The translations under genes and the position numbers were made by a program. From Peptococcaceae bacterium (GTDB lineage: Bacteria > Bacillota > Dehalobacteriia > UBA4068 > UBA4997), in the NCBI GenBank assembly GCA_022797295.1, contig JAAWKH010000010.1, positions 1 through 61,717 on the forward strand: DNA of 61,717 nucleotides. Reading direction: 5' to 3'. The notes under the pieces were generated by a model that worked only from the letters and a program-made list of their open reading frames with translations, made no database searches and was not told where the DNA came from. Below, in pieces: positions 1 through 61,717 of this stretch; the first letter of the stretch is position 1; each line of letters begins with the position of its first letter.

Positions 1-18
1 ATTGTAAAATTTTACAAT
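1..18. other. 18-bp perfect palindrome at window edge
   Basis: ATTGTAAAATTTTACAAT is a perfect dyad lying 38 bp beyond the nth stop codon. It could be an operator for a gene to the left of the window or a structural element; no gene on that side is visible, so no role is assigned. Confidence 0.4.
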
Positions 19-56
19 TATTTTCAATCGCAGGCCCAAAGGCCGCCCTCAAACGC

Positions 57-692
57 TTAAAACGCTTGAGGGCAAAGGGCGGCCAGCGGGCATTCCTGGC
101 AGTTGGGGCGGCGGGCGTCGCAAACCCGGCGGCCGTGCCAGATAAACCAATGGTGCGCTTTGGCCCAGTCCGCCTCCGGGATAAGCCGGCACAAATCCGC
201 TTCCACCGCGTCCGGCGTTTTTCCCTGGCTGAAGCCAAGCCGGTGGGCCACTCGAAAAATGTGGGTGTCCACGGCCAAAGCGGGCAAACCAAAGCCCACG
301 CTCAGCACCACGTTGGCTGTTTTGCGGCCCACGCCGGGCAGCCGCACCAGCTCCTCGCGGGTGTGGGGAACCTCGCCGTTATATTCATCCAGCAGCAGCC
401 GAGTGGTGGCGGCAATGTTTTTGGCTTTGTTTTTGTAGAGGCCGCAGGTTTGAATTTTGGCCTCCAATTCTGGCGCCGAAAGCTGCGCCATTGCCTGCGG
501 CGTGCCGTAGTCCACAAAAAGCTGGCGGGTGATTTTGTTTACCTGATTATCATTGGTTTGGGCGGAGAGCATCACTGCCACCAGCAGCTGGTAAACGGTT
601 TGATATTCCAACGCGGGGCCGTCCTCGGCGTAAACCTGGGCCATTGTGGCCAAAATTTCAGGCGCATTGGAATTTGGCGTAAAATCGCTCAT
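57..692 (-). CDS. nth: Endonuclease III (DNA glycosylase/AP lyase)
   Basis: A 211-residue base-excision-repair enzyme that removes oxidised pyrimidines and nicks the abasic site. The helix-hairpin-helix LPGVGRKTANVV (about 118-129) carries the catalytic lysine K124, the catalytic aspartate is D142 in VDTHIFRV, and the C-terminal iron-sulfur loop has cysteines 191, 198, 201 and 207 in the family C-x6-C-x2-C-x5-C spacing. I chose the internal ATG at 692: it overlaps the stop of the upstream UPF0173 gene as ATGA and gives the usual family length, so the two genes are translationally coupled. An 8-bp inverted repeat (45-52/66-73) encloses the stop codon but lacks a T-run. Identification is secure. 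Confidence 0.95.
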   Translation of the reverse strand: MSDFTPNSNAPEILATMAQVYAEDGPALEYQTVYQLLVAVMLSAQTNDNQVNKITRQLFVDYGTPQAMAQLSAPELEAKIQTCGLYKNKAKNIAATTRLLLDEYNGEVPHTREELVRLPGVGRKTANVVLSVGFGLPALAVDTHIFRVAHRLGFSQGKTPDAVEADLCRLIPEADWAKAHHWFIWHGRRVCDARRPNCQECPLAALCPQAF

Positions 693-1366
693 ATTTCCGT
701 ATGTTCTCCCGGCTGCAAAATATGGCAGGTTGCTTGGCAAGTCGCCTCCAGCCGCTGCTTAAACTCTTGCGGATTTTGTTGCAGCAGCGGGAAAGTGTTG
801 TAATGGATGGGCAAATAATTTTTAGCGCCAAGCCATTTGGCGGCTGTCAGAGCGTCCTCCGGCCCCATGGTGTAAAAATCGCCAATCGGCAGAAAAGCCC
901 AATCCAGGCCGTGCGGCGCGATAACCTCCCGCATATCGCTGAAGAGGGCGGTGTCGCCGGCGTGGTAGAAGCAAAGCCCGTCCAGCCAGAAGATGAAGCC
1001 CACTGGCATGCCCACCGCCGTTCCGTCCGGCAGGTGCGAGCTGTGCCAGGCCGGCACCAGTTTAACCTTAAAGCCGTCCGCAAATGTGTAGGAGCCGCCC
1101 AGGTTCATCCCCAAGGCCTCCACACCTTGCTTGACCAGCCAGTTGGCCAGCTCCACCATCGCCACCACCTGTGCGCCGGTGCGTTTGGCAATCTCCACCG
1201 CGTCGCCCAAATGGTCGCCGTGGCCGTGGGTTATCAGCAGATAATCCGCCTCGGCTTGTTCCGGGGTCAGGCTGGCGGTCGGGTTGCCGGAAAGATAAGG
1301 GTCGATTAAAATTTTTTTGCTGCCCTGCACGCCCACACAGGCGTGGCCGTAAAAATCAATTCTCAT
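689..1366 (-). CDS. UPF0173 family metal-dependent hydrolase
   Basis: A 225-residue metallo-beta-lactamase-fold protein of the UPF0173 group (YtkL type). The metal-binding HGHGDH motif is at residues 47-52 and a second histidine-bearing motif, YHAGDTALF, follows about 90 residues later. The group is widespread but its substrate is not established. The ATG at 1366 is preferred over an upstream GTG because AAGGAG lies 8 nt before it. It is the first gene of a two-gene unit with nth and has its own promoter-like sequence at 1403-1431. Confidence 0.88.
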   Translation of the reverse strand: MRIDFYGHACVGVQGSKKILIDPYLSGNPTASLTPEQAEADYLLITHGHGDHLGDAVEIAKRTGAQVVAMVELANWLVKQGVEALGMNLGGSYTFADGFKVKLVPAWHSSHLPDGTAVGMPVGFIFWLDGLCFYHAGDTALFSDMREVIAPHGLDWAFLPIGDFYTMGPEDALTAAKWLGAKNYLPIHYNTFPLLQQNPQEFKQRLEATCQATCHILQPGEHTEI

Positions 1367-1402
1367 TGCACACACTCCTTACTGTTAAATTTTCGTATAT
1401 TT

Positions 1403-1431
1403 ATTATATCATCTGGAGCGTGTTTTGTAAA
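1403..1431 (-). promoter_or_regulatory. Sigma-A-type promoter for UPF0173-nth
   Basis: Reading the minus strand, TTTACA (1426-1431) is followed after 17 bp by TATAAT (1403-1408), about 37 bp before the ATG of the UPF0173 gene. Confidence 0.65.
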
Positions 1432-1440
1432 GCGACTAAA

Positions 1441-1719
1441 TCAGCAGCCGGGGCGGTATAGGCTGAGCAGCAAGCCCACCACCTGCAAAAAGAGCACCAA
1501 CATTAAATACCAGCCAGGCTGGCGCAGCAGATACAAAAACAGCAGAAAGGTCGCCAAGGCAAAGCAGGGCCAGGCCCAGCGTTTCAGCCGCCAAAGCCGC
1601 CAGGCGCCGGGCCGGCAGAGGCTATCGCAAAATTCGCTGAATTTGCCGGGCTGCCCCGTTTGGCGGGATTGACACATATTTGCGCAACTGTTGCCGAGAT
1701 TGGAAAATTTTTTCAGCAT
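1441..1719 (-). CDS. Small membrane protein, unknown
   Basis: A 92-residue ORF with an amphipathic, cysteine-containing N-terminal half and two hydrophobic stretches (about 50-65 and 70-88) separated by RQPGW, suggesting a helical hairpin in the membrane. I do not recognise the family. A purine-rich AAGGCGGTGG lies just upstream of the ATG, and it follows the 1790-2275 membrane gene on the same strand by 70 bp, so the two are probably co-transcribed. It could be a chance ORF; the clean two-helix pattern favours a real gene. Confidence 0.45.
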   Translation of the reverse strand: MLKKFSNLGNSCANMCQSRQTGQPGKFSEFCDSLCRPGAWRLWRLKRWAWPCFALATFLLFLYLLRQPGWYLMLVLFLQVVGLLLSLYRPGC

Positions 1720-1789
1720 AAGGCCACCGCCTTTTTTTATTTCAGGCTATTGCTGCATTTTATGCGGCGGCGGGCTGTTGGTGCCTGGC

Positions 1790-2275
1790 TTAATCGGCGT
1801 TAGGCGGCGGGGTGGTTGGCCCCGGCGTTTTGGCCCGGCGGATTTTGCTGATTCGGGCGGCAGACATTGCCCCGGCAATGCCCAAAAGCAGGCTGAGAAC
1901 TAATGTTGCCGCTGCTTTTTCCAGCCGTGGCAAGCCAAAAAGCCAGCTGTAGGCTCCAGCCGCCGCCAACCAGAGCAGAAAGGCGGGCCAGGCTCCGGTG
2001 GCCAGGCTGTAGGAGCGTCGCCAGCGGCAGCCGGCAAAGCCGGCGCAAAAGGGCGAGGCGGCAAACATAGCCAAGCTTAGATAGCTGATGTCGGCGGAAA
2101 ACTGCCATGGCGAGTAATACCAAAGCAGAATTAAACTGGCCCAAAGCAGCAACGGCAGCAATCCGGCCAGCAAGCTGCACAAAAGCAGCAGCAGATTTTG
2201 CAAGGCGCGGGGCGGCTTGGGCAGCCGGAAGTTTTGACCGGAACGGATAGCGGTTAAATCAGGGATGTGGGGCAT
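1790..2275 (-). CDS. Four-helix integral membrane protein (TIGR04086-like)
   Basis: A 161-residue protein with four hydrophobic segments at about 26-53, 63-83, 92-113 and 120-141 and a basic, proline-rich C-terminal tail. Size and helix arrangement resemble the TIGR04086 family of small Bacillota membrane proteins, whose function is unknown; the assignment is by general resemblance only. It diverges from the HlyD-type gene across a 291-bp intergenic region. Confidence 0.6.
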   Translation of the reverse strand: MPHIPDLTAIRSGQNFRLPKPPRALQNLLLLLCSLLAGLLPLLLWASLILLWYYSPWQFSADISYLSLAMFAASPFCAGFAGCRWRRSYSLATGAWPAFLLWLAAAGAYSWLFGLPRLEKAAATLVLSLLLGIAGAMSAARISKIRRAKTPGPTTPPPNAD

Positions 2276-2391
2276 AAAATCACCAACCTTTAGCAGAAAA
2301 TCGCTTGTTCAACTTATGCGCGGCCGGCAGACTTTATGCCGGCGGGTTTGCTAAATTGGCCTGGCATATTAAGCGAATATTAAATTCTGTT

Positions 2392-2443
2392 AGACAAACA
2401 AGGAAAATTGTCTGGTTTTGCGACAAACAGGCTTGGTTGTCGC
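2392..2443. promoter_or_regulatory. Two tandem operator-like dyads
   Basis: Two inverted repeats of the same design: AGACAA (2392-2397)/TTGTCT (2408-2413) and GCGACAA (2420-2426)/TTGTCGC (2437-2443). Both have a 10-bp spacer and share the core GACAAACA. Their centres are 29 bp apart, close to three helical turns, so a regulator could bind both on one face. A TTGGAA...TAAAAT promoter-like pair (2444-2449, 2466-2471, 16-bp spacer) abuts the second dyad. The rest of the 2276-2566 gap is AT-rich without other clear signals. Confidence 0.5.
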
Positions 2444-2566
2444 TTGGAAAATTTCGTATTTTGCATAAAATTTTATTATAGAGGGTTACTTAAAAAGCCT
2501 AGTCAAAAAATTAACTAAGCTTAAAAATATTTTATTTTTGCTACTGATTGGAAAGGGGTAAGATTT

Positions 2567-3616
2567 ATGAATACGGAAGCTCAGGTAAACGGTAAATCCT
2601 TGGTTATCAAAATAGCGTTGGTGGCGGCGGCCATTGTTTTGGCGGCGGCGCTTTTCAGCTGGTATAACGCCAACCGGGAGGTGGAACGAAACAACCCGGC
2701 GGTGATGCAGGGCAACGTTAAGATGACGGAAATTGATTTGAATTCGATGTTGGACGGCTACATTGAGGCGGTGAACGTTGCGGAGGGCGACAGCGTTAAG
2801 GAGGGCGACGTGCTGCTGCAAATTGAGCCGGATATTGTGCAGGCCAAGGTGCGGGAGGCTGAAGCGGCTTTGGGGCAGGCCAAGGCCGGTTTGGCGCAGG
2901 CTCAGGCGGTGCTGAGCAAGGCGCAGAACGGCGCCCGGCCGGAGGATGTTGCGCAGGCCAAGGCGGCCTATGATTACGCCGCCAGCACCTATGAGCGAAT
3001 GAAGCCGCTTTACGCCGACGGTGCGGTTTCGGCCAGTGATTTTGAGGGCATTGAAGCGAAGTATCTGGCCGCCAAAGCGGTTTATGAAACTGCGCTGAAC
3101 GGCGCCCGGCCGGAGGATATTGCGCAGGCCCAGGGTGCGGTGCAGCAATATCAGGCCACGGTGAAGCAGGCTGAGGCTGCGGTGAATGAAGCGAATACAT
3201 ATCTGCGCCACGCGGTGATTACCGCTCCTTGCGACGGCGTGGTGACAGCCGTCAACGTGGAAAAGGGCGAGCTTATCTCCACCGGCATGTCGCTGGTCAG
3301 CCTGCGGGCGGAGGCGGAAGCCTGGGTGGAAGTGAACGTGCTGGAAACCTCTCTTTCGCTGGTGCGGCAGGGCCAGCAGGTGACGCTAAGCTTCCCGGCC
3401 TATGCGGAGCAGAGCTTCCACGGCACGGTGGTGAACGTCAGCAAAAACCCGGATTTTGCCGTTAAAAAGGCCACCAATGAAAACGGTTCCTTTGACGTGC
3501 TTTCCTATGCGGTGAAAATTCGGCTGGACGATATGACGGAACCCCTGTACGCCGGGATGACGGCTGTTGTTGATTTTAGCCAAGCAGATTTGACGCCGGG
3601 CGCGCAGGATGAATAA
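2567..3616 (+). CDS. HlyD-family periplasmic adaptor / membrane fusion protein
   Basis: A 349-residue single-pass protein: one N-terminal membrane anchor (about 14-32), a biotinyl-lipoyl-like half (SMLDGYIEAVNVAEGD region), a long alpha-hairpin, then the second lipoyl half and a beta-barrel. It resembles the YhiI/YbhG/EmrA-type adaptors that link inner-membrane exporters to the cell surface. The hairpin contains two copies of NGARPED(V/I)AQA, 57 residues apart, that are also nearly identical in DNA (2921-2959 and 3092-3130). It is preceded by GGAAAGGGG and followed after 17 bp by an ABC-2 permease, so it is the first gene of a three-gene export operon. Confidence 0.88.
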   Translation: MNTEAQVNGKSLVIKIALVAAAIVLAAALFSWYNANREVERNNPAVMQGNVKMTEIDLNSMLDGYIEAVNVAEGDSVKEGDVLLQIEPDIVQAKVREAEAALGQAKAGLAQAQAVLSKAQNGARPEDVAQAKAAYDYAASTYERMKPLYADGAVSASDFEGIEAKYLAAKAVYETALNGARPEDIAQAQGAVQQYQATVKQAEAAVNEANTYLRHAVITAPCDGVVTAVNVEKGELISTGMSLVSLRAEAEAWVEVNVLETSLSLVRQGQQVTLSFPAYAEQSFHGTVVNVSKNPDFAVKKATNENGSFDVLSYAVKIRLDDMTEPLYAGMTAVVDFSQADLTPGAQDE

Positions 3617-3633
3617 AAAAGGGGCGAAGTGGA

Positions 3634-4800
3634 ATGAGCCATTTGATTGCCTGGTTTTATCGCTTTAAAAAACGCCATCCCTATTTAACTATGTCCGTGC
3701 TGGTTTACGCTTTGGTGCCGGTGGTGGTTGGCCTGGCGTTGGGCTATGAAATGCACGATGATTCGCCTGTGCATATCCCGACGGTGGTGGTAAACGGCGA
3801 TAAATCTCAATTCAGCTATGATTTTATAAATTACGTGGACCAAACGGCCTATTTTGACGTTTCCCTGTGGGCGGAAACGTCGGAGCAGGCGGAGCGTTTA
3901 ATTCAGGAGGGGCAGGCCCTGGCTGGTATGATTATTCCGGCGGATTTTTACAAAGACCTGCTGGCCGGTAAATCGCCGGATATTCTGCTGCTTTACGACG
4001 GCTCGCAGCTGGCGGTGGTTTCGGTGGCCAAGCTGACTTTGAGCGAGATTATGCTGAATATGAACGGCGCGTATCTGCAAAAGATTTTTGCCGGCAAGCT
4101 GGGCGTGTTGCCAACGGAGTTGATGGGTCAGGTTTTGCCAATTAACGTGACCTATCATAATATGTTCAACCCCACCAAAAGCTTCCGCTATTACCTTTTG
4201 CCGGGCATGCTGCTGGCCATTTTGCAGGTGGGCATTGTGATGATGGGGGCGGCCAGAGGCTATGAAAGCCGCAAGCTTTATGTTCGGGATTTTGGCCGGC
4301 ATATCCAAAATATTATTTTCTGGTCTTTGCTGGCGGCCTTAGGGATGATGCTTTGCTTGGGCGTGCAGTTTATCTGCTTTGGGTTGCCTTATCGGGGCAC
4401 GGTGTTGGGCGGCGTGCTGCTTTTGCTGATTTACGCCATAACAATCACTTGTATGGGGTATATTGTGGGCAGCTTGGTGCCGGAGAGGGTTTTTGCGGTG
4501 CAGCTGGCGGCGATTTGCGTTTTGCCCACCAGCGTGCTGGGTGGTTATACCTATCCGCTTACCGCGATGCCGGAGGCATATCAGTCCTTTGCTCAGTTTT
4601 TGCCGTACACCTATTTAGGCTCTGATATACGGTCGCTTTGCTTAAAGCCTTTAGAAGTGCATCATATTATGCCGCATTTGGTTTTTTTGGCTAAATACGC
4701 GCTGGTGGAAATTTTGCTGCTGCTGCTGATTAAGCTGCTGCTGGGCTGGCTGCAAAAACGGAACCGGGATAAGAAACTGGGAAAGGAGGCGGCCTTATGA
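3634..4800 (+). CDS. ABC-2 type transport permease (first)
   Basis: A 388-residue permease of the ABC-2/YhhJ-like type: one N-terminal helix (about 18-40), a large extracytoplasmic domain of roughly 130 residues, then five to six helices in the C-terminal half. The family works as dimers or pairs with a nucleotide-binding subunit to export drugs, lipids or polymers. It lies between the HlyD adaptor and a second homologous permease (ATGA overlap), so the two permeases probably form a heterodimer. No ATPase gene is present in the operon. Confidence 0.85.
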   Translation: MSHLIAWFYRFKKRHPYLTMSVLVYALVPVVVGLALGYEMHDDSPVHIPTVVVNGDKSQFSYDFINYVDQTAYFDVSLWAETSEQAERLIQEGQALAGMIIPADFYKDLLAGKSPDILLLYDGSQLAVVSVAKLTLSEIMLNMNGAYLQKIFAGKLGVLPTELMGQVLPINVTYHNMFNPTKSFRYYLLPGMLLAILQVGIVMMGAARGYESRKLYVRDFGRHIQNIIFWSLLAALGMMLCLGVQFICFGLPYRGTVLGGVLLLLIYAITITCMGYIVGSLVPERVFAVQLAAICVLPTSVLGGYTYPLTAMPEAYQSFAQFLPYTYLGSDIRSLCLKPLEVHHIMPHLVFLAKYALVEILLLLLIKLLLGWLQKRNRDKKLGKEAAL

Positions 4801-5978
4801 AAAAGCTTGGCCTGCAAAGTCAGGAGGAGGTTAAAGAGGAGCGGAGCAAATTTTTTCATTGGTTTGCCCAGATTAAGCCTTATGCTATATTAACATTGAT
4901 ACCGCTGTTTTTCACCCTGCTTTTTGGCGGCGCGTTCAGTCCGGTTTCCAACACAGACGTGCCGGTGCTTATTTACGATATGGACGGCTCCAATGAATCT
5001 CGCCAACTGGTGGATTACTTTGTGGAATATCCTTATTTGAATATTTATGAGAGTGTTTCCTCAATGGCTCAGCTTGAGGAGGCTATGCTGTCCGGCGAGG
5101 CCTTGGGCGCGGTGATTGTGCCTGATGGCTTTGGCGCCGATTTGCAAAGCCGTAGCGGCGCGGAAGTGCTGGTGATGCAGGATTCCAGCAATTTTATGAA
5201 TATGTCAACCATTATGCAGGCGGTCAGCAATATCAGCGGCACTATGAATGCGGGCATTCGCCTGAAGCTGTTGCAGGCGGGCGGGATGTTGCCGGAGCAG
5301 GCGGCCAAAAATGTGCTGAGCCTCAGCGTGGTTGACCGCGGTCTGTACAATCCAACTTATGGTTATCTCTACTTTTTGTTTCCCGGTTTGCTGGCGGTTT
5401 TTGTGCAACAAACGCTGCTGGCGGCGGCCACTCCGTATCTGATTGAAAAAAAGCAGCTGCTTTGCAGCGGCCCTGGTTGGCGCAGGGCCTTTGCGGAGGT
5501 GGCCGCCCGCCTGGGCAGCTTTGCTTTGGCCGGCACGCTGGGCCTGTTTATCTGCCTGCTTGCGTTGAGCAAGGTTTTCAATTACCCCGTCAATGGCAGC
5601 GCCGGCCTGATTTTGCTGGTGCATGTGCCGTTTGTGCTGGCGGTTTGTGGGATGGGATTGCTAATTTCCGCTGTTTTTGACGACACGGCCGATTGCACTA
5701 TGTTCAATATGTTTCTGACCATTCCCACCTTTTTAAGTTGCGGTTATGCCTGGCCGGAATATATGATGCCGGAGGCGTTTAAGGCGGTGGCGACGCACAT
5801 TTGGCCGCTTTACTATTACGCCAACCCATTGCGGGATATTATTATGAAAGACGCGGATTATGCCATTGTGGCCCCGTTTGCAGAGGGCTGTTTGTGGTTT
5901 GCCGCCTTTTGGTTGCCGGCCGGAATTTTAGCTTACGTTTACAAGGTGCGGCTGTTGCGCCGGATTGAGAATAACTAA
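4797..5978 (+). CDS. ABC-2 type transport permease (second)
   Basis: A 393-residue paralogue of the preceding permease with the same plan: a leading hydrophilic stretch, one helix near residue 30-45, a large external domain with short Q/N/S-rich segments, and a C-terminal helix bundle ending in a basic tail. Its ATG overlaps the previous stop codon, implying coupled translation. The operon ends here in a strong hairpin shared with the convergent HxlR gene. The substrate cannot be predicted from sequence alone. Confidence 0.85.
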   Translation: MKKLGLQSQEEVKEERSKFFHWFAQIKPYAILTLIPLFFTLLFGGAFSPVSNTDVPVLIYDMDGSNESRQLVDYFVEYPYLNIYESVSSMAQLEEAMLSGEALGAVIVPDGFGADLQSRSGAEVLVMQDSSNFMNMSTIMQAVSNISGTMNAGIRLKLLQAGGMLPEQAAKNVLSLSVVDRGLYNPTYGYLYFLFPGLLAVFVQQTLLAAATPYLIEKKQLLCSGPGWRRAFAEVAARLGSFALAGTLGLFICLLALSKVFNYPVNGSAGLILLVHVPFVLAVCGMGLLISAVFDDTADCTMFNMFLTIPTFLSCGYAWPEYMMPEAFKAVATHIWPLYYYANPLRDIIMKDADYAIVAPFAEGCLWFAAFWLPAGILAYVYKVRLLRRIENN

Positions 5979-6026
5979 ATATAAGTAAGGCGCGCCGTTT
6001 GGTTTTCGGCGCGCCTTACTTATATT
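5978..6026. terminator. Bidirectional terminator hairpin
   Basis: A perfect 20-bp inverted repeat (5978-5997/6007-6026, 9-nt loop, core AAGGCGCGCC) overlaps the last base of the second permease stop codon and the stop of the convergent HxlR gene. Confidence 0.8.
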
Positions 6027-6396
6027 AATTGTCGCTTTGATAAGGATTAACAAAGTCCGGGCAGAGTTGCTTTTCACTCCAGCTGAGCATTGCCTCCAGC
6101 ACGGGCACAAAGCTTTGGCCAAATTCCGTCAGGGAATATTCCACCCGCGGCGGAATTTCCTGGTAAATCTCTCGGTGCAGAAAGCCGTCCGCTTCCAGCT
6201 CGCGCAGTTGTTTGGTCAGCGTGGACTGTGTAACGCCGGTCAGCCGGCGTTTCAGCTGACTGAAGCGTTGCACCCGATAATGGGCGACGTACCACAAAAT
6301 CAGTATCTTCCATTTGCCGCCAATAACGGCTTGCAATTTGCTCATCGGTTCGCAGCGGGCCAGGGCCTGCTCGCTGTTGAATTTGTTATCCGCCAT
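6025..6396 (-). CDS. HxlR-family winged-helix transcriptional regulator
   Basis: A 123-residue winged-helix protein with the family hallmarks GGKWKILIL (about 27-35), a recognition helix in TQSTLTKQLRELEADGF and a wing ending VEYSLTEFGQS. HxlR regulators are small dimers that sense aldehydes, quinones or redox state, often through cysteines; here cysteines occur near residue 15 and in the C-terminal LCPDF. It has an AGAGGTG ribosome site and is convergent with the export operon and divergent from the radical SAM gene, so either could be its target. Confidence 0.9.
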   Translation of the reverse strand: MADNKFNSEQALARCEPMSKLQAVIGGKWKILILWYVAHYRVQRFSQLKRRLTGVTQSTLTKQLRELEADGFLHREIYQEIPPRVEYSLTEFGQSFVPVLEAMLSWSEKQLCPDFVNPYQSDN

Positions 6397-6469
6397 TTTA
6401 ATTCACCTCTTGATTAAGCTCAATGATATTATAAAACAAGCCTTGCTTAAATGCAATGCCTTTAGGAGC

Positions 6470-6513
6470 CGTTAGTATTAAAAATAGTACTACTGCTAAA
6501 AAAAGACAGTACT
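6470..6513. promoter_or_regulatory. Possible operator with repeated AGTACT
   Basis: In the 174-bp gap between the divergent HxlR and radical SAM genes, the palindrome TAGTACTA (6485-6492) and AGTACT (6508-6513) lie 23 bp apart, with a related TTAGTATTA just upstream. The position fits an HxlR binding site, but this is inference from symmetry and placement only. Confidence 0.3.
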
Positions 6514-6570
6514 TGTATAAATGCGTCCAAAGCGTTATGCTGTAAGCAGAAAAGCTAAGGAGGCGATTTT

Positions 6571-7497
6571 ATGCACTACACAGGAACGATTTGGCGGCCG
6601 CCTTATGAGGCGGATTCGCTTTTGTTGGAGGTTACGGCCGGTTGCACGCACCACAAATGCAAGTTTTGTACGCTTTACGCGGAGCTGCCGTTTAAGTTTA
6701 GGATGTCGCCGCTGGCGGACGTTGAAAATGATTTGCTGGAGGCCAGAGCGATTTTCAAACAGCAGCAGGCCCGCGGCTTGTTTAAGCTTTGGCCGAATTC
6801 CGGCCCGGCCAGAGTGTTTTTAACCGGTGCTAATCCTTTTGTGCTGAAAGCGGAACGTTTGCTGGAGATTGCCGGAATGATTGCACGGACTTTTCCAGAA
6901 ATTGCCAGCATTGGCTGCTTTGCCAGGGTGACGGATGTGGCGTTGAAAACGGAGCAGGAGCTGGCCCAGCTGCGAGCAGCCGGCTTTGACGGGCTGACGC
7001 TGGGCGTGGAAACCGGCGACGATGTGGCATTGGCTTTTATGCGCAAGGGCTATCAGGCGGCGGATATTGTGGAACAATGCCAACGTTTGGAGGCGGCCGG
7101 CATAGGCTATAACTTTTTTTACTTGACTGGTATTTCCGGCCACGGCCGGGGCCAGGCGAGCGCAAAGGCGACGGCGGCGGTTTGCAATCAGCTGCACCCA
7201 CGGCGCATTGGAGCTAGTATGCTGACAATTTACCCCAATTCGGAGCTTTACCAGGAAATACAGAATGGCGCTTGGCAACCGGAAACGGAAATTGAAAAGT
7301 ATCAGGAGTTGAAAACGCTGGTGCAGGCATTGCAGGGGCCGGTTTGGTTCGGCGCGCTTGGCGCTTCCAACGCCGTGCCGTTTGCCGGTAATCTGCCGGG
7401 GGATAAGGAGCGGCTGCTGGCGGTTTTGGATGAGATTATTGCTGATTTTAGCGAGGAGGAATTGCAGGGCTATCGGCAGAATTTGCGGCATTTGTGA
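6571..7497 (+). CDS. Radical SAM protein with C-x4-C-x2-C cluster motif
   Basis: A 308-residue radical SAM enzyme. The iron-sulfur ligands are C25, C30 and C33 (GCTHHKCKFC), one residue longer than the canonical C-x3-C-x2-C spacing; this variant is found in a subgroup of anaerobe radical SAM proteins of unknown substrate. Later family features are present: a GxxxP-like ANPF segment, GFDGLTLGVETGDD (about 145-158) for SAM ribose contacts, and a TGISGHGRG segment near 190. No SPASM or B12 domain is visible. The start follows AAGGAGG. It stands alone; the HxlR gene diverges from it. Confidence 0.82.
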   Translation: MHYTGTIWRPPYEADSLLLEVTAGCTHHKCKFCTLYAELPFKFRMSPLADVENDLLEARAIFKQQQARGLFKLWPNSGPARVFLTGANPFVLKAERLLEIAGMIARTFPEIASIGCFARVTDVALKTEQELAQLRAAGFDGLTLGVETGDDVALAFMRKGYQAADIVEQCQRLEAAGIGYNFFYLTGISGHGRGQASAKATAAVCNQLHPRRIGASMLTIYPNSELYQEIQNGAWQPETEIEKYQELKTLVQALQGPVWFGALGASNAVPFAGNLPGDKERLLAVLDEIIADFSEEELQGYRQNLRHL

Positions 7498-7578
7498 GGG
7501 CGGATAGGCCAATTTTACTGCTACGGTATCTTGAAAAAAAGCTTAAACTGTGTTAGAATAAAGGTATAAGAGGGTGAT

Positions 7579-8521
7579 TTGGTGGCGGAGCGGGAATTGG
7601 AACAAGATTTTGAAGCCAGATATGACGCGGTCTGCAAAAGGGTGCTTTCGCATAAGGCCATTTTGGCTAGGATTATGCAGGGCTGCCTGGCGGAATATCA
7701 GGATTGTGAACCGGATGAGATTGCCGAAAAATATATTGAGGGAAAGCCGCAGGTGGCAGATGCGCCGGTGCTGCCGCTTATTCAGGGTTTGAGCAGTAAC
7801 GATACCTCGCCTGAGGAGGGCGCAGTCAGCTATGATGTTCTTTTTCAATCACTGTTGCCGAACTCCCAGGAGCGAGTTCATCTAATAATCAATTTGGAGG
7901 CGCAGAATGCCTGGAACCCAGGCTATTCTTTGTTGCAGCGCGGCGTGTATTATTGCAGCCGCCTGCTTTCCGCTCAATATGGCCGAGAATTTACGCATTC
8001 GCAATACGGCCAGCTGAAAAAGGTTTACTCCATTTGGATTTGTATGAATCCGCCTAAAAAGTTTAAAAATACGATTAGCCGTTATTATTTGCAGGAGGAA
8101 AATCTGGTAGGTTTGGCCAGAGAGTCCCGAACAAATTACGATTTACTTTCAGTGGTCAGAATTTGTTTGGGCGCTGAGGACGGCGAAAACTATCAGGGTA
8201 TCTTGAAAATGTTGAACGTGTTGTTTTCAATGCAAAAAAAGCCAGGCGGAAAAGTGGCGGATTTTGTGTGATGATTTTGCTATTAAAGCGACACAAGATT
8301 TGGAACAGGAGGTGTCGGAAATGTGTAATTTAAGCCAAGGCGTTAAGGAAAGCGGACGAATGCAGGGTGTTGCTCAGGGAATGGCCCAGGGCAAGGCTGA
8401 GGCAATGCTTTTTGCCGTTAAAAATTTGATGGAAAGCACCAACTGGCCAGCGGAGCGGGCTATGGAGATGTTGAAAATCCCTGAAGAGGATAGAAAAAAG
8501 TATGCAAAAATGCTGAATTAA
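7579..8521 (+). pseudogene. PD-(D/E)XK nuclease-family transposase-like gene, frameshifted
   Basis: Two overlapping frames together make one protein of the Rpn/PD-(D/E)XK 'transposase' family (PF12784 type). The first frame (7579 TTG or, better placed behind AGAGGG, 7582 GTG, to 8271) carries the nuclease core LIINLEAQNAWNPGY and KKVYSIWICMNPP. The second (to 8521) carries the conserved tail LEQEVSEMCNLSQGV and AMEMLKIPEEDRKKY. The break is at a run of seven A (8234-8240): with six A the frame continues as QKKSQAEKWRILCDDFAIK, which fits the family. So this is a one-base homopolymer insertion, a sequencing error, or a slippage site. Solitary copies of this family are common in Bacillota. Confidence 0.78.
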
Positions 8522-8533
8522 ACAGCTGAATAA

Positions 8534-8565
8534 AAAAGCGCACTGTAGCTTAACGGTGCGCTTTT
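8534..8565 (+). terminator. Intrinsic terminator
   Basis: AAAAGCGCAC/GTGCGCTTTT stem (8534-8545 with 8554-8565, 8-nt loop) directly after the PD-(D/E)XK gene, followed by a T-rich tract. It also lies just beyond the stop of the convergent XRE gene and may serve both. Confidence 0.8.
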
Positions 8566-8577
8566 GCTTTATCTTTT

Positions 8578-8847
8578 TTATTCGTTTGGGTTGTCCGTCA
8601 AGCCTAGTAGCCAATACACTGAAACGCCAAGAACTTTGGCAAAAACCGGAAGTTCATAGTCGGGGATAAATCTGGTGCCGATTTCAATGCGGCTAATACT
8701 TTCTCTTTCAATGATAATGCCAGCAACTTGCATTTTGGCGGCTAAATCTGTTTGTGAAAGTTTTTGTCTTTTACGCTCTTTCCTAATTCGTTCGCCAGCG
8801 ATATTCTTTTTGCCGTTGAAATCATATATTTTCAATCTTGTAATCAT
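8578..8847 (-). CDS. XRE-family helix-turn-helix repressor
   Basis: An 89-residue protein from the ATG at 8847; the frame is open further upstream, but the conserved family sequence begins near IAGERIRKERK. The HTH is visible as LSQTDLAAKM...ESISRIEIG, followed by the typical tail DYELPVFAKVLGVSVYWLLG. Such small XRE proteins usually repress their own promoter and a divergent neighbour. AAAGGA lies directly before the ATG, so the true start could be a nearby TTG (8835). Codon use is AT-richer than in flanking genes, as in its divergent partner, suggesting acquisition as a unit. Confidence 0.82.
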   Translation of the reverse strand: MITRLKIYDFNGKKNIAGERIRKERKRQKLSQTDLAAKMQVAGIIIERESISRIEIGTRFIPDYELPVFAKVLGVSVYWLLGLTDNPNE

Positions 8848-8878
8848 TCCTTTTGTGCTTATCTTTAATACTTTTTGC

Positions 8879-8917
8879 TTGACTTTAGCACATAAATAGG
8901 CTATAATTGTGCTAAAG
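8879..8917 (+). promoter_or_regulatory. Consensus promoter embedded in palindromic operator
   Basis: TTGACT (8879-8884), a 17-bp spacer and TATAAT (8902-8907) form a near-perfect promoter for the 8946 gene. The inverted repeat CTTTAGCACA (8883-8892)/TGTGCTAAAG (8908-8917) brackets the -10 box exactly. This is the expected geometry for repression by the divergent XRE protein. Confidence 0.75.
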
Positions 8918-8945
8918 GTCTGCAAAACAAAAAAGGATGTAAAAA

Positions 8946-9341
8946 ATGAATGAAGAAAATTTGGAAATAGTAAAACATAATATAGATAAAACTATTAAGA
9001 GATTACAAAAACGCTTTAGTGAAAAAAACAATAACGAGTTATGTGAGTTTGACGAACAAATAATAGCTACCTTAAAATCATTAAAAATAATTTACGAACA
9101 ACTAGCTTTAGTTGAACCTGTTATAGATAGTATGTTTTTTAATCATAGATTTAACATAGAAGCGTTGGCAGATGTAGAGATTGATTATGAAACAAGCAAA
9201 AGTGTCCAGGGTGTTTTATATTGTTTGTGGATTGCGCAACTTATTGCAGTTAGGTTAGGTTTTGATAATGAATTAAACCTTATATCGTGCTTTAATTATA
9301 TAGAAAAAAAGCAGCAAGAAATTGAATTACTTGCTCAATAA
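8946..9341 (+). CDS. Hypothetical protein paired with XRE repressor
   Basis: A 131-residue, lysine- and glutamate-rich, predicted all-helical soluble protein with no signal peptide. An N-terminal charged helix (IDKTIKRLQKRFSEKNNN) is followed by a hydrophobic central region and a QQEIELL end. I do not recognise a family. It has a strong AAAAAGGA ribosome site, its own consensus promoter overlapped by an operator palindrome, and its own terminator, so it is an independent transcription unit under probable control of the divergent XRE protein. The AT-rich codon use differs from the surrounding core genes, consistent with horizontal acquisition (for example a phage or toxin-antitoxin remnant). 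Confidence 0.7.
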   Translation: MNEENLEIVKHNIDKTIKRLQKRFSEKNNNELCEFDEQIIATLKSLKIIYEQLALVEPVIDSMFFNHRFNIEALADVEIDYETSKSVQGVLYCLWIAQLIAVRLGFDNELNLISCFNYIEKKQQEIELLAQ

Positions 9342-9394
9342 AAAATCAAACTGTTAGTTTGTTCCTGATGATGAAATATTGTGATGAATTAAGT

Positions 9395-9440
9395 AAAAAA
9401 CAGACTTTCCTCTTAAATTAAGCGGCGAGTCTGTTTTTTT
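9395..9440 (+). terminator. Intrinsic terminator
   Basis: AAAAAACAGACT (9395-9406) pairs with AGTCTGTTTTTT (9428-9439), with a 21-nt loop that can itself pair (CTTAAATTAAG), followed by T residues. Confidence 0.75.
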
Positions 9441-9472
9441 ATATATAATGAAGTTGAATGAACAAATAATTA

Positions 9473-9501
9473 TTGAAAAATTTGTTATTGTATGCTAGAA
9501 T
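9473..9501 (+). promoter_or_regulatory. Promoter of gatCAB
   Basis: TTGAAA (9473-9478), 17 bp, TAGAAT (9496-9501) with an extended -10 TGC, 54 bp before the gatC start. Confidence 0.75.
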
Positions 9502-9555
9502 AAAATAGTATTATTATCTGCTAAAGGCAGAGAAAATGGCAGACGGAGGTATGCT

Positions 9556-9843
9556 ATGGAAATTGATAGAAAAATGGTGGAATATGTGGCGGAGCTAAGC
9601 AAGCTGCGCCTAACCGAGCCGGAAAAAGAACTTATGCAGCAGGATTTAAGCAAGGTGCTGCAATATATGGATATTTTGAACAGCTTGCCCACCAACGAGG
9701 TGGAGCCGCTCACCCACGTTTCCGGGGTGGAAAACGTGTTCCGCGAGGATGTGGCCCAACCCAGCTTTGCGCGGGAAAAAATCCTGCAAAACGCCCTGGC
9801 GGCGGAAGAGGGCTGCTTCAAGGTGCCCCAAACAGTTGAGTAG
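9556..9843 (+). CDS. gatC: Asp-tRNA(Asn)/Glu-tRNA(Gln) amidotransferase subunit C
   Basis: A 95-residue GatC. The subunit wraps around GatA and stabilises the GatCAB complex, which converts misacylated Glu-tRNA(Gln) and/or Asp-tRNA(Asn) to the amidated form. The family pattern VEYVAELSKLRLTEPE, DILNSLPTNEVEPLTHV and LREDV-like VFREDV is present, ending in the usual FKVPQTVE. It is first in the gatC-gatA-gatB operon, behind a good promoter and a GGAGG ribosome site. Confidence 0.95.
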   Translation: MEIDRKMVEYVAELSKLRLTEPEKELMQQDLSKVLQYMDILNSLPTNEVEPLTHVSGVENVFREDVAQPSFAREKILQNALAAEEGCFKVPQTVE

Positions 9844-9870
9844 GTTAATTAAATTAAAGGAGGGCTTTGA

Positions 9871-11340
9871 TTGATACAGTATGAAACAGCCGCCGCTTTG
9901 CGCCAGGCTTGCATTGACGGCCAAACCACGGCTCAGGCGCAAACCGAGGCTTATCTGGCGCAAATTGCCAAATATGACGGCGTTTATCATTGTTATAACA
10001 CCTTAAATGAAAAGGCGGCCGAGCAGGCCGCGGCGGTGGACGCCAAACTGGCGGCCGGGGAAATTGCCGGGCCTCTGGCAGGGGTTCCGGTGGCGATTAA
10101 GGACAACCTGGCCACGCAGGAGATGACCACCACTTGCAGCTCCAAAATTTTGGAGGGCTTTATCTCGCCTTACGATGCCACGGTGGTGCAAAAGCTACAG
10201 GCGGCCGGGGCGATTATTCTGGGCAAAACTAATATGGATGAGTTTGCCATGGGCAGCACCACGGAAACTTCCTACACCGGGGCCACTAAAAACCCCTGGA
10301 ACGCCGGCCACGTGCCTGGCGGCAGCAGCGGCGGTTCGGCGGCGGCGGTGGCGGCGGGGGAGGCTCCGCTGGCTTTGGGCTCCGATACCGGCGGCTCTAT
10401 TCGCCAGCCTTGCGCTTATTGCGGCTTGACTGGCATTAAGCCGACTTACGGCGCGGTTTCCCGCTATGGCTTGCTGGCTTACGGCTCATCTTTAGACCAA
10501 ATTGGGCCGATGGCCTACACCGTGGAGGATTGTGCCAACCTGTTGCAGGTGATTGCCGGCTACGATGAAAAGGATAGCACCTCTACCCAGGGGCTTAGCT
10601 TCGATTTCACCAATGCTTTGCAAAACGACGATTTGCGCGGCAAAAAGTTGGGCCTGCCCAAAAACTATCTGGGCGAGGGCCTGGACCCTGAGATTGAACA
10701 GGCCGTGCGGGCGGCCTGCGAGCAGCTGGCGGCCCTGGGCGCGGAGATTGTGGAGTTTGAAATGCCGATGATTGAGTACGCCGTGCCGGCCTATTATATC
10801 ATCGCTTGCGCGGAGGCCAGCTCCAACCTTTCCCGCTATGACGGTATTAAATACGGTTATCACCCGGAAAGCTTTGCCGATTTGGAAGATTTGTATCTGA
10901 CGGCGCGCAGCCAGGGCTTTGGCCCGGAGGTTAAACGCCGGATTATGCTGGGCACCTTTGCCCTCAGTTCCGGCTACTATGACGCATATTACCAGAAAGC
11001 CCTGAAAGTGCGGGCTTTGATTAAACAGAAATTTGACAAAGCCTTTGCGGAATATGACGCGATTGTCAGCCCCGTGGCCCCCACCACCGCGCCCAAGCTG
11101 AACGAGAGCCTTTCCGATCCGCTGGCGATGTATCTTTCCGATATTTACACAGTTTCCGTAAATCTGGTGGGGATTCCGGCGGTTTCTCTGCCCTGCGGTT
11201 TTTCGGCGGCGGGCTTGCCCATTGGTATGCAGCTTTTGGGCCGCAATTTTGCGGAGGAAGGGCTGGTAAACCTGGCCCAGGCTTATCAAATGCACACGGA
11301 CTGGCACGCTAAACGGCCGGTTTTGAAGGAGGCGGAATAA
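9871..11340 (+). CDS. gatA: Glutamyl/aspartyl-tRNA amidotransferase subunit A
   Basis: A 489-residue amidase-signature enzyme that hydrolyses glutamine and passes ammonia to GatB. The Ser-cisSer-Lys triad is K77 (AIKDN), S152 (GGSSGGS) and S176 (TGGSIRQP). The start is TTG at 9871, 7 nt after AAAGGAGG; there is no in-frame ATG nearby. Its TAA overlaps the gatB ATG by one base (TAATG), giving coupled translation. Confidence 0.97.
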   Translation: MIQYETAAALRQACIDGQTTAQAQTEAYLAQIAKYDGVYHCYNTLNEKAAEQAAAVDAKLAAGEIAGPLAGVPVAIKDNLATQEMTTTCSSKILEGFISPYDATVVQKLQAAGAIILGKTNMDEFAMGSTTETSYTGATKNPWNAGHVPGGSSGGSAAAVAAGEAPLALGSDTGGSIRQPCAYCGLTGIKPTYGAVSRYGLLAYGSSLDQIGPMAYTVEDCANLLQVIAGYDEKDSTSTQGLSFDFTNALQNDDLRGKKLGLPKNYLGEGLDPEIEQAVRAACEQLAALGAEIVEFEMPMIEYAVPAYYIIACAEASSNLSRYDGIKYGYHPESFADLEDLYLTARSQGFGPEVKRRIMLGTFALSSGYYDAYYQKALKVRALIKQKFDKAFAEYDAIVSPVAPTTAPKLNESLSDPLAMYLSDIYTVSVNLVGIPAVSLPCGFSAAGLPIGMQLLGRNFAEEGLVNLAQAYQMHTDWHAKRPVLKEAE

Positions 11341-12785
11341 TGTCAGGCTATAAAAACACAGGCTATGAGGTGGTTATCGGCTTGGAGGTGCATGTGGAGC
11401 TGAACACCGCCACCAAAATTTTCTGCAACTGCTCCACAGAGTTTGGCGCGGCTCCCAACACCCACGTTTGCCCGGTTTGCTCCGGTATGCCGGGCGTGTT
11501 GCCGGTGCTGAACAAAGGCGTTTTGCAACGGGCCGTGGCCGTGGGCTTGGCCACCAACTGCACCATCACCCAAAAATGCAAGTTTGACCGCAAAAATTAC
11601 TTTTACCCGGATTTGCCCAAAGCGTTCCAAACCTCGCAGCTGTATCTGCCCATTTGCCGCAACGGGTATCTGGAGATTGCCACGGCGGAGGGCGCTAAAA
11701 AGGTGCGTATTCACGAAATCCATATGGAGGAGGACGCCGGCAAGCTGAACCACGAGGCCCAAAGCGGTAGCACGCTGATTGATTTTAACCGTTGCGGCGT
11801 GCCCTTGCTGGAAATTGTTAGCGAGCCGGATATGACCTGCGCCGATGATGTGCTGGCTTATCTGGAAAAGCTGAAATCCACCCTGGAATATCTGAATGTT
11901 TCCGATTGTAAAATGCAGGAGGGCTCTATGCGGGCGGACGTGAACCTTTCCGTGCGCCGCGTGGGCGATGCGGAGCTGGGCACGCGCACCGAAACTAAAA
12001 ATATGAATTCCTTTAAGGCCATTGCCCGGGCCATTGAATATGAGATTTTCCGGCAGATTGAGCTGCTGGAGGACGGCGGCCAGGTTTTGCAGGAAACCCG
12101 CCGCTGGGACGACGAGCGCGGCGTGGGCTACGCGATGCGCAGCAAAGAGAACGCCCACGATTATCGCTATTTCCCGGAGCCGGATTTGGCCCCCATCAAC
12201 ATCAGCGACGAATGGCTGGAGGAAATTCGCGGCACTATTCCAGAGCTGCCTGACCAAAAGCAGGCCCGCTATGTGGCGGATTACAAGCTTTCTGATTATG
12301 ACGCGGCCCAGCTGACCCGTTACCGCAAGCTGGCGGAGATTTTTGAAAGCGCTGTGCAGTTGGGCGCGGCCCCCAAGGAGGCGGCCAACCTGCTGATTGG
12401 CGATTGCTTGCGTTTGCTGAACGCCGAGGGCAAGGAAGCGGCGGATTTGACGTTTGAACCGAAAAATCTGGCCGAGCTGCTGAAGCTGGTGGCTGCCGGC
12501 ACCATCAATAAAACAACCGCCAAAGCCGTTTTTGAACTGATTTATGCGGATAATATCGACCCGGTGGCCTACGTTAAGGAAAACGGGCTGGAGATGGTCA
12601 GCGACGACGGCGCGCTGGATGCGATGATTGACGAGGTTATCGCTGCCAATCCTAAATCGGTGGCCGATTATCAGGGCGGCAAAAAGGCCGCGTTGGGCTT
12701 CCTGGTGGGTCAGATTATGAAAGCCAGCAAAGGCAAGGCGGACGCGGGCAAGGTGAACGCCAAACTGCGTGAGAAGCTGGACTAG
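11340..12785 (+). CDS. gatB: Glutamyl/aspartyl-tRNA amidotransferase subunit B
   Basis: A 481-residue GatB, the kinase/transamidase subunit that binds tRNA and receives ammonia from GatA. The signatures YEVVIGLEVHVELNT, FDRKNYFYPDLPKAFQTSQ and ETKNMNSFKAIARAIEYE are present, as are the zinc-site cysteines CNCSTEF and CPVCSGMPG. The C-terminal YqeY-like domain ends in KANAKLREKL-type sequence. Length is typical. The following gap to purC is 50 bp. Confidence 0.97.
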   Translation: MSGYKNTGYEVVIGLEVHVELNTATKIFCNCSTEFGAAPNTHVCPVCSGMPGVLPVLNKGVLQRAVAVGLATNCTITQKCKFDRKNYFYPDLPKAFQTSQLYLPICRNGYLEIATAEGAKKVRIHEIHMEEDAGKLNHEAQSGSTLIDFNRCGVPLLEIVSEPDMTCADDVLAYLEKLKSTLEYLNVSDCKMQEGSMRADVNLSVRRVGDAELGTRTETKNMNSFKAIARAIEYEIFRQIELLEDGGQVLQETRRWDDERGVGYAMRSKENAHDYRYFPEPDLAPINISDEWLEEIRGTIPELPDQKQARYVADYKLSDYDAAQLTRYRKLAEIFESAVQLGAAPKEAANLLIGDCLRLLNAEGKEAADLTFEPKNLAELLKLVAAGTINKTTAKAVFELIYADNIDPVAYVKENGLEMVSDDGALDAMIDEVIAANPKSVADYQGGKKAALGFLVGQIMKASKGKADAGKVNAKLREKLD

Positions 12786-12835
12786 CCGACAGACTGCTTA
12801 AAACAAAAGGATATATAATTGGAGGATTAAAAATA

Positions 12836-13543
12836 ATGGAAATTTTAGAACAGTTATACGAGGGCAAGGCGAAAAAGGTTTTCAAAACCGCTGACAAGGA
12901 CGTTTATATGGTGCAGTATAAAGACGACGCTACGGCTTTTAACGGCGCTAAAAAGGGCAGCATCAGCGAAAAAGGCATTGTGAACAACAAAATGTCCAAC
13001 AAGATTATGCAGCAGTTGGAGCAGGCCGGAATTCCCACCCATTATATTGAGCAGCTTTCCGACCGGGAAACTCTGGTGAAGAGGGTCAAAATCGTGCCGC
13101 TGGAGGTGATTGTGCGCAACGTCACCGCCGGCAGCTTTGCCAAACGCTTTGGCGTGGAGGAGGGCCGGCAGCTGAAGAACCCCACCTTGGAATTTTGCTA
13201 CAAGAATGACGATTTGGACGACCCGATGATTAACAATTACCAGATTACCGCGCTGGAGCTGGCCACTGACGAGGAACTGGCCACCATTGCCGATTTGGCT
13301 TTTAAGGTGAACGCGGAGCTGATTAAGATTTTTGCGGCGGTGAACATCCGCCTGGTGGACTTCAAAATTGAGTGTGGCCGTTTGGACGACGGCACGATTA
13401 TTCTGGCGGACGAGATTTCCCCGGACACCTGCCGCCTGTGGGACGCTGACACCAATGAGAAGCTGGACAAAGACCGTTTCCGTAGAGATTTAGGCGGCGA
13501 GGTTGAGGCTTACCAGGAGGTTGCAAGAAGATTGAAACTTTAG
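12836..13543 (+). CDS. purC: SAICAR synthetase
   Basis: A 235-residue phosphoribosylaminoimidazole-succinocarboxamide synthase, the step of purine synthesis that joins aspartate to CAIR using ATP. Visible are LYEGKAKKVF near the N terminus, IVRNVTAGSFAKRFGV, and the SAICAR signatures LVDFKIECGR and ADEISPDTCRLWD. Length is typical of bacterial PurC. It lies 62 bp upstream of purB, a neighbouring purine gene, with GGAGG before the ATG. Confidence 0.97.
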   Translation: MEILEQLYEGKAKKVFKTADKDVYMVQYKDDATAFNGAKKGSISEKGIVNNKMSNKIMQQLEQAGIPTHYIEQLSDRETLVKRVKIVPLEVIVRNVTAGSFAKRFGVEEGRQLKNPTLEFCYKNDDLDDPMINNYQITALELATDEELATIADLAFKVNAELIKIFAAVNIRLVDFKIECGRLDDGTIILADEISPDTCRLWDADTNEKLDKDRFRRDLGGEVEAYQEVARRLKL

Positions 13544-13605
13544 AACTTCTTGCTTAGCTGTCAATGATATATATTTAATGATATATTTTTAATGAGGATA
13601 ATAAT

Positions 13606-15039
13606 ATGAGTAACGATAACTATACCAGTCCATTGTCCAGTCGCTATGCCAGCAAGGAAATGCAGTTCATCTTCTCGCCGGACAACAAATTCCGCACCTG
13701 GCGCAAGCTGTGGATTGTGCTGGCGGAAACCGAGCAGGAGCTGGGCTTGCCGATTACTGACGAACAGCTGGCGGAGCTGAAAGCGCACGCGGAGGATATT
13801 GACTACGCCGCCGCCGCCGCTTATGAGAAAAAGCTGCGCCATGATGTGATGGCCCATGTGCATACCTATGGCGATTGCTGCCCCACGGCCCGCGGCATTA
13901 TTCACCTGGGCGCAACCAGCTGCTATGTGGGCGATAACACCGACGTAATCATTATGCGGGACGCGCTGCGTTTGCTGAAAACCAAACTGCTGAATGTGAT
14001 TAGCCGCCTGGCCGATTTTGCGGAAAAATATCGGGATTTGCCAACCCTTGGCTTCACCCATTTTCAGCCGGCCCAGCCCACCACCGTGGGCAAGCGGGCC
14101 TGCCTGTGGATTCAGGATTTGCTGTTGGATTTGGCGGAGCTGGAGCACCGGCTGGCTCATATGCCGCTTTTGGGCTCCAAGGGCACCACGGGCACGCAGG
14201 CCAGCTTTTTGGAGCTGTTTGAGGGCGATCACGCCAAGGTTAAGGAGGCCGACCGGCGCATTGCCGCCAAGCTGGGCTTTGCCGAGTGCTTTGCAGTTTC
14301 CGGCCAAACTTACTCCCGCAAGCTGGATTCTATGGTGCTGAACGTGCTTTCCGGCATTGCCCAAAGCGCGCACAAATTTTCCAATGACCTGCGCTTGTTG
14401 CAGCACCTGAAAGAGATGGAGGAGCCTTTTGAGAAGAACCAGATTGGCTCGTCCGCAATGGCATACAAGCGTAACCCCATGCGCTCTGAGCGGATGGCGG
14501 CTCTGGCTCGTTATCTGATGATTGACGCGCTCAATCCGGCGGTGACGGCCGCCGGCCAGTGGTTTGAACGCACCCTGGATGATTCCGCCAACAAGCGGCT
14601 GAGCGTGCCGGAGGCCTTTTTGGCGGCCGACGCGATTTTGGAGCTGTATTTGAATATCAGCGACGGCCTGGTGGTTTATCCCAAGGTGATTGAAAAACGC
14701 TTGCTGGCTGAATTGCCTTTTATGGCTACCGAAAACATTTTGATGGACGCGGTGAAAGCCGGCGGCGACCGGCAGGAGCTGCATGAAAAAATCCGTCAGT
14801 ATTCTATGCAGGCGGCCCAAAGGGTGAAAGCGGACGGTTTGGACAACAACCTGCTGGAGCTGATTGCGGCCGACCCGGCTTTTGGCACCGATTTAGCTTC
14901 CTTGCAGCAGTTGTTGCGCCCGGAAAATTATGTGGGCCGGGCTCCGCAGCAAACGGAGGAATTTTTGGCGGATTGCGTGCGGCCTCTGCTGGCGGAGCAC
15001 GCCGAGGAGCTGGGGCGCACGGCGGAGATATACGTTTAG
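13606..15039 (+). CDS. purB: Adenylosuccinate lyase
   Basis: A 477-residue fumarase/aspartase-superfamily enzyme that releases fumarate from SAICAR and adenylosuccinate. The superfamily signature is [16 protein letters not shown] (catalytic serine loop around 282-284), with [10 protein letters not shown] and [18 protein letters not shown] earlier. This matches the longer eukaryote-like PurB form ([10 protein letters not shown] rather than SSxMPxKxNP). It works one step after PurC, its neighbour. Confidence 0.96.
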
Positions 15040-15165
15040 GCCGCCGGTTTGGGCGCTTTTAAATATAATCGTCTAAAATTTGCAGGATTTAATCCACCCG
15101 ACGTGGAATATTTATTAATTGGCCTGATTTTCGGCCACACAGATTGATTGGAGGAGCATTTTATA

Positions 15166-16467
15166 ATGGAAGTAAATGCAAAGGTTCTGAACCGCGAGGG
15201 CAATGAACTGACAATGGAAATTACTGCGGCCGCTGCTGATTTGGAGCAGGCCATTACCACCGTGCTGCGCAAGGCGGCCAAGGAAGTTAAAATTCCCGGT
15301 TTCCGTCCCGGCAAGGTGCCGGCCAAAATGTTGGAGGGCTACATTGGCGAGCAAGCTTTGTTGCAAGAGGCTTTGGACGAGATGTTGCAGCCGATGTATA
15401 TTGAGGCTATCAACCAGACGGATATTTTCCCGGTTGACCGCCCGCACGTTGACGTGCAGCAGCTGGCCCGCGGCCAGGAAGTTAAGCTTACCTTTAAGGT
15501 GACGGTGAAGCCTGAGGTGAAATTAGGCAAATATAAGGGTGTTGAGGTGGAAAAAGAGCTTTACGTGCCCACCGAAGAGGATATTGACAATGAAATTAAG
15601 CATATGCAGGAGCGCATTGCGCATATCATAGATTTGCCGGCGGGCACTGCAATGGAAAGCGGCGACACCGCGATTATCGACTTTGAGGGCTTTATCGACG
15701 GCGTGGCCTTTGAGGGCGGCAAAGGGGAAAAATATTCCCTCACTTTGGGCAGCAACACTTTCATCCCCGGTTTTGAGGATCAGCTGGTTGGCGTGAAAAC
15801 CGGCGATTCCGTGGATGTGAACGTTACTTTCCCGGAGGATTACCACAGCGATGATTTGGCAGGCAAGCCGGCCGTTTTCAAGGTGCTGGTGCATGAGGCT
15901 CGCCGCCGCGAATTGCCGCCGGTGGACGATGATTTTGTGAAAGATATGCGCGAGGATTGCGACACCGTGGCCGAGCTGCGGGAAAAGCTGCGTGAGGAGC
16001 TGAATGAAAAGGCGGAGGCTATGGCTACTCAGAACGCTCAGAACAAAGCCTTGGAACAGGTTGTGGCCAATGCGGAGATGGATGTGCCTTCTATTATGAT
16101 TGACGACCGCCTGGATCAGATGTTGCAGGAGTTTGAGGGCCAGCTGCAATATCAGGGCCTGACTTTGGAGCGCTTTTTCCAGCTGACCAAATCCACCCGC
16201 GCCGAGTGGCGCGCCGCCCAGCAGGACCGGGCCGAGGAAGCTGTTAAGCAGGATTTGGTGCTGGAGGCCATTGTTAAGGCTGAGGATATTCAGGCTGAGC
16301 AGGAAGATTTGGATAAACAGATGCAGGAAATTGCTGATAGCTACAACAAGCCGCTGGAGGAGGTTAAGGCCACCTTTGCGGACAACGGCCGCCTGCAATT
16401 CTTTGAATATAACATTAAGATGCTGAAAGCCATTGAGCTGATTAACGAAAACGCGGTTATTAAGTAG
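15166..16467 (+). CDS. tig: Trigger factor (ribosome-associated chaperone)
   Basis: A 433-residue trigger factor: ribosome-binding N domain with the signature IPGFRPGKVP, a central FKBP-type peptidyl-prolyl isomerase domain (about 150-240, GDTAIIDFEGFIDG) and a helical C-terminal chaperone domain. The ATG at 15166 is used because GGAGGAG lies a proper distance before it. It heads the tig-clpP-clpX-lon-engB block, a conserved Bacillota arrangement joining protein folding to proteolysis. The 126-bp gap before it has a small GGCC/GGCC hairpin but no convincing promoter. Confidence 0.96.
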   Translation: MEVNAKVLNREGNELTMEITAAAADLEQAITTVLRKAAKEVKIPGFRPGKVPAKMLEGYIGEQALLQEALDEMLQPMYIEAINQTDIFPVDRPHVDVQQLARGQEVKLTFKVTVKPEVKLGKYKGVEVEKELYVPTEEDIDNEIKHMQERIAHIIDLPAGTAMESGDTAIIDFEGFIDGVAFEGGKGEKYSLTLGSNTFIPGFEDQLVGVKTGDSVDVNVTFPEDYHSDDLAGKPAVFKVLVHEARRRELPPVDDDFVKDMREDCDTVAELREKLREELNEKAEAMATQNAQNKALEQVVANAEMDVPSIMIDDRLDQMLQEFEGQLQYQGLTLERFFQLTKSTRAEWRAAQQDRAEEAVKQDLVLEAIVKAEDIQAEQEDLDKQMQEIADSYNKPLEEVKATFADNGRLQFFEYNIKMLKAIELINENAVIK

Positions 16468-16575
16468 AAAATTTTACCGTATAAATCAGGCAGGCCCGCG
16501 CATAATATTGTAAGCAAAGTAACGATTAAAAGCCAAGCTTGCAATCGCTAAGACTTTAGGCAGGGAGAGGAAAAA

Positions 16576-17160
16576 ATGAGTATGATGGTACCAATCGTGG
16601 TGGAGCAAACCAGCCGGGGCGAGCGTTCTTATGATATATATTCGCGCCTGCTGAAGGACAGAGTGGTTTTTTTAGGCGGGCAGGTTAACGACGACATTGC
16701 CAACCTGGTGATTGCTCAGCTCCTGTTTTTGGAATCAGAGGATCCGGACAAAGATATTCATCTTTATATCAACAGCCCAGGCGGCTCTGTGACGGCCGGT
16801 ATGGCCATTTTTGATACTATGCAGTACGTTAAGCCTGACGTCAGCACCATTTGTATTGGTATGGCGGCCTCTATGGGGGCTTTTCTGCTGGCGGCCGGCA
16901 AAATCGGCAAGCGGTTTGCGCTTCCCAACAGTGAGATTATGATTCATCAGCCGTTGGGCGGCACGCAAGGCCAGGTGACGGATATTGAAATCCACGCCAA
17001 GCGTTTGCAGCAGATTAAGGAAAAGCTTAATCACACGCTGGCGGAGCGCACCGGGCAGCCTTATGAGAAAGTTTGCGCCGACACTGAGCGCGATTTCTTT
17101 ATGAATGCAGAGGCCGCAAAACAATACGGCCTGGTTGATGAAATTATGGAACGTCATTGA
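16576..17160 (+). CDS. clpP: ATP-dependent Clp protease proteolytic subunit
   Basis: A 194-residue ClpP peptidase that forms the double heptameric barrel. The catalytic triad is S99 (MAASMGAF), H124 (MIHQPLGG) and D173 (ERDFF). The ATG follows AGGGAGAGG. It is followed after 12 bp by clpX, its unfoldase partner; ClpC encoded at 37-39.6 kb is the likely second partner. No CtsR-box repeat was found upstream of it. Confidence 0.97.
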
Positions 17161-17172
17161 GGAGAGTGTGAA

Positions 17173-18438
17173 ATGCCAAAAAGGCCCACTGACAGGGAAA
17201 ATATTCAATGTTCTTTTTGCGGCAAAACCCAGGACCAGGTGCGCAAGCTGATTGCCGGGCCGGGGGTTTGCATTTGCAATGAATGTATTGAGCTTTGCTC
17301 GGAGATTATCGAGGAGGATATTCTGCGCAGTGATGCAGAGCTGGCCGAAGAGGTCTTTGGCGAAATTCCTAAGCCGCGGGAAATTAAAGCGGCCCTGGAT
17401 GATTATGTGATTGGCCAGGAGCGAGCCAAACGGGTGCTTTCCGTTTCCGTTTACAATCATTATAAACGGGTGCGCTCCGGCAATCTGAGCGACGGGGTGG
17501 AGCTGCAAAAAAGCAACATCCTGATGCTGGGGCCCACCGGCAGCGGCAAAACGTTGCTGGCGGAAACTCTGGCTAAAATTTTGAACGTGCCTTTTGCCGT
17601 GGCCGACGCCACCTCGTTAACTGAGGCCGGCTATGTTGGCGAGGATGTGGAGAACATTCTGCTGAAGCTGATTCAGGCGGCGGATTATGATATTGAACGC
17701 GCCCAACGCGGCATTGTTTACATTGACGAGATTGACAAAATCGCCCGCAAAGGCGAAAATATGTCTATCACCCGTGATGTTTCCGGCGAGGGCGTGCAGC
17801 AAACGCTGTTGAAAATTCTGGAGGGCACTGTGGCCAATGTGCCGCCGCAAGGTGGGCGCAAGCATCCGCACCAGGAATTGCTGCAAATTGACACCACGGA
17901 TATTCTGTTTATCTGCGGCGGCGCTTTTTGCGGCATTGAAAATATCATTAAGCAGCGGGTGAGCACCAAAACAATGGGCTTTGGCGCGGAGATTGTCAAA
18001 AACCAGGAGGAAAACAACGCCCTGCTGGCTAAGGCTCTGCCGGAGGATTTGCTGAAGTTTGGGCTTATTCCGGAATTTGTTGGCCGCCTGCCGATTATGG
18101 TAACACTGGACGCGTTGGACAAAAACGCTTTGGTGCAGGTGTTGACGGAGCCTAAGAACGCTCTGATTAAGCAATATCAAAAGCTGTTTGAGATGGACGG
18201 CGTGGATCTTTCCTTTAAGCGGGAGGCTATTGAGGGTGTGGCTGAGGAAGCGTTGGCCCGCAAAACCGGCGCTCGTGGCCTGCGCGCCATCTTTGAGGAA
18301 ATGATGCTGGACACAATGTTTGATCTGCCCTCCCGTGAGGACGTGGGCGAGTGCGTGGTGACGTTGGAAACTCTGAAAAACCGCCAACCGTTGCTGATCA
18401 CCAAGGGCCAGGCAGACGACCACAAAACCAGCGCTTGA
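17173..18438 (+). CDS. clpX: ClpX, ATP-binding unfoldase of ClpXP
   Basis: A 421-residue AAA+ unfoldase. The N-terminal zinc-binding domain has C13, C16, C35 and C38; Walker A is GPTGSGKT at 120-127 and Walker B ends in D185/E186 (YIDEIDK); the pore loop GYVGED is present. ClpX recognises degrons and threads substrates into ClpP. It ends just before an intrinsic terminator. Confidence 0.97.
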
Positions 18439-18465
18439 GGTTAGGCTAGTTTAAAAATGCTCTTT

Positions 18466-18496
18466 AGAGGATAACTGCACAAGGTTATCCTCTTTT
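18466..18496 (+). terminator. Terminator after clpX
   Basis: AGAGGATAAC (18466-18475)/GTTATCCTCT (18484-18493), 8-nt loop, ending in TTTT. It separates the tig-clpP-clpX unit from lon. Confidence 0.8.
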
Positions 18497-18543
18497 GGCA
18501 ACTAGATTTGTGTATTTTTTTTGGATGAGAAAGAGGGTAACTT

Positions 18544-20967
18544 ATGCCGGATACTAAGAACATAAATGACTGGGAACCGGAGGATTTGCTGGATTTGGCT
18601 AACTCGGAGCCTCAGGAGGCCTTTGCTGAGCTGGACGCTCTGGAGGGGCTGCCGCCGGGCTGCGAGGAGTTTCCGGCCATTCCGCTGCGCGGTATGCTGG
18701 TGTTTCCGTATTCAGCGGTGCATTTGGATGTGGGCCGGGCCAAAAGTATCCAGGCTTTGGACGAGGCGATGCTTACCGGCCGGGAAATATTTTTTGCTAT
18801 GCAAAAGGATGTGCAGTCGGAAGACCCAGAGCAGGAGGAGCTTTACGACGTTGGCACCATTGCCAGCGTTAAGCAGGTGCTAAAGCTGCCCGGCGGCACG
18901 GTGCGCCTGCTGATTGTGGGCCTGTGCCGGGCCAAGCTGGAATATTACAGCCAACAGGAGCCATATTCCGTGGCTGTGGTGCGCGAATTTCCCGACGAGC
19001 CGGAAACCAACCGCCGCCGCGCTTTGAAGCTGGAGGCTTTGAAACGCCGCCTGAAAGAGGCTTTTTCCGCTTTTGCCGCGCTAAATAAAAAATATCCGCC
19101 GGAGGCTGCCAACCACATCAATGGGTTGGAGAAGCCCGGCGAATTGGCCGACACCGTGGCCAGTTATCTGTTTTTGCCGCTGGAGGAACGGCAACGCCTG
19201 TTGGAGGCGTTTGACCTGGTGCAGCGGATGGAAATGCTGCTGGGTATGATTGCCAAGGAAACGGAGATTTTGGATCTGGAGCGTAAAATCGGCACCAGAG
19301 TGCATAATCAAATTGACAAAAACCAGCGGGAATATTATCTGCGGGAGCAGTTGCGCGCTATCAACCGGGAGCTGGGCGACGGCGAGGATCGCGGCAGTGA
19401 GATTGAGGAATATCGCCAGCGGATGGAGGGGCGCAAGCTGCCGGATTACGTGCTGGAGCGTTTGGAAAAGGAATTTGCCCGCCTGAGCCATATGCCAACC
19501 CTAACCGCCGAGGGCAACGTGGTGGAAAACTATATTGACTGGGTTCTGGATATGCCCTGGGGCGAGTACACCGAGGATAATTTGGATTTGGCTAAGGCGG
19601 AGGCGGTGCTCAATGAGGATCACTTTGGCCTGACCAAGGTTAAGGAGCGTATTTTGGAGTTTTTGGCGGTGCGCCAGTTGACGAACTCCTTGAAAGGGCC
19701 GATTTTGTGCCTGGTGGGGCCGCCCGGCGTTGGCAAAACTTCACTGGCGGCTTCCATTGCCAGAGCGCTTGACCGCAAATATGTGCGCCTCTCCCTGGGC
19801 GGCGTGCATGATGAGGCGGAAATTCGCGGCCACCGGCGCACCTATATTGGCAGCCAGCCCGGCCGGATTATGCAATATCTGAAAAATGCCGGCACCTCCA
19901 ATCCTCTTTTCCTGCTGGATGAAATTGACAAAATGGCCAGCGATTTTCGGGGCGACCCGGCTAGCGCTATGCTGGAGGTTTTGGACCCGGCCCAGAACAA
20001 CACTTTTAGCGACCATTATTTGGAAATGCCTTTTGACCTTTCCCAGGTGTTGTTTATCACCACCGCCAATGTGGAGGCGGACATTCCCGAACCGCTGTGG
20101 GATCGGATGGAGATTGTGCGGCTGGACAGCTACACTGAAGATGAAAAAATGCAAATCGCTTTGCGCCACCTGATACCGCGCCAGTTGAAAGAGCACGGCT
20201 TGAAAAAGGCCCAGCTGAAACTTTCTGAAAACGCGCTGCTGGAAATCATCCGCACCTACACGCGGGAGGCTGGCGTGCGCGGTTTGGAGCGTCAGCTGGC
20301 CAAAATCTGCCGCAAGGTGGTTAAAGGCATTGTGGCCGGCCAGTGGGATAAGCTGAACGTTAGCCGCCGCAATCTGAAAGATTTGCTGGGCGAGCCGCCC
20401 TATCACTATGATTTGGTGGATAAGGAAGACCAGGTGGGCGTGGTGAACGGCCTGGCCTGGACGGCGGCCGGCGGCGACACCTTAACGGTGGAGGCGCAGC
20501 TGTTGCCGGGCAAGGGTAATCTGCTGCTGACCGGCCAGCTGGGCGACGTGATGAAAGAGAGCGCTCAGGCCGGTTGGACTTATCTGCGTTCCATTGGCGA
20601 GCAGTTTGACATCCCGGAGGACATTGGCAATCTGGATGTGCATATTCACGTGCCGGAGGGAGCAATTCCCAAGGACGGCCCCTCGGCCGGCGTAACGATG
20701 GCCTGCGCTTTGGCTTCCGCCTTTAGCGAGCGGCCGGTGCGCCGCGATGTGGCGATGACCGGCGAGATTACTTTGCGCGGCCGGGTGCTGCCGATTGGCG
20801 GCCTCAAGGAAAAATCCATTGCCGCTCTGCGCGCCGGTGTGAAAACAGTGGTTATCCCGAAAGGCAACAAACGCGATTTGGCGGAGCTGCCGCAGGTGGT
20901 GCGGGATAATCTGAAATTTGTTTTGGCGGAAACATTGCAGGATGTGTTGCACGTGGCTTTACGTTAA
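18544..20967 (+). CDS. lon: Lon protease (LonA type)
   Basis: An 807-residue ATP-dependent serine protease: LAN substrate-binding domain starting at [16 protein letters not shown]+ module with Walker A GPPGVGKT (392-399), and C-terminal peptidase with S714 (PKDGPSAG) and K757 (GGLKEKS) as the Ser-Lys dyad. The protein begins with about 40 acidic residues before the LAN domain, longer than in most relatives; no good alternative start with a ribosome site was found downstream. Lon removes misfolded and regulatory proteins. Confidence 0.97.
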
Positions 20968-20982
20968 ATAAAAGCGGCGATG

Positions 20983-21011
20983 TTGGAAATAATATAATAA
21001 AAAAATATAGT
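20983..21011 (+). promoter_or_regulatory. Promoter-like sequence before engB
   Basis: TTGGAA (20983-20988), 17 bp, TATAGT (21006-21011) in a very AT-rich 80-bp spacer. A read-through transcript from lon is also possible. Confidence 0.45.
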
Positions 21012-21047
21012 AATATATTATAATATAAATAATGAAAGAATGTAATA

Positions 21048-21674
21048 ATGAAGATTAAACAGGCACAATATTTGTTGACGGCCGTGCGGACGGAGCAATA
21101 TCCGGCGGAGGTGTTGCCGGCGGTCAGCTTTTGCGGGCGGTCTAACGTGGGCAAAAGCTCTCTGATTAATGCGCTGCTGAACCGGCGCAATTTGGCGCGC
21201 ACCAGCAGCCAGCCCGGCAAAACCCGCACCATCAACTTTTTTGCGGTGGATTCCGCTCTGGCGGAGGAGACGCTTTGCCGTTGGTATTTGGTGGATTTGC
21301 CCGGCTATGGCTATGCCAAGGTGGCCAAGGATGCGCGGGAAAGCTGGCGGTTGATGATTGAGGAATATCTGCGCAGCTGGCCGGGCCCCAACCTGTTTTT
21401 GCAGCTGGTGGATATTCGGCACGAGCCAAGCCAGCTTGATGTGCAGATGTGGCAATTTTTGCAGTCCATTGGGGCCAACTGCCGGCTGGTGGCTACCAAG
21501 GCGGACAAAATCAGCAAGGGGGCCAGGGGCCGGCAGCTGAGCCTGATTGCCAAAACTCTGCAAGCGCCGCAGGCGGAAATTCTGCCGTTTTCCGTGCCAG
21601 GCAAGGAGGGGCGCGACGAGCTTTTGGCCTGGCTGGAGGAATATCTGACGGGTTGCGGGCAAGCGGCGGATTAA
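21048..21674 (+). CDS. engB: Ribosome biogenesis GTP-binding protein EngB/YsxC
   Basis: A 208-residue TRAFAC-class GTPase needed for assembly of the large ribosomal subunit. G1 is GRSNVGKS (30-37), G3 DLPGYGYAK, and G4 ATKADK. The lon-engB order is conserved in many Bacillota. It is followed after 15 bp by the YmdB-like gene. Confidence 0.95.
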   Translation: MKIKQAQYLLTAVRTEQYPAEVLPAVSFCGRSNVGKSSLINALLNRRNLARTSSQPGKTRTINFFAVDSALAEETLCRWYLVDLPGYGYAKVAKDARESWRLMIEEYLRSWPGPNLFLQLVDIRHEPSQLDVQMWQFLQSIGANCRLVATKADKISKGARGRQLSLIAKTLQAPQAEILPFSVPGKEGRDELLAWLEEYLTGCGQAAD

Positions 21675-21689
21675 GGAGGCTGGCTGGCG

Positions 21690-22493
21690 ATGGAAAAAAC
21701 CTGTAAGGCGTTGATTATCGGAGACGTGGTGGGGCGCTGTGGCCGACAGGCCCTGGAGCGCACTCTGGCGGATTTGCAATGGGAACACCAGGTGGATTTT
21801 ACGGTGGTAAACGGCGAAAACATCAGCGGCGGCAAGGGGATTAGCCGCCGGGGCTATGCCTTTTTGCACCAGCTGGGCGTGGACGCGGTGACGCTGGGCA
21901 ATCATATTTGGGGCCACCGCGAGGTTGTTGGCCTGCTGGAGCAGGAGGCGGGCCTTTGCCGGCCGGCCAACCTGCCGCCGGGCACGCCGGGCTGCGGCTG
22001 GCGGCTTTTCGATTGCGGCGGCCTGCAAATTGCCGTGGTTAATCTGCTGGGCCGGGTTTATATGAATATGCCGGCCTTGGATTGCCCCTTTCGCACGGTG
22101 CAGGCTTTGCTGGCCGAAATTCGGCAGCACACGCCGGTTATTTTGGTGGATTTTCACGCTGAGGCTACTTCGGAAAAGCTGGCCTTGGCAAACTTTCTGG
22201 ATGGCCGGGTGACGGCGGTTTGGGGGACTCACACCCACGTGCAAACCAACGACGCGCGCCTACTGCCGCGCGGCACGGCCTACCTGACGGACGTGGGGAT
22301 GACGGGGGCCAGGGATTCTATCCTGGGGGTGGAAACCGAGGGCGTGGTGGAGCGTTATCTCACTGGTCGTCCGCAGCCTTTTTTGGTGGCGCAGGACGGC
22401 GAGGCGCAGTTGAACGGCTTGCTGCTGGAATTTGACGCCGACGGCCGGGCCAAGCGGCTGGAAACGGTGCAGCGGTTGGTGCAGCTTCATTAA
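21690..22493 (+). CDS. YmdB/TIGR00282-family metallophosphoesterase
   Basis: A 267-residue member of the TIGR00282 family; Bacillus YmdB is a 2',3'-cyclic-nucleotide phosphodiesterase that affects biofilm and motility decisions. Metal-site motifs are IGDVVGR near the N terminus, VNGENISGGKG, TLGNHIWGHRE, VDFHAEATSEK and WGTHTHVQTND. Length is typical. Co-directional with engB after a 15-bp gap with AAGGAGG. Confidence 0.9.
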   Translation: MEKTCKALIIGDVVGRCGRQALERTLADLQWEHQVDFTVVNGENISGGKGISRRGYAFLHQLGVDAVTLGNHIWGHREVVGLLEQEAGLCRPANLPPGTPGCGWRLFDCGGLQIAVVNLLGRVYMNMPALDCPFRTVQALLAEIRQHTPVILVDFHAEATSEKLALANFLDGRVTAVWGTHTHVQTNDARLLPRGTAYLTDVGMTGARDSILGVETEGVVERYLTGRPQPFLVAQDGEAQLNGLLLEFDADGRAKRLETVQRLVQLH

Positions 22494-22558
22494 TGCTTTA
22501 ATATTGAATTGAAAATAAATTAATACCTCCTGATTAGCTTAACTCCACGGAGCGTTTG

Positions 22559-22587
22559 TTGCTTTTTGCGCTGCCTGCCTGTATAAT
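22559..22587 (+). promoter_or_regulatory. Promoter for flavoprotein gene
   Basis: TTGCTT (22559-22564), 17 bp, TATAAT (22582-22587), 45 bp before the ATG at 22633. Confidence 0.6.
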
Positions 22588-22632
22588 TGGCCTTAGACAA
22601 GAAGTTAAGCGAAAATGAAAGGAGGTTTTTTT

Positions 22633-23304
22633 ATGCAGATTACAGCTTTTAACGGCAGCCCGGCCGGCCGCAACAGCGCCAGCAATCGGATTATCACGGC
22701 TTTTTTGCAAGGGGCCAAGCGGGCCGGCGCGGAGGTGGCTTGCTATCAGCTGGCGGAATATCAAATTCGCCAATGTCAGGGTTGCTTTGCCTGCTGGTTC
22801 AAAACGCCGGGCCGCTGCGTGCAGGCCGACGATATGCCGGAACTTTTGCAAGCCTATCAGGCGGCGGACGTGGTGTGTTTGGCATCGCCGGTTTACTCCT
22901 GGAATGTGACCGGCCTGCTGAAAAATTTTGTGGACCGCTTGGTGCCGCTGAAAAGCCCGCAGGTTCAGGAAAACGCCGGCAACTTTGATATGGCCGACGC
23001 TAAGCCGCGGCAGCAGAAATATGTGGCGATTGCCAACTGCGGTTTTCCGGGAGAAAATAATTTTGCGATTATCAAAGCGGCTTTTTCATGCTGCAACCCC
23101 TGTTTGGAGATTTACCGTAACTGCGGGCGGCTGCTGAAAACGGCCAACCCGGCGGTGCAACCGGTGGTTGAGGAATATTTGCGGCAGGTGGAGCAAGCCG
23201 GTTTTGAGCTGGCGAGCTCCGGCGAGGTTTGCGAGAACACTTTGGCGGAAATGGCCAAGCCGCTGATGAGCGTGCCGGAATATGTAAAATTTTTGGGTAT
23301 GTAA
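22633..23304 (+). CDS. Iron-sulfur flavoprotein-like NAD(P)H-dependent oxidoreductase
   Basis: A 223-residue flavodoxin-fold protein of the NADPH-dependent FMN reductase superfamily. FMN-binding features are FNGSPAGRNSASN at the N terminus and ASPVYSWNVTG near 98-108. Cysteines 48, 51, 54 and 62 have the C-x2-C-x2-C-x7-C spacing of archaeal and bacterial iron-sulfur flavoproteins, which bind a [4Fe-4S] cluster; extra cysteines occur further on (FSCCNPC). The start at 22633 is 8 nt after AAAGGAGG. It forms its own unit with promoter and downstream hairpin. Electron partner unknown. Confidence 0.82.
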   Translation: MQITAFNGSPAGRNSASNRIITAFLQGAKRAGAEVACYQLAEYQIRQCQGCFACWFKTPGRCVQADDMPELLQAYQAADVVCLASPVYSWNVTGLLKNFVDRLVPLKSPQVQENAGNFDMADAKPRQQKYVAIANCGFPGENNFAIIKAAFSCCNPCLEIYRNCGRLLKTANPAVQPVVEEYLRQVEQAGFELASSGEVCENTLAEMAKPLMSVPEYVKFLGM

Positions 23305-23336
23305 GGCTTAATTTGAAAAACTTATCTAAATTAATT

Positions 23337-23377
23337 TATATCCGTATGAAAAAATGTTGAATTTTCATACGGATATA
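23337..23377 (+). terminator. Perfect hairpin after flavoprotein gene
   Basis: A 16-bp perfect stem (23337-23352/23362-23377, core ATCCGTATGAAAA) with a 9-nt loop. There is no immediate T-run, so it may be a weak terminator or an mRNA-stabilising hairpin. Confidence 0.5.
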
Positions 23378-23486
23378 GCTTTAAAAAGGTTTTTTAATGG
23401 CTTAGCTTATTGCAAAAAACAGGGCGTTGTGCTAAACTATATAATGAAGCTGAGTTTTTTTAGGGTGATAGGAGGTAAAAAACTAA

Positions 23487-25055
23487 TTGATATGTTTAGC
23501 CAAACACTTGCAGGTTAAGTTGTTGCTATTGCTGGCTGTGGCGGCGCTTTGGTGTGTGCCGGCGCTGGCCTGGGCCGATACTGGCAACGCTTCTTCGGAG
23601 GAGGATAAGGCGGCCAGCCAGATATATGCTATTTACGCCTCTGGTCAGGAGGGAAACGGCGCTAACTCCTCTAATTCCAGCGGTTCGGCCAATTCCTCTG
23701 GCAATCAACAGGAGCAAAACGGTGGCTCGCTTAATCCTGGCGATGAGGTTTACGAACCTATTCCCGGTCATTTGGAAACCGAGGAGCAGCCGGAGGAACC
23801 GACCAAAGACCCGGCGGAAAAGCCAAGCACTGAGCCGGATAATCAGTTAAATAATGAACAGGATAAAACGCCGGATAATGAACAGAATAATAATGGGCAG
23901 CTGGAGCCGCCTGATGAGCCGGAACCAAAGCCGGGCCTGGACGGGGACTTTCCTGCTTTGCCGGACAGTTTGCAGGTGATGCTTTGGGACGCGGCCAGCC
24001 AGAACAACCGCCGTACCAACGTGGTGCCGGTGAATTTGGCCTTGAGTGGGCAATATTTGCCCAGCGACGTGCCTGGCGTGGCGATTTCCGGCCGCACGCT
24101 GGTGCCAGTGCGCGTAATCAGCGAACAAATGCAGGCCGGCGTGGCCTGGGAGAAGGCCACCAACACGGTGACGATTACTCAGGGAAGCAAAACCATTGTG
24201 CTGACGATTGGCAGCAGCACCGCCCTGGTGGATGGGCGGCCGGTGCAGGTGCCGGACGATGTTAGCGTGTCCTTGGTGACTTACGAGGGCGTGGCCCGCA
24301 CAATGGTGCCGGTGCGCTTTGTGGTGGAAAATCTTTCCGCCGCGGTAAATTATGACCAAGCCCGGCGGATTGTTAATATTACGCCGCCGGTGATAAATTC
24401 CGATAATATGAATGAGGAGCAGCCGCCGCAGCAAACTCTGCCGGAGGTTATCCCGCCGCCTGGTTTGGATGAAAACGGCAATTTGTTCCGCCGCGTGGTG
24501 GTGGACCCCGGCCACGGCGGTTCCGACCCCGGCACCAACGGCGGCGGCACTGAGGAAAAGGCCGTTAATTTGGCAGTTTCCCTGAAGCTGAAAGAGGCTT
24601 TGCAAAACGCCGGATATGAAGTGATTATGGCGCGGGAAACGGATGAATATGTTTCGCTGGTGGATCGCGCGGCCCTCACGGTGCAGGCGGACGCGCCGGT
24701 GTTTGTGAGCGTTCACTGCAATTCGGCCGCCAACATTCCTTCGGCTAATGGTATTGAAACCTATGCGGCGCCCAGTGATTCTGACGACGCAGAGCTGGCC
24801 GGTTATATTCAAAAGGCGGTTATCAGCGCAACCGGCGCTAAGGACCGCGGCGTGAAAACCTCCTCCTTGGTGGTGCTGACGCATAACACTGCGCCGGCCT
24901 GCCTGGTGGAAATCGGTTTTATGAGTAACAGCGAGGAGCGGGCTAAAATCACTGACCCGGCTTATCAGCAAAAGCTGGCGGACGCGATTGCCGCCGGTGT
25001 GGACGCCTACTTTGCCGCCCGCGCCCAGGCCAATGCTCAAACTAACAATGGTTAA
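23487..25055 (+). CDS. Exported N-acetylmuramoyl-L-alanine amidase with CuAO-like domain
   Basis: A 522-residue secreted cell-wall hydrolase. It starts at TTG 23487, behind GGAGG, with a signal peptide whose likely cleavage is after ALAWA (about residue 31). A low-complexity N/S/E/P linker (about 38-150) is followed by a copper-amine-oxidase-like 'stalk' domain (about 185-305, SGRTLVPVRVISEQM) and a C-terminal Amidase_3 domain. Zinc ligands and catalytic residues are H343 (DPGHGG), E357, H410 (SVHCNS) and E475 (LVEIGFMSN). It cleaves the peptide stem from peptidoglycan. Confidence 0.92.
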   Translation: MICLAKHLQVKLLLLLAVAALWCVPALAWADTGNASSEEDKAASQIYAIYASGQEGNGANSSNSSGSANSSGNQQEQNGGSLNPGDEVYEPIPGHLETEEQPEEPTKDPAEKPSTEPDNQLNNEQDKTPDNEQNNNGQLEPPDEPEPKPGLDGDFPALPDSLQVMLWDAASQNNRRTNVVPVNLALSGQYLPSDVPGVAISGRTLVPVRVISEQMQAGVAWEKATNTVTITQGSKTIVLTIGSSTALVDGRPVQVPDDVSVSLVTYEGVARTMVPVRFVVENLSAAVNYDQARRIVNITPPVINSDNMNEEQPPQQTLPEVIPPPGLDENGNLFRRVVVDPGHGGSDPGTNGGGTEEKAVNLAVSLKLKEALQNAGYEVIMARETDEYVSLVDRAALTVQADAPVFVSVHCNSAANIPSANGIETYAAPSDSDDAELAGYIQKAVISATGAKDRGVKTSSLVVLTHNTAPACLVEIGFMSNSEERAKITDPAYQQKLADAIAAGVDAYFAARAQANAQTNNG

Positions 25056-25144
25056 TATATTTTAGGTTTAGTTTAACACCTGCTTATATATAATTAATAA
25101 ATGGGTCTGCAAACACAGCAGGCTCGCCTGAAGGAGGTACAAAA

Positions 25145-27529
25145 ATGACAACAGAACCAAAAAACCAAGCTCCTCTTTCCGAGGAAATGCTCAAAAAGAT
25201 GGACGCTTACTGGCGCGCCAGCAATTATCTGGCTGCTGCCCAGCTTTATCTTTATGACAACCCGATGCTGAAAGAGCCCCTCACGCTGGCGCATATTAAA
25301 CCAAATGTGGTGGGCCATTGGGGCACGGTGCCTGGCCAGAACTTCATTTATACCCACTTAAACCGCGTGATTAAGGAAAACGACCTGAATATGCTTTACA
25401 TCAGCGGCCCCGGCCACGGCGGCAACGCGATGGTGGCTCAAACCTGGCTGGAGGGTTCCTACACGGAGGTTTATCCTGACATCACCCAGGATGAAGCCGG
25501 TATGAAAAAGCTGTTTAAGCAGTTCTCTTTCCCCGGCGGCATTTCCAGCCACGTGGCCCCGGAAACCCCCGGTTCCATCAATGAGGGCGGTGAGCTTGGC
25601 TATTCCTTGGCCCACGCCTTTGGCGCGGTGTTGGACAATCCTGATTTAATTGCGGCCACGGTGGTGGGCGACGGCGAGGCGGAAACCGGCCCGTTGGCCA
25701 CGGCTTGGCAGGCTAACAAGCTGATTAATCCGGCCACCGACGGCACGGTGTTGCCGATTTTGCACCTGAACGGTTACAAAATTGCCAACCCGACAATTTT
25801 TGCCCGCATTTCCCGCGAGGAGCTGGAAGCTTTCTTTAAGGGCTGCGGCTGGCACCCCTATTTTGTGGAGGGCAGCGAGCCGGCGGATATGCACCAGAAG
25901 ATGGCGGCGGCTTTGGACGCGGCTGTGGCGGATATTAAGGCTATCAAACAGGCTGCGGCGGCTGGTGAAACCCGGCGGCCCATCTGGCCAATGCTGGTGC
26001 TGAAAACTCCCAAAGGCTGGACCGGCCCCAAGGAAGTTGCCGGCAAAAACATTGAGGGCACTTTCCGGGCGCATCAGGTGCCGATTGCCGTTACCAAGGA
26101 AGCGCCGGACAACGTGGCCTTGCTGGAGCAATGGCTGAAGAGCTATCGGCCGGAGGAGCTGTTTGATGAAAAAGGCCATTTAATTCCTGAATTGAAAGAG
26201 CTGCCCCCCACCGGCAATCGTCGTATGGGCTTAAACCCGGTGACCAACGGCGGCGTGCTGCATGATTTGGCCCTGCCGGACTTCCGTGAATACGCCGTGA
26301 AGTTTGAGGTGCCCGGCAGCGTGATGGCTCAGGATATGCTGGTTTTGGGCGGCTTTGTGCGTGATGTTATGGCTGACAATGAGGAACGCCGCAACTTCCG
26401 CGTGTTTGGCCCGGATGAAACGATGAGCAACCGCTTGGGCGCGGTGTTTGAAGTGACCAATCGCCAGTGGAACGGTGAAATGGAGGACGATGAATTTTTG
26501 GCCACCGATGGCCGCGTAATTGACAGTATGCTTTCTGAGCATATGTGTCAGGGTATGCTGGAGGGCTATTTGCTGACCGGCCGCCACGGCTTCTTTAACA
26601 GCTATGAGGCGTTCATTCGTATTGTTGATTCTATGTTCAGCCAACACGCCAAATGGCTGAAAGTGTGCCAGGATTTGCCGTGGCGTCGCTCCATTGCTTC
26701 GCTGAACTATGTGCTTTCCTCGCACGTTTGGCAGCAGGACCACAACGGCTTCACGCACCAGGACCCCGGCTTCTTTGACCACGTGGCCAACAAAAAGGCC
26801 GACATCGTGCGTATGTATTTGCCGCCGGACGCTAACTGTCTGCTTTCCTGCTTTGACCATTGTATCCGCACCCGCGATTATGTGAACGTGCTGGTGGCAT
26901 CCAAACATCCGCGTCCGCAGTGGTTGACTATGGAGCAGGCCGTGAAGCATTGCACGCAGGGCGCTGGCATTTGGCAGTGGGCCAGCAACGACCAATATTC
27001 CGAGCCGGACATCGTAATGGCTTGCTGCGGCGACACGCCCACCCTGGAAACCCTGGCGGCTGTTTCCATTCTTCGTCATTACCTGCCGGAGGTTAAAATC
27101 CGGGTGGTTAATGTGGTTGACCTGTTTAAGCTGCAACCGCAGGAGGATCATCCGCACGGCTTCTCTGATTCCGATTACGATTTGCTGTTTACCAAGGATA
27201 AACCGATTTTGTTTGCTTACCACGGTTATCCCAGCTTGATTCGGGAGCTGACTTACAAACGCTGCAACCGTAACTTGACTATACGCGGTTACTTGGAGGA
27301 GGGCACCATCACCACGCCGTTTGATATGCGCGTGCAGAATGAGTTGGACCGTTTCCATCTGGTGCAAAAGGCTGTTGAGCTGTTGCCGCAGTTGGGCAAC
27401 CGCGGCGCTTATCTGATTCAGATGATGAAAGATAAGTTGGTTGAGCACAACCAGTATATCAGCGATTACGGTTTGGATTTGCCGGAAATCCGCGATTGGA
27501 CTTGGGCGGAGAGTATGAAAGACCTGTAA
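25145..27529 (+). CDS. xfp: Xylulose-5-phosphate/fructose-6-phosphate phosphoketolase
   Basis: A 794-residue thiamine-diphosphate enzyme that splits xylulose-5-P (and usually fructose-6-P) with phosphate into acetyl-phosphate and a shorter sugar phosphate. Signatures [14 protein letters not shown] and [15 protein letters not shown] are intact, and the length is typical. It has a strong GAAGGAGG ribosome site and its own terminator, so it appears monocistronic. No acetate kinase or pentose gene is adjacent. Confidence 0.96.
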
Positions 27530-27550
27530 GCTACCAAAAGCAATAATATG

Positions 27551-27578
27551 AGAACCTCGCCTTTTGGCGGGGTTCTTT
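27551..27578 (+). terminator. Terminator after xfp
   Basis: AGAACCTCGCC/GGCGGGGTTCT stem (27551-27561 with 27566-27576, one G-T pair), TTTT loop, followed by TT. Confidence 0.8.
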
Positions 27579-27605
27579 GCATATAATGAAGCAGGAGGTG
27601 GTTTT

Positions 27606-28340
27606 GTGGCGGATTTTGATTGTCTGGTTGGCGTTAGCTGTGGGCTGGCGGCTGAGGAAAATTATTTGCTACGCCAATATTATGTGCAGGCTTTGGCGGC
27701 GGTTGGCGTGCAGGCGGTGATTTTGCCGCCGCCTTTGAGCTGGCAGGATAATGTGAGCAAGCCGGCTTTGGCGGCGCGGGCGGCTGTTTTGGCCTGGCGG
27801 TTGGACGGATTGCTGCTTTCCGGCGGCGGCGATTTTCGGCCGCAACTTTGGGGAGAATATCCGCACCTTAGCCCGGCCTTAGCGTCGGCGGAACTGGCGC
27901 GGGAGGATTGGGAGCTGGCCTTGTTGCAGGCCTTTTTGGCGGCGCGGCGGCCGGTGTTGGGCGTTTGTCGGGGTATGCAGCTTTTGAATGTGGCCCTTGG
28001 CGGTAGTCTTTGGCAGGATTTGGCGGAGCGGCCGGACACATTGCCACATCAGCAAGCATTACCGCCGGAGCAGTGCAGTCACTCGGTGTGCTGCCGGGGC
28101 CGGCTGGCGGAATGGTTGGCGGCGGAGCAGTTGGCCGTCAACAGCGTACATCACCAGGGAGTGCGTTTGCTGGGGCGTGGTTTGCAGGCGGCGGCCCTGG
28201 CTCCTGACGGGCTGATTGAAGCCGTTTGCTTGCCGGGGCCGGGCTTTGCTTTGGGCGTGCAATGGCACCCGGAGCGTTTGCAGGATGAAGCCAGTAAACG
28301 GCTTTGGCGGCGGTTTGCGGCCGCCTGCTGGGCGGATTAG
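27606..28340 (+). CDS. Class-I glutamine amidotransferase-like hydrolase (PuuD/C26 type)
   Basis: A 244-residue peptidase C26 family protein, related to gamma-glutamyl-gamma-aminobutyrate hydrolase PuuD. The catalytic triad is C121 (GVCRGMQLLN), H221 and E223 (VQWHPER). GTG at 27606 is chosen because AGGAGG lies 7 nt upstream; the open frame extends further up into the xfp terminator. The substrate is a gamma-glutamyl compound by family; no polyamine genes are nearby. Confidence 0.85.
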   Translation: MADFDCLVGVSCGLAAEENYLLRQYYVQALAAVGVQAVILPPPLSWQDNVSKPALAARAAVLAWRLDGLLLSGGGDFRPQLWGEYPHLSPALASAELAREDWELALLQAFLAARRPVLGVCRGMQLLNVALGGSLWQDLAERPDTLPHQQALPPEQCSHSVCCRGRLAEWLAAEQLAVNSVHHQGVRLLGRGLQAAALAPDGLIEAVCLPGPGFALGVQWHPERLQDEASKRLWRRFAAACWAD

Positions 28341-28358
28341 ATTTTTGCTTTGGATAAG

Positions 28359-28387
28359 TTGCACTTTTTTTGTTACTGTGGTATAAT
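28359..28387 (+). promoter_or_regulatory. Promoter of the tsa operon
   Basis: TTGCAC (28359-28364), 17 bp, TATAAT (28382-28387), 35 bp before the tsaE ATG. Confidence 0.75.
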
Positions 28388-28422
28388 ATAAAAAATTAAC
28401 AGACAAAACAGGATTGAATTAT

Positions 28423-28926
28423 ATGGAAGCAAAAATTTGGCAATTATGTACCTATTCACCAGCTGAAACCTTTGAGTTGGGCTGCTGGTTGGGCAAGTTT
28501 GTGCCGCCCGGCAGCTGCGTGCTGCTTTCCGGCGATTTGGGGGCTGGCAAAACCTTGTTTGCGCAGGGCTTTGCCTATGGTTTGGAGGTGGAGGAGCGCA
28601 TTACCAGCCCCACTTTCACCGTGGTTAATCAGTATGCCAGCGGCCACCTGCCTTTTGTGCATATGGATTTGTATCGCTTGCAAACGGAAGAAGAGGTTTG
28701 GGAGCGCGGGCTGGAGGAATATTTTGACGGCCAGGCCGTGGTTCTGCTGGAGTGGCCGGAGGTTATGCGGCCTTTGTTGCCGGCGGAGCGGCTGGAAATC
28801 AGCATTGTCAAGCACTATTCAGAGGAACCGGAGGGCGGCGAATGGCGCAGTTGGCAGCTTACGCCTTTGGGCGAGCAGCCCTGGCTGAAGGAGGCATTGA
28901 AGCATTGTGAAAATCTTAGCAGTTGA
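28423..28926 (+). CDS. tsaE: tRNA t6A synthesis ATPase TsaE
   Basis: A 167-residue P-loop ATPase that powers the TsaBDE complex making N6-threonylcarbamoyl-adenosine at tRNA position 37. Walker A is GDLGAGKT (37-44), followed by SPTFTVVNQY and HMDLYRL, both family hallmarks. The ATG at 28423 is preferred over an in-frame TTG nine bases earlier by spacing to AGGA. It overlaps tsaB by 20 nt. Confidence 0.94.
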   Translation: MEAKIWQLCTYSPAETFELGCWLGKFVPPGSCVLLSGDLGAGKTLFAQGFAYGLEVEERITSPTFTVVNQYASGHLPFVHMDLYRLQTEEEVWERGLEEYFDGQAVVLLEWPEVMRPLLPAERLEISIVKHYSEEPEGGEWRSWQLTPLGEQPWLKEALKHCENLSS

Positions 28927-29653
28927 CGCTGCCGGCAAAGCGCTTTCCGTGGCGGTGGCTGAGGACGGCCGCATTGTGGCCAGCGCTGCGCTTAATGTGG
29001 GGCTGACGCATTCCCAACGTTTGTTGCCATTGCTGCAAAGCTTGCTTGCAGCGGCGGATTTATCGTTGGCGGAAATTGATATGCTGGCGGTGGTAAACGG
29101 GCCGGGTTCCTTTACCGGCCTGCGCATTGGAATGTCTACCGCTAAGGGGTTGGCCTGGGCTTTGCAGAAGCCGCTGCTGCCGGTTTGCACACTGGAGGCG
29201 GCGGCTTACAACGCCTTGGGCCTGGGCGAGCCTAATTTGCTGGCCTGCCCGGTGTTGGACGCGCGCCGCAATGAGGTTTACACCGCCCTTTTTGCAGCTG
29301 GGCCTGGCCTGGCCCCGCAGCCTTTGTGGCCGCCGCAGGCAATTTCCCCCGCGGCGTTGGCGGACAAGCTGCTGGCTGCTGCTGAAACGGCGGGAAAACA
29401 GGTGGTTTTGGCTGGCGATGCAGCCGAGCTGATTTTTGCGGAAATGCAGGCCAAGCTGGGCGAGCGGGTTTTGCTGGCCCCGCCGGAGCGACGTTGCTTT
29501 AACGCCTGCGCCTGCGCTCTGCTGGCTGGCGAGCGGGCGGAGCAGGCCAAACCGGCAGCTGAGGTGGAGGCCTTTTATCTGCGCGCCTCTGAGGCGGAGC
29601 GCAATCGATTGGCCAAACTGTCTAAAGAGGCAGAAGCGGGTGGGTTGGTATGA
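28907..29653 (+). CDS. tsaB: tRNA t6A synthesis scaffold protein TsaB
   Basis: A 248-residue ASKHA-fold protein that dimerises with TsaD. Family features are ILAVDAAGKALSVAV at the N terminus, GLTHSQRLLPLL, and GPGSFTGLRIGMSTAKGLA near 65-83. It starts at GTG inside the end of tsaE and overlaps rimI by ATGA. Confidence 0.95.
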   Translation: MKILAVDAAGKALSVAVAEDGRIVASAALNVGLTHSQRLLPLLQSLLAAADLSLAEIDMLAVVNGPGSFTGLRIGMSTAKGLAWALQKPLLPVCTLEAAAYNALGLGEPNLLACPVLDARRNEVYTALFAAGPGLAPQPLWPPQAISPAALADKLLAAAETAGKQVVLAGDAAELIFAEMQAKLGERVLLAPPERRCFNACACALLAGERAEQAKPAAEVEAFYLRASEAERNRLAKLSKEAEAGGLV

Positions 29654-30150
29654 GTGTGTTGCTGGAGCTGACGGCGGCTAATATTGAAACCTATCTGGAT
29701 CAAATAGTGGCGATTGAACAGGAAGCTTTTGCCGAGCCCTGGACCAGAACGGATTACTTGGAAGACGCCGAACGGACGATTGCTCATCTGCTGGCTTTGG
29801 TGGACGAAGCCCAGCCGGAGCGGCTTTTGGCTTACGCCGGTTTTTGGCGGGTGTTGGATGTGGCTGACATTAACAATGTGGCGGTGCTGGCCTCCTGCCG
29901 CGGGCAAGGCCTGGGCAGCGTTCTGATGGCTGGCTTGCTGGATTTGGCGCGCCTGTTGGGTTGCTGCCGGGTGGTTCTGGATGTTAGGCCCAGCAATGTG
30001 GCGGCGCTTGCTTTATACACCAAAATGGGCTTTGCGCCCTGCGGCCGCCGGCCCGGTTATTATCAGGATAACGGGGAGGACGCTCTGGTGATGGAATGTT
30101 TGCTGGCTGAGCGGACTTATATGATGAGCAAACCGAGGAATGAACTATGA
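29650..30150 (+). CDS. rimI: Ribosomal protein S18-alanine N-acetyltransferase
   Basis: A 166-residue GNAT acetyltransferase of the RimI type. The acetyl-CoA loop is SCRGQGLGSVLM and the C-terminal NVAALALYTKMGF is conserved. RimI acetylates the N terminus of ribosomal protein S18. Its place between tsaB and tsaD, with ATGA overlaps on both sides, is the usual arrangement. Confidence 0.92.
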   Translation: MSVLLELTAANIETYLDQIVAIEQEAFAEPWTRTDYLEDAERTIAHLLALVDEAQPERLLAYAGFWRVLDVADINNVAVLASCRGQGLGSVLMAGLLDLARLLGCCRVVLDVRPSNVAALALYTKMGFAPCGRRPGYYQDNGEDALVMECLLAERTYMMSKPRNEL

Positions 30151-31151
30151 TAAAAATTTTGGCGATTGAAAGCAGCTGTGATGAAACTGCCGCCGCCGTG
30201 GTGGCGGACGGCTATCAGCTGTTGGCTAACGTGGTGGCGACGCAAATCCCCGTGCATCAGCTTTATGGCGGGGTGGTGCCGGAGATTGCCTCCCGCGAGC
30301 ATTTGAACGCGGTGGTTCCGGTGGTGGAGCGCGCCCTGGCAGAGGCTGGGCTTGGCCTGGCGGATTTGGACGCGGTGGCGGTGACGCAGGGGCCGGGGCT
30401 GATTGGTTCCCTGCTGGTGGGCGTTTCCTATGCCAAGGCGCTGGCTTTGGCGGCCGGTTTGCCGCTGCTTGCCGTGCACCATTTGGCGGGGCACATGAGC
30501 GCGCCTTTTTTGGAACACCCTGATTTGCAATTTCCATATCTGGCTTTGGTGGTTTCCGGCAGCCACAGTGGGGTGGCGGTGGCGGAAGCGCCGGGGCGTT
30601 ATCGTTTGCTGGGCCAAAGCCGGGATGACGCGGCCGGCGAGGCTTTTGATAAAATAGCCAGAGCTTTGGGCCTGCCTTATCCGGGCGGCCCGGCTATTCA
30701 GCAGGCGGCTGCTGCGGGCCGGCCGATTTATGATTTTCCTTGCGCCTGGCTGGCGGATAGCTATGATTTCAGCTTTAGCGGCTTAAAATCGGCAGTGCTG
30801 AATTTTTTGAACCGGCGCCAGATGAAAGGCGAGCCTTATCGGGTGGAGGATGTGGCGGCCTCGGCCCAGGAGGCTATTGTGAAAGTTTTGGCCACCAAAG
30901 CCGCGCGGGCGGCGGCGGAGTTTGGCTTGGATACGATTGTGCTGGCCGGCGGCGTGGCCGCCAACCAGGCTTTGCGGGATAAGGTGCAGCAGCTGGCCGA
31001 GGGCCGGCGGGTGGTTTATCCCTCGCCGCAGTTTTGCACCGATAATGCGGCGATGATTGGCGCGGCGGCCTTGAGCCAATATGCGCGTGGTGATTTTGCT
31101 GATTTTAGCCTGAATGCGCAGGCTAATTTGCCGTTATACTTTTACGAGTGA
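30147..31151 (+). CDS. tsaD: tRNA t6A threonylcarbamoyltransferase TsaD
   Basis: A 334-residue Kae1/TsaD catalytic subunit that transfers threonylcarbamoyl to A37 of ANN-decoding tRNAs. ILAIESSCDETAAAVV opens the protein; metal ligands H112 and H116 are in HHLAGH; GGPAIQQAAAAG, FSFSGLKSAV and LAGGVAANQALR follow. It completes the tsaE-tsaB-rimI-tsaD operon. Confidence 0.97.
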   Translation: MIKILAIESSCDETAAAVVADGYQLLANVVATQIPVHQLYGGVVPEIASREHLNAVVPVVERALAEAGLGLADLDAVAVTQGPGLIGSLLVGVSYAKALALAAGLPLLAVHHLAGHMSAPFLEHPDLQFPYLALVVSGSHSGVAVAEAPGRYRLLGQSRDDAAGEAFDKIARALGLPYPGGPAIQQAAAAGRPIYDFPCAWLADSYDFSFSGLKSAVLNFLNRRQMKGEPYRVEDVAASAQEAIVKVLATKAARAAAEFGLDTIVLAGGVAANQALRDKVQQLAEGRRVVYPSPQFCTDNAAMIGAAALSQYARGDFADFSLNAQANLPLYFYE

Positions 31152-31199
31152 TTTTTACTAACGGATTTAATAATGGAGGCTGCAAGGGAGGCTTGTTGA

Positions 31200-31811
31200 A
31201 TGAATGATTTGGCTGAGCAGCAGGCCAAGCGGGCTTTGCGTCAGGAATTTTTACAACGCCGGCGGCAGTTGTCGGCTGCGGAGGCGGCTGCGGCCAGCGC
31301 TGAGATTTGCCGGCGTTTATCCGCCTGCCTGGCGGAGCGTTTGCGGCCGGAACAGCCGGGCGCTGTTTTTAGCTATTTGGCTTATGGCCGGGAGGTGGAT
31401 TTGGCGGCCCTGCACCAGGAGCTTTGGCGGCAGGGGCGGCCGTTGGCTGTGCCGCGCACGCAGGGCTTGCCGGCAGGGATTATGCAGGCGGTTTATCTGC
31501 GTTCAGAGGATGAGCTGACGCGAACGGAGCGCGGCATTGCTGAGCCCTCAGCTGCGGCGGAACCTTGCCCGCCGGAAGCGTTGGCGGCGGTGCTGCTGCC
31601 GGGCGTGGCCTTTGACGCGCAGGGCGGGCGGCTGGGCCAAGGCGGCGGCTACTATGACCGCTTTTTGGCGCGTCTTTCCCCGCAAACCTTGCTGATTGGC
31701 GTGGCCTATGATTGGCAGTTGGCGCCCACGCTGCCGCAGGCGGCTTGGGACCGCCCGGTGCAGCTGTTGGCGACGGATAAGCGATTGTTGGATTGTGCAA
31801 CAAAATGTTAG
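31200..31811 (+). CDS. 5-formyltetrahydrofolate cyclo-ligase
   Basis: A 203-residue enzyme (YqgN/YgfA family) that converts 5-formyl-THF to 5,10-methenyl-THF with ATP. The family motif GRLGQGGGYYDRFLARL is near 141-157, and the N terminus KRALRQEFLQRRRQLS matches. It follows tsaD by 48 bp and has GGAGG-type sequence upstream. Confidence 0.9.
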   Translation: MNDLAEQQAKRALRQEFLQRRRQLSAAEAAAASAEICRRLSACLAERLRPEQPGAVFSYLAYGREVDLAALHQELWRQGRPLAVPRTQGLPAGIMQAVYLRSEDELTRTERGIAEPSAAAEPCPPEALAAVLLPGVAFDAQGGRLGQGGGYYDRFLARLSPQTLLIGVAYDWQLAPTLPQAAWDRPVQLLATDKRLLDCATKC

Positions 31812-31845
31812 ATATGCAGGAAAAATGCCTTGATTTGTCGGCGTA

Positions 31846-31886
31846 TTCTGTAAAAAAGCCGCAGGTTAAAAGGATATTTTACAGAA
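31846..31886. promoter_or_regulatory. Inverted repeat before histidine kinase
   Basis: TTCTGTAAAA (31846-31855) and TTTTACAGAA (31877-31886) form a perfect 10-bp inverted repeat with a 21-bp spacer, 40 bp before the kinase start. It could be an operator or an RNA hairpin; no T-run supports termination. Confidence 0.35.
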
Positions 31887-31926
31887 ATATTGATATTAAG
31901 CTTTTTATTTGGAGGTTGATGCTGTA

Positions 31927-33108
31927 ATGGAAAGAAGCTTGAACAATATTTTTGGTGAAGCTGTTTGGCAGGAAACGATTGAATTGGCCAGCTTGTTGGT
32001 GCAAATGCTGGCGGTTCTGCCGGTTCGGTTGCTGCTGATGGATAAACAAAGCCGCGTTTTGGCGGCGACGGACGCTTGCCTGACTGAGGTTTTGCACCAG
32101 GAGCGAGCGCAGGTTTTGAACCAAATGCTGCCGACGGTTTTGGGAGTGGGCCGGGCGGAGGTCACCGAGGAAACTATGCGTCAGGTTTTGGCTGTGCAAT
32201 CAGCATTGGATTGTCCGTTGGCTTGGCAAGGCAGTCTGTGCCTGCCGGGGCAAAGCCTCAGCTGGCAGGTGAGAGTACAACCGCTTATTAGCAGCAAGGG
32301 GGAAATTGTGGCCTCCGCCCTGCTGTTTGAGGGCTTGCTGCGCGACGTGGCCCGCCTGGAGCAGGAGGAGCGTCACAAAAGTATGGATTGGTTTGCTAAC
32401 GGTTTGTTGCATGAGGTAAAAAATATTATGCAAAATTCCAGCGGTATGGCCCAGGTTTTGAAAAAACGCTTAAAGCTGGAGGGCCCGGATGGCGACGGTT
32501 TGGATGTTATCCGCTATGAGCAGGACACGGCCAGCCGGCTTTTGGCGGAGTATATGTCGCAGGGGAATTTGGATTCCTTGGTGGGGGAATTTTCGCTGAA
32601 CGACGCCGTGCAGGAGGTGCTTACCTTAAACCGTCCCAGCTTTAGGGTTAAGGGAATTGAGCTGTTGGCTGAGCTGGATGACGAATTGCCGCGAATTTGG
32701 ATGGACAAGCAGCGCATTAAGCAGGTGTTGATTAACTGCTTGGACAACTGCCGCGAGGCTATTAGCCAACGTTGTGAACGTGAGCCGGAGCTGGAGGGCT
32801 TGATTGTGATAAGCACTCAGCTGGACGAGGCCGCCGGCGTGGCCCGCTTGCTGATTGAGGATAACGGCATAGGTTTAAGCGACGAGCAGCTGCAAAAATT
32901 CTTTAAGCCATATTACACCACCAAAAAGCACGGCACAGGCTTGGGCACCAGCCTTAGTGAATCAATCGTGCGGCTGCACGGCGGCAAAATGCTGGTGGAC
33001 GGCGCTTTGGGCGAGGGCTGCCGGGTGACGGTGGAATTGCCCTTGCAAGGCGGCGCGCGTTTTCATCGGGATGATTTTTATGCGGAGCTGACTAATTTGA
33101 TGTTGTGA
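31927..33108 (+). CDS. Orphan sensor histidine kinase
   Basis: A 393-residue kinase with no membrane helix. An N-terminal PAS-like sensor region (about 20-140) is followed by a HisKA helix with phospho-acceptor H162 (LLHEVKN) and a HATPase domain containing the N box (LINCLDNCREA), G1 IEDNGIGLS, F box FKPYYTTK and G2 GTGLGTS. It is closest in layout to NtrB/KinB-like soluble kinases. ATG 31927 follows GGAGG by 11 nt. No response regulator lies nearby, so its partner must be elsewhere. Confidence 0.85.
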   Translation: MERSLNNIFGEAVWQETIELASLLVQMLAVLPVRLLLMDKQSRVLAATDACLTEVLHQERAQVLNQMLPTVLGVGRAEVTEETMRQVLAVQSALDCPLAWQGSLCLPGQSLSWQVRVQPLISSKGEIVASALLFEGLLRDVARLEQEERHKSMDWFANGLLHEVKNIMQNSSGMAQVLKKRLKLEGPDGDGLDVIRYEQDTASRLLAEYMSQGNLDSLVGEFSLNDAVQEVLTLNRPSFRVKGIELLAELDDELPRIWMDKQRIKQVLINCLDNCREAISQRCEREPELEGLIVISTQLDEAAGVARLLIEDNGIGLSDEQLQKFFKPYYTTKKHGTGLGTSLSESIVRLHGGKMLVDGALGEGCRVTVELPLQGGARFHRDDFYAELTNLML

Positions 33109-33154
33109 GGTTGCGGATTTTCAATTAAATAACCAAAAAGGGGAGGTTCTTGCT

Positions 33155-33601
33155 TTGCGTATATATTTGGATAATTGTTGTTTTAATCGTCCTTATGATA
33201 ATCAAGCTCAAATTCGTATCTCATTGGAGGCTCAGGCCAAGCTTTATATTCAAAATTTAATTCGTCAAAAAAAGATTGAATTGGTAACTTCGTATGTTTT
33301 GTGGTATGAAAACAGCCAAAATCCTTATGAGATGAGGAAAACGGCAATTAGCGAATTTATGCAGCGGAACAGTTCCGAACATATTGATATTGATAAGGCT
33401 GAATTGATTAAAGGCCAAGCGGAAGAAATTTTGCAAACAGGTGTTAAAACCAACGACGCGTATCATGTGGCTTGTGCGATTTTTGCAGCTTGTGATTATT
33501 TTTTGACCACTGATGACCGTTTGTTAAAATACAGTACACCGAAAATTCAGTTGCTAAATCCGCTGGATTTTGTTAAGCGATTGGAGGTTGAGGAATGTTA
33601 A
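33155..33601 (+). CDS. PIN-domain toxin (ribonuclease)
   Basis: A 148-residue PIN-domain protein. Acidic residues expected at the active site are D6 (IYLDNCCFNRPYD), E52, D101 (KTNDAYHVA) and D120/D121 (TTDDR). PIN toxins cleave RNA. It starts at TTG 33155, 8 nt after GGGAGG, and overlaps the following 71-residue partner gene by 7 nt. Base composition is AT-richer than the flanking core genes, in keeping with a mobile toxin-antitoxin module. Confidence 0.82.
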   Translation: MRIYLDNCCFNRPYDNQAQIRISLEAQAKLYIQNLIRQKKIELVTSYVLWYENSQNPYEMRKTAISEFMQRNSSEHIDIDKAELIKGQAEEILQTGVKTNDAYHVACAIFAACDYFLTTDDRLLKYSTPKIQLLNPLDFVKRLEVEEC

Positions 33602-33810
33602 GCAACGTTGAAATTATGGATAAGGGTATAAATTGTTTGTTAGAATCTTTGGGTACGGTAGAAACAGAACAATTTATTTCTCTGATTATGCGGGAAAAAT
33701 TTGATTACACCAAATGGGCGCAGCAAAGGTTTGCTGGCATTGACTCGGCTGAGTTTAATAAAGTTGCCGTTGCTTATGCTCAAGCTAATTCTTTTCAGAA
33801 AAAGAATTGA
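33595..33810 (+). CDS. Probable antitoxin partner of PIN protein
   Basis: A 71-residue protein with the pattern GINCLLESLGTVETEQFISLIMREKFDYTKW split here as two motifs: an ETEQFISLI helix and a FDYTKWAQ turn. I recall similar short genes beside PIN proteins of this type, where they are presumed antitoxins. It lacks a recognisable DNA-binding domain. It is translated from a start inside the toxin gene, so the order is toxin then antitoxin, opposite to most type II systems. Confidence 0.65.
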   Translation: MLSNVEIMDKGINCLLESLGTVETEQFISLIMREKFDYTKWAQQRFAGIDSAEFNKVAVAYAQANSFQKKN

Positions 33811-33840
33811 TTTTAATTTGGGGATTGGGGGATGGATTAA

Positions 33841-34422
33841 ATGTTTTGCTTTAGGAAAAGTTTGGTTTTGTGTTGCTTGTTGGCTTTGGGGTTGGTGTTT
33901 GTTTTGGCTGGCTGCGACGGCGGCCAGGCTGACCCTGCCTATGACGCTTCAGCCGACCGTACGGTGGAGCAGGATTTTGGCGCATACACAGTGCCGGAGG
34001 GCTGGCTGAAAAGCGATAAGTATTCCTCGGAGGACAAAGTCTTTTACGTTATGAGCGGCCACGAGGAGGACGAGCAGCCGGACAACATTTCGGTGGAGAT
34101 GGGCACCAACCGCTACAGTGCGGATGAGCATTTGCAATTTAGGGACGCGATTGTGCGCCAGCTGGCTGTGCAGATGAGCGGGGTTAAGGGAATGCTGACC
34201 GGCGACGGCACTTTTACCGACAATGGCGATGTTCTCTATATTCTGACGATGACGGAGGAGCCGGCCGAGGAGGGCGGCCAGGGAATTGTTACCCGGCAAT
34301 ATTACATAGTGGGTGAAAAACGCTATGTGCTGGTGCATTTAACCATTTTTAGCGGCGACGAGGCCGTGCAGCAGGCGGCGGACAAGCTGGCCAAAAGCTT
34401 TGTTTGGGCGGCGGCTGAATAG
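33841..34422 (+). CDS. Lipoprotein, unknown function
   Basis: A 193-residue exported lipoprotein: basic start MFCFRKS, hydrophobic core and lipobox LAGC with C25 as the acylated cysteine. The mature part is a single soluble domain containing VPEGWLKSD, ISVEMGTNRYSADEH and a C-terminal LAKSFVW, a layout like the DcrB/PsbP-type small lipoproteins. It has its own terminator; the role is unknown. Confidence 0.78.
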   Translation: MFCFRKSLVLCCLLALGLVFVLAGCDGGQADPAYDASADRTVEQDFGAYTVPEGWLKSDKYSSEDKVFYVMSGHEEDEQPDNISVEMGTNRYSADEHLQFRDAIVRQLAVQMSGVKGMLTGDGTFTDNGDVLYILTMTEEPAEEGGQGIVTRQYYIVGEKRYVLVHLTIFSGDEAVQQAADKLAKSFVWAAAE

Positions 34423-34447
34423 AAGCTAATCACAAAAAAATGTAAAG

Positions 34448-34478
34448 AGGAGGCTTGCTTTTGGGCAGGCCTCCTTTT
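34448..34478 (+). terminator. Terminator after lipoprotein gene
   Basis: AGGAGGCTTGC (34448-34458) pairs with GCAGGCCTCCT (34465-34475) with one G-T pair and a 6-nt loop, followed by TTT. Confidence 0.82.
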
Positions 34479-34530
34479 GCATATGATGATGATAAAATTT
34501 AAAATGCTGGGTAAAATTTTAAAATAGCAC

Positions 34531-34559
34531 TTGACAAAAGCTTAGTTTGAGCATATAAT
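34531..34559 (+). promoter_or_regulatory. Consensus promoter of ctsR operon
   Basis: TTGACA (34531-34536), 17 bp, TATAAT (34554-34559): both hexamers are perfect sigma-A consensus. Strong promoters held in check by a repressor are typical for class III heat-shock operons. Confidence 0.85.
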
Positions 34560-34572
34560 AATAGTCAGGAAA

Positions 34573-34603
34573 GGTCAAAAGAGCAAAACGTCAAAAAGTC
34601 AAA
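34573..34603 (+). promoter_or_regulatory. CtsR-box-like GTCAAA direct repeats
   Basis: GGTCAAA (34573-34579), CGTCAAA (34589-34595) and AGTCAAA (34597-34603) are direct repeats of the CtsR heptad just downstream of the -10 box. The Bacillus consensus is two RGTCAAA heptads 3 bp apart; the spacing here differs (a degenerate GCAAAA fills the expected second position of the first pair), so binding geometry is uncertain, but the place and motif fit autoregulation. Confidence 0.65.
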
Positions 34604-34679
34604 GCAATGTTAAAATTGGCGCTGAGTTTGGCGGCCTTATCCGCAGAATGATTTTAGTTAGAGTAATGAGGTTGATGTT

Positions 34680-35165
34680 ATGGCAATGACGTTGGCGGCG
34701 CAGATTGAAAATTATATCAAACGTTTGCTGGCCCTCTCCACGGATAACAGTGTGGAGCTGAGCCGGGCTGATTTGGCTCAGATGTTTATGTGCGTGCCCA
34801 GCCAGATAAATTACGTGCTGAGCACCCGTTTTAACACCGAAGCGGGCTATTATATTGAAACCCGGCGCGGCGGCAGCGGTTATGTGCGGATTATTCAAAC
34901 CCGGCTGGACGGCGGGGCTGATTTGGCCCGGTTGCTGGCGGCGGCCAAGGATAAGCCTTTCAGCCGGCAGGCGGCGGAAAATTTGTTGACCAGGCTTTTT
35001 TCCGAGGCGATTATCAGCGAGCGCGAGCAGGCTATTTTGAAGGCTATGCTGGCCGGCGACGCTTTGAAACTGGCTGGGGAAAACGAGGAACTTCTGCGCG
35101 GGCGTTTGGTGCGTTTGTTGTTGATGAATTTAATTCGTGATGATTTTACAGAATCCCAAAAGTGA
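34680..35165 (+). CDS. ctsR: CtsR, repressor of class III stress genes
   Basis: A 161-residue winged-helix repressor that controls clp genes and is inactivated by heat via McsB. The DNA-binding half has LSRADLAQMFMCVPSQINYVLSTRF and the glycine-rich wing RRGGSGYVRI, both diagnostic. It heads ctsR-mcsA-mcsB-clpC with a consensus promoter and GTCAAA repeats upstream, implying autoregulation. Confidence 0.95.
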   Translation: MAMTLAAQIENYIKRLLALSTDNSVELSRADLAQMFMCVPSQINYVLSTRFNTEAGYYIETRRGGSGYVRIIQTRLDGGADLARLLAAAKDKPFSRQAAENLLTRLFSEAIISEREQAILKAMLAGDALKLAGENEELLRGRLVRLLLMNLIRDDFTESQK

Positions 35166-35178
35166 GGTGTAAAAAAGG

Positions 35179-35742
35179 ATGTTATGTACAAAATGCGGCA
35201 AAAGGCCGGCCAGCGTGCACGTGGAGCAGCGGCTGAACGGCCAGAAGATGGAGGAATATTTATGCGAGGAGTGCGCGGAGGCCCTTTGGGGGTTTGGCAC
35301 TCTGAATTTGAACAAGGTTTTTTCCAGTCATTTCGGCCTGGGCGCGCCCGGCCCGGTGCAAACCTGCCCCGGCTGCGGCTTGAGCCTGGCGGAGTTTAAC
35401 GGCACAGGCCGGCTAGGTTGCAGTCAGTGTTATCAAACCTTTGCGCAACAGCTTTTGCCGGTTGTCAACAAGTTTCACGGCAGCAGGCGGCATATTGGCA
35501 AGGTGAAGCTGAACAATCAGCTGGGCCAGCTGATGCAGGACCCGGAACTGGCCAATAAGAACTATGAAAAGTTGGCATTGGAAAAACAGCTGAACGAGCT
35601 GGTGCAGCTGGAGAAGTTTGAAGAAGCGGCGGCCGTGCGGGATAAAATCCGGGGGTTGGAACAGGAGATAAACGCTGCGCTGGCCGCCGCCCGGCAGAAG
35701 CAGCAGAGCCAACAAGCGGGAAAGGCAGGTGAGCAGCAATGA
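35179..35742 (+). CDS. mcsA: McsA, zinc-binding activator of McsB
   Basis: A 187-residue protein with four CxxC pairs: CTKC at 3-6, CEEC near 29-32, CPGC and CSQC further on, as in McsA. The C-terminal UVR motif (EKFEEAAAVRDKIRGLEQEI) mediates contact with Clp ATPase. McsA activates the arginine kinase McsB. Its stop overlaps the mcsB start (ATGA). Confidence 0.94.
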   Translation: MLCTKCGKRPASVHVEQRLNGQKMEEYLCEECAEALWGFGTLNLNKVFSSHFGLGAPGPVQTCPGCGLSLAEFNGTGRLGCSQCYQTFAQQLLPVVNKFHGSRRHIGKVKLNNQLGQLMQDPELANKNYEKLALEKQLNELVQLEKFEEAAAVRDKIRGLEQEINAALAAARQKQQSQQAGKAGEQQ

Positions 35743-36809
35743 GCCGAGCCGAGATTGAAAAGATTACCACTCTGCCTTACGCAGCTTGGGTGGAGCCGGC
35801 GGACGAGCCGCAGATTGTTTTGAGCAGCCGCCTGCGCCTGGCCCGCAACTTGGCGGGCCGTCCTTTCCCGAACCGTTTGCAGGACGCCGAGGCCGACGCT
35901 TTGGCACAGGAAATTTGCGAGCAGTTGCAAGCAGGCGCGGCCGCCGAGGCTTGGCAGGTGTTGCGCTTGGAGGATTTGTTGCAGGCGGAAAAGGGCGTGT
36001 TGCTGGAAAAACACCTGCTTAGTCAGGATATTTTGCAGCACCCGGCCGGCCGGCGGCTGGTGGTTAATCAAGCCCAGAGTTTGGCGGTGATGATTAACGA
36101 GGAGGATCACCTGCGCATGCAGGCCATTCTGCCGGGATTGCAGTTGGCGGCTGGTTGGCAGCAAATATCCGCTTTGGATGATAAGCTGGCCTTGGGCCTG
36201 AATTTTGCCTATGACCAACAGCTGGGCTTTTTAACCTCTTGCCCGTCCAATTTGGGCACGGGGCTGAGGGCCTCGGTGATGTTGCACCTGCCGGCCTTGC
36301 ATATGACTAACAAGCTGGAGGGAATCTTCCGCCAGCTGCCGCAGGTGGGCCTGACGGTGCGCGGCGTTTACGGCGAGGGCAGCCAAAGCCAAAGCGAGCT
36401 TTACCAAATTTCCAACCAAATCACCTTGGGCTACAGCGAGGAGGAAATCATCAGCCGCTTGCAGCAGTTGGTGGAGGAAATCATTGCTCAGGAGGTGCAG
36501 GCGCGCGAATGGTTGCGCCAAAACCGCCTGCTGTGGCTGCAAGACCGCATTGGCCGGGCGGCCGGCATTTTGGCCAACGCTTGCCTGCTAACTTCCGCCG
36601 AGGCGATGGAGCACATCTCCACCCTGCGGCTGGGCCTGGCAATGGGTTTGTGTCAGCCGCGCTGGCAAATTAGCTGGCGGGAGCTAAATCTGCTGATGTT
36701 GTCCGTGCAGCCGCCCTTTTTGCAGGCCGCGGCTTCCAAGGAGCTGAACCAATACGAAAGGGACGAGGCGCGAGCCGTTTTGTCTCGCAAATTTTTAGGG
36801 AATAATTGA
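35739..36809 (+). CDS. mcsB: McsB, protein arginine kinase
   Basis: A 356-residue phosphagen-kinase-fold enzyme that phosphorylates arginines, tagging proteins for ClpCP and inactivating CtsR. Signatures are LSSRLRLARNLAGRPFP, INEEDHLRMQ and the active-site loop SCPSNLGTGLRASV with C168. Length matches the family. Followed by a 164-bp gap that contains the first copy of the hairpin repeat. Confidence 0.95.
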   Translation: MSRAEIEKITTLPYAAWVEPADEPQIVLSSRLRLARNLAGRPFPNRLQDAEADALAQEICEQLQAGAAAEAWQVLRLEDLLQAEKGVLLEKHLLSQDILQHPAGRRLVVNQAQSLAVMINEEDHLRMQAILPGLQLAAGWQQISALDDKLALGLNFAYDQQLGFLTSCPSNLGTGLRASVMLHLPALHMTNKLEGIFRQLPQVGLTVRGVYGEGSQSQSELYQISNQITLGYSEEEIISRLQQLVEEIIAQEVQAREWLRQNRLLWLQDRIGRAAGILANACLLTSAEAMEHISTLRLGLAMGLCQPRWQISWRELNLLMLSVQPPFLQAAASKELNQYERDEARAVLSRKFLGNN

Positions 36810-36830
36810 AAATCAACAGTCGAAATAAAC

Positions 36831-36953
36831 AGGCTGTTGAGAAATGCTCAGATTTGAGTGCATCGCAAGCGAAAGGAGGGAGGCGTACTTCAAGTATGTT
36901 GACCGACTTGAAGCGAAGCGATAAGCTCAAAGATGGGCGTTTATCAGCAGTCT
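36831..36953 (+). repeat. Covarying hairpin repeat, copy A
   Basis: A 123-bp element between mcsB and clpC, homologous to 45382-45502 read on the minus strand. Its ends are near-inverted (AGGCTGTTGA...TCAGCAGTCT) and the whole element is an imperfect palindrome: CTGTTGA (36834-36840)/TCAGCAG (36944-36950), TTTGAG (36853-36858)/CTCAAA (36926-36931), ATCGC (36862-36866)/GCGAT (36918-36922), with an apical GTACT/AGTAT hairpin after GGAGGGAGGC. It ends 20 bp before the clpC start, just ahead of its GGGGGT ribosome site. It could act as an mRNA-processing or stability hairpin, or be a MITE-like mobile repeat. Confidence 0.8.
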
Positions 36954-36973
36954 GAACTATAGGGGGTAATATT

Positions 36974-39583
36974 ATGAGTAGTTTGCATACAGAAAGAGCC
37001 AGAGAAGCAATCCTGCTGGCTTGCCGAATTGCCAGCCATTGCGGTGTGCAGGAGGTTTCCACCATGCACCTGCTCTGGGGCATATTGAAACAGGAAAACA
37101 GCGTGGGCGCGCAGGTTATGCGGCAGCTGGGCGTTAGCCTTTCAGGGTTGGAGGCGGCCCTGCAAAGAGACGGCCAGCCGGTTGATAATCAGGATTTTGC
37201 GCCGGAAACTAAGCAGGCTTTGGAGCTTTCCCGCGCCACGGCTCAACGCTTGGGTGTGAAATATATTGGCACGGAGCATTTGCTGTTGGGCATTTTGCAA
37301 GGGGCCAACAGCGCCGTCAACTGGCTGCGGGAGAATGATTTGGAGATTAACCGGGTGATTGAGGCGGTTATGCGGGCCTTGGGCTATCAACCGGTGGGGC
37401 CGGTTTCCGCTCAGCAAAGCCCCGGCGGCGAGGGTTCAATGCCGGGCGGCGGCGGGCCTGGCCGCAACAAAATCGGCGGCGCGCTGGGCAAATATGGCCG
37501 CGACCTTACGGCTCTGGCCCGGCAGGAGGCTTTGGATCCGGTTTTGGGCCGGGATTCAGAAATTCAGCGGGTGGTGCAAATCCTTTCCCGCCGTACCAAA
37601 AATAACCCGGTGCTGATTGGCGAGCCTGGCGTGGGCAAAACCGCTATTGCGGAGGGGCTGGCGCAGCGAATTGTGACCGGCGCGGTGCCGCAATCGCTGG
37701 CGGATAAAAGCGTTGTTTCCTTGGATATATCCAGCCTGCTGGCGGGCGCAAAATATCGGGGCGAGTTTGAGGAGCGTTTGCAACAGGTGATGGAGGAAAT
37801 CCGCAAATCCGGCAAAATCATCCTCTTTATTGACGAGCTGCACACGCTGATTGGCGCAGGCGGCGCGGAGGGCGCGATTGACGCTGCTAATATCCTGAAG
37901 CCGGCCCTGGCCCGGGGCGAGCTGCAATGCGTGGGCGCAACCACCATTGACGAATATCGCAAATATATTGAAAAGGACGCGGCGCTGGAGCGGCGTTTTC
38001 AGCCGGTGACGGTGAACGAACCCAGCGAGGAGGAAGCCATTGCTATTTTGGAGGGCCTGCGCGACCGCTACGAGGCGCACCACGGCGTGAAGATTACGCC
38101 CAAGGCGATTAAGGCTGCCGTCACTCTCTCTATGCGTTATTTGCCGGACCGTTACCTGCCGGACAAAGCCATTGATTTGATGGACGAAGCCGCGGCGATG
38201 GTGAACCTGGCCGGCCAAACCGCGCCCAAGGAGCTGCGGGAGCTGGAGCAGGAGCTGGAGAATGTTTTGAAAGAAAAGGACGCCGCCGCCAGCGCCCAAA
38301 ACTTTGAGGAAGCCGCCAAATGGCGTGACCGTGAGCACACCCTGCGCGAGGAGTTTGAGCAGCGCAAGCAGGCCTGGCAAAAGGATAACAGCCAGGCGGC
38401 CGGCGAGGTGGACACAGAGCAGATTGCCCAGGTGCTTTCCAACTGGAGCGGTATTCCGGTGGCTCAGCTGCAAAAAACGGAGATGGAGCAGTTGTTGCAG
38501 CTGGAAAGCTTGCTGCACAAGCGGGTTATCGGCCAGGATGAGGCCGTGGTGGAGGTGGCCAAAGCGGTGCGCCGCGGCCGCGCCGGTTTGAAAGACCCCA
38601 AACGGCCGATTGGTTCTTTCATCTTTATGGGGCCGACGGGCGTGGGCAAAACCGAGCTTTCCAAAGCTTTGGCCAACGCTCTGTTTGGCAGCGACGACGC
38701 GATGATTCGTTTGGATATGAGCGAATATATGGAGAAGCACACCGTGGCCCGGTTGATTGGCGCGCCGCCCGGCTATGTGGGGCACGACGAGGGCGGCCAG
38801 CTGACGGAGGCGGTGCGCCGCCGCCCCTACAGCGTGGTGCTGCTGGATGAGATTGAAAAGGCCCACCCGGATGTTTTTAACGTGCTGCTGCAAGTGCTGG
38901 ACGACGGCCGCCTGACCGACAGCAAAGGCCGCACGGTGGATTTCCGCAACACCGTAATTATTATGACCTCCAATTTGGGCTCCAACGAGATAAAGAGCAA
39001 TTCTCTGGGCTTTACCACCGGCAACCAGAGCAAAGCCAAGGCGGAATCGGAATATGAACAGATGAAAGCCAGAGCGATGGAGGCGGTGAAGCGGGCTTTT
39101 CGGCCGGAGTTTGTCAACCGGATTGACAATGTGCTGGTGTTCCGCAGCTTGCAGGCGGCGGAGATTGAGCAAATTGCCGGTTTGCTGGCGGCCAATTTGC
39201 AGCAGCGGCTGGCCGCGCAGGAGCTGGATTTGCAGCTGGACGCTAGTGTGATTAAGCTGCTGGCGGAGGCTGGCTTTGATGTGGAATATGGCGCGCGGCC
39301 GCTGAAGCGGGCGGTGGTGCGTCTGCTGGAGGACCCCTTGAGCGAAAGCCTGTTGGCGCAGCAGTTTGTGGCCGGGGATGTTATTTGGGCCTGGGCGGTG
39401 GATGGTCAGGTGCATTTTGGCAAGGAGCTGCCGGCGGATTTGGCGCAGGCTGCGGCTGGCGCGGCTGATGGGGAAGCCGTTGCGGTTTTGGATAATAAGC
39501 AAGAGCCAAAAGATAAGGAAGAGCCAAAAGATAATCTGCAAGATGAAAAAAAGGAGAAAGGCGCGGATAAAGAGAATAAATAA
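36974..39583 (+). CDS. clpC: ClpC, Clp ATPase (Hsp100)
   Basis: An 869-residue class I Clp ATPase. N-terminal double repeat domain (1-145), AAA1 with Walker A GEPGVGKT (216-223), a middle region with UVR-like [12 protein letters not shown] near 440, and AAA2 with Walker A GPTGVGKT (553-560). The C-terminal 30 residues are a charged low-complexity tail rich in K, E and D with a repeated EPKD. ClpC unfolds substrates, including arginine-phosphorylated proteins, for ClpP. Last gene of the CtsR operon proper. Confidence 0.96.
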
Positions 39584-39620
39584 GACAGATTACAATTTGA
39601 AATGAGGTTAGGCAAAGCTT

Positions 39621-40997
39621 ATGAGCGTGAAGAGCAAACAGGTTTTTGTCTGCCAGGAGTGCGGCGCGGTCTATGCCAAATGGCAGGGCCGCTGCACTGC
39701 CTGTGGCGAATGGAATTCTGTGGTGGAGGAGGTTCAGACGGTGAGCGCCGGCAGTTCCGCCGGGCTGGGCAACCTGAGCAGCGGCAGTGCGCCGCAGCCG
39801 ATTGCCAAGGTTTCCTTGCAGGAGGTGGCGCGGCTGAACGTGGGCGTTGAGGAGCTGAATTTGGTTTTGGGCGGCGGCCTGGTGCCGGGCTCCTTAACCT
39901 TGCTGGGCGGCGAGCCGGGCATTGGCAAAAGCACCATTTTGTTGCAGCTGGCTTTGGCCGTCAGCCAGAGCCACGGCCGGGTGCTTTATGTTTCCGGCGA
40001 GGAATCCGCGCCGCAGGTGCGAATGCGGGCGGAGCGGCTGGGCGCGCTGGCGGATGAGCTTTGGCTGCTGACCGAGAACAATTTGCAGGTGATTTTGCAG
40101 CAGGCGGAAAGCCAAAACTGCCGTTTGCTGATTGTGGATTCCATTCAGACGGTGTTTTTGCCGGAGCTTTCATCCGCCCCGGGCAGCGTGGCCCAGGTGC
40201 GCCAGTGCGGTAATGAGCTGATGAAGCTGGCCAAGGAGCGCGGCGTTGCCGTGGTGCTGGTGGGGCATGTTACTAAGGACGGCAACCTGGCCGGCCCAAG
40301 GGTTTTGGAGCATATGGTGGATACCGTGCTTTATTTTGAGGGCGACCGAATGGCCAACCTGCGCTTGTTGCGGGCGATTAAAAATCGCTTTGGCTCCACA
40401 AATGAGCTGGGCGTTTTTGAGATGACGGAAACTGGCCTGCATGCTCTTTCCGACCCCTCCGCTGTGTTTTTGACCCATCGGGATCAGCCGGTTTCCGGCG
40501 CGGCGGTGGGCTGCGTGCAGCAGGGGGCGCGGCCGGTGCTGCTGGAAATTCAGGCCCTCACCAGCCCAACTTCCTTTGGCAACGCCCGCCGTTTGGCCTC
40601 TGGCTTTGATTACAACCGCATGCTGATTATTATTGCGGTGCTGGAAAAAAAGGTGGGCTTGAACCTGGGCAATCAGGATATATATGTGAACATAACCGGC
40701 GGCCTGCGCGTGGACGACCCCGCCGTGGATTTGGCAGTGGCGGCGGCCATTGCTTCGGCTTACTGGGAGCGGCCCTTGCCGGCGGATTTGGTGGCGATGG
40801 GCGAGATTGGCCTCACCGGGGAGCTGCGCCCCGTCAGCCAGCCGGAGCAGCGTTTCCGCGAGGCCGTGCGCCTGGGCTTTGATAATGTGGTGGCCGCGCC
40901 TTTGAAAAGCGGCAAGGCGGCGGCCAAAAAGCTGGATTTGAAACTTTACAACGCCGCCAATTTGCAGATTGCCCTTAGTTTTATGGGGCTGCTATAA
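39621..40997 (+). CDS. radA: DNA repair protein RadA (Sms)
   Basis: A 458-residue RecA-like branch-migration helicase. N-terminal zinc finger C11, C14, C25, C28; Walker A GEPGIGKST (97-105); the RadA-specific KNRFG motif in AIKNRFGSTNELGVF; C-terminal Lon-like domain with VNITGGLRVDDPAVDLAV. The clpC-radA linkage is conserved in Bacillota. Followed directly by a terminator. Confidence 0.96.
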   Translation: MSVKSKQVFVCQECGAVYAKWQGRCTACGEWNSVVEEVQTVSAGSSAGLGNLSSGSAPQPIAKVSLQEVARLNVGVEELNLVLGGGLVPGSLTLLGGEPGIGKSTILLQLALAVSQSHGRVLYVSGEESAPQVRMRAERLGALADELWLLTENNLQVILQQAESQNCRLLIVDSIQTVFLPELSSAPGSVAQVRQCGNELMKLAKERGVAVVLVGHVTKDGNLAGPRVLEHMVDTVLYFEGDRMANLRLLRAIKNRFGSTNELGVFEMTETGLHALSDPSAVFLTHRDQPVSGAAVGCVQQGARPVLLEIQALTSPTSFGNARRLASGFDYNRMLIIIAVLEKKVGLNLGNQDIYVNITGGLRVDDPAVDLAVAAAIASAYWERPLPADLVAMGEIGLTGELRPVSQPEQRFREAVRLGFDNVVAAPLKSGKAAAKKLDLKLYNAANLQIALSFMGLL

Positions 40998-41003
40998 CAA
41001 AAA

Positions 41004-41045
41004 AACAACCATACACTGTTTTAAGCAGTGTGGGTTGTTTTTTTT
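41004..41045 (+). terminator. Terminator of clpC-radA unit
   Basis: AACAACC...ACACTG (41004-41018) pairs with CAGTGT...GGTTGTT (41026-41039) around a 7-nt loop, with a small internal mismatch, followed by a run of eight T. Confidence 0.88.
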
Positions 41046-41051
41046 GGTACA

Positions 41052-41101
41052 ATTTGTGGCGGCGTTCCCAGGCTTAAAGCCAGAAGAACGCCGCCACAAA
41101 T
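41052..41101. repeat. Nested perfect inverted repeat
   Basis: A 16-bp perfect inverted repeat (41052-41067/41086-41101, core GTGGCGGCGTTC) whose loop contains a second hairpin GGCTT/AAGCC (41071-41075/41077-41081). It lies beyond the radA terminator and in no gene. Confidence 0.65.
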
Positions 41102-41155
41102 ATTTGTGTTAGGTTGAACGGTAAGAGTAAAATTCTCGGTCAGCCTTCGGCTTTT

Positions 41156-41183
41156 TGGGACGGTGTTTGAGCTCACCGTCCCA
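41156..41183. repeat. Inverted repeat in radA-brnA gap
   Basis: TGGGACGGTG (41156-41165)/CACCGTCCCA (41174-41183), 10-bp perfect arms with an 8-bp spacer that includes part of TGAGCTCA. A small AGCC-TTC-GGCT hairpin followed by TTTT lies just upstream (41142-41155), so terminator activity is possible. Confidence 0.5.
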
Positions 41184-41297
41184 GCCTTGGGCCGCCAAGA
41201 TAACAAAAATGCATGCGCAGGCATAATCACCCACACACGCATAGAAATTTCATTCCAAAGCGTCACCACACAACCACGAAAAACTTAAAAAAAACTC

Positions 41298-41326
41298 TTG
41301 TAAAAGAAAATAATATGGTGTATAAT
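41298..41326 (+). promoter_or_regulatory. Strong promoter with no downstream protein gene
   Basis: TTGTAA (41298-41303), 17 bp, TATAAT (41321-41326). The nearest plus-strand protein gene starts 900 bp away, behind the minus-strand BrnTA genes, so this promoter probably drives a non-coding RNA. Confidence 0.7.
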
Positions 41327-41332
41327 TGGTTA

Positions 41333-41438
41333 TGGCGGTGCTGCGATGTAACAAAAAGCAGTTGTGTATGGTTGGTGCTTTCAACCTGCATAGGGTGCCT
41401 GGGGTATTCCCCTACCTCAGCCCTACCGCTCTTTTATT
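41333..41438 (+). ncRNA. Candidate structured non-coding RNA
   Basis: Starting about 7 nt after a strong -10 box, the sequence folds into a closed structure: GGCGGTGCTG (41334-41343) pairs with CAGC...ACCGCT (41418-41430), enclosing a stem TATGGTTG/CAAC...CATA (41367-41374/41382-41392) and a GGGG-TATT-CCCC hairpin (41401-41412). The 3' side continues CTTTTATTAT. A closing stem, unpaired purine-rich bubble and a small hairpin on the 3' side recall 6S RNA, but it is short for that family and I cannot confirm it. SRP RNA, tmRNA and RNase P signatures are absent. The transcript may extend to the terminator at 41523-41560. Confidence 0.5.
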
Positions 41439-41522
41439 ATCTCGACGTATATATTATAAACTATCTTCCGGCATTTTGCAACAACTTTTTTACTAAAATT
41501 AAATATTTTTTGAAATAAATAG

Positions 41523-41560
41523 CAAAGCCGCTCCGTTTAGGAAAGCGGCTTTGTTTTTTT
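41523..41560. terminator. Terminator, possibly bidirectional
   Basis: CAAAGCCGCT (41523-41532)/AGCGGCTTTG (41544-41553), 11-nt loop, seven T after it on the plus strand and a T-rich TATTTATTT on the minus strand. It closes both the candidate ncRNA unit and the convergent BrnTA operon. Confidence 0.85.
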
Positions 41561-41741
41561 AAGCGTTTTTATTTCTTCGGTTGCGCTGCCTGGCGGCACA
41601 TTCAAAAGCCTTATACAAAGCTGGCGAAAGTTCCGGCGCATCTTCATCAAACTGAACGGGTCTTTTGGCAGCAGCCTTAACCTCAGCCAACTGAGCCTCG
41701 GTAGGTTCCTGCCCGTCCTCAATAGTAAATTTCCTGAGCAT
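41559..41741 (-). CDS. brnA: BrnA-like antitoxin
   Basis: A 60-residue acidic-then-basic protein, start at ATG 41741 behind AAAGGAG. It has the antitoxin-type N-terminal KFTIEDGQEPTEAQLAEV and PVQFDEDAPELSPA, typical of short antitoxins encoded after BrnT, and a basic QRNRRNKN end. It starts inside the brnT gene (23-nt overlap), as expected for a translationally coupled toxin-antitoxin pair. BrnA proteins neutralise BrnT and repress the operon; a full ribbon-helix-helix domain is not obvious here. Confidence 0.72.
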   Translation of the reverse strand: MLRKFTIEDGQEPTEAQLAEVKAAAKRPVQFDEDAPELSPALYKAFECAARQRNRRNKNA

Positions 41742-42003
41742 AATATAATCTCCTTTCGCTTCGGGTGGCTGACCTGGCCGATATAATCCGAATATAATCT
41801 TCACGTTCCGTAAACACCACAAACAACAAATCACCAACCATACCTATAGCAATATATCTGTCCTCATTAATACTATGTTCAAAATCATATATTTCCATAT
41901 AATATGAATCCCGAAAAACATAGGTGGCTGTTTCAAAGGAAATTCCGTGTTTTTTTTGATTGCTGATATTTTTGTTTTCGTCCCATTCAAATTTTAACTT
42001 CAT
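41719..42003 (-). CDS. brnT: BrnT-family ribonuclease toxin
   Basis: A 94-residue BrnT toxin, a RelE-like RNase that inhibits translation. The family pattern is clear: FEWDENKNISNQKKHGISF at the N terminus, a central RYIAIGMVGDLLFVVFTERED and the C-terminal IRIISARSATRSERRLY. Gene order toxin-antitoxin is the BrnTA norm. It has a GGGAG ribosome site and a good promoter in the gap to cbiP. AT-rich codon use. Confidence 0.88.
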   Translation of the reverse strand: MKLKFEWDENKNISNQKKHGISFETATYVFRDSYYMEIYDFEHSINEDRYIAIGMVGDLLFVVFTEREDYIRIISARSATRSERRLYYAQEIYY

Positions 42004-42029
42004 TTCAATCTCCCAACTTGCTTAAATAA

Positions 42030-42058
42030 AGTATAACACAATAGCCAAAAAAAATCAA
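42030..42058 (-). promoter_or_regulatory. Promoter of brnTA
   Basis: On the minus strand TTGATT (42053-42058), 17 bp, TATACT (42030-42035), 26 bp before the brnT ATG. Confidence 0.7.
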
Positions 42059-42157
42059 TCTGCCAAACATAAAAAAATGCCAGGACTAAAATGAGATGAC
42101 CGCAATATGAAGTTGCCAAATAAAATTCTTCTGTTTAGCAGATTTTTGAATTATAGC

Positions 42158-42186
42158 TTGTTTTTTGACGTGAAATAAGGTATAAT
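42158..42186 (+). promoter_or_regulatory. Promoter of the cbi/hem cluster
   Basis: TTGTTT (42158-42163), 17 bp, TATAAT (42181-42186), 38 bp before the cbiP start. There is no room for, and no sign of, a cobalamin riboswitch in the short leader. Confidence 0.6.
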
Positions 42187-42223
42187 TTCTTATATTGAAT
42201 ATTAGAGGAGAGTGCGTTTTTCA

Positions 42224-43714
42224 ATGCAGGGTATTATGATTCAGGGTTGCAGCAGCGACGCCGGCAAAAGCTACGTGGCGACGGCCCTTTGCCGGGTGCT
42301 GGCAGACAAGGGCTTTCACGTTTCACCATTTAAAAGCCAGAACATGGCCAACAATTCCTACGTCACCTGGGACGGCGGCGAAATCGGCCGGGCTCAGGGC
42401 GTGCAGGCGGAGGCGGCGGGCGTGCGGCCGGAAACTTATATGAACCCCATTTTGTTAAAGCCGCGCCAGGAAACCGGCTCGGAGATTGTGCTTTTCGGCC
42501 AGGTTTTGAAAACGATGCCCGGCAGCGAATATCACCGCAGCTTCACGATGACGGAGGGCTTGCAGGCGGTGCGCAAAGGCCTGCAAATGATTGCCGAAAA
42601 ATACGATATGATTGTGATTGAGGGCGCGGGCAGCCCGGCGGAGGTGAACCTGAACGCGCGGGAAATCGTCAACATGCGGGTGGCGCGGGAGGCGGACGTG
42701 CCGGTGCTGCTGGTGGTGGACATCAACCGCGGCGGCTCCTTTGCGGCCATTGTGGGCACGCTGGAGCTGCTGGGTGAGGACCGGCGGCGCGTTAAGGGGC
42801 TGATTTTTAATCAGTTCCGGGGCGACCTCTCCCTGTTTGAGGACGGCGTGCGCTGGATTGAGGATTACACCGGCATTAAGGTGGTGGGCGTGCTGCCTTA
42901 TCTGGAGGACGTACATATTGAGGGCGAGGATTCGCTGAGCATTAACTTCCAGCATATCTCGGCCGCCCGGCCCGGGCAGGCGGTGGAGCTGGGCATTGTG
43001 CGCCTGCCGTATATCTCCAACCACACGGATATGGAGATTTTCCAGTACGAGCAGGACGTCAACATTCGTTTTATCGACGATTTTACGGCGCTGGAGAATT
43101 TTGACGCAATCATCATCCCCGGCACCAAAAGCACGATTGGCGATTTGCTGCATTTGGAGCAAAGCGGTCTGGCCGAGCGTTTGCGCAATTATCAGGGCTT
43201 TGTGTTTGGCATTTGCGGCGGCTATCAGATGTTGGGCGAGCAGTTGATTGACGAGGACGGGGTGGATTTTCAGCCCGGCACGGTTAAGGCGGGCTTGGGG
43301 CTGTTGCCCCTCACCACCCGTTTTCAGGCGCAAAAATCGGTCAGCCAGGTGCAGGCGGTGGGCTGCCACCCGCTGACGGCGGCAATGCCGGTGGAGGGCT
43401 ATGAAATTCATCTGGGTTGCACGGAGCTCAACTCTGCGGCGGTGCAGCCGCTTTGGCAGTTGGCCGGGGGCGAGCCGGAGGGCGCGGCCACAGCTGATTT
43501 GCACCAGGCCGGCAGTTATCTGCACAATGTGTTCCACAACGATAACTTCCGCACGGTTTGGTTGAACCAAATCCGCCGGGCCAAAGGCTTGCCGGAGCGG
43601 CCTCTGGTGGATACGCAGGCGCAAAAGGAAGCGCAATATCAAAAACTGGCGGATTATGCCCGGCAATATTTGGATATGGATTATATTATGTCAATTATTA
43701 ATAAAGAAGTTTGA
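42224..43714 (+). CDS. cbiP: Cobyric acid synthase
   Basis: A 496-residue glutamine-dependent amidotransferase that amidates the b, d, e and g side chains of the corrin. The dethiobiotin-synthetase-like N domain has CSSDAGKSYV (9-18) and the C domain the class I glutaminase nucleophile C331 (FGICGGYQMLG), with HNVFHNDNFR near the end. ATG 42224 is preferred; an in-frame GTG at 42212 sits too close to GAGGAG. First gene of the cbi/hem cluster although its product acts late. Confidence 0.95.
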   Translation: MQGIMIQGCSSDAGKSYVATALCRVLADKGFHVSPFKSQNMANNSYVTWDGGEIGRAQGVQAEAAGVRPETYMNPILLKPRQETGSEIVLFGQVLKTMPGSEYHRSFTMTEGLQAVRKGLQMIAEKYDMIVIEGAGSPAEVNLNAREIVNMRVAREADVPVLLVVDINRGGSFAAIVGTLELLGEDRRRVKGLIFNQFRGDLSLFEDGVRWIEDYTGIKVVGVLPYLEDVHIEGEDSLSINFQHISAARPGQAVELGIVRLPYISNHTDMEIFQYEQDVNIRFIDDFTALENFDAIIIPGTKSTIGDLLHLEQSGLAERLRNYQGFVFGICGGYQMLGEQLIDEDGVDFQPGTVKAGLGLLPLTTRFQAQKSVSQVQAVGCHPLTAAMPVEGYEIHLGCTELNSAAVQPLWQLAGGEPEGAATADLHQAGSYLHNVFHNDNFRTVWLNQIRRAKGLPERPLVDTQAQKEAQYQKLADYARQYLDMDYIMSIINKEV

Positions 43715-43729
43715 AAAAGGTGATATAAC

Positions 43730-44692
43730 GTGTCAATTTATCTGGCTCTGCTGCTGGATTATCTGCTGGGCGACCCTAAATGGCTGCCGCACCCGGTGGT
43801 GGCGGTGGGCAAGCTGATTGCTTTTTATGAAAAGCTGCTTTATCCGCGGCAATATGGCCAATCAGCCTTTCGGCAGGGCTGCCTGCTGGTGCTGGCCACT
43901 CTGGCGACGGTGGCTGGCGTGTTGCTGGCTTTGCTGCTGTTTTTGGCTCAATGGCCCTGGCTGCGGGCGGCCGCGGTGGTCTATCTGCTTTACGCCGCGC
44001 TGGCTTGGCGTTCCTTGCAGGTGGAACCGGGTTATGTTATCAGCGCTTTGCGCTCCGGCAATTTGCCGCGGGCCCGCAAAATGCTCTCCTACGTGGTGGG
44101 GCGGGATACTGAGAACTTAAACCGCCAGCAAATCATCAAGGCCACGGTGGAAACGATTGCCGAAAACACGATTGACGGCGTGCTGGCTCCGCTGTTTTAT
44201 ATGGCGTTGGGCTATCTGGCCGGCGGCGGGCTGGGCGCGGTTTTGGCGGCCTGGCTTTACAAGGCCGTCAACACAATGGATTCAATGGTGGGCTACAAAA
44301 ATGACCGCTATCGTGAGTTTGGCACCTGCGCGGCCCGCCTGGACGATGTGGCTAATCTGCTGCCGGCCCGCTTGGGTGCGATGTTGATGTTGCTGGCCGG
44401 CGGTATGCTGGGCTTGGACGCTATGGCTGGCTGGCGGGTTTGGTGGCGCGATCGTTACGCCCACAAAAGCCCCAACAGCGCGCAATCGGAAAGCGTGGTG
44501 GCCGGCCTGCTGGGCTTGCGCCTGGGCGGCCCTAGCTACTACTTTGGCAAGCTGGTGGTGAAGCCCACCATTGGCGACGAGCGACGGGAGCCGCAGCTGG
44601 CGGATTACACCGCAACCTGCCGCATTTTGAATTGGAGCGTGATTTTGGCGGCGGTGGTTTTCTCTTTCTTTTATCTTTGGAGCTTAATTTGA
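43730..44692 (+). CDS. cbiB: Cobalamin biosynthesis protein CbiB (adenosylcobinamide-phosphate synthase)
   Basis: A 320-residue integral membrane protein that attaches the aminopropanol linker to adenosylcobyric acid. The signature DYLLGDPKWLPHPVVAVGKLI is near the N terminus (as DPKWLPHPV), with ETIAENTIDGVLAPLFY and NTMDSMVGYKNDRY in the middle and several hydrophobic helices. Starts at GTG behind AAAGGTG, 15 bp after cbiP. Confidence 0.95.
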   Translation: MSIYLALLLDYLLGDPKWLPHPVVAVGKLIAFYEKLLYPRQYGQSAFRQGCLLVLATLATVAGVLLALLLFLAQWPWLRAAAVVYLLYAALAWRSLQVEPGYVISALRSGNLPRARKMLSYVVGRDTENLNRQQIIKATVETIAENTIDGVLAPLFYMALGYLAGGGLGAVLAAWLYKAVNTMDSMVGYKNDRYREFGTCAARLDDVANLLPARLGAMLMLLAGGMLGLDAMAGWRVWWRDRYAHKSPNSAQSESVVAGLLGLRLGGPSYYFGKLVVKPTIGDERREPQLADYTATCRILNWSVILAAVVFSFFYLWSLI

Positions 44693-44749
44693 TTTTGACG
44701 CGAAACTTTAGGTTTTGCTTGGTTATATTTGGAAAGTGAGGTTTTCCCT

Positions 44750-45394
44750 ATGACGGAAATAACAATTATTGAACCCCAGCTGATTGAAAGCAGAAGCTTT
44801 GAAATTATCAGTGAGATTTTGGGCGAGGAACGCCTGCAACAAATTCCGGCGGAGCAGCAAGGGATTGTGAAGCGGGTTATTCATACCAGCGCGGATTTTG
44901 ATTATGCCGACAATTTGGTTTTCAGCCCAGGCGCAGTGGCGCAGGCGCAGGCGGCTTTGCGCGGCGGCTGCACCGTGGTGACGGACACCCGGATGGCGTA
45001 TTCCGGCATTAATCAGCGCAACCTGAGCAAGCTGAACTCTGCCAAGGCCTGCTACATTGACGCGCCTGAGGTGGCGGAGCGAGCCAAAGCCCAGGGCGTC
45101 ACCAGGGCGGCGGTGGCTATGCAGCTGGCGGCGGAGCAGCCGGAAAACCGCATTTTTGCCGTTGGCAACGCGCCAACTGCGCTGTTGGCCTTGCGCGATT
45201 TGGTTTTGGCCGGCAAGCTGCAACCGGCTTTGGTGGTTGGCGTGCCGGTTGGTTTTGTTAATGTGGTGGAGGCCAAGGAGCTGTTTATGGAGCTGGAGGT
45301 GCCTTATATTATCGCAAAAGGCAGAAAAGGCGGAAGTAACGTGGCGGCGGCGATTGTTAACGCTTTAATGCTAGGCTGCCTAGACTGCCAATAA
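44750..45394 (+). CDS. cbiC: Cobalt-precorrin-8 methylmutase
   Basis: A 214-residue CbiC that moves the C11 methyl to C12 to give cobyrinate. The catalytic histidine is H45 (VIHTSADFDY); GVPVGFVNVVEAKE and RKGGSNVAAAIVNAL close the domain. ATG 44750 follows GAGG by a short spacer. The last codons (Leu-Asp-Cys-Gln-stop) lie inside the hairpin repeat at 45382-45502, so the element supplies the C terminus and stop codon. Confidence 0.94.
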   Translation: MTEITIIEPQLIESRSFEIISEILGEERLQQIPAEQQGIVKRVIHTSADFDYADNLVFSPGAVAQAQAALRGGCTVVTDTRMAYSGINQRNLSKLNSAKACYIDAPEVAERAKAQGVTRAAVAMQLAAEQPENRIFAVGNAPTALLALRDLVLAGKLQPALVVGVPVGFVNVVEAKELFMELEVPYIIAKGRKGGSNVAAAIVNALMLGCLDCQ

Positions 45395-45502
45395 ACGCCC
45401 ATCTTTGAACTCTTCACGGCGCTCAAATCGTCAACGTACTATTAGTACGCCTCCTCATTTCGCTTGTGAAATCATTCAAATCTGAACATTTCTTGACAGT
45501 CT
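45382..45502 (-). repeat. Covarying hairpin repeat, copy B
   Basis: A 121-bp element in reverse orientation to copy A (36831-36953). Terminal arms are AGACTGCCAA/TTGACAGTCT. Stem segments: CCAA/TTGA-side 45385-45391 with 45493-45499, TTTGAA (45404-45409)/TTCAAA (45475-45480), TTCAC (45413-45417)/GTGAA (45466-45470), and an apical GTACTATTAGTAC. The same stem positions in copy A carry different but still complementary bases. It begins within the last codons of cbiC, in the 161-bp cbiC-cbiD gap. Confidence 0.8.
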
Positions 45503-45555
45503 ATATACGACTAATAAGCGATCATCTTTGATAAGTAATAAAGCAGGTTTATTAA

Positions 45556-46722
45556 ATGGGAAAAAACAATATTCTGACAGATTTAGGTTCCATTGACGTT
45601 GGCGGCAAACAACTGCGCCGGGGCTACACCACCGGCACCTGCGCGGCCGGGGCGGCTGCGGCCGCCGCTTATATGGCTTTGCACCGGGAGTTGGTGCCGC
45701 AGGTGCAGGTGCAGCTGCCGGGGTTGCCGCAGGGCCAGCTTTTGCAGCTGCCTTTGGCCGAGGCTCAGCTGGAGGTGGACGGCGCGCTGGCCGCCATCAC
45801 CAAGGACGGCGGAGACGACCCGGATATTACCCACGGCTTGAACATTGTGGCCCAAGTGCGGCTGCGCCCTGGCAGCGGTCAGGTGCAAATCAGCGGCGGT
45901 CAGGGGGTTGGCCGGGTGACGTTGGCCGGTTTGAAAATCCCGGTGGGCGAGGCGGCTATCAACCCGGTTCCGCGGGCGATGATTGTTCAAAATGTGCAGG
46001 CGCAGTTGCCACCGGGCTGGGATGCGCAGGTGCTCATCTCCGCTCCCGGCGGCGAGGAGTTGGCCCGCCGCACTTTCAACCCGCGGCTGGGCATTGTGGG
46101 CGGCCTGTCCATTTTGGGCAGCACCGGCATTGTCAATCCGATGTCGGAGGAGGCTCTGAAAGAGAGCCTGCGCCTGGAGCTGCACGTGCTGGCGGCCCGT
46201 GGTTATCAGGCGGCTATCTTTGCCTTTGGCAATTACGGCTTGCATTTTTTGCGCAGCCAGTGCATTGACGAAACGCAGGTGGTAAAAATCAGCAATTATC
46301 TGGGCTTTATGCTGGATGAAGCCCGCCAGTTGGGCTTTCGGCGGCTGCTGCTCATCGGCCACCTGGGCAAGCTGGTGAAGGTGAGCGCCGGCATTTTCAA
46401 CACCCACAGCCGCGTGGCGGACGGCCGGCTGGAAACCCTGACGGCTTATGCCGCGTTGGCTGGGGCCGAACAGCCGCTTTTGGCGCAGCTTTATCAATGC
46501 ACCACCACCTCGGCCGCCTCGGCTTTGCTGGAGCAGGCTGGCGGCGGGCTGGCGGAGCAGGTTTATCAGCAGGTGGCGGAGCGGGCGGCCAGCCGGGCTG
46601 CTCTTTACGGCTATGGGGAGTTGGAAATCGCTGCCATTTTGTTTGGCGACGACAATCGTTTGCTTTACAAGCAGCCGCAGGCCGACCAATTTTTGAAGGA
46701 GCTGAAGCATAATGACGAATAA
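45556..46722 (+). CDS. cbiD: Cobalt-precorrin-5B (C1)-methyltransferase
   Basis: A 388-residue CbiD, the SAM-dependent enzyme that methylates C1 after ring contraction in the anaerobic pathway. RRGYTTGTCAAGAAAAA near the N terminus, VTLAGLKIPVGEAAINPVPR, GIVGGLSILGSTGIVNPMSEEAL and FGNYGLHFL are diagnostic. The ribosome site is weak (AGCAGG). It overlaps cbiET by 11 nt. Confidence 0.95.
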   Translation: MGKNNILTDLGSIDVGGKQLRRGYTTGTCAAGAAAAAAYMALHRELVPQVQVQLPGLPQGQLLQLPLAEAQLEVDGALAAITKDGGDDPDITHGLNIVAQVRLRPGSGQVQISGGQGVGRVTLAGLKIPVGEAAINPVPRAMIVQNVQAQLPPGWDAQVLISAPGGEELARRTFNPRLGIVGGLSILGSTGIVNPMSEEALKESLRLELHVLAARGYQAAIFAFGNYGLHFLRSQCIDETQVVKISNYLGFMLDEARQLGFRRLLLIGHLGKLVKVSAGIFNTHSRVADGRLETLTAYAALAGAEQPLLAQLYQCTTTSAASALLEQAGGGLAEQVYQQVAERAASRAALYGYGELEIAAILFGDDNRLLYKQPQADQFLKELKHNDE

Positions 46723-47968
46723 TCAACCGTTCACCCCTTATATTATCGGCATTGGGCCGGGAGACGCGGCTTACATATATCCGCTGGCGCAGCAACTGAT
46801 TGAGCAGGCGGAGGTTTTGATTGGCGGCCGCCGCAATCTGGCGGAGCTGGCCCGGCCCGGGCATGAAACTCTGGTGATTGACCGGGGCCTGGCTCAGGTG
46901 GCGGAATATATTCGGGCAAACTGGCAAAGCCGCCGCCTGGTGGTGCTGGCCAGCGGCGACACCAGCCTGTTCAGCGTGCGGGCGTATCTGCAAAAAAAGC
47001 TGCCGGAGGTGCCGTTTGGCGTGTTGCCGGGCATTAGCTCTCTGCAATATTTGCTGGCTCGGCGGGGGCTTAATCTGAATGAGCTAAAAATTATCACTAT
47101 GCACGGGGCCAACAACGCCAACCTGTTGAACACAGTGACGCGGGAGCGGGCGACGGCGATTTTTACCGGCGGCGAAAACTCGCCCCAGGCTATTGCCGCC
47201 CGGCTGGCTCAGCTGGACTTTGCAGAATTGACGCTTACGGTGGGCGAAAATTTATCCTACCCGGATGAGCGCATTGTCAGCGGTTCGCCGGAGCAGATTG
47301 CCGCCCAAAGTTTTGCGCCTTTAAGCTTGATGTTGGCGGAAAACGCTCAGCCGGAGGCCCGGCCTTGGCCCTATTTGCCGGCTGGCTTGCCGGACGAGCT
47401 TTTTGAGCGGCTGACGGACGCTTCCGGCAAAATTGTGCCGATGACAAAAAGCGAGGTGCGGGCCATCATCACCAGCAAGCTGCGCCTGCGGGAGAACAGC
47501 CGCTTGCTGGAGATTGGCAGCGGCACCGGCTCGGTGACGGTGGAGGCCGCCCTGGCCGCGTATGCCGGCCACGTTTGGACGCTGGAGCTTAACCCGCAAG
47601 CCCAAACAGCCTGCCGGCGTAACTTGGCCAAATTTGGCTTGGATAACGTTACTTTGATTGAGGGCGCGGCCCCGGAGGCTTTGCCGGACGCGCCGCCGGA
47701 GGGATATGACAGCCTGTTTATCGGGGGCAGCGGCGGCAATTTGGCCTCTATTGTGGCCCAGGTGTGCAGCCAACCGCAGCCTTTGCGGGTGGTGATTTCC
47801 GCTATCACGCTGGAATCAGTGGCGGAGGCGATGGCCGCTTTGCAGGCGGCCGGTTGCCAGGATTTGGAAGTTGTGCAGGCGGCGGTGGCTCGCAGCCGCC
47901 AGGCTGGCAGCAAGCATTTGATGATGGGGCTTAATCCTATCACCATCATTGCCGCCAACAAGGCTTGA
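46712..47968 (+). CDS. cbiET: CbiE-CbiT fusion (precorrin-6Y methyltransferase/decarboxylase)
   Basis: A 418-residue bifunctional protein. Residues 1 to about 205 are a tetrapyrrole methylase domain (CbiE, IIGIGPGDAAYIYP, C5 methylation); residues about 220 to 418 are the CbiT Rossmann domain with SAM loop GSGTGSVTVEAA (from 269; C15 methylation and C12 decarboxylation). Fused forms correspond to CobL of the aerobic pathway but occur widely in anaerobes. Confidence 0.95.
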   Translation: MTNNQPFTPYIIGIGPGDAAYIYPLAQQLIEQAEVLIGGRRNLAELARPGHETLVIDRGLAQVAEYIRANWQSRRLVVLASGDTSLFSVRAYLQKKLPEVPFGVLPGISSLQYLLARRGLNLNELKIITMHGANNANLLNTVTRERATAIFTGGENSPQAIAARLAQLDFAELTLTVGENLSYPDERIVSGSPEQIAAQSFAPLSLMLAENAQPEARPWPYLPAGLPDELFERLTDASGKIVPMTKSEVRAIITSKLRLRENSRLLEIGSGTGSVTVEAALAAYAGHVWTLELNPQAQTACRRNLAKFGLDNVTLIEGAAPEALPDAPPEGYDSLFIGGSGGNLASIVAQVCSQPQPLRVVISAITLESVAEAMAALQAAGCQDLEVVQAAVARSRQAGSKHLMMGLNPITIIAANKA

Positions 47969-47993
47969 TTTTTTTAATGGGGATATGTTATAA

Positions 47994-49139
47994 ATGGGGA
48001 TACTACATAATATGGAAAATATTAAAATGAAGCTGGCGATTATCGCCCTCACCAGAGGCGGTTGCCGCACGGCCCGCCGCTATGGCGATTTGTTGCCGGA
48101 GGCGGATATTTATTTGAAGCGTGAGGCGGCGGAGATGGATCCCAGGCAGCAAACCCGCAGGGATGAACATCATTTTGAGTGTCGGCTGGCGGAGCTGATG
48201 GCGGAGATTTACAGCCAATATGATGGTTTTGTGATGATTATGGCGACGGGGATTGTCGTCCGCACGATTGCTCCGTATATCGTGCACAAAACGCGGGACC
48301 CAGCCGTGGTGGTGATGGACGAGCACGGCGAATATGTTATCAGCCTGCTTTCCGGGCATTTGGGCGGGGCCAATGATTTGGCCCGCTGGCTGGCGGATAT
48401 TGTTCCCTACATGGTTCAAGCGGTTATTACCACCTCCACGGATTTGAACCAGCAGTTGGCTTTTGATTTGTTGGCGAAGCAGAACGATTGCCAGATTGTC
48501 AACATTGAGGAGCTGAAATATATCAGCGGCGCGTTGGTGAACGGCCAAAAGGTGGCGGTGTCCTGCTGTTTGCCAACGTTGCCTAGAACAGACGAGTGGC
48601 CGGCGCAGCTGGTGGATTGCTATTTGCAGGATGATTCGCCGGAGCCTAATTTGGTGTTTATTGATTATCACAAGGCTGGTTTTGTTAATTTTCCTAGGGC
48701 GCAGCATATTTTGCACTTGGTGCCGCGTTGCCTAACCTTGGGCGTTGGTTGCCGCCGCGGTGTTTCGGCCAAGGCGCTGATTGAAGCGGCGGAGCAGTTT
48801 TTGGCGAGTAACAAAATTCGGCCGGAGGCCATTTGCAAGCTGTGCTCGATTGACATCAAGGCCAAGGAGCCGGGGCTGATTGCTTTGGCAGAGTATTTGG
48901 GCGTGCCTTTTTGCACATATGGCGCGGCAGAATTGCGCCGGCAGATTGAGGAAGTTTCCTTAAAAGATTTATCCGATTTTGTGGAGCTGACGACGGGCAC
49001 GCCTAGCGTTTCCGCCGCCGCCGCTACTTTGGGAGCCGGAAGGGGTTGTTTTCCTCTGATTGAAAAGGAAAAATATCTGGGGATTACTTTCAGCTTAGCC
49101 AAAAAAAATAAAGTGTTTAAGTTTTCCCCCCAACAATAA
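47994..49139 (+). CDS. cbiG: Cobalt-precorrin-5A hydrolase
   Basis: A 381-residue CbiG that opens the delta-lactone and releases acetaldehyde during ring contraction. Three parts are visible: an N domain from KLAIIALTRGG with VMIMATGIVVRTIAPY and LSGHLGGANDLA, a linker, and a C domain beginning LTLGVGCRRGVSAKALIEAA and ending near TGTPSVSAAAA. Start is uncertain: in-frame ATGs at 47994, 48012 and 48027 all have weak ribosome sites; conserved sequence begins at 48027. Confidence 0.92.
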   Translation: MGILHNMENIKMKLAIIALTRGGCRTARRYGDLLPEADIYLKREAAEMDPRQQTRRDEHHFECRLAELMAEIYSQYDGFVMIMATGIVVRTIAPYIVHKTRDPAVVVMDEHGEYVISLLSGHLGGANDLARWLADIVPYMVQAVITTSTDLNQQLAFDLLAKQNDCQIVNIEELKYISGALVNGQKVAVSCCLPTLPRTDEWPAQLVDCYLQDDSPEPNLVFIDYHKAGFVNFPRAQHILHLVPRCLTLGVGCRRGVSAKALIEAAEQFLASNKIRPEAICKLCSIDIKAKEPGLIALAEYLGVPFCTYGAAELRRQIEEVSLKDLSDFVELTTGTPSVSAAAATLGAGRGCFPLIEKEKYLGITFSLAKKNKVFKFSPQQ

Positions 49140-49165
49140 ATAAACGAACCAAAAGGAGTTATGAA

Positions 49166-49918
49166 ATGCAAACGAAATTTTACGTGGTGGGCATTGGCCC
49201 CGGCGCGCCGGAGCTGATGACGCCGCAGGCTCATGCTGCTTTGCAGGAGGCGGAAGTGATTGCCGGCTACGGCACCTATTTGAAACTGATTAAACCGCTT
49301 TTTCCAGATAAGGAATATCTTCAAACGGGTATGACCGGCGAGGTTAAACGTTGCCAGCTGGCTTTGGAGCAAGCGCAGGCCGGCAAAATTGTGGCGATGG
49401 TGAGCAGCGGCGACGCGGGCATTTATGGTATGGCCGGTTTGGTGTTGCAGCTGGCCGAGGGGTTGCCGGTGGAGGTGGTGCCGGTGCCGGGCATTACGGC
49501 GGCCAGCTCCGGCGCGGCTTTGTTGGGCGCGCCCTTGATGCACGATTTTGCGGTGATTAGCCTTTCCGACCGCCTGACCCCGTGGGATAAGATTGAAAAG
49601 CGGCTGTTGGCGGCTGCCGAAGCGGATTTTTGCGTGGTGCTTTACAATCCGCGCAGCCACGGCCGGCCGGATTTGCTGAACCGGGCCTGCCAGCTGTTGG
49701 GCCGACACAAAGGCCCCGAAACCCCGGTGGGTATTGTGAAGAACATTGGGCGCGAGGGCGAGCAGGCCATTGTTACCACGCTGGCCGAGTTGGATGAAAA
49801 CCTGGTGGATATGTTCTCCACCGTGTTTATCGGCAACAGCCAAACCTACATTCAGCAGACGGTGGCCGGGCTGAAAATCGTCACGCCGCGGGGTTATCTG
49901 GAGGAGGCTGCTCAATGA
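49166..49918 (+). CDS. cbiH: Cobalt-factor III / precorrin-3B C17-methyltransferase
   Basis: A 250-residue tetrapyrrole methylase that methylates C17 and promotes ring contraction. VVGIGPGAPELMTPQA opens the protein; VIAGYGTYLKLI, VSSGDAGIYGMAGL and VVPVPGITAASSGAALLGAPL are CbiH/CobJ markers. Preceded by AAAAGGAG and overlapping cbiJ by ATGA. Confidence 0.95.
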   Translation: MQTKFYVVGIGPGAPELMTPQAHAALQEAEVIAGYGTYLKLIKPLFPDKEYLQTGMTGEVKRCQLALEQAQAGKIVAMVSSGDAGIYGMAGLVLQLAEGLPVEVVPVPGITAASSGAALLGAPLMHDFAVISLSDRLTPWDKIEKRLLAAAEADFCVVLYNPRSHGRPDLLNRACQLLGRHKGPETPVGIVKNIGREGEQAIVTTLAELDENLVDMFSTVFIGNSQTYIQQTVAGLKIVTPRGYLEEAAQ

Positions 49919-50667
49919 CGCGCCTTTTGGTGATTGCCGGCACGGCGGACGCGGTGCAGTTTGTGGCTGGGCAGCCGGCTGAGGTGGAGATTTTGGCCAC
50001 CACGTTTAGCCAGCTGGGGGCGGATTGCTTGGCTCCCCGGCCGGGCCTGCGCCTGCATTCCGGCGCGTTGGATTTGGCTGGCTTTGCCGCTTTGCTGGCC
50101 GCCGAGCAGCCGGATTTTGTGGTGGATTTAAGCCACCCCTTTGCGGTGGAAGTGAGCCGCAATGCCAAGGCGGCGGCCGCCCGGCAGGGGGTTGAATATT
50201 TACGCTTTGAAAGGCAGGCTTCAGAGGCGGAGGGCTGTTTGCATTTTGCCGATTTCGCCGCCGCCGCCGCTGCTTGCCAGCAAATTGAGGGCAATATTTT
50301 GCTGACTATTGGTAGCAAAAATTTGGCTCCTTTCAGTTGCCTGCCGGATTTTCAGCAGCGGTTTTATCTGCGGGTGCTGGCGGAAAGCCGTATTTTGCAG
50401 GAGCTGGAGGCTATGCACATTGACCCCGGCCATATTTTTGCAATGAAAGGCGTGGCCAGTGTGGAGCTGAACGTGGCTTTGGCCCGGCAATGCCAGGCGG
50501 CGGCCATTGTTTCCAAAGACAGCGGCCGCACCGGCGGCGTGCCGCAAAAGCTGGCGGCGGCGCAGCAGTTGGGCATTCCGCTGCTGTTGATTGACCGGCC
50601 GCCGGCGGAGGACAATGCCTGCCATAGCTTGGCGGAGCTGGAGAAGATAATATACGGCAACGTTTAA
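49915..50667 (+). CDS. cbiJ: Cobalt-precorrin-6A reductase
   Basis: A 250-residue CbiJ/CobK that reduces precorrin-6A with NADH/NADPH. Family features are LVIAGTADAVQF, VVDLSHPFAVEVSRNA, and the C-terminal SKDSGRTGGVPQKLAAAQQLGIP-type segment that contacts the cofactor. It starts within the cbiH stop (ATGA). Confidence 0.93.
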   Translation: MTRLLVIAGTADAVQFVAGQPAEVEILATTFSQLGADCLAPRPGLRLHSGALDLAGFAALLAAEQPDFVVDLSHPFAVEVSRNAKAAAARQGVEYLRFERQASEAEGCLHFADFAAAAAACQQIEGNILLTIGSKNLAPFSCLPDFQQRFYLRVLAESRILQELEAMHIDPGHIFAMKGVASVELNVALARQCQAAAIVSKDSGRTGGVPQKLAAAQQLGIPLLLIDRPPAEDNACHSLAELEKIIYGNV

Positions 50668-50684
50668 GGAGATTATTAAGAAAA

Positions 50685-52124
50685 ATGGCGAAATCTGCAT
50701 TTATTTTGGCGGCCACCCAAAGCGGCAGTGGCAAAACCACCTTTTCTATGGGGCTGATGGCGGCTCTGCGCAGCCAGGGCCACACGGTGCAGCCATTTAA
50801 GGTGGGGCCGGATTATATCGACCCGATGTATCACACGGCGGCTTGCGGCCGCTCCTCGCGCAATCTGGACGCTTTTATGCTGCCGGAGGATGTTTTGCGC
50901 TATCTTTTTGCCAAAAACAGCGCGGACGCGGATGTGGCCGTGGTGGAGGGCGTGATGGGGCTTTACGACGGCTTGCGCCCCGACGGCATTGAGGGGAGCA
51001 GCGCCCACGTCGGCCAGATTTTGCAGGCGCCGGTGGTGCTGCTGGTGAACGCGCGGGGTATGTCGCTTTCCTTGGCGGCTCTGATTAACGGCTTCCGTGA
51101 TTTTGCGTTGGCCAAAAGCGGCCGCCCGCTGGCTGTGGCCGGGGTGTTGCTGAATAATCTGAAAAATGAAATGTCCTATCAATATGCCAAGCAGATTGTT
51201 GAGCGGGAGTGCGGCCTGCCGGTGTTCGGTTGGCTGCCCAATTTGCCGGAGGCCGCCCTCTCCGAGCGGCATTTGGGGCTGCTTTGCAGCGGCGAGGTGG
51301 GCGATTTGCCACAAAAGCTGCAAATGCTGGCGGAGCAAATTTGCGCTCACTGCGATTTGCCGGCTTTGCTGGCGGCTACTCAAATGCAACAGCCGCCTGT
51401 TGTGCCGGAGCCGCCGCTTCCGGCCAGTCTGCCGGAAAGGGGCTGTGCGCCGGTGCGCATTGGCCTGGCGCGCGACGCTGCTTTTAACTTCTATTATCAG
51501 GACAGTTTGGGGCTGTTGGAGCAGTTGGGCGCGCAGTTGGTTCCGTTTAGCCCCTTGGCGGACGACGCATTGCCGCCGGATTTGGACGGGCTGCTGTTGG
51601 GCGGCGGCTATCCTGAGCTGCACCTGCCGGAGCTTTCCGCCAACCAAAGCTTGCTGGCCGATTTGCGCCGGCAGCTGGCGGCTGGTCTGCCTTGCCTGGC
51701 GGAGTGCGGCGGCTTTATCTACTTGGGGCGTAGTATGGAAATGCAAGGGGAAAGTTGGCCGCTGGCCGATGTTTTTCCGTTTGATTTTGAAATGACCGAC
51801 CGTTTGCAACACTTTGGTTATATTGAGGTGGAGCTTGACCAAGCCTGCCTGTTGTGCGACGGCCAACCTCTGCGTCTGCGCGGGCACGAGTTTCATTACA
51901 CGCAGCGCAAGCCAAACGGGGCGGGGGCGGATTGGCCTACCTTTTATCAGGCCAAAAAGCCGACTGGCGCGCGTTCCTGGCGCGAGGGCTGGCAGATTTA
52001 TAACACTTTGGGCGGTTATCCGCACTTTAATTTGTGGGCGGAGCCGCAGGCCGCCGTCAATTTTTTGCTGAAAGCGGCGAACTACCGGCAAATAAAGGGC
52101 AAGGAGGCAACCAATGCAGATTAA
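50685..52124 (+). CDS. cbiA: Cobyrinic acid a,c-diamide synthase
   Basis: A 479-residue glutamine-dependent amidotransferase acting on the a and c carboxylates. The N-terminal P loop is SGSGKTT (13-19) with KVGPDYIDPMYH following; the C-terminal glutaminase has GGGYPELHLPEL and nucleophile C341 (LAECGGFIYLG), with HEFHYT. It overlaps hemA by 11 nt, linking the cobalamin and tetrapyrrole genes. Confidence 0.96.
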   Translation: MAKSAFILAATQSGSGKTTFSMGLMAALRSQGHTVQPFKVGPDYIDPMYHTAACGRSSRNLDAFMLPEDVLRYLFAKNSADADVAVVEGVMGLYDGLRPDGIEGSSAHVGQILQAPVVLLVNARGMSLSLAALINGFRDFALAKSGRPLAVAGVLLNNLKNEMSYQYAKQIVERECGLPVFGWLPNLPEAALSERHLGLLCSGEVGDLPQKLQMLAEQICAHCDLPALLAATQMQQPPVVPEPPLPASLPERGCAPVRIGLARDAAFNFYYQDSLGLLEQLGAQLVPFSPLADDALPPDLDGLLLGGGYPELHLPELSANQSLLADLRRQLAAGLPCLAECGGFIYLGRSMEMQGESWPLADVFPFDFEMTDRLQHFGYIEVELDQACLLCDGQPLRLRGHEFHYTQRKPNGAGADWPTFYQAKKPTGARSWREGWQIYNTLGGYPHFNLWAEPQAAVNFLLKAANYRQIKGKEATNAD

Positions 52125-53361
52125 CGTTTTGGGCATAGACCATCAATGCACCGCTGCCGTGCGGGAGCTGGTGGCCTTTACGGAAACGGCAATGTTGGAA
52201 TTTTCTTCTATCATAATGGAGCAGGGGGCGGCGGAGGCTGTAATTCTTTCCACCTGCAACCGCAGCGAGGTTTACTATCTGCTGCCCGGCGCGGACGAGG
52301 CGCAGCAAGAGCAAGCCCGCCGGCGCATTTGCCAGCGCTATGTGGATTATTTTGGCCTGGGCCGTTTGCCGGAGGCGGCCCACCAGCTGAGCGGAGAGGA
52401 GGCAATTCGCCATATTTTCCGGGTGGCCGCCGGGCTGGAATCGGCAATTCCGGGCGAGGATGAAATTCTGCGCCAGTTAAAGCAGGCTTATGAGTTTGCT
52501 CATCGCTTCCACAACACGGACAAATGCTTTAACCACCTGTTTCAGGAGGCTATCAAATGCGCCAAGGAGGTTAAAAGCAGCCTGAAAATATCGGAAATTC
52601 CCATCTCGCCGGGCTATATTGGTCTGAAATATCTGGAGGAGCAGGCGGGCGGCTTTGCCGGCAAAAATCTGCTGCTGATTGGTTTTGGCGAGATTGGCCA
52701 GCTGTTTTTCCGCTATGCCTCTGAGCTGCCCTTTGCCAAAATAACCGTTTGTAATCGCAGCCAGGCTGCCGCCCAGGCGGCCTGTGCCAAGCAGCCCAAC
52801 GCTTGCTATCTCCAGTCCAGCCAGGCCAGAGAGGCTCTGCCGGAAGCGGATTTTGTCATCACCGCCACCAGCTGCCCCCACCTGATTTTGCGGCGCGAGG
52901 AATGCCCGCCGCGCAGCCGGCCGCTGTATCTGCTGGATATGTCTATCCCGCGCAATATTGACGAGGGCTTAAACGAGCTGCCCAATTACCAAGTGGCCAA
53001 CATTGACGTGCTGCAAAAGCTGGCCGAGCGCAACGCCGCCAACCGCCGCCAGCTGACGGAGCAGGCGGAGGAGCTAATCAACCGCTACACGGCGGATTTT
53101 CAGCGTTGGCTGGAGCTTTCCGAGCAGGATGAGGTCATCAAAACGCTCAACCAATCGGTGGATGAAATTGCCGAGGAGCATTTGAAGTATCTTTTCCAGA
53201 AAATTGAGGTCAGCGAGCGGGAGCGCACCATCATCAGCCGCACAATGCAATCCGCCCTGCGCAAAGCGGTGCGCAACCCCATTATCTCATTGAAAACAAT
53301 GGAGGACGCGGCCAAGCGCGAGCATTATTCTCAGGTGTTGCATGAGCTTTTCCACGGTTAA
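52114..53361 (+). CDS. hemA: Glutamyl-tRNA reductase
   Basis: A 415-residue enzyme for the first committed step of the C5 tetrapyrrole route, reducing glutamyl-tRNA(Glu) to glutamate-1-semialdehyde. The thiol nucleophile is C48 (LSTCNRSEVY); GEDEILRQLKQAY, the NADPH motif LLIGFGEIGQLF and LYLLDMSIPRNID are present, and a C-terminal dimerisation helix is complete. Sits between cbiA and the LRR gene. Confidence 0.96.
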   Translation: MQINVLGIDHQCTAAVRELVAFTETAMLEFSSIIMEQGAAEAVILSTCNRSEVYYLLPGADEAQQEQARRRICQRYVDYFGLGRLPEAAHQLSGEEAIRHIFRVAAGLESAIPGEDEILRQLKQAYEFAHRFHNTDKCFNHLFQEAIKCAKEVKSSLKISEIPISPGYIGLKYLEEQAGGFAGKNLLLIGFGEIGQLFFRYASELPFAKITVCNRSQAAAQAACAKQPNACYLQSSQAREALPEADFVITATSCPHLILRREECPPRSRPLYLLDMSIPRNIDEGLNELPNYQVANIDVLQKLAERNAANRRQLTEQAEELINRYTADFQRWLELSEQDEVIKTLNQSVDEIAEEHLKYLFQKIEVSERERTIISRTMQSALRKAVRNPIISLKTMEDAAKREHYSQVLHELFHG

Positions 53362-53378
53362 GCGTTGAGGAGGATAAA

Positions 53379-54914
53379 ATGTCGGAAAAATATTATGTTC
53401 ATTATCTGTGCGCCTCTTTTCAGCAGGGGATTAAGCTGCCTGCCAAGTTGCAACCGTATCTGAACCATTTTGATTTGCTGATGCTGGAGGGCGAGCAGTT
53501 GACGGCTCAGCTGGTGGGCTTGCTGCTGGGGCTGGTGCGCCAGGGCCATTTGCACAATATTTACTTAACGCCTTTTCAGCCGGCGGGCGAGCTTGACGAC
53601 CTAAACCGCCACCGGCTGGTGGACGCTTGGCACAACTGGTTTTATCCGCAGGGCTGCGGCTGCGGCGCGGCTCTGTTGGACCAGGAGCGGGCCTGCGCCT
53701 TTTTTAAGCGGCTGGACGAATATATTCTGGGGCGGCCCCTGCGCCGCCGGGCCGACTGGGAAGCCCCGGCTCAGCCGCCGCTGGTTTTTGCGGACAATGA
53801 GGCAATGGCTCAGGCTTTGGCTAATTTTATCCGCACCGGCACGTTCGACGGAAGCCGCTCTCAGCCGGCCGCCCCGGACGAAAAGCGGCGCGGTGTGGAC
53901 CCCAACCTGCTTTTCTGGATTCAGAATATGCAGGGCAAGCTGCTGCATAACCCCGCCGATTTGGCGGAAGTGAAGTTTTTGAATTTGCAGTATTATATTT
54001 CCGGCGTATATCCAGAATGGCCGGATTGGTTGGCCCCGGAGCCGGGCAACTGGCAGTTGCTGGCGGATTTGCCGCAACTGGAAAGCCTGTTTTTGCCGGA
54101 GCTGAAGCTGGCGGATTTCAGCTTTTTAGCTCAATGCCAAAACCTGCGCCAGCTGGGCCTTTCCCGCACCAACTTTGCCGCGGGCCAGCTTTTGGCCGGG
54201 CTGAAGCAGCTGCAAATGCTGGAGCTATCGCCGCAGGAATTTGGCGATTTCAGCTTTTTGGCGGAATTGTCGGAGCTGGAAATTTTGGATTTGAGCCGCA
54301 CTGATTTTCGGGATTGCCGGCTTTTGACGGGTCTGCCCAATTTGCGGCTGGTTCACCTGCCGGCAGAGCGGCAGCTGCTGCACCGGGAGGCGCTTTTTGG
54401 CCTGCCCTTGCAGGTGAAAACCTATCCTGAGCGCAGCCGGGGCGCGGATGTGCCGCCTTTTGAGATTATCGCGCCGCAGCCGGTGGGCGATACCATTGAC
54501 ATTGCGCCGCCCTACCAGGTTCTGCATATTGACGCGGACGGTTTTGAGTGCAGCGCCCCGGATATTGATGTGCGCTGTCTGCAAAAGCTGCTGAACAAGG
54601 TGAGCGAGGGCCGGTTTGAATGTGTTACGGCCTCGCCGGAATACTGGGGCGAGGAGGATTTTATGGAGCTGGATTGCGCCGACGGTTGGGCCACGCTGGG
54701 CTGGGAGGACTGGGACAACGATTGCTGGTATACAATCTATAACCCGGCGGAGGCTGGTAATCTGGAGGACGCGCCGCCGGAGATTGGCGGGCAAACGCCG
54801 GTTCCCAAAATGCACGCCATTCAGGATTTGCAGCTGGCCGCCGACTGTCTGGCCTGGTTTATCAAATATGGCGGGCTTTATCCCGGCGCGTATTGGGCGA
54901 AATATTACAAGTAA
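53379..54914 (+). CDS. Leucine-rich-repeat protein of unknown function in the hem operon
   Basis: A 511-residue soluble protein with no signal peptide. The first 220 residues are unrecognised (one GCGCGAA patch near 90). Residues about 230-330 hold four or five internalin-like leucine-rich repeats of 22-23 residues (LPQLESLFLPEL, QNLRQLGLSRTNF, KQLQMLELSPQEF, SELEILDLSRTDF, PNLRLVHLP). The last 150 residues form an acidic, aromatic domain (DGWATLGWEDWDNDCWYTIY, then GGQTPVPKMHAIQDL and FIKYGGLYPGAYW) that vaguely resembles Imm1-type immunity proteins. It has AGGAGG before the ATG and tight spacing on both sides (17 and 13 bp), so it is co-transcribed with hemA and the sirC-type gene. It is not a known tetrapyrrole enzyme. 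Confidence 0.8.
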   Translation: MSEKYYVHYLCASFQQGIKLPAKLQPYLNHFDLLMLEGEQLTAQLVGLLLGLVRQGHLHNIYLTPFQPAGELDDLNRHRLVDAWHNWFYPQGCGCGAALLDQERACAFFKRLDEYILGRPLRRRADWEAPAQPPLVFADNEAMAQALANFIRTGTFDGSRSQPAAPDEKRRGVDPNLLFWIQNMQGKLLHNPADLAEVKFLNLQYYISGVYPEWPDWLAPEPGNWQLLADLPQLESLFLPELKLADFSFLAQCQNLRQLGLSRTNFAAGQLLAGLKQLQMLELSPQEFGDFSFLAELSELEILDLSRTDFRDCRLLTGLPNLRLVHLPAERQLLHREALFGLPLQVKTYPERSRGADVPPFEIIAPQPVGDTIDIAPPYQVLHIDADGFECSAPDIDVRCLQKLLNKVSEGRFECVTASPEYWGEEDFMELDCADGWATLGWEDWDNDCWYTIYNPAEAGNLEDAPPEIGGQTPVPKMHAIQDLQLAADCLAWFIKYGGLYPGAYWAKYYK

Positions 54915-54927
54915 GGCGGTGAGCGGT

Positions 54928-55605
54928 TTGTTTGTGCATTTAATGCTGCAAATGGAGGCGCGACCGGTGTTAATCGTCGGCGCAGGGCCGGTGGCGGCGC
55001 GCAAGGCGGCGGCTTTGTTTGCCGGCGGCGCGGAGATTACGCTGCTGGCTCCCAGCCGGGCGGAGGAGCTTTGGCGGGAATTGCCCTGCCGTTGGCTGCC
55101 GCAGGAATATACGGCGGATTTTCCGTTGGCTGAATATCAGCTGGTGGTGGCGGCCACGGACAACGCGGCTTTGAACGCTGAAATTGCGGCGCGTTGTGCC
55201 GGGCTGGGCCTGGCCTGCAACTGTGCCTCTCAGCCGCAGTTGGGCACGGTGGTTTTGCCGGGTGTGGTGCAGGCCGGGGGCTTTTCCGCCGCCCTGTTTA
55301 GCGGCGGCCGCGCGCCGTTTTTAACCAAACGCTTGAAGCGGGAGCTGGCCGCTTGGCTGGCGGAATATGACGAGCCAACGCTGGAATGGCTGGGAGAGCT
55401 GCGCCGGCGCATAATCGAGGCCGGGCCGTCGGCAAAGCAGGAATTGCTTGCGGCCCTGGGGGCGGTTCCGCTGCCCCGGCTTAAACAGAAAATGCAGGAA
55501 ATTGCAGACACAGGAGGGCAATATGAGACCGAAGATATTATATATTGGCTCCAGAGGGAGCAAGCTGGCGCTGGCTCAGACGGGGCAGGTGGCCAAGCAG
55601 ATTGA
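54928..55605 (+). CDS. Precorrin-2 dehydrogenase / siroheme synthase N-domain
   Basis: A 225-residue Met8/SirC/CysG-N-type enzyme that oxidises precorrin-2 to sirohydrochlorin with NAD. The Rossmann motif is VLIVGAGPVAARKAAAL near the N terminus; NCASQPQLGTVVLPGVVQAGGFSAALFSGGRAP matches the family core (seen as FSAALFSGGRAPFLTK). TTG 54928 is chosen as start because GGTGA lies 5 nt before it; GTG 54919 is the alternative. The C terminus overlaps hemC by 83 nt. Whether it also chelates metal cannot be told. Confidence 0.87.
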   Translation: MFVHLMLQMEARPVLIVGAGPVAARKAAALFAGGAEITLLAPSRAEELWRELPCRWLPQEYTADFPLAEYQLVVAATDNAALNAEIAARCAGLGLACNCASQPQLGTVVLPGVVQAGGFSAALFSGGRAPFLTKRLKRELAAWLAEYDEPTLEWLGELRRRIIEAGPSAKQELLAALGAVPLPRLKQKMQEIADTGGQYETEDIIYWLQREQAGAGSDGAGGQAD

Positions 55606-56443
55606 GGCGGCCAATCCGGGCTGGAAGACGGAAATCCGGGTGATTAAGACCCAGGGGGATTTGGTGCAGGACAAGCCGCTGAATGAGTTTGGCGGCAAGG
55701 GCGTGTTTGTGCAGGAGATTGAGCAGGCCTTGCTTTCCGGCCAGATTGATTTGGCGGTGCACAGCCTGAAAGATATGCCCTCGGAGCAGCCGGAGGGGCT
55801 GGAGATGGCCATTACGCCCCAGCGGGAGGACCCGCGGGACGTGCTGATTTGCTTTGGTGATTTGCCCGCCCGTCAGTTGGCCGATTTGCCGGCCGGCAGT
55901 GTGCTTGCCACCGGCAGCCTGCGGCGGATTTGCCAGCTGAATCGTCTGCGGCCGGATTTGCAAACGGCCCCCATTCGGGGCAATGTGGAAACCCGGCTGC
56001 GCAAGGCGGAGGAAGCCGGTTGGCAGGGCGTGGTGCTGGCGGCGGCCGGTTTAAAGCGTTTGGGCTTGGGCGGGCTGATTGCGGAGCGCGGCCTGCTGCT
56101 GGAGCCGGAGGATATGCTGCCCGCCCCGGCGCAGGGCATTTTGGGGCTGGAAACGCGTGTGGGCGACGTTCAGACCCTGCCCCTGCTGCAACCCTTGCAC
56201 AATGAGGCCAGCCACCGGCAGGCTTTGGCGGAGCGGGCCTTTTTGCGCCATATGGAGGGCGGCTGCCACGCGCCGATGGGCGCTTTTTGCCGCCTGCTGG
56301 GCGAGGAGTTTGAAATTGAGGGTTTCTTCCAGACGGAAAAGAATTTTTATCGCCAAACACTGCGGGGACGCTTGGGCCAGGAGGCGGCTTTTGGTCAACG
56401 TTTGGCGGAGATGATAAAGGAGCTGATAGCGAGTGAAGGATGA
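55523..56443 (+). CDS. hemC: Porphobilinogen deaminase
   Basis: A 306-residue hydroxymethylbilane synthase. ILYIGSRGSKLALAQT starts the protein, NEFGGKGVFVQEIEQALL, DLAVHSLKDMPSEQP and GNVETRLRK are conserved, and C248 (GGCHAPMGA) carries the dipyrromethane cofactor. The ATG at 55523 has GGAGGG upstream and lies well inside the preceding dehydrogenase gene (83-nt overlap in another frame). Confidence 0.95.
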   Translation: MRPKILYIGSRGSKLALAQTGQVAKQIEAANPGWKTEIRVIKTQGDLVQDKPLNEFGGKGVFVQEIEQALLSGQIDLAVHSLKDMPSEQPEGLEMAITPQREDPRDVLICFGDLPARQLADLPAGSVLATGSLRRICQLNRLRPDLQTAPIRGNVETRLRKAEEAGWQGVVLAAAGLKRLGLGGLIAERGLLLEPEDMLPAPAQGILGLETRVGDVQTLPLLQPLHNEASHRQALAERAFLRHMEGGCHAPMGAFCRLLGEEFEIEGFFQTEKNFYRQTLRGRLGQEAAFGQRLAEMIKELIASEG

Positions 56444-57995
56444 GAGAGCGAGGGAGGATATGCAGAATAAGCGAAGCAGAGGCTATGTTTGGCTGGTTGG
56501 CGCAGGCCCCGGTGATTTTGGCCTGATTACGCTGAAAGGGCTGGCCGCCATTGCTCAGGCGGAGGTTTTGGTTTATGACCGGCTGATTAACAGCAACCTG
56601 ATTGACCGGGCCCCGGCTGGCTGTGAAAAGATTTACGTGGGCAAGCAGGCGGCCAACCACGCCATGCCGCAGCCGCAAATTAACGAGCTGCTTTACCAAA
56701 AAGCGGCGGCCGGCAAGCGAGTGGTGCGCCTGAAAGGCGGCGACCCTTACGTGTTTGGCCGCGGCGGCGAGGAGGGTCTTTATCTGGCGGAGCGCGGCAT
56801 TCCCTTTGAGGAGGTGCCCGGCATCACCAGCAGCATTGCCGGGCCGGCCTATGCGGGCATTCCGGTGACGCACCGGGAATGTGCTTCGTCCTTTCACGTG
56901 TTCACCGGCAACTTTAAGGATGAGGAGCGCGGTTTGGATTTTGCCAATCTGGCCCGGCTGGAGGGCACCCTGATTTTTTTGATGGGCTTTGCCAATTTGA
57001 ATTACATCACCCAAGGGCTGCTGGCGGCGGGCAAGCCAGCCGGCACCCCGGCCGCGGTGATTTCCCAGGCCACCACCCAGCGGCAACGCACCGCAGTGGG
57101 AACCCTGGCTGATATTGAGGAGCATTGCGCTGCCGCCAAACTCAGCAGCCCGGCCATCACCGTGATTGGCGAGGTGGTGAACTGCCGGCCTCAGCTGAAC
57201 TTTTTTGAGCAGCAGCAGGGCCGCGGCGTGTTGGTGCTGCGGGACGCCCGCCAGAGTGATATTTTTGCCCAAAAGCTACGCCAAGCCGGTTTGTTTCCGG
57301 TTAGTTGCCCGGTGATCCAGATTGAACCTTTGGATTGGCAGGCGGCGGAGCTGCAAGCAGCCTTGCATAAGCTTTCAACCTACAGCTGGCTGGTTTTCAC
57401 CTCTCCCAATGGGGTTAAGGCCTTTTTTGAGGCTATGCAGGCGGCGCAGGTGGATTGGCGGGCTTTGGGCCGGGCCAAATTTGCGGTTATCGGCCGGGCC
57501 ACGGCGCAGGTTTTGCAGCAGTTTGGCTTTGGGGCGGATTATCTGCCGGCCAAACAGGTGAGCGACGCGCTGGGCCAAGGGCTGGCGGAGCTGCTGACGC
57601 CGGCGGATAATGTGCTGCTGCCGCGCAGCGCCATTGCCGACAACCGGCTTTACCAGCTGTTGAGCGCCAAATGCCCGGTGGAAGATTTGAAGATTTACGA
57701 CACCAAAATTTGCACCGAGGACGCGCAGGAGCTGCGGGGGTGTCTGGAAAACGGCCAAGCGGCTTATGTGCCTTTCACCAGCGCTTCCACGGTGGACGGC
57801 TTTGTGCAGGCCTGCGGCGGGCCGGATTTGGCGCGGCAGCTTTTGGCTAAAAGCCGGGCGGTGGCAATCGGCCCGGTGACGGCGGCGCGTATGCAGCAGT
57901 TGGAGCTGCCAATATACGCCCAGGCCTCGGAGCATAGCCTGGACGGAGTGATTGAAGTTATCTTGCAGGATTTGGAGGGAAAGGAAAATGATTAA
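56433..57995 (+). CDS. cobA-hemD: CobA-HemD fusion: uroporphyrinogen-III methyltransferase/synthase
   Basis: A 520-residue bifunctional enzyme. Residues about 15-255 are SUMT (VGAGPGDFGLITLKG, VLVYDRLI, RLKGGDPYVFGRGGEE), making precorrin-2; residues about 262-515 are uroporphyrinogen-III synthase (WLVFTSPNGVKAFFEAM, PFTSASTVDGFV). Fusions of this kind are common in Bacillota. Start may be GTG 56433 (AAAGGAG 10 nt upstream, overlapping hemC) or ATG 56460 (GGAGG only 2 nt upstream). Confidence 0.95.
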   Translation: MKDERAREDMQNKRSRGYVWLVGAGPGDFGLITLKGLAAIAQAEVLVYDRLINSNLIDRAPAGCEKIYVGKQAANHAMPQPQINELLYQKAAAGKRVVRLKGGDPYVFGRGGEEGLYLAERGIPFEEVPGITSSIAGPAYAGIPVTHRECASSFHVFTGNFKDEERGLDFANLARLEGTLIFLMGFANLNYITQGLLAAGKPAGTPAAVISQATTQRQRTAVGTLADIEEHCAAAKLSSPAITVIGEVVNCRPQLNFFEQQQGRGVLVLRDARQSDIFAQKLRQAGLFPVSCPVIQIEPLDWQAAELQAALHKLSTYSWLVFTSPNGVKAFFEAMQAAQVDWRALGRAKFAVIGRATAQVLQQFGFGADYLPAKQVSDALGQGLAELLTPADNVLLPRSAIADNRLYQLLSAKCPVEDLKIYDTKICTEDAQELRGCLENGQAAYVPFTSASTVDGFVQACGGPDLARQLLAKSRAVAIGPVTAARMQQLELPIYAQASEHSLDGVIEVILQDLEGKEND

Positions 57996-58980
57996 TCGTC
58001 CGCGTCGATTACGCTTAAACAAAAAAATTCGCTCGCTGGTGCGGGAAACCAGTCTGCACCCGCAGGATTTGATTTACCCAATGTTTGTGACGGAGGGCCG
58101 CGGCGTTAAACAGGAAATCGCCGCAATGCCGGGGCAATATCGTTGGTCGGTTGATATGTTGCCGGCCGCTATTCGGGAGGTGGAGGAGGCCGGCGTGGAG
58201 CATATTATGCTGTTTGGCATTCCCGCGCCGGAGGACCACGACGAATGCGGCAGCGCGGCCTGGGCTTCGGACGGCATTGTGCAGCGCGCCATTGTCGAGA
58301 TTAAAAGCCACAGCGATATTTTCATCACCACCGACGTTTGCCTGTGCGAATATACCAGCCACGGCCACTGCGGCCAGCTGGACGCTGACGGGTATGTGAA
58401 CAATGACAAAACCCTGGAGCTGTTGGCCAAAACAGCCCTGAGCCACGTGGAGGCCGGGGCGGATATGGTGGCTCCCTCGGATATGATGGACGGCCGGGTG
58501 GCGGCCATTCGGGCCCGGCTGGATGAGGCTGGGCACGTCAACACGCCGATTATGTCATATGCGGTGAAATATGCTTCCAATTTTTACGGCCCGTTCCGGG
58601 AGGCGGCCAATTCCGCACCTCAGCACGGCGACCGCAAAAGCTATCAAATGGATTACCACAATGGGCGCGAGGCGGAGCTGGAGGCTGCGTTGGATGTGGC
58701 CGAGGGCGCGGATATTATTATGGTGAAGCCGGCCCTGCCTTATCTGGACGTGGTGGCCCGGTTGCGCCCGCAAATCAAGCAGCCGATGGCGGCTTACTGC
58801 GTCAGCGGCGAATATGCGATGTTGCAGCTGGCGGTCAGCCAGGGGTTGGTGCAGCCGGATATTATCTATGAAAGCCACATTGCTATCAAGCGGGCCGGGG
58901 CGGATATTATCCTGACTTACTTTGCCAAGGAGTTGGCTTGGACGTTGCGGGCGGCGCAGCAGCAGGAGGTTAAGCAATGA
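57988..58980 (+). CDS. hemB: Delta-aminolevulinic acid dehydratase
   Basis: A 330-residue porphobilinogen synthase. Zinc-type cysteines C118, C120 and C128 (DVCLCEYTSHGHC) are present, with Schiff-base lysines K194 (SYAVKYASNFYGPFR) and K247 (IIMVKPALPYLD). ATG 57988 follows GGAGGGAAAGG and overlaps the fusion gene by 8 nt. Confidence 0.97.
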   Translation: MINRPRRLRLNKKIRSLVRETSLHPQDLIYPMFVTEGRGVKQEIAAMPGQYRWSVDMLPAAIREVEEAGVEHIMLFGIPAPEDHDECGSAAWASDGIVQRAIVEIKSHSDIFITTDVCLCEYTSHGHCGQLDADGYVNNDKTLELLAKTALSHVEAGADMVAPSDMMDGRVAAIRARLDEAGHVNTPIMSYAVKYASNFYGPFREAANSAPQHGDRKSYQMDYHNGREAELEAALDVAEGADIIMVKPALPYLDVVARLRPQIKQPMAAYCVSGEYAMLQLAVSQGLVQPDIIYESHIAIKRAGADIILTYFAKELAWTLRAAQQQEVKQ

Positions 58981-60284
58981 GCCAACCAAACGCGAAATAT
59001 AAAAATAACGACAAGGCCGCCATTTGGCAGCTGGCCAAGCGCCTGATGCCCGGCGGTGTGAACAGCCCGGTGCGGGCTTTTGGCTCGGTGGGCGTGGAGC
59101 CGGTGATTGTGGAGAGCGCGCAGGGGCCCTATATTACGGACATTGAGGGGCGGCGTTATATCGACTATGTTTGCTCCTACGGCCCGTTGATTTTTGGCCA
59201 CGCGCCGCAGTTTGTAACTGAGGCGGTGCAGGAGGCGGCCGGGCGCGGCACCACCTACGGCTTTACCACCACCCACGAGGTGGAGCTGGCGGAGTTGATT
59301 GCCGAGGCTTACCCGGCCTGCGAAATGCTGCGAATGGTTAATTCCGGCACGGAGGCCACGATGAGCGCCATCCGTGTGGCCCGCGGTTGCACCGGCCGCA
59401 GCAAGCTGGTGAAGTTTGAGGGCTGCTATCACGGCCACAGCGACAGCCTGCTGGTGAAAAGCGGCAGCGGCCTGCTGACCCAAGGCGTGCCCACCAGCCC
59501 CGGCGTGCCGGCCGGCCTGCTGGCGGAAACTTTGGTCTGCCCTTACAATGACGCCGCCGCCCTGGCGGAGCTGCTGGCGGCCCACCAAGGCGAGGTGGCC
59601 TGCCTGATTGTGGAGCCGGTGGCCGGCAATATGGGCGTGGTGCCGCCGGCCGAGGGCTTTTTGGCCGAGGTGCGCCGCCTTTGCACGGAGCACGGCATTA
59701 TCCTGATTTTTGACGAGGTGATTACCGGCTTCCGCCTGGATTATCATTCGGCGGCCGGCGTTTTCGGCGTGCAGCCGGATTTGGTTTGCTTTGGCAAGAT
59801 TATCGGCGGCGGCCTGCCGGTGGGCGCTTACGGTGGCCGGCGGGAGCTGATGCAGCAGGTTTCGCCTCTGGGGCCGATTTATCAGGGCGGCACTCTTTCC
59901 GGCAATCCGCTGGCGATGCGGGCCGGCATTGCGGCTCTTTCCCGTCTGCGGGATGACGCGACAATTTACCCAGCTTTGATTGAAAACACTGCTTACTTGC
60001 AGCGTGAGATTGACCGGCTGATTGCTAAACACCAGGTGCCGGCCAGCACTTCCCGCTGTCTGAATATGTTCTGTCTGTTCTTTACGCCGCAGCCGGTGGG
60101 CAGCTACGCCGACGTGATGAGTTGCGACACAGAGCTTTACCGCCGCTTCTTTGTGGGTATGCTGGAGCAGGGAATTATGCTGGCTCCCTCGCAGTTTGAG
60201 GCCTGGTTCCCCTCATTGGCCCACGATAAAGCCATTTTGGCGGAAACTCTGGCCGCGGTGGACAAGGTGTTTGCAACATTATAA
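58977..60284 (+). CDS. hemL: Glutamate-1-semialdehyde 2,1-aminomutase
   Basis: A 435-residue PLP enzyme that converts glutamate-1-semialdehyde to 5-aminolevulinate, the partner of HemA. PGGVNSPVRAF is near the N terminus, the PLP lysine is K274 (VCFGKIIGGGLPVGAYGG), and LIFDEVITGFR precedes it. Its start overlaps the hemB stop (ATGA). Confidence 0.97.
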   Translation: MSQPNAKYKNNDKAAIWQLAKRLMPGGVNSPVRAFGSVGVEPVIVESAQGPYITDIEGRRYIDYVCSYGPLIFGHAPQFVTEAVQEAAGRGTTYGFTTTHEVELAELIAEAYPACEMLRMVNSGTEATMSAIRVARGCTGRSKLVKFEGCYHGHSDSLLVKSGSGLLTQGVPTSPGVPAGLLAETLVCPYNDAAALAELLAAHQGEVACLIVEPVAGNMGVVPPAEGFLAEVRRLCTEHGIILIFDEVITGFRLDYHSAAGVFGVQPDLVCFGKIIGGGLPVGAYGGRRELMQQVSPLGPIYQGGTLSGNPLAMRAGIAALSRLRDDATIYPALIENTAYLQREIDRLIAKHQVPASTSRCLNMFCLFFTPQPVGSYADVMSCDTELYRRFFVGMLEQGIMLAPSQFEAWFPSLAHDKAILAETLAAVDKVFATL

Positions 60285-60314
60285 TCAATATAGATAAAGG
60301 AGCGTAATATTTTA

Positions 60315-61022
60315 ATGAGTTTGCCAAAAGGAAAATTCTATGGAATTGGCGTTGGCCCCGGCGACCCCGAACTGCTGACCCTGAAAGGCCGCCGCTTGCT
60401 GGAGGAGGCCGATTGCATTGCCGCCCCCAAAACCCACGGCGAGGCCGGCAGCACCGCCTTGCGCATTGTGGAGCAGTTCATTGCCGGCAAGCCTCTGCTG
60501 GAGCTGGTTTTGCCGATGACCCACGATAAACGGCAGCTGGAGCAGGCCTGGGCGGACAGCGCCAAGGCCGTGATGGAGCGGTTGGACGCCGGCCAAAACG
60601 TGGCTTTTATTACCCTGGGCGACGCCTCGCTGTTTAGCACCTTGATGTATATTTTCCGCCCGATTAAGGCCGCGGGCTACGCCTGGGAGCTGGTGCCGGG
60701 CATTAACGCGCCCAGCGCCGCCGCCGCCCGCCTAGGCATTGGCTTGGCCGACGGCAAGGAAGATTTGGCTATTTTGGCAGCCACCGCTGATTTGGCCAAG
60801 GTGGAGAGCACCATTGCCAGCCACAGCAACACCGTGCTGATGAAAGGCGCAGCCAAATGGCCGGCTATTGCCGAGATTTTGGAGCGGCAGGGCGTTTTGG
60901 CTAAAACTGCCGCTGTGGAACGCTGCACGATGGAGAATGAACGGGTTTTTACTGATGTTAGCCAAATGCCGGAGGATTTAAGCTACTTCCTGACGGCGAT
61001 TATCAGAAAGGGGATGGAATAA
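60315..61022 (+). CDS. cbiL: Cobalt-factor II / precorrin-2 C20-methyltransferase
   Basis: A 235-residue tetrapyrrole methylase. GKFYGIGVGPGDPELLTLKG, the C20-enzyme-specific FSTLMYIFRPIKAAGY-type stretch and VPGINAPSAAAARLGIGLADGKEDLAI identify it. It methylates C20 early in the corrin route. AAAGGAG precedes the ATG; the stop overlaps the cbiF start (TAATG). Confidence 0.94.
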   Translation: MSLPKGKFYGIGVGPGDPELLTLKGRRLLEEADCIAAPKTHGEAGSTALRIVEQFIAGKPLLELVLPMTHDKRQLEQAWADSAKAVMERLDAGQNVAFITLGDASLFSTLMYIFRPIKAAGYAWELVPGINAPSAAAARLGIGLADGKEDLAILAATADLAKVESTIASHSNTVLMKGAAKWPAIAEILERQGVLAKTAAVERCTMENERVFTDVSQMPEDLSYFLTAIIRKGME

Positions 61023-61666
61023 TGAGCGGCGATTTGCAGAATATTGTCGACAATGTTGTCGATATTGTGGGGGCCGGCCCTGGCGACCCGGAATTGATTA
61101 CGGTACGCGGGATGAAGCTTTTGCAGCAGGCTGATGTGGTGATTTACGCGGGTTCCTTGGTGAACCCCAAGCTGCTGGATTACTGCCGGCCGGACTGCAC
61201 CATTTACGACAGCGCGGGGATGAATTTGGACGAGGTGATTGCGGTAATCAAGGAGGCCTGGCCGCAGGGCAAGCGTGTTGTGCGCCTGCACACCGGCGAC
61301 CCCTCAATTTACGGTGCAATCCGGGAGCAGATGGATATTTTGGAGGCCGCGGCGATTCCTTTTCGGGTGACGCCTGGGGTGAGCTCTTTCTGTGCGGCGG
61401 CGGCGGCCTTGAAAAAGGAATACGTGCTGCCGGAGGTGAGCCAGACGGTTATCCTGACCCGAATGGAGGGGCGCACGCCGGTGCCGGCGGCGGAGGACAT
61501 CCGCAACTTGGCTAAAATTAACGCCACAATGATTATCTTCCTCAGCGTGCATATGATTGAAGAGTTGGTGGCTCGCCTGCGCGAGGGCTATCCGGCTGAT
61601 ACGCCGGCGGCCGTGGTTTACAAAGCCTCCTGGCCGGAGGAAATCTTTCCAGTGATGGCCGACTAG
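61022..61666 (+). CDS. cbiF: Cobalt-precorrin-4 C11-methyltransferase, C-terminally short
   Basis: A 214-residue tetrapyrrole methylase with clear CbiF/CobM features: VGAGPGDPELITVRG, ADVVIYAGSLVNP, RLHTGDPSIYGAIREQ, TPGVSSFCAAAAAL, LTRMEGRTPVP and VVYKASWPEE. Relatives run about 250 residues and continue with a KIVRGTL-like segment and a last helix-strand; here the reading frame ends after EEIFPVMAD. The stop lies in the loop of a terminator-like hairpin 50 bp from the window edge. Either the gene is truncated, or the end of the assembled sequence is foreign to it. Confidence 0.85.
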   Translation: MSGDLQNIVDNVVDIVGAGPGDPELITVRGMKLLQQADVVIYAGSLVNPKLLDYCRPDCTIYDSAGMNLDEVIAVIKEAWPQGKRVVRLHTGDPSIYGAIREQMDILEAAAIPFRVTPGVSSFCAAAAALKKEYVLPEVSQTVILTRMEGRTPVPAAEDIRNLAKINATMIIFLSVHMIEELVARLREGYPADTPAAVVYKASWPEEIFPVMAD

Positions 61667-61676
61667 GCCATCTTTT
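61654..61676 (+). terminator. Terminator-like hairpin at cbiF stop
   Basis: GATGGCC (61654-61660)/GGCCATC (61666-61672), loop GACTA containing the start of the stop codon, followed by TTTT. The remaining 41 bp to the window end show no gene. Confidence 0.5.
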
Positions 61677-61717
61677 GATATATATGCAGCTAGAGTCAAG
61701 AGCTCCGGGGTACTGGT

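Follow-up and report, generated by a model that had tools for sequence, protein, structure and literature searches.

On balance, we read the two dispersed hairpins of the window (the whole 61,717-nt stretch of DNA that was analysed), called copies A and B, as members of a MITE-like family that was probably spread by borrowed transposases and whose fold, formed by one strand, has likely been kept by selection, also in copies that no longer move. The mobile-element part of this reading appears quite probable, and selection in place on the single-strand fold appears probable. The features concerned are the following, the strong strand being the one that folds better.

36830..36954, plus strand (strong strand): copy A, whole hairpin; from folds, alignments, covariance models and gene families.
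36851..36852, plus strand: copy A, 5' side of the tandem G.A loop, motif A-GA-T; from sequence, fold and related copies.
36932..36933, plus strand: copy A, 3' side of the tandem G.A loop, partner of 36851..36852; from sequence and fold.
36880..36902, plus strand: copy A, apical part with the tip GGCGTACT-TCA-AGTATGTT; from sequence and alignments.
36880-36881 and 36901-36902, plus strand: copy A, the two sides of the apical GA loop; from sequence and alignments.
45381..45503, minus strand (strong strand): copy B, whole hairpin; from folds, and also present in the sister genome G006.
45381..45394, plus strand: last part of the cbiC-like reading frame with its stop (45392-45394), which lies in the right arm of copy B; from sequence, open reading frame and PF02570.
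45511..45532, minus strand: right-arm-like fragment just 5' of copy B, in the sense of B; read by eye.

The first-pass annotation of the window had described A and B as homologous hairpins, and its positions were correct to within one base (36830 and 36954 for A, 45381 and 45503 for B). The apical part, with the sides of the GA loop and the tip, is the most conserved portion of the family in the alignments. The fragment next to copy B is likely the remnant of a second, head-to-tail copy. Copy A is flanked by an mcsB-like gene and a Clp ATPase gene; it ends 19 nt upstream of the start codon of the latter, on its coding strand. This gene is labelled clpC-like from its position and domains, as no model separates ClpC from ClpB. 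Copy B is located at the end of a cbiC-like gene that is followed by a cbiD-like gene, and its strong strand is antisense to both. Both copies had been thought to sit between genes, which holds for A, whereas B extends into the cbiC-like frame, covering its final codons and stop; cbiC homologues in relatives without the element have other endings.

As RNA, copy A folds with -66.9 kcal/mol on the plus strand and -33.5 kcal/mol on the minus strand (z-scores of -10.7 and -2.6), and copy B with -55.0 kcal/mol on the minus strand and -28.3 kcal/mol on the plus strand (z-scores of -7.3 and -2.5). The strong-strand energies were reached by none of 200 shuffles. The earlier strand call, plus in A and minus in B from the wobble pairs, was right, since the same strands fold far better. 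With RNA parameters, the strong strand was the more stable one in all 42 diverse members and in 44 of 47 genus copies; with DNA parameters, this was so for 41 of 42 and 46 of 47, respectively. The diverse set, used also for wobble pairs and box spacing, consists of 51 non-redundant members minus nine judged by eye to be truncated or hybrid (L068, L098, L106, L111, L130, L144, L147, L160 and L181). Similarly, 83 elements were read in the first 80 loci retrieved with the sequence pattern described below, and 66 of the 68 with full context favour the same strand in folding. As the asymmetry appears with RNA and DNA parameters alike, it cannot tell RNA from single-stranded DNA; the polarity that had been taken as a hint of a functional RNA stands, and would fit single-stranded DNA as well as RNA.

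Comparison of A with B over 41 consensus pairs revealed 29 unchanged pairs, six changed on both sides and still paired, five changed on one side and still paired, and one not paired in both copies. The compensated changes are therefore real, and the initial estimate of four or five was slightly low. In an alignment of six copies (A, B, a third copy of the window genome and three copies of a sister genome), 96.3% of the 246 cells were paired and 9 of the 41 pairs had a double-sided change. Shuffles gave 5.2 +/- 1.5 such pairs, with 8 of 500 reaching nine, and sliding the partner by one to three columns left 0-2 of them, with pairing at 35-43%. For a second class, represented by 20 copies of the same genus, 33 of 48 pairs varied on both sides, as compared to 19.6 +/- 2.1 in shuffles (0/500 reached 33) and 7-17 in the slid control; its structure was derived from the same 20 sequences, which biases the result in its favour, and 88.3% of the cells pair while 11.7% are unpaired.

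Wobble pairs were counted on arm alignments in which G.U and A.C were scored alike. On the sense strand of 35 genus copies (G005 left out) there were 171 G.U versus 78 A.C, with G.U in excess in 26 copies and A.C in five; the nine copies of the window genome had 43 and 12. The 42 diverse members had 142 G.U and 117 A.C, and their outer 45 bases (77 G.U, 103 A.C) displayed no preference for G.U. Strand-specific wobble is thus clear in the genus, but not evident in the outer arms across the family.

Further copies were indeed found in the genome and its relatives by the covariance-model search that the first-pass annotation had proposed. The model built from the six copies had matches in 13 of 101 relatives (E<=0.1, opposite-strand matches to the repeat included), and nine places were listed for the window genome, G000, a 1.9-Mb draft, when opposite-strand matches were left out. 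The family has in common a rod that usually measures 124-131 bases; it is interrupted by G.A internal loops and carries a GGCGUACU...AGUACGYYGA tip. In DNA letters, the common core is made of the tandem G.A loops (A-GA-T on both sides), an AGG and an AACG box, and the GGCGTACT...AGTACGYYGA tip. Both boxes were readable in 39 of the 42 diverse members; among these 39, the 3' gap from tip to AACG box measures 17-20 nt in 34, and the 5' spacing 24-26 nt in 27. In the window's genus, the two outer arms of a copy are complementary, and their sequence changes between copies.

A pattern combining the tip and the AACG box retrieved at least 119 stretches from GTDB genomes, 80 of which were listed with titles. 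Among the matches listed, the titles included Deltaproteobacteria, Desulfobacterales, Geobacter, other Desulfuromonadales, Acidobacteriota (Bryobacterales, Holophagae), Rokubacteria, Planctomycetota, Nitrospirae, Spirochaetes with Treponema, Clostridia, Bdellovibrionia, Pseudomonadales and others. These are mostly metagenome bins, so that misbinning can inflate the number of phyla, and some matches (L130, for example) have no member-like fold. Named strains carrying the family are Treponema vincentii OMZ 806, Geobacter sp. AOG1 and Pelovirga terrestris M08fum. A second model, made from 54 sequences, retained just 18 base pairs because the variable arms failed to align. At E<=0.05, and scoring up to 150 candidates in each genome, it gave most matches in a Rokubacteria draft (93), Geobacter AOG1 (76) and T. 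vincentii (52), with lower numbers in two Desulfobacterales (26 and 14), G097 (22), the window genome (10) and G041 (6). At E<=1e-4, with at most eight candidates scored per genome, it matched in at least 55 of the 398 genomes examined from the phylum of the window (window genome included) and at least 41 of 266 genera. Plasmid and phage records contained no match for copy A or L091, and plasmid records none for L137. Six pattern matches were in viral contigs; two of them (L061 and L064, IMG/VR contigs classed as viral) fold like members and represent a possible vehicle between hosts, and the other four do not fold so.

Evidence for mobility came from other lineages. In the Rokubacteria draft G105, the terminal repeat was counted 60+52 times and the reversed motif 0+0 times. 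Elements read in this draft are about 152 bp long, or about 213 bp in many copies with some 61 bp more at the tip (L214, L219, L220, L222), and are laid out with two direct copies of the repeat at the start and one inverted copy at the end. They are framed by CTAG, either a duplicated target or a part of the element, in which TAG is usable as a stop on either side. In the 4.5-Mb genome G106 the terminal repeat occurs 306+311 times (0+0 reversed), that is about 600 element ends, pointing to some 300 copies. Of the 22 G106 elements read, 15 lie between exact 4-bp target duplications, which vary in sequence (control 13/462). Exact duplications of 4 or 5 bp were found in 7 of 13 elements of the desulfobacterial type and in 4 of 5 of the Geobacteraceae/Desulfuromonadales type, the latter being five elements with GATGC- or GCTGG-type ends picked from a list mixing both types; the respective controls gave 3/156 and 2/210 at 4 bp, and none at 5 bp.

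With its terminal inverted repeats and target duplications in these lineages, the family is mobile DNA of the MITE type. Its members are short, non-coding and dispersed in many copies. Terminal inverted repeats are shared in G105 and G106, whereas the arms vary between copies in the window's genus, where target duplications were absent at the hairpin ends (0/44) and, with offsets of up to 3, as frequent as expected (3/44, 3.5 expected). Copies A and B are kin of the MITE-like elements and probably arrived by the same route, but on one point, the target duplication, they fall short of a strict MITE. An autonomous partner was sought among two transposase families, PF01609 and Y1. None of the PF01609 loci of G105 (four) and G106 (three) had matching ends on both sides, and no transposase was seen between element ends in the 30 G106 loci read. 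One reading frame between two distant G106 ends was considered as a partner and rejected, as it is a PHP-domain gene. In G106 we also noted a bare 46-bp palindrome of two terminal repeats without a core, with TATC on each side (L229, about 1501-1546), which may reflect either loss of the core or a minimal mobile unit.

In the window's genus, seven ortholog groups have both flanks matching, which indicates that many of the copies are old. Copy A is absent from six sister mcsB-clpC gaps, inspected whole, and from the examined part of the G002 gap. Copy B is common to the window genome and G006, and absent from six other cbiC-cbiD gaps. In the five ortholog pairs involving two genomes (B; C17/C111; C4/C3; C48/C18; C46/C146), changed stem pairs comprised nine double-sided and 14 one-sided changes that kept pairing and three that broke it. 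Over all 12 ortholog comparisons, pairing was kept in 26 double-sided and 36 one-sided changes and broken in 31 one-sided and two double-sided ones; most breaks came from a four-genome locus, in part through a shifted alignment, as judged by eye. Copy B is identical at 121 of 122 positions between the window genome and G006, over flanks of 88-92% identity, and as the bases adjoining it look equally conserved, this identity is a weak sign of selection. Selection on the fold after insertion is supported by the data from the genus, but not by the outer arms across the family.

Position relative to genes was also polar. The right end fell within 15 nt of the stop of an antisense frame of at least 120 codons for 30 of 47 genus copies, and the left end for five (random 4.6%). 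For the diverse members, here all 51, the corresponding numbers were 15 and 0 (random 3.4%). With a limit of 40 nt, they rose to 32 right and 12 left in the genus, and 18 right and 7 left in the diverse set; an extra left repeat in some elements pushes the left end outward. With exact ends in G106, gene stops were counted 5 times at the right and 3 times at the left end out of 21. The gene-end polarity is therefore strong in the window's genus and weak in the lineage with the most copies. A cruder count of context over 107 copies indicated a mild polarity, with 32 overlapping a predicted open reading frame and the downstream gene antisense in 42 and sense in 25. The polarity would be explained if insertions that place a very strong hairpin in the message of the abutting gene itself were selected against.

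Promoter and terminator scans detected nothing at copy A or copy B. At least five T in the eight nucleotides after the hairpin were present in 13 of 44 genus copies with enough flank in the direction of the abutting gene and in 2 of 44 in the sense direction (3 and 2 of 43 in the diverse set). An intrinsic terminator was rejected, given that none was called at A or B and that T-tails are not general. A known RNA family was likewise rejected, as Rfam was silent at the elements: no match was obtained at an element in the window at the gathering threshold (the level applied to the copy-B region), in the copy-A region at E<=5, or in 15 related loci at E<=0.5. The remark that this is not a recognised named repeat thus agrees with what is named in Rfam and in the open-licence literature searched. 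An integron attC site was set aside by eye, since no attC-type core boxes surround the hairpin.

How might such elements work? Dispersal by transposition, observed in other branches, would have taken place long ago for the window copies, with transposases acting in trans from elsewhere. One strand is predicted, with the support of covariation, to fold into a rod. A protein may recognise this folded strand, in a transcript or in exposed single-stranded DNA, by its G.A loops and tip, and such recognition would preserve pairing in copies that stay in place. Tolerance by the host is the likely reason why insertions are found at gene 3' ends and have their strong strand antisense to the gene that they abut. 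A bolder version can be proposed tentatively: a mobile element defined by shape across phyla, in which a protein would read one folded strand and the fold would still be selected after insertion. What would be read is a rod of near-fixed length with tandem G.A loops and a GGCGUAC tip, the core riding on terminal repeats that differ between lineages.

It is unlikely that the family is an ordinary MITE acting at the DNA level, with arms kept complementary by hairpin-templated correction (quasipalindrome repair) and a fold without function. Terminal repeats and target duplications fit this explanation, as do the outer arms, which lack a G.U preference in the diverse set and vary between copies yet remain complementary. 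However, templated correction would erase the G.A mismatches, so that their conservation at fixed places counts against it, together with the excess of G.U over A.C in the genus and the constancy of the better-folding strand in the diverse members. We give somewhat less credit still to a once-mobile regulatory RNA, acting in cis or in trans and kept for its effect on neighbour genes by 3'-end processing, attenuation or blocking of antisense transcription. Such an RNA would be in line with compensation in place, with the many genus copies that start at a gene end and with copy A lying on the coding strand close upstream of the start of the clpC-like gene. Against it, the own message of the abutting gene holds the weaker strand, A and B have neither a called terminator nor a promoter, and T-tails are found in a minority.

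REPIN/RAYT and IS605-type hairpins are short, extragenic and strand-polar, and the present elements resemble them in these respects. That a Y1 transposase moves them as hairpins of single-stranded DNA is nevertheless very improbable. The strand-specific hairpin, its conserved mismatches and the lack of target duplications in the genus would suit it, and the 24 nt preceding the hairpin contain AACC in 10 of the 45 genus copies with enough flank, versus 1 of 45 in a background stretch. But Y1_Tnp (PF01797), present in 4 of the 13 genomes searched, is missing from the window genome, from the element-rich genus members G002, G005 and G006, and from T. vincentii, for which reason IS605/RAYT mobility was rejected, and other lineages have clear 4-bp target duplications. 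A bias relative to the replication strand, considered as a sign of single-stranded DNA transposition, had no support: among the matches listed, T. vincentii orientations were mixed in both chromosome halves, as counted by eye with an assumed origin position.

If, as in the reading that we prefer, a one-strand fold kept by selection is the recognised feature, it would offer a direct route to fishing out the recognising protein and would account for the continued covariation of fixed copies. A further caution is that a mobile element, too, can show covariation, which usually signals a functional RNA. One single-strand architecture recurs in Treponema, Geobacter, Rokubacteria and the window's lineage, on terminal repeats that vary with the lineage. 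Descriptions of bacterial MITE-like repeats usually cover one genus at a time, and members of this family may have been seen earlier in that manner. Among the matches listed, the open-licence PMC literature held no description of a cross-phylum family, and the papers retrieved with sequence strings looked unrelated.

The Correia, RUP, CIR, RPE, Chunjie and ERIC repeats are described in reviews (PMC10969869, PMC2229807), and going by the descriptions available in these sources, ERIC is closest to the present family in size and shape, and Chunjie in host and size. ERIC, or IRU, is a 127-bp repeat of enterobacteria and Vibrionaceae (PMC2229807, PMC10969869). The likeness extends to size, imperfect palindromy over the whole length, intergenic location, high copy number and effects on messages that depend on orientation. 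Unlike ERIC as so described, the present family spans many phyla and combines a conserved tip and conserved G.A loops with duplications of 4-5 bp in the three other lineages tested. The Chunjie MITE of Geobacter uraniireducens (178-235 bp, terminal and direct repeats, about 95 full or partial copies; PMC10969869) is similar by its description in host group, size, terminal repeats and direct repeats, and may be a member of the family. Multicopy intergenic palindromes are known in Geobacter, some families occurring in several species (PMC2700814, PMC2996986); some of them may be the present element, but one family, as excerpted there, has the central palindrome GRCGTAGCGCTGCTACGCC, unlike the tip found here.

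Several minor observations were made on the arrangement of copies and on their neighbours. Covariance-model matches form head-to-tail pairs, from a few to about 50 nt apart, at G005:C12:4427-4707, G053:C32:11176-11449 and G108:C23:20348-20647. In three G005 loci (L022, L053, L054), whole, truncated and apparently recombined elements are heaped in intergenic regions, with inner and outer modules of different classes joined. The G002 mcsB-clpC gap (L190) contains another palindromic repeat, with TGATAA...TTATCA arms, in two copies side by side; it is also found beside the cbiC homologues of G002 and G004 (L199 and L198), and has complementary outer stems specific to each copy. In T. vincentii (L090), a member (5615-5736) lies about 60 nt from a TD-2 RNA of Rfam (RF03162; 5799-5888), on the opposite strand. 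Finally, in a Nitrospirae bin (L122), a member (2016-2137) stops 7 nt upstream of a tmRNA gene on the same strand (2145-2491).
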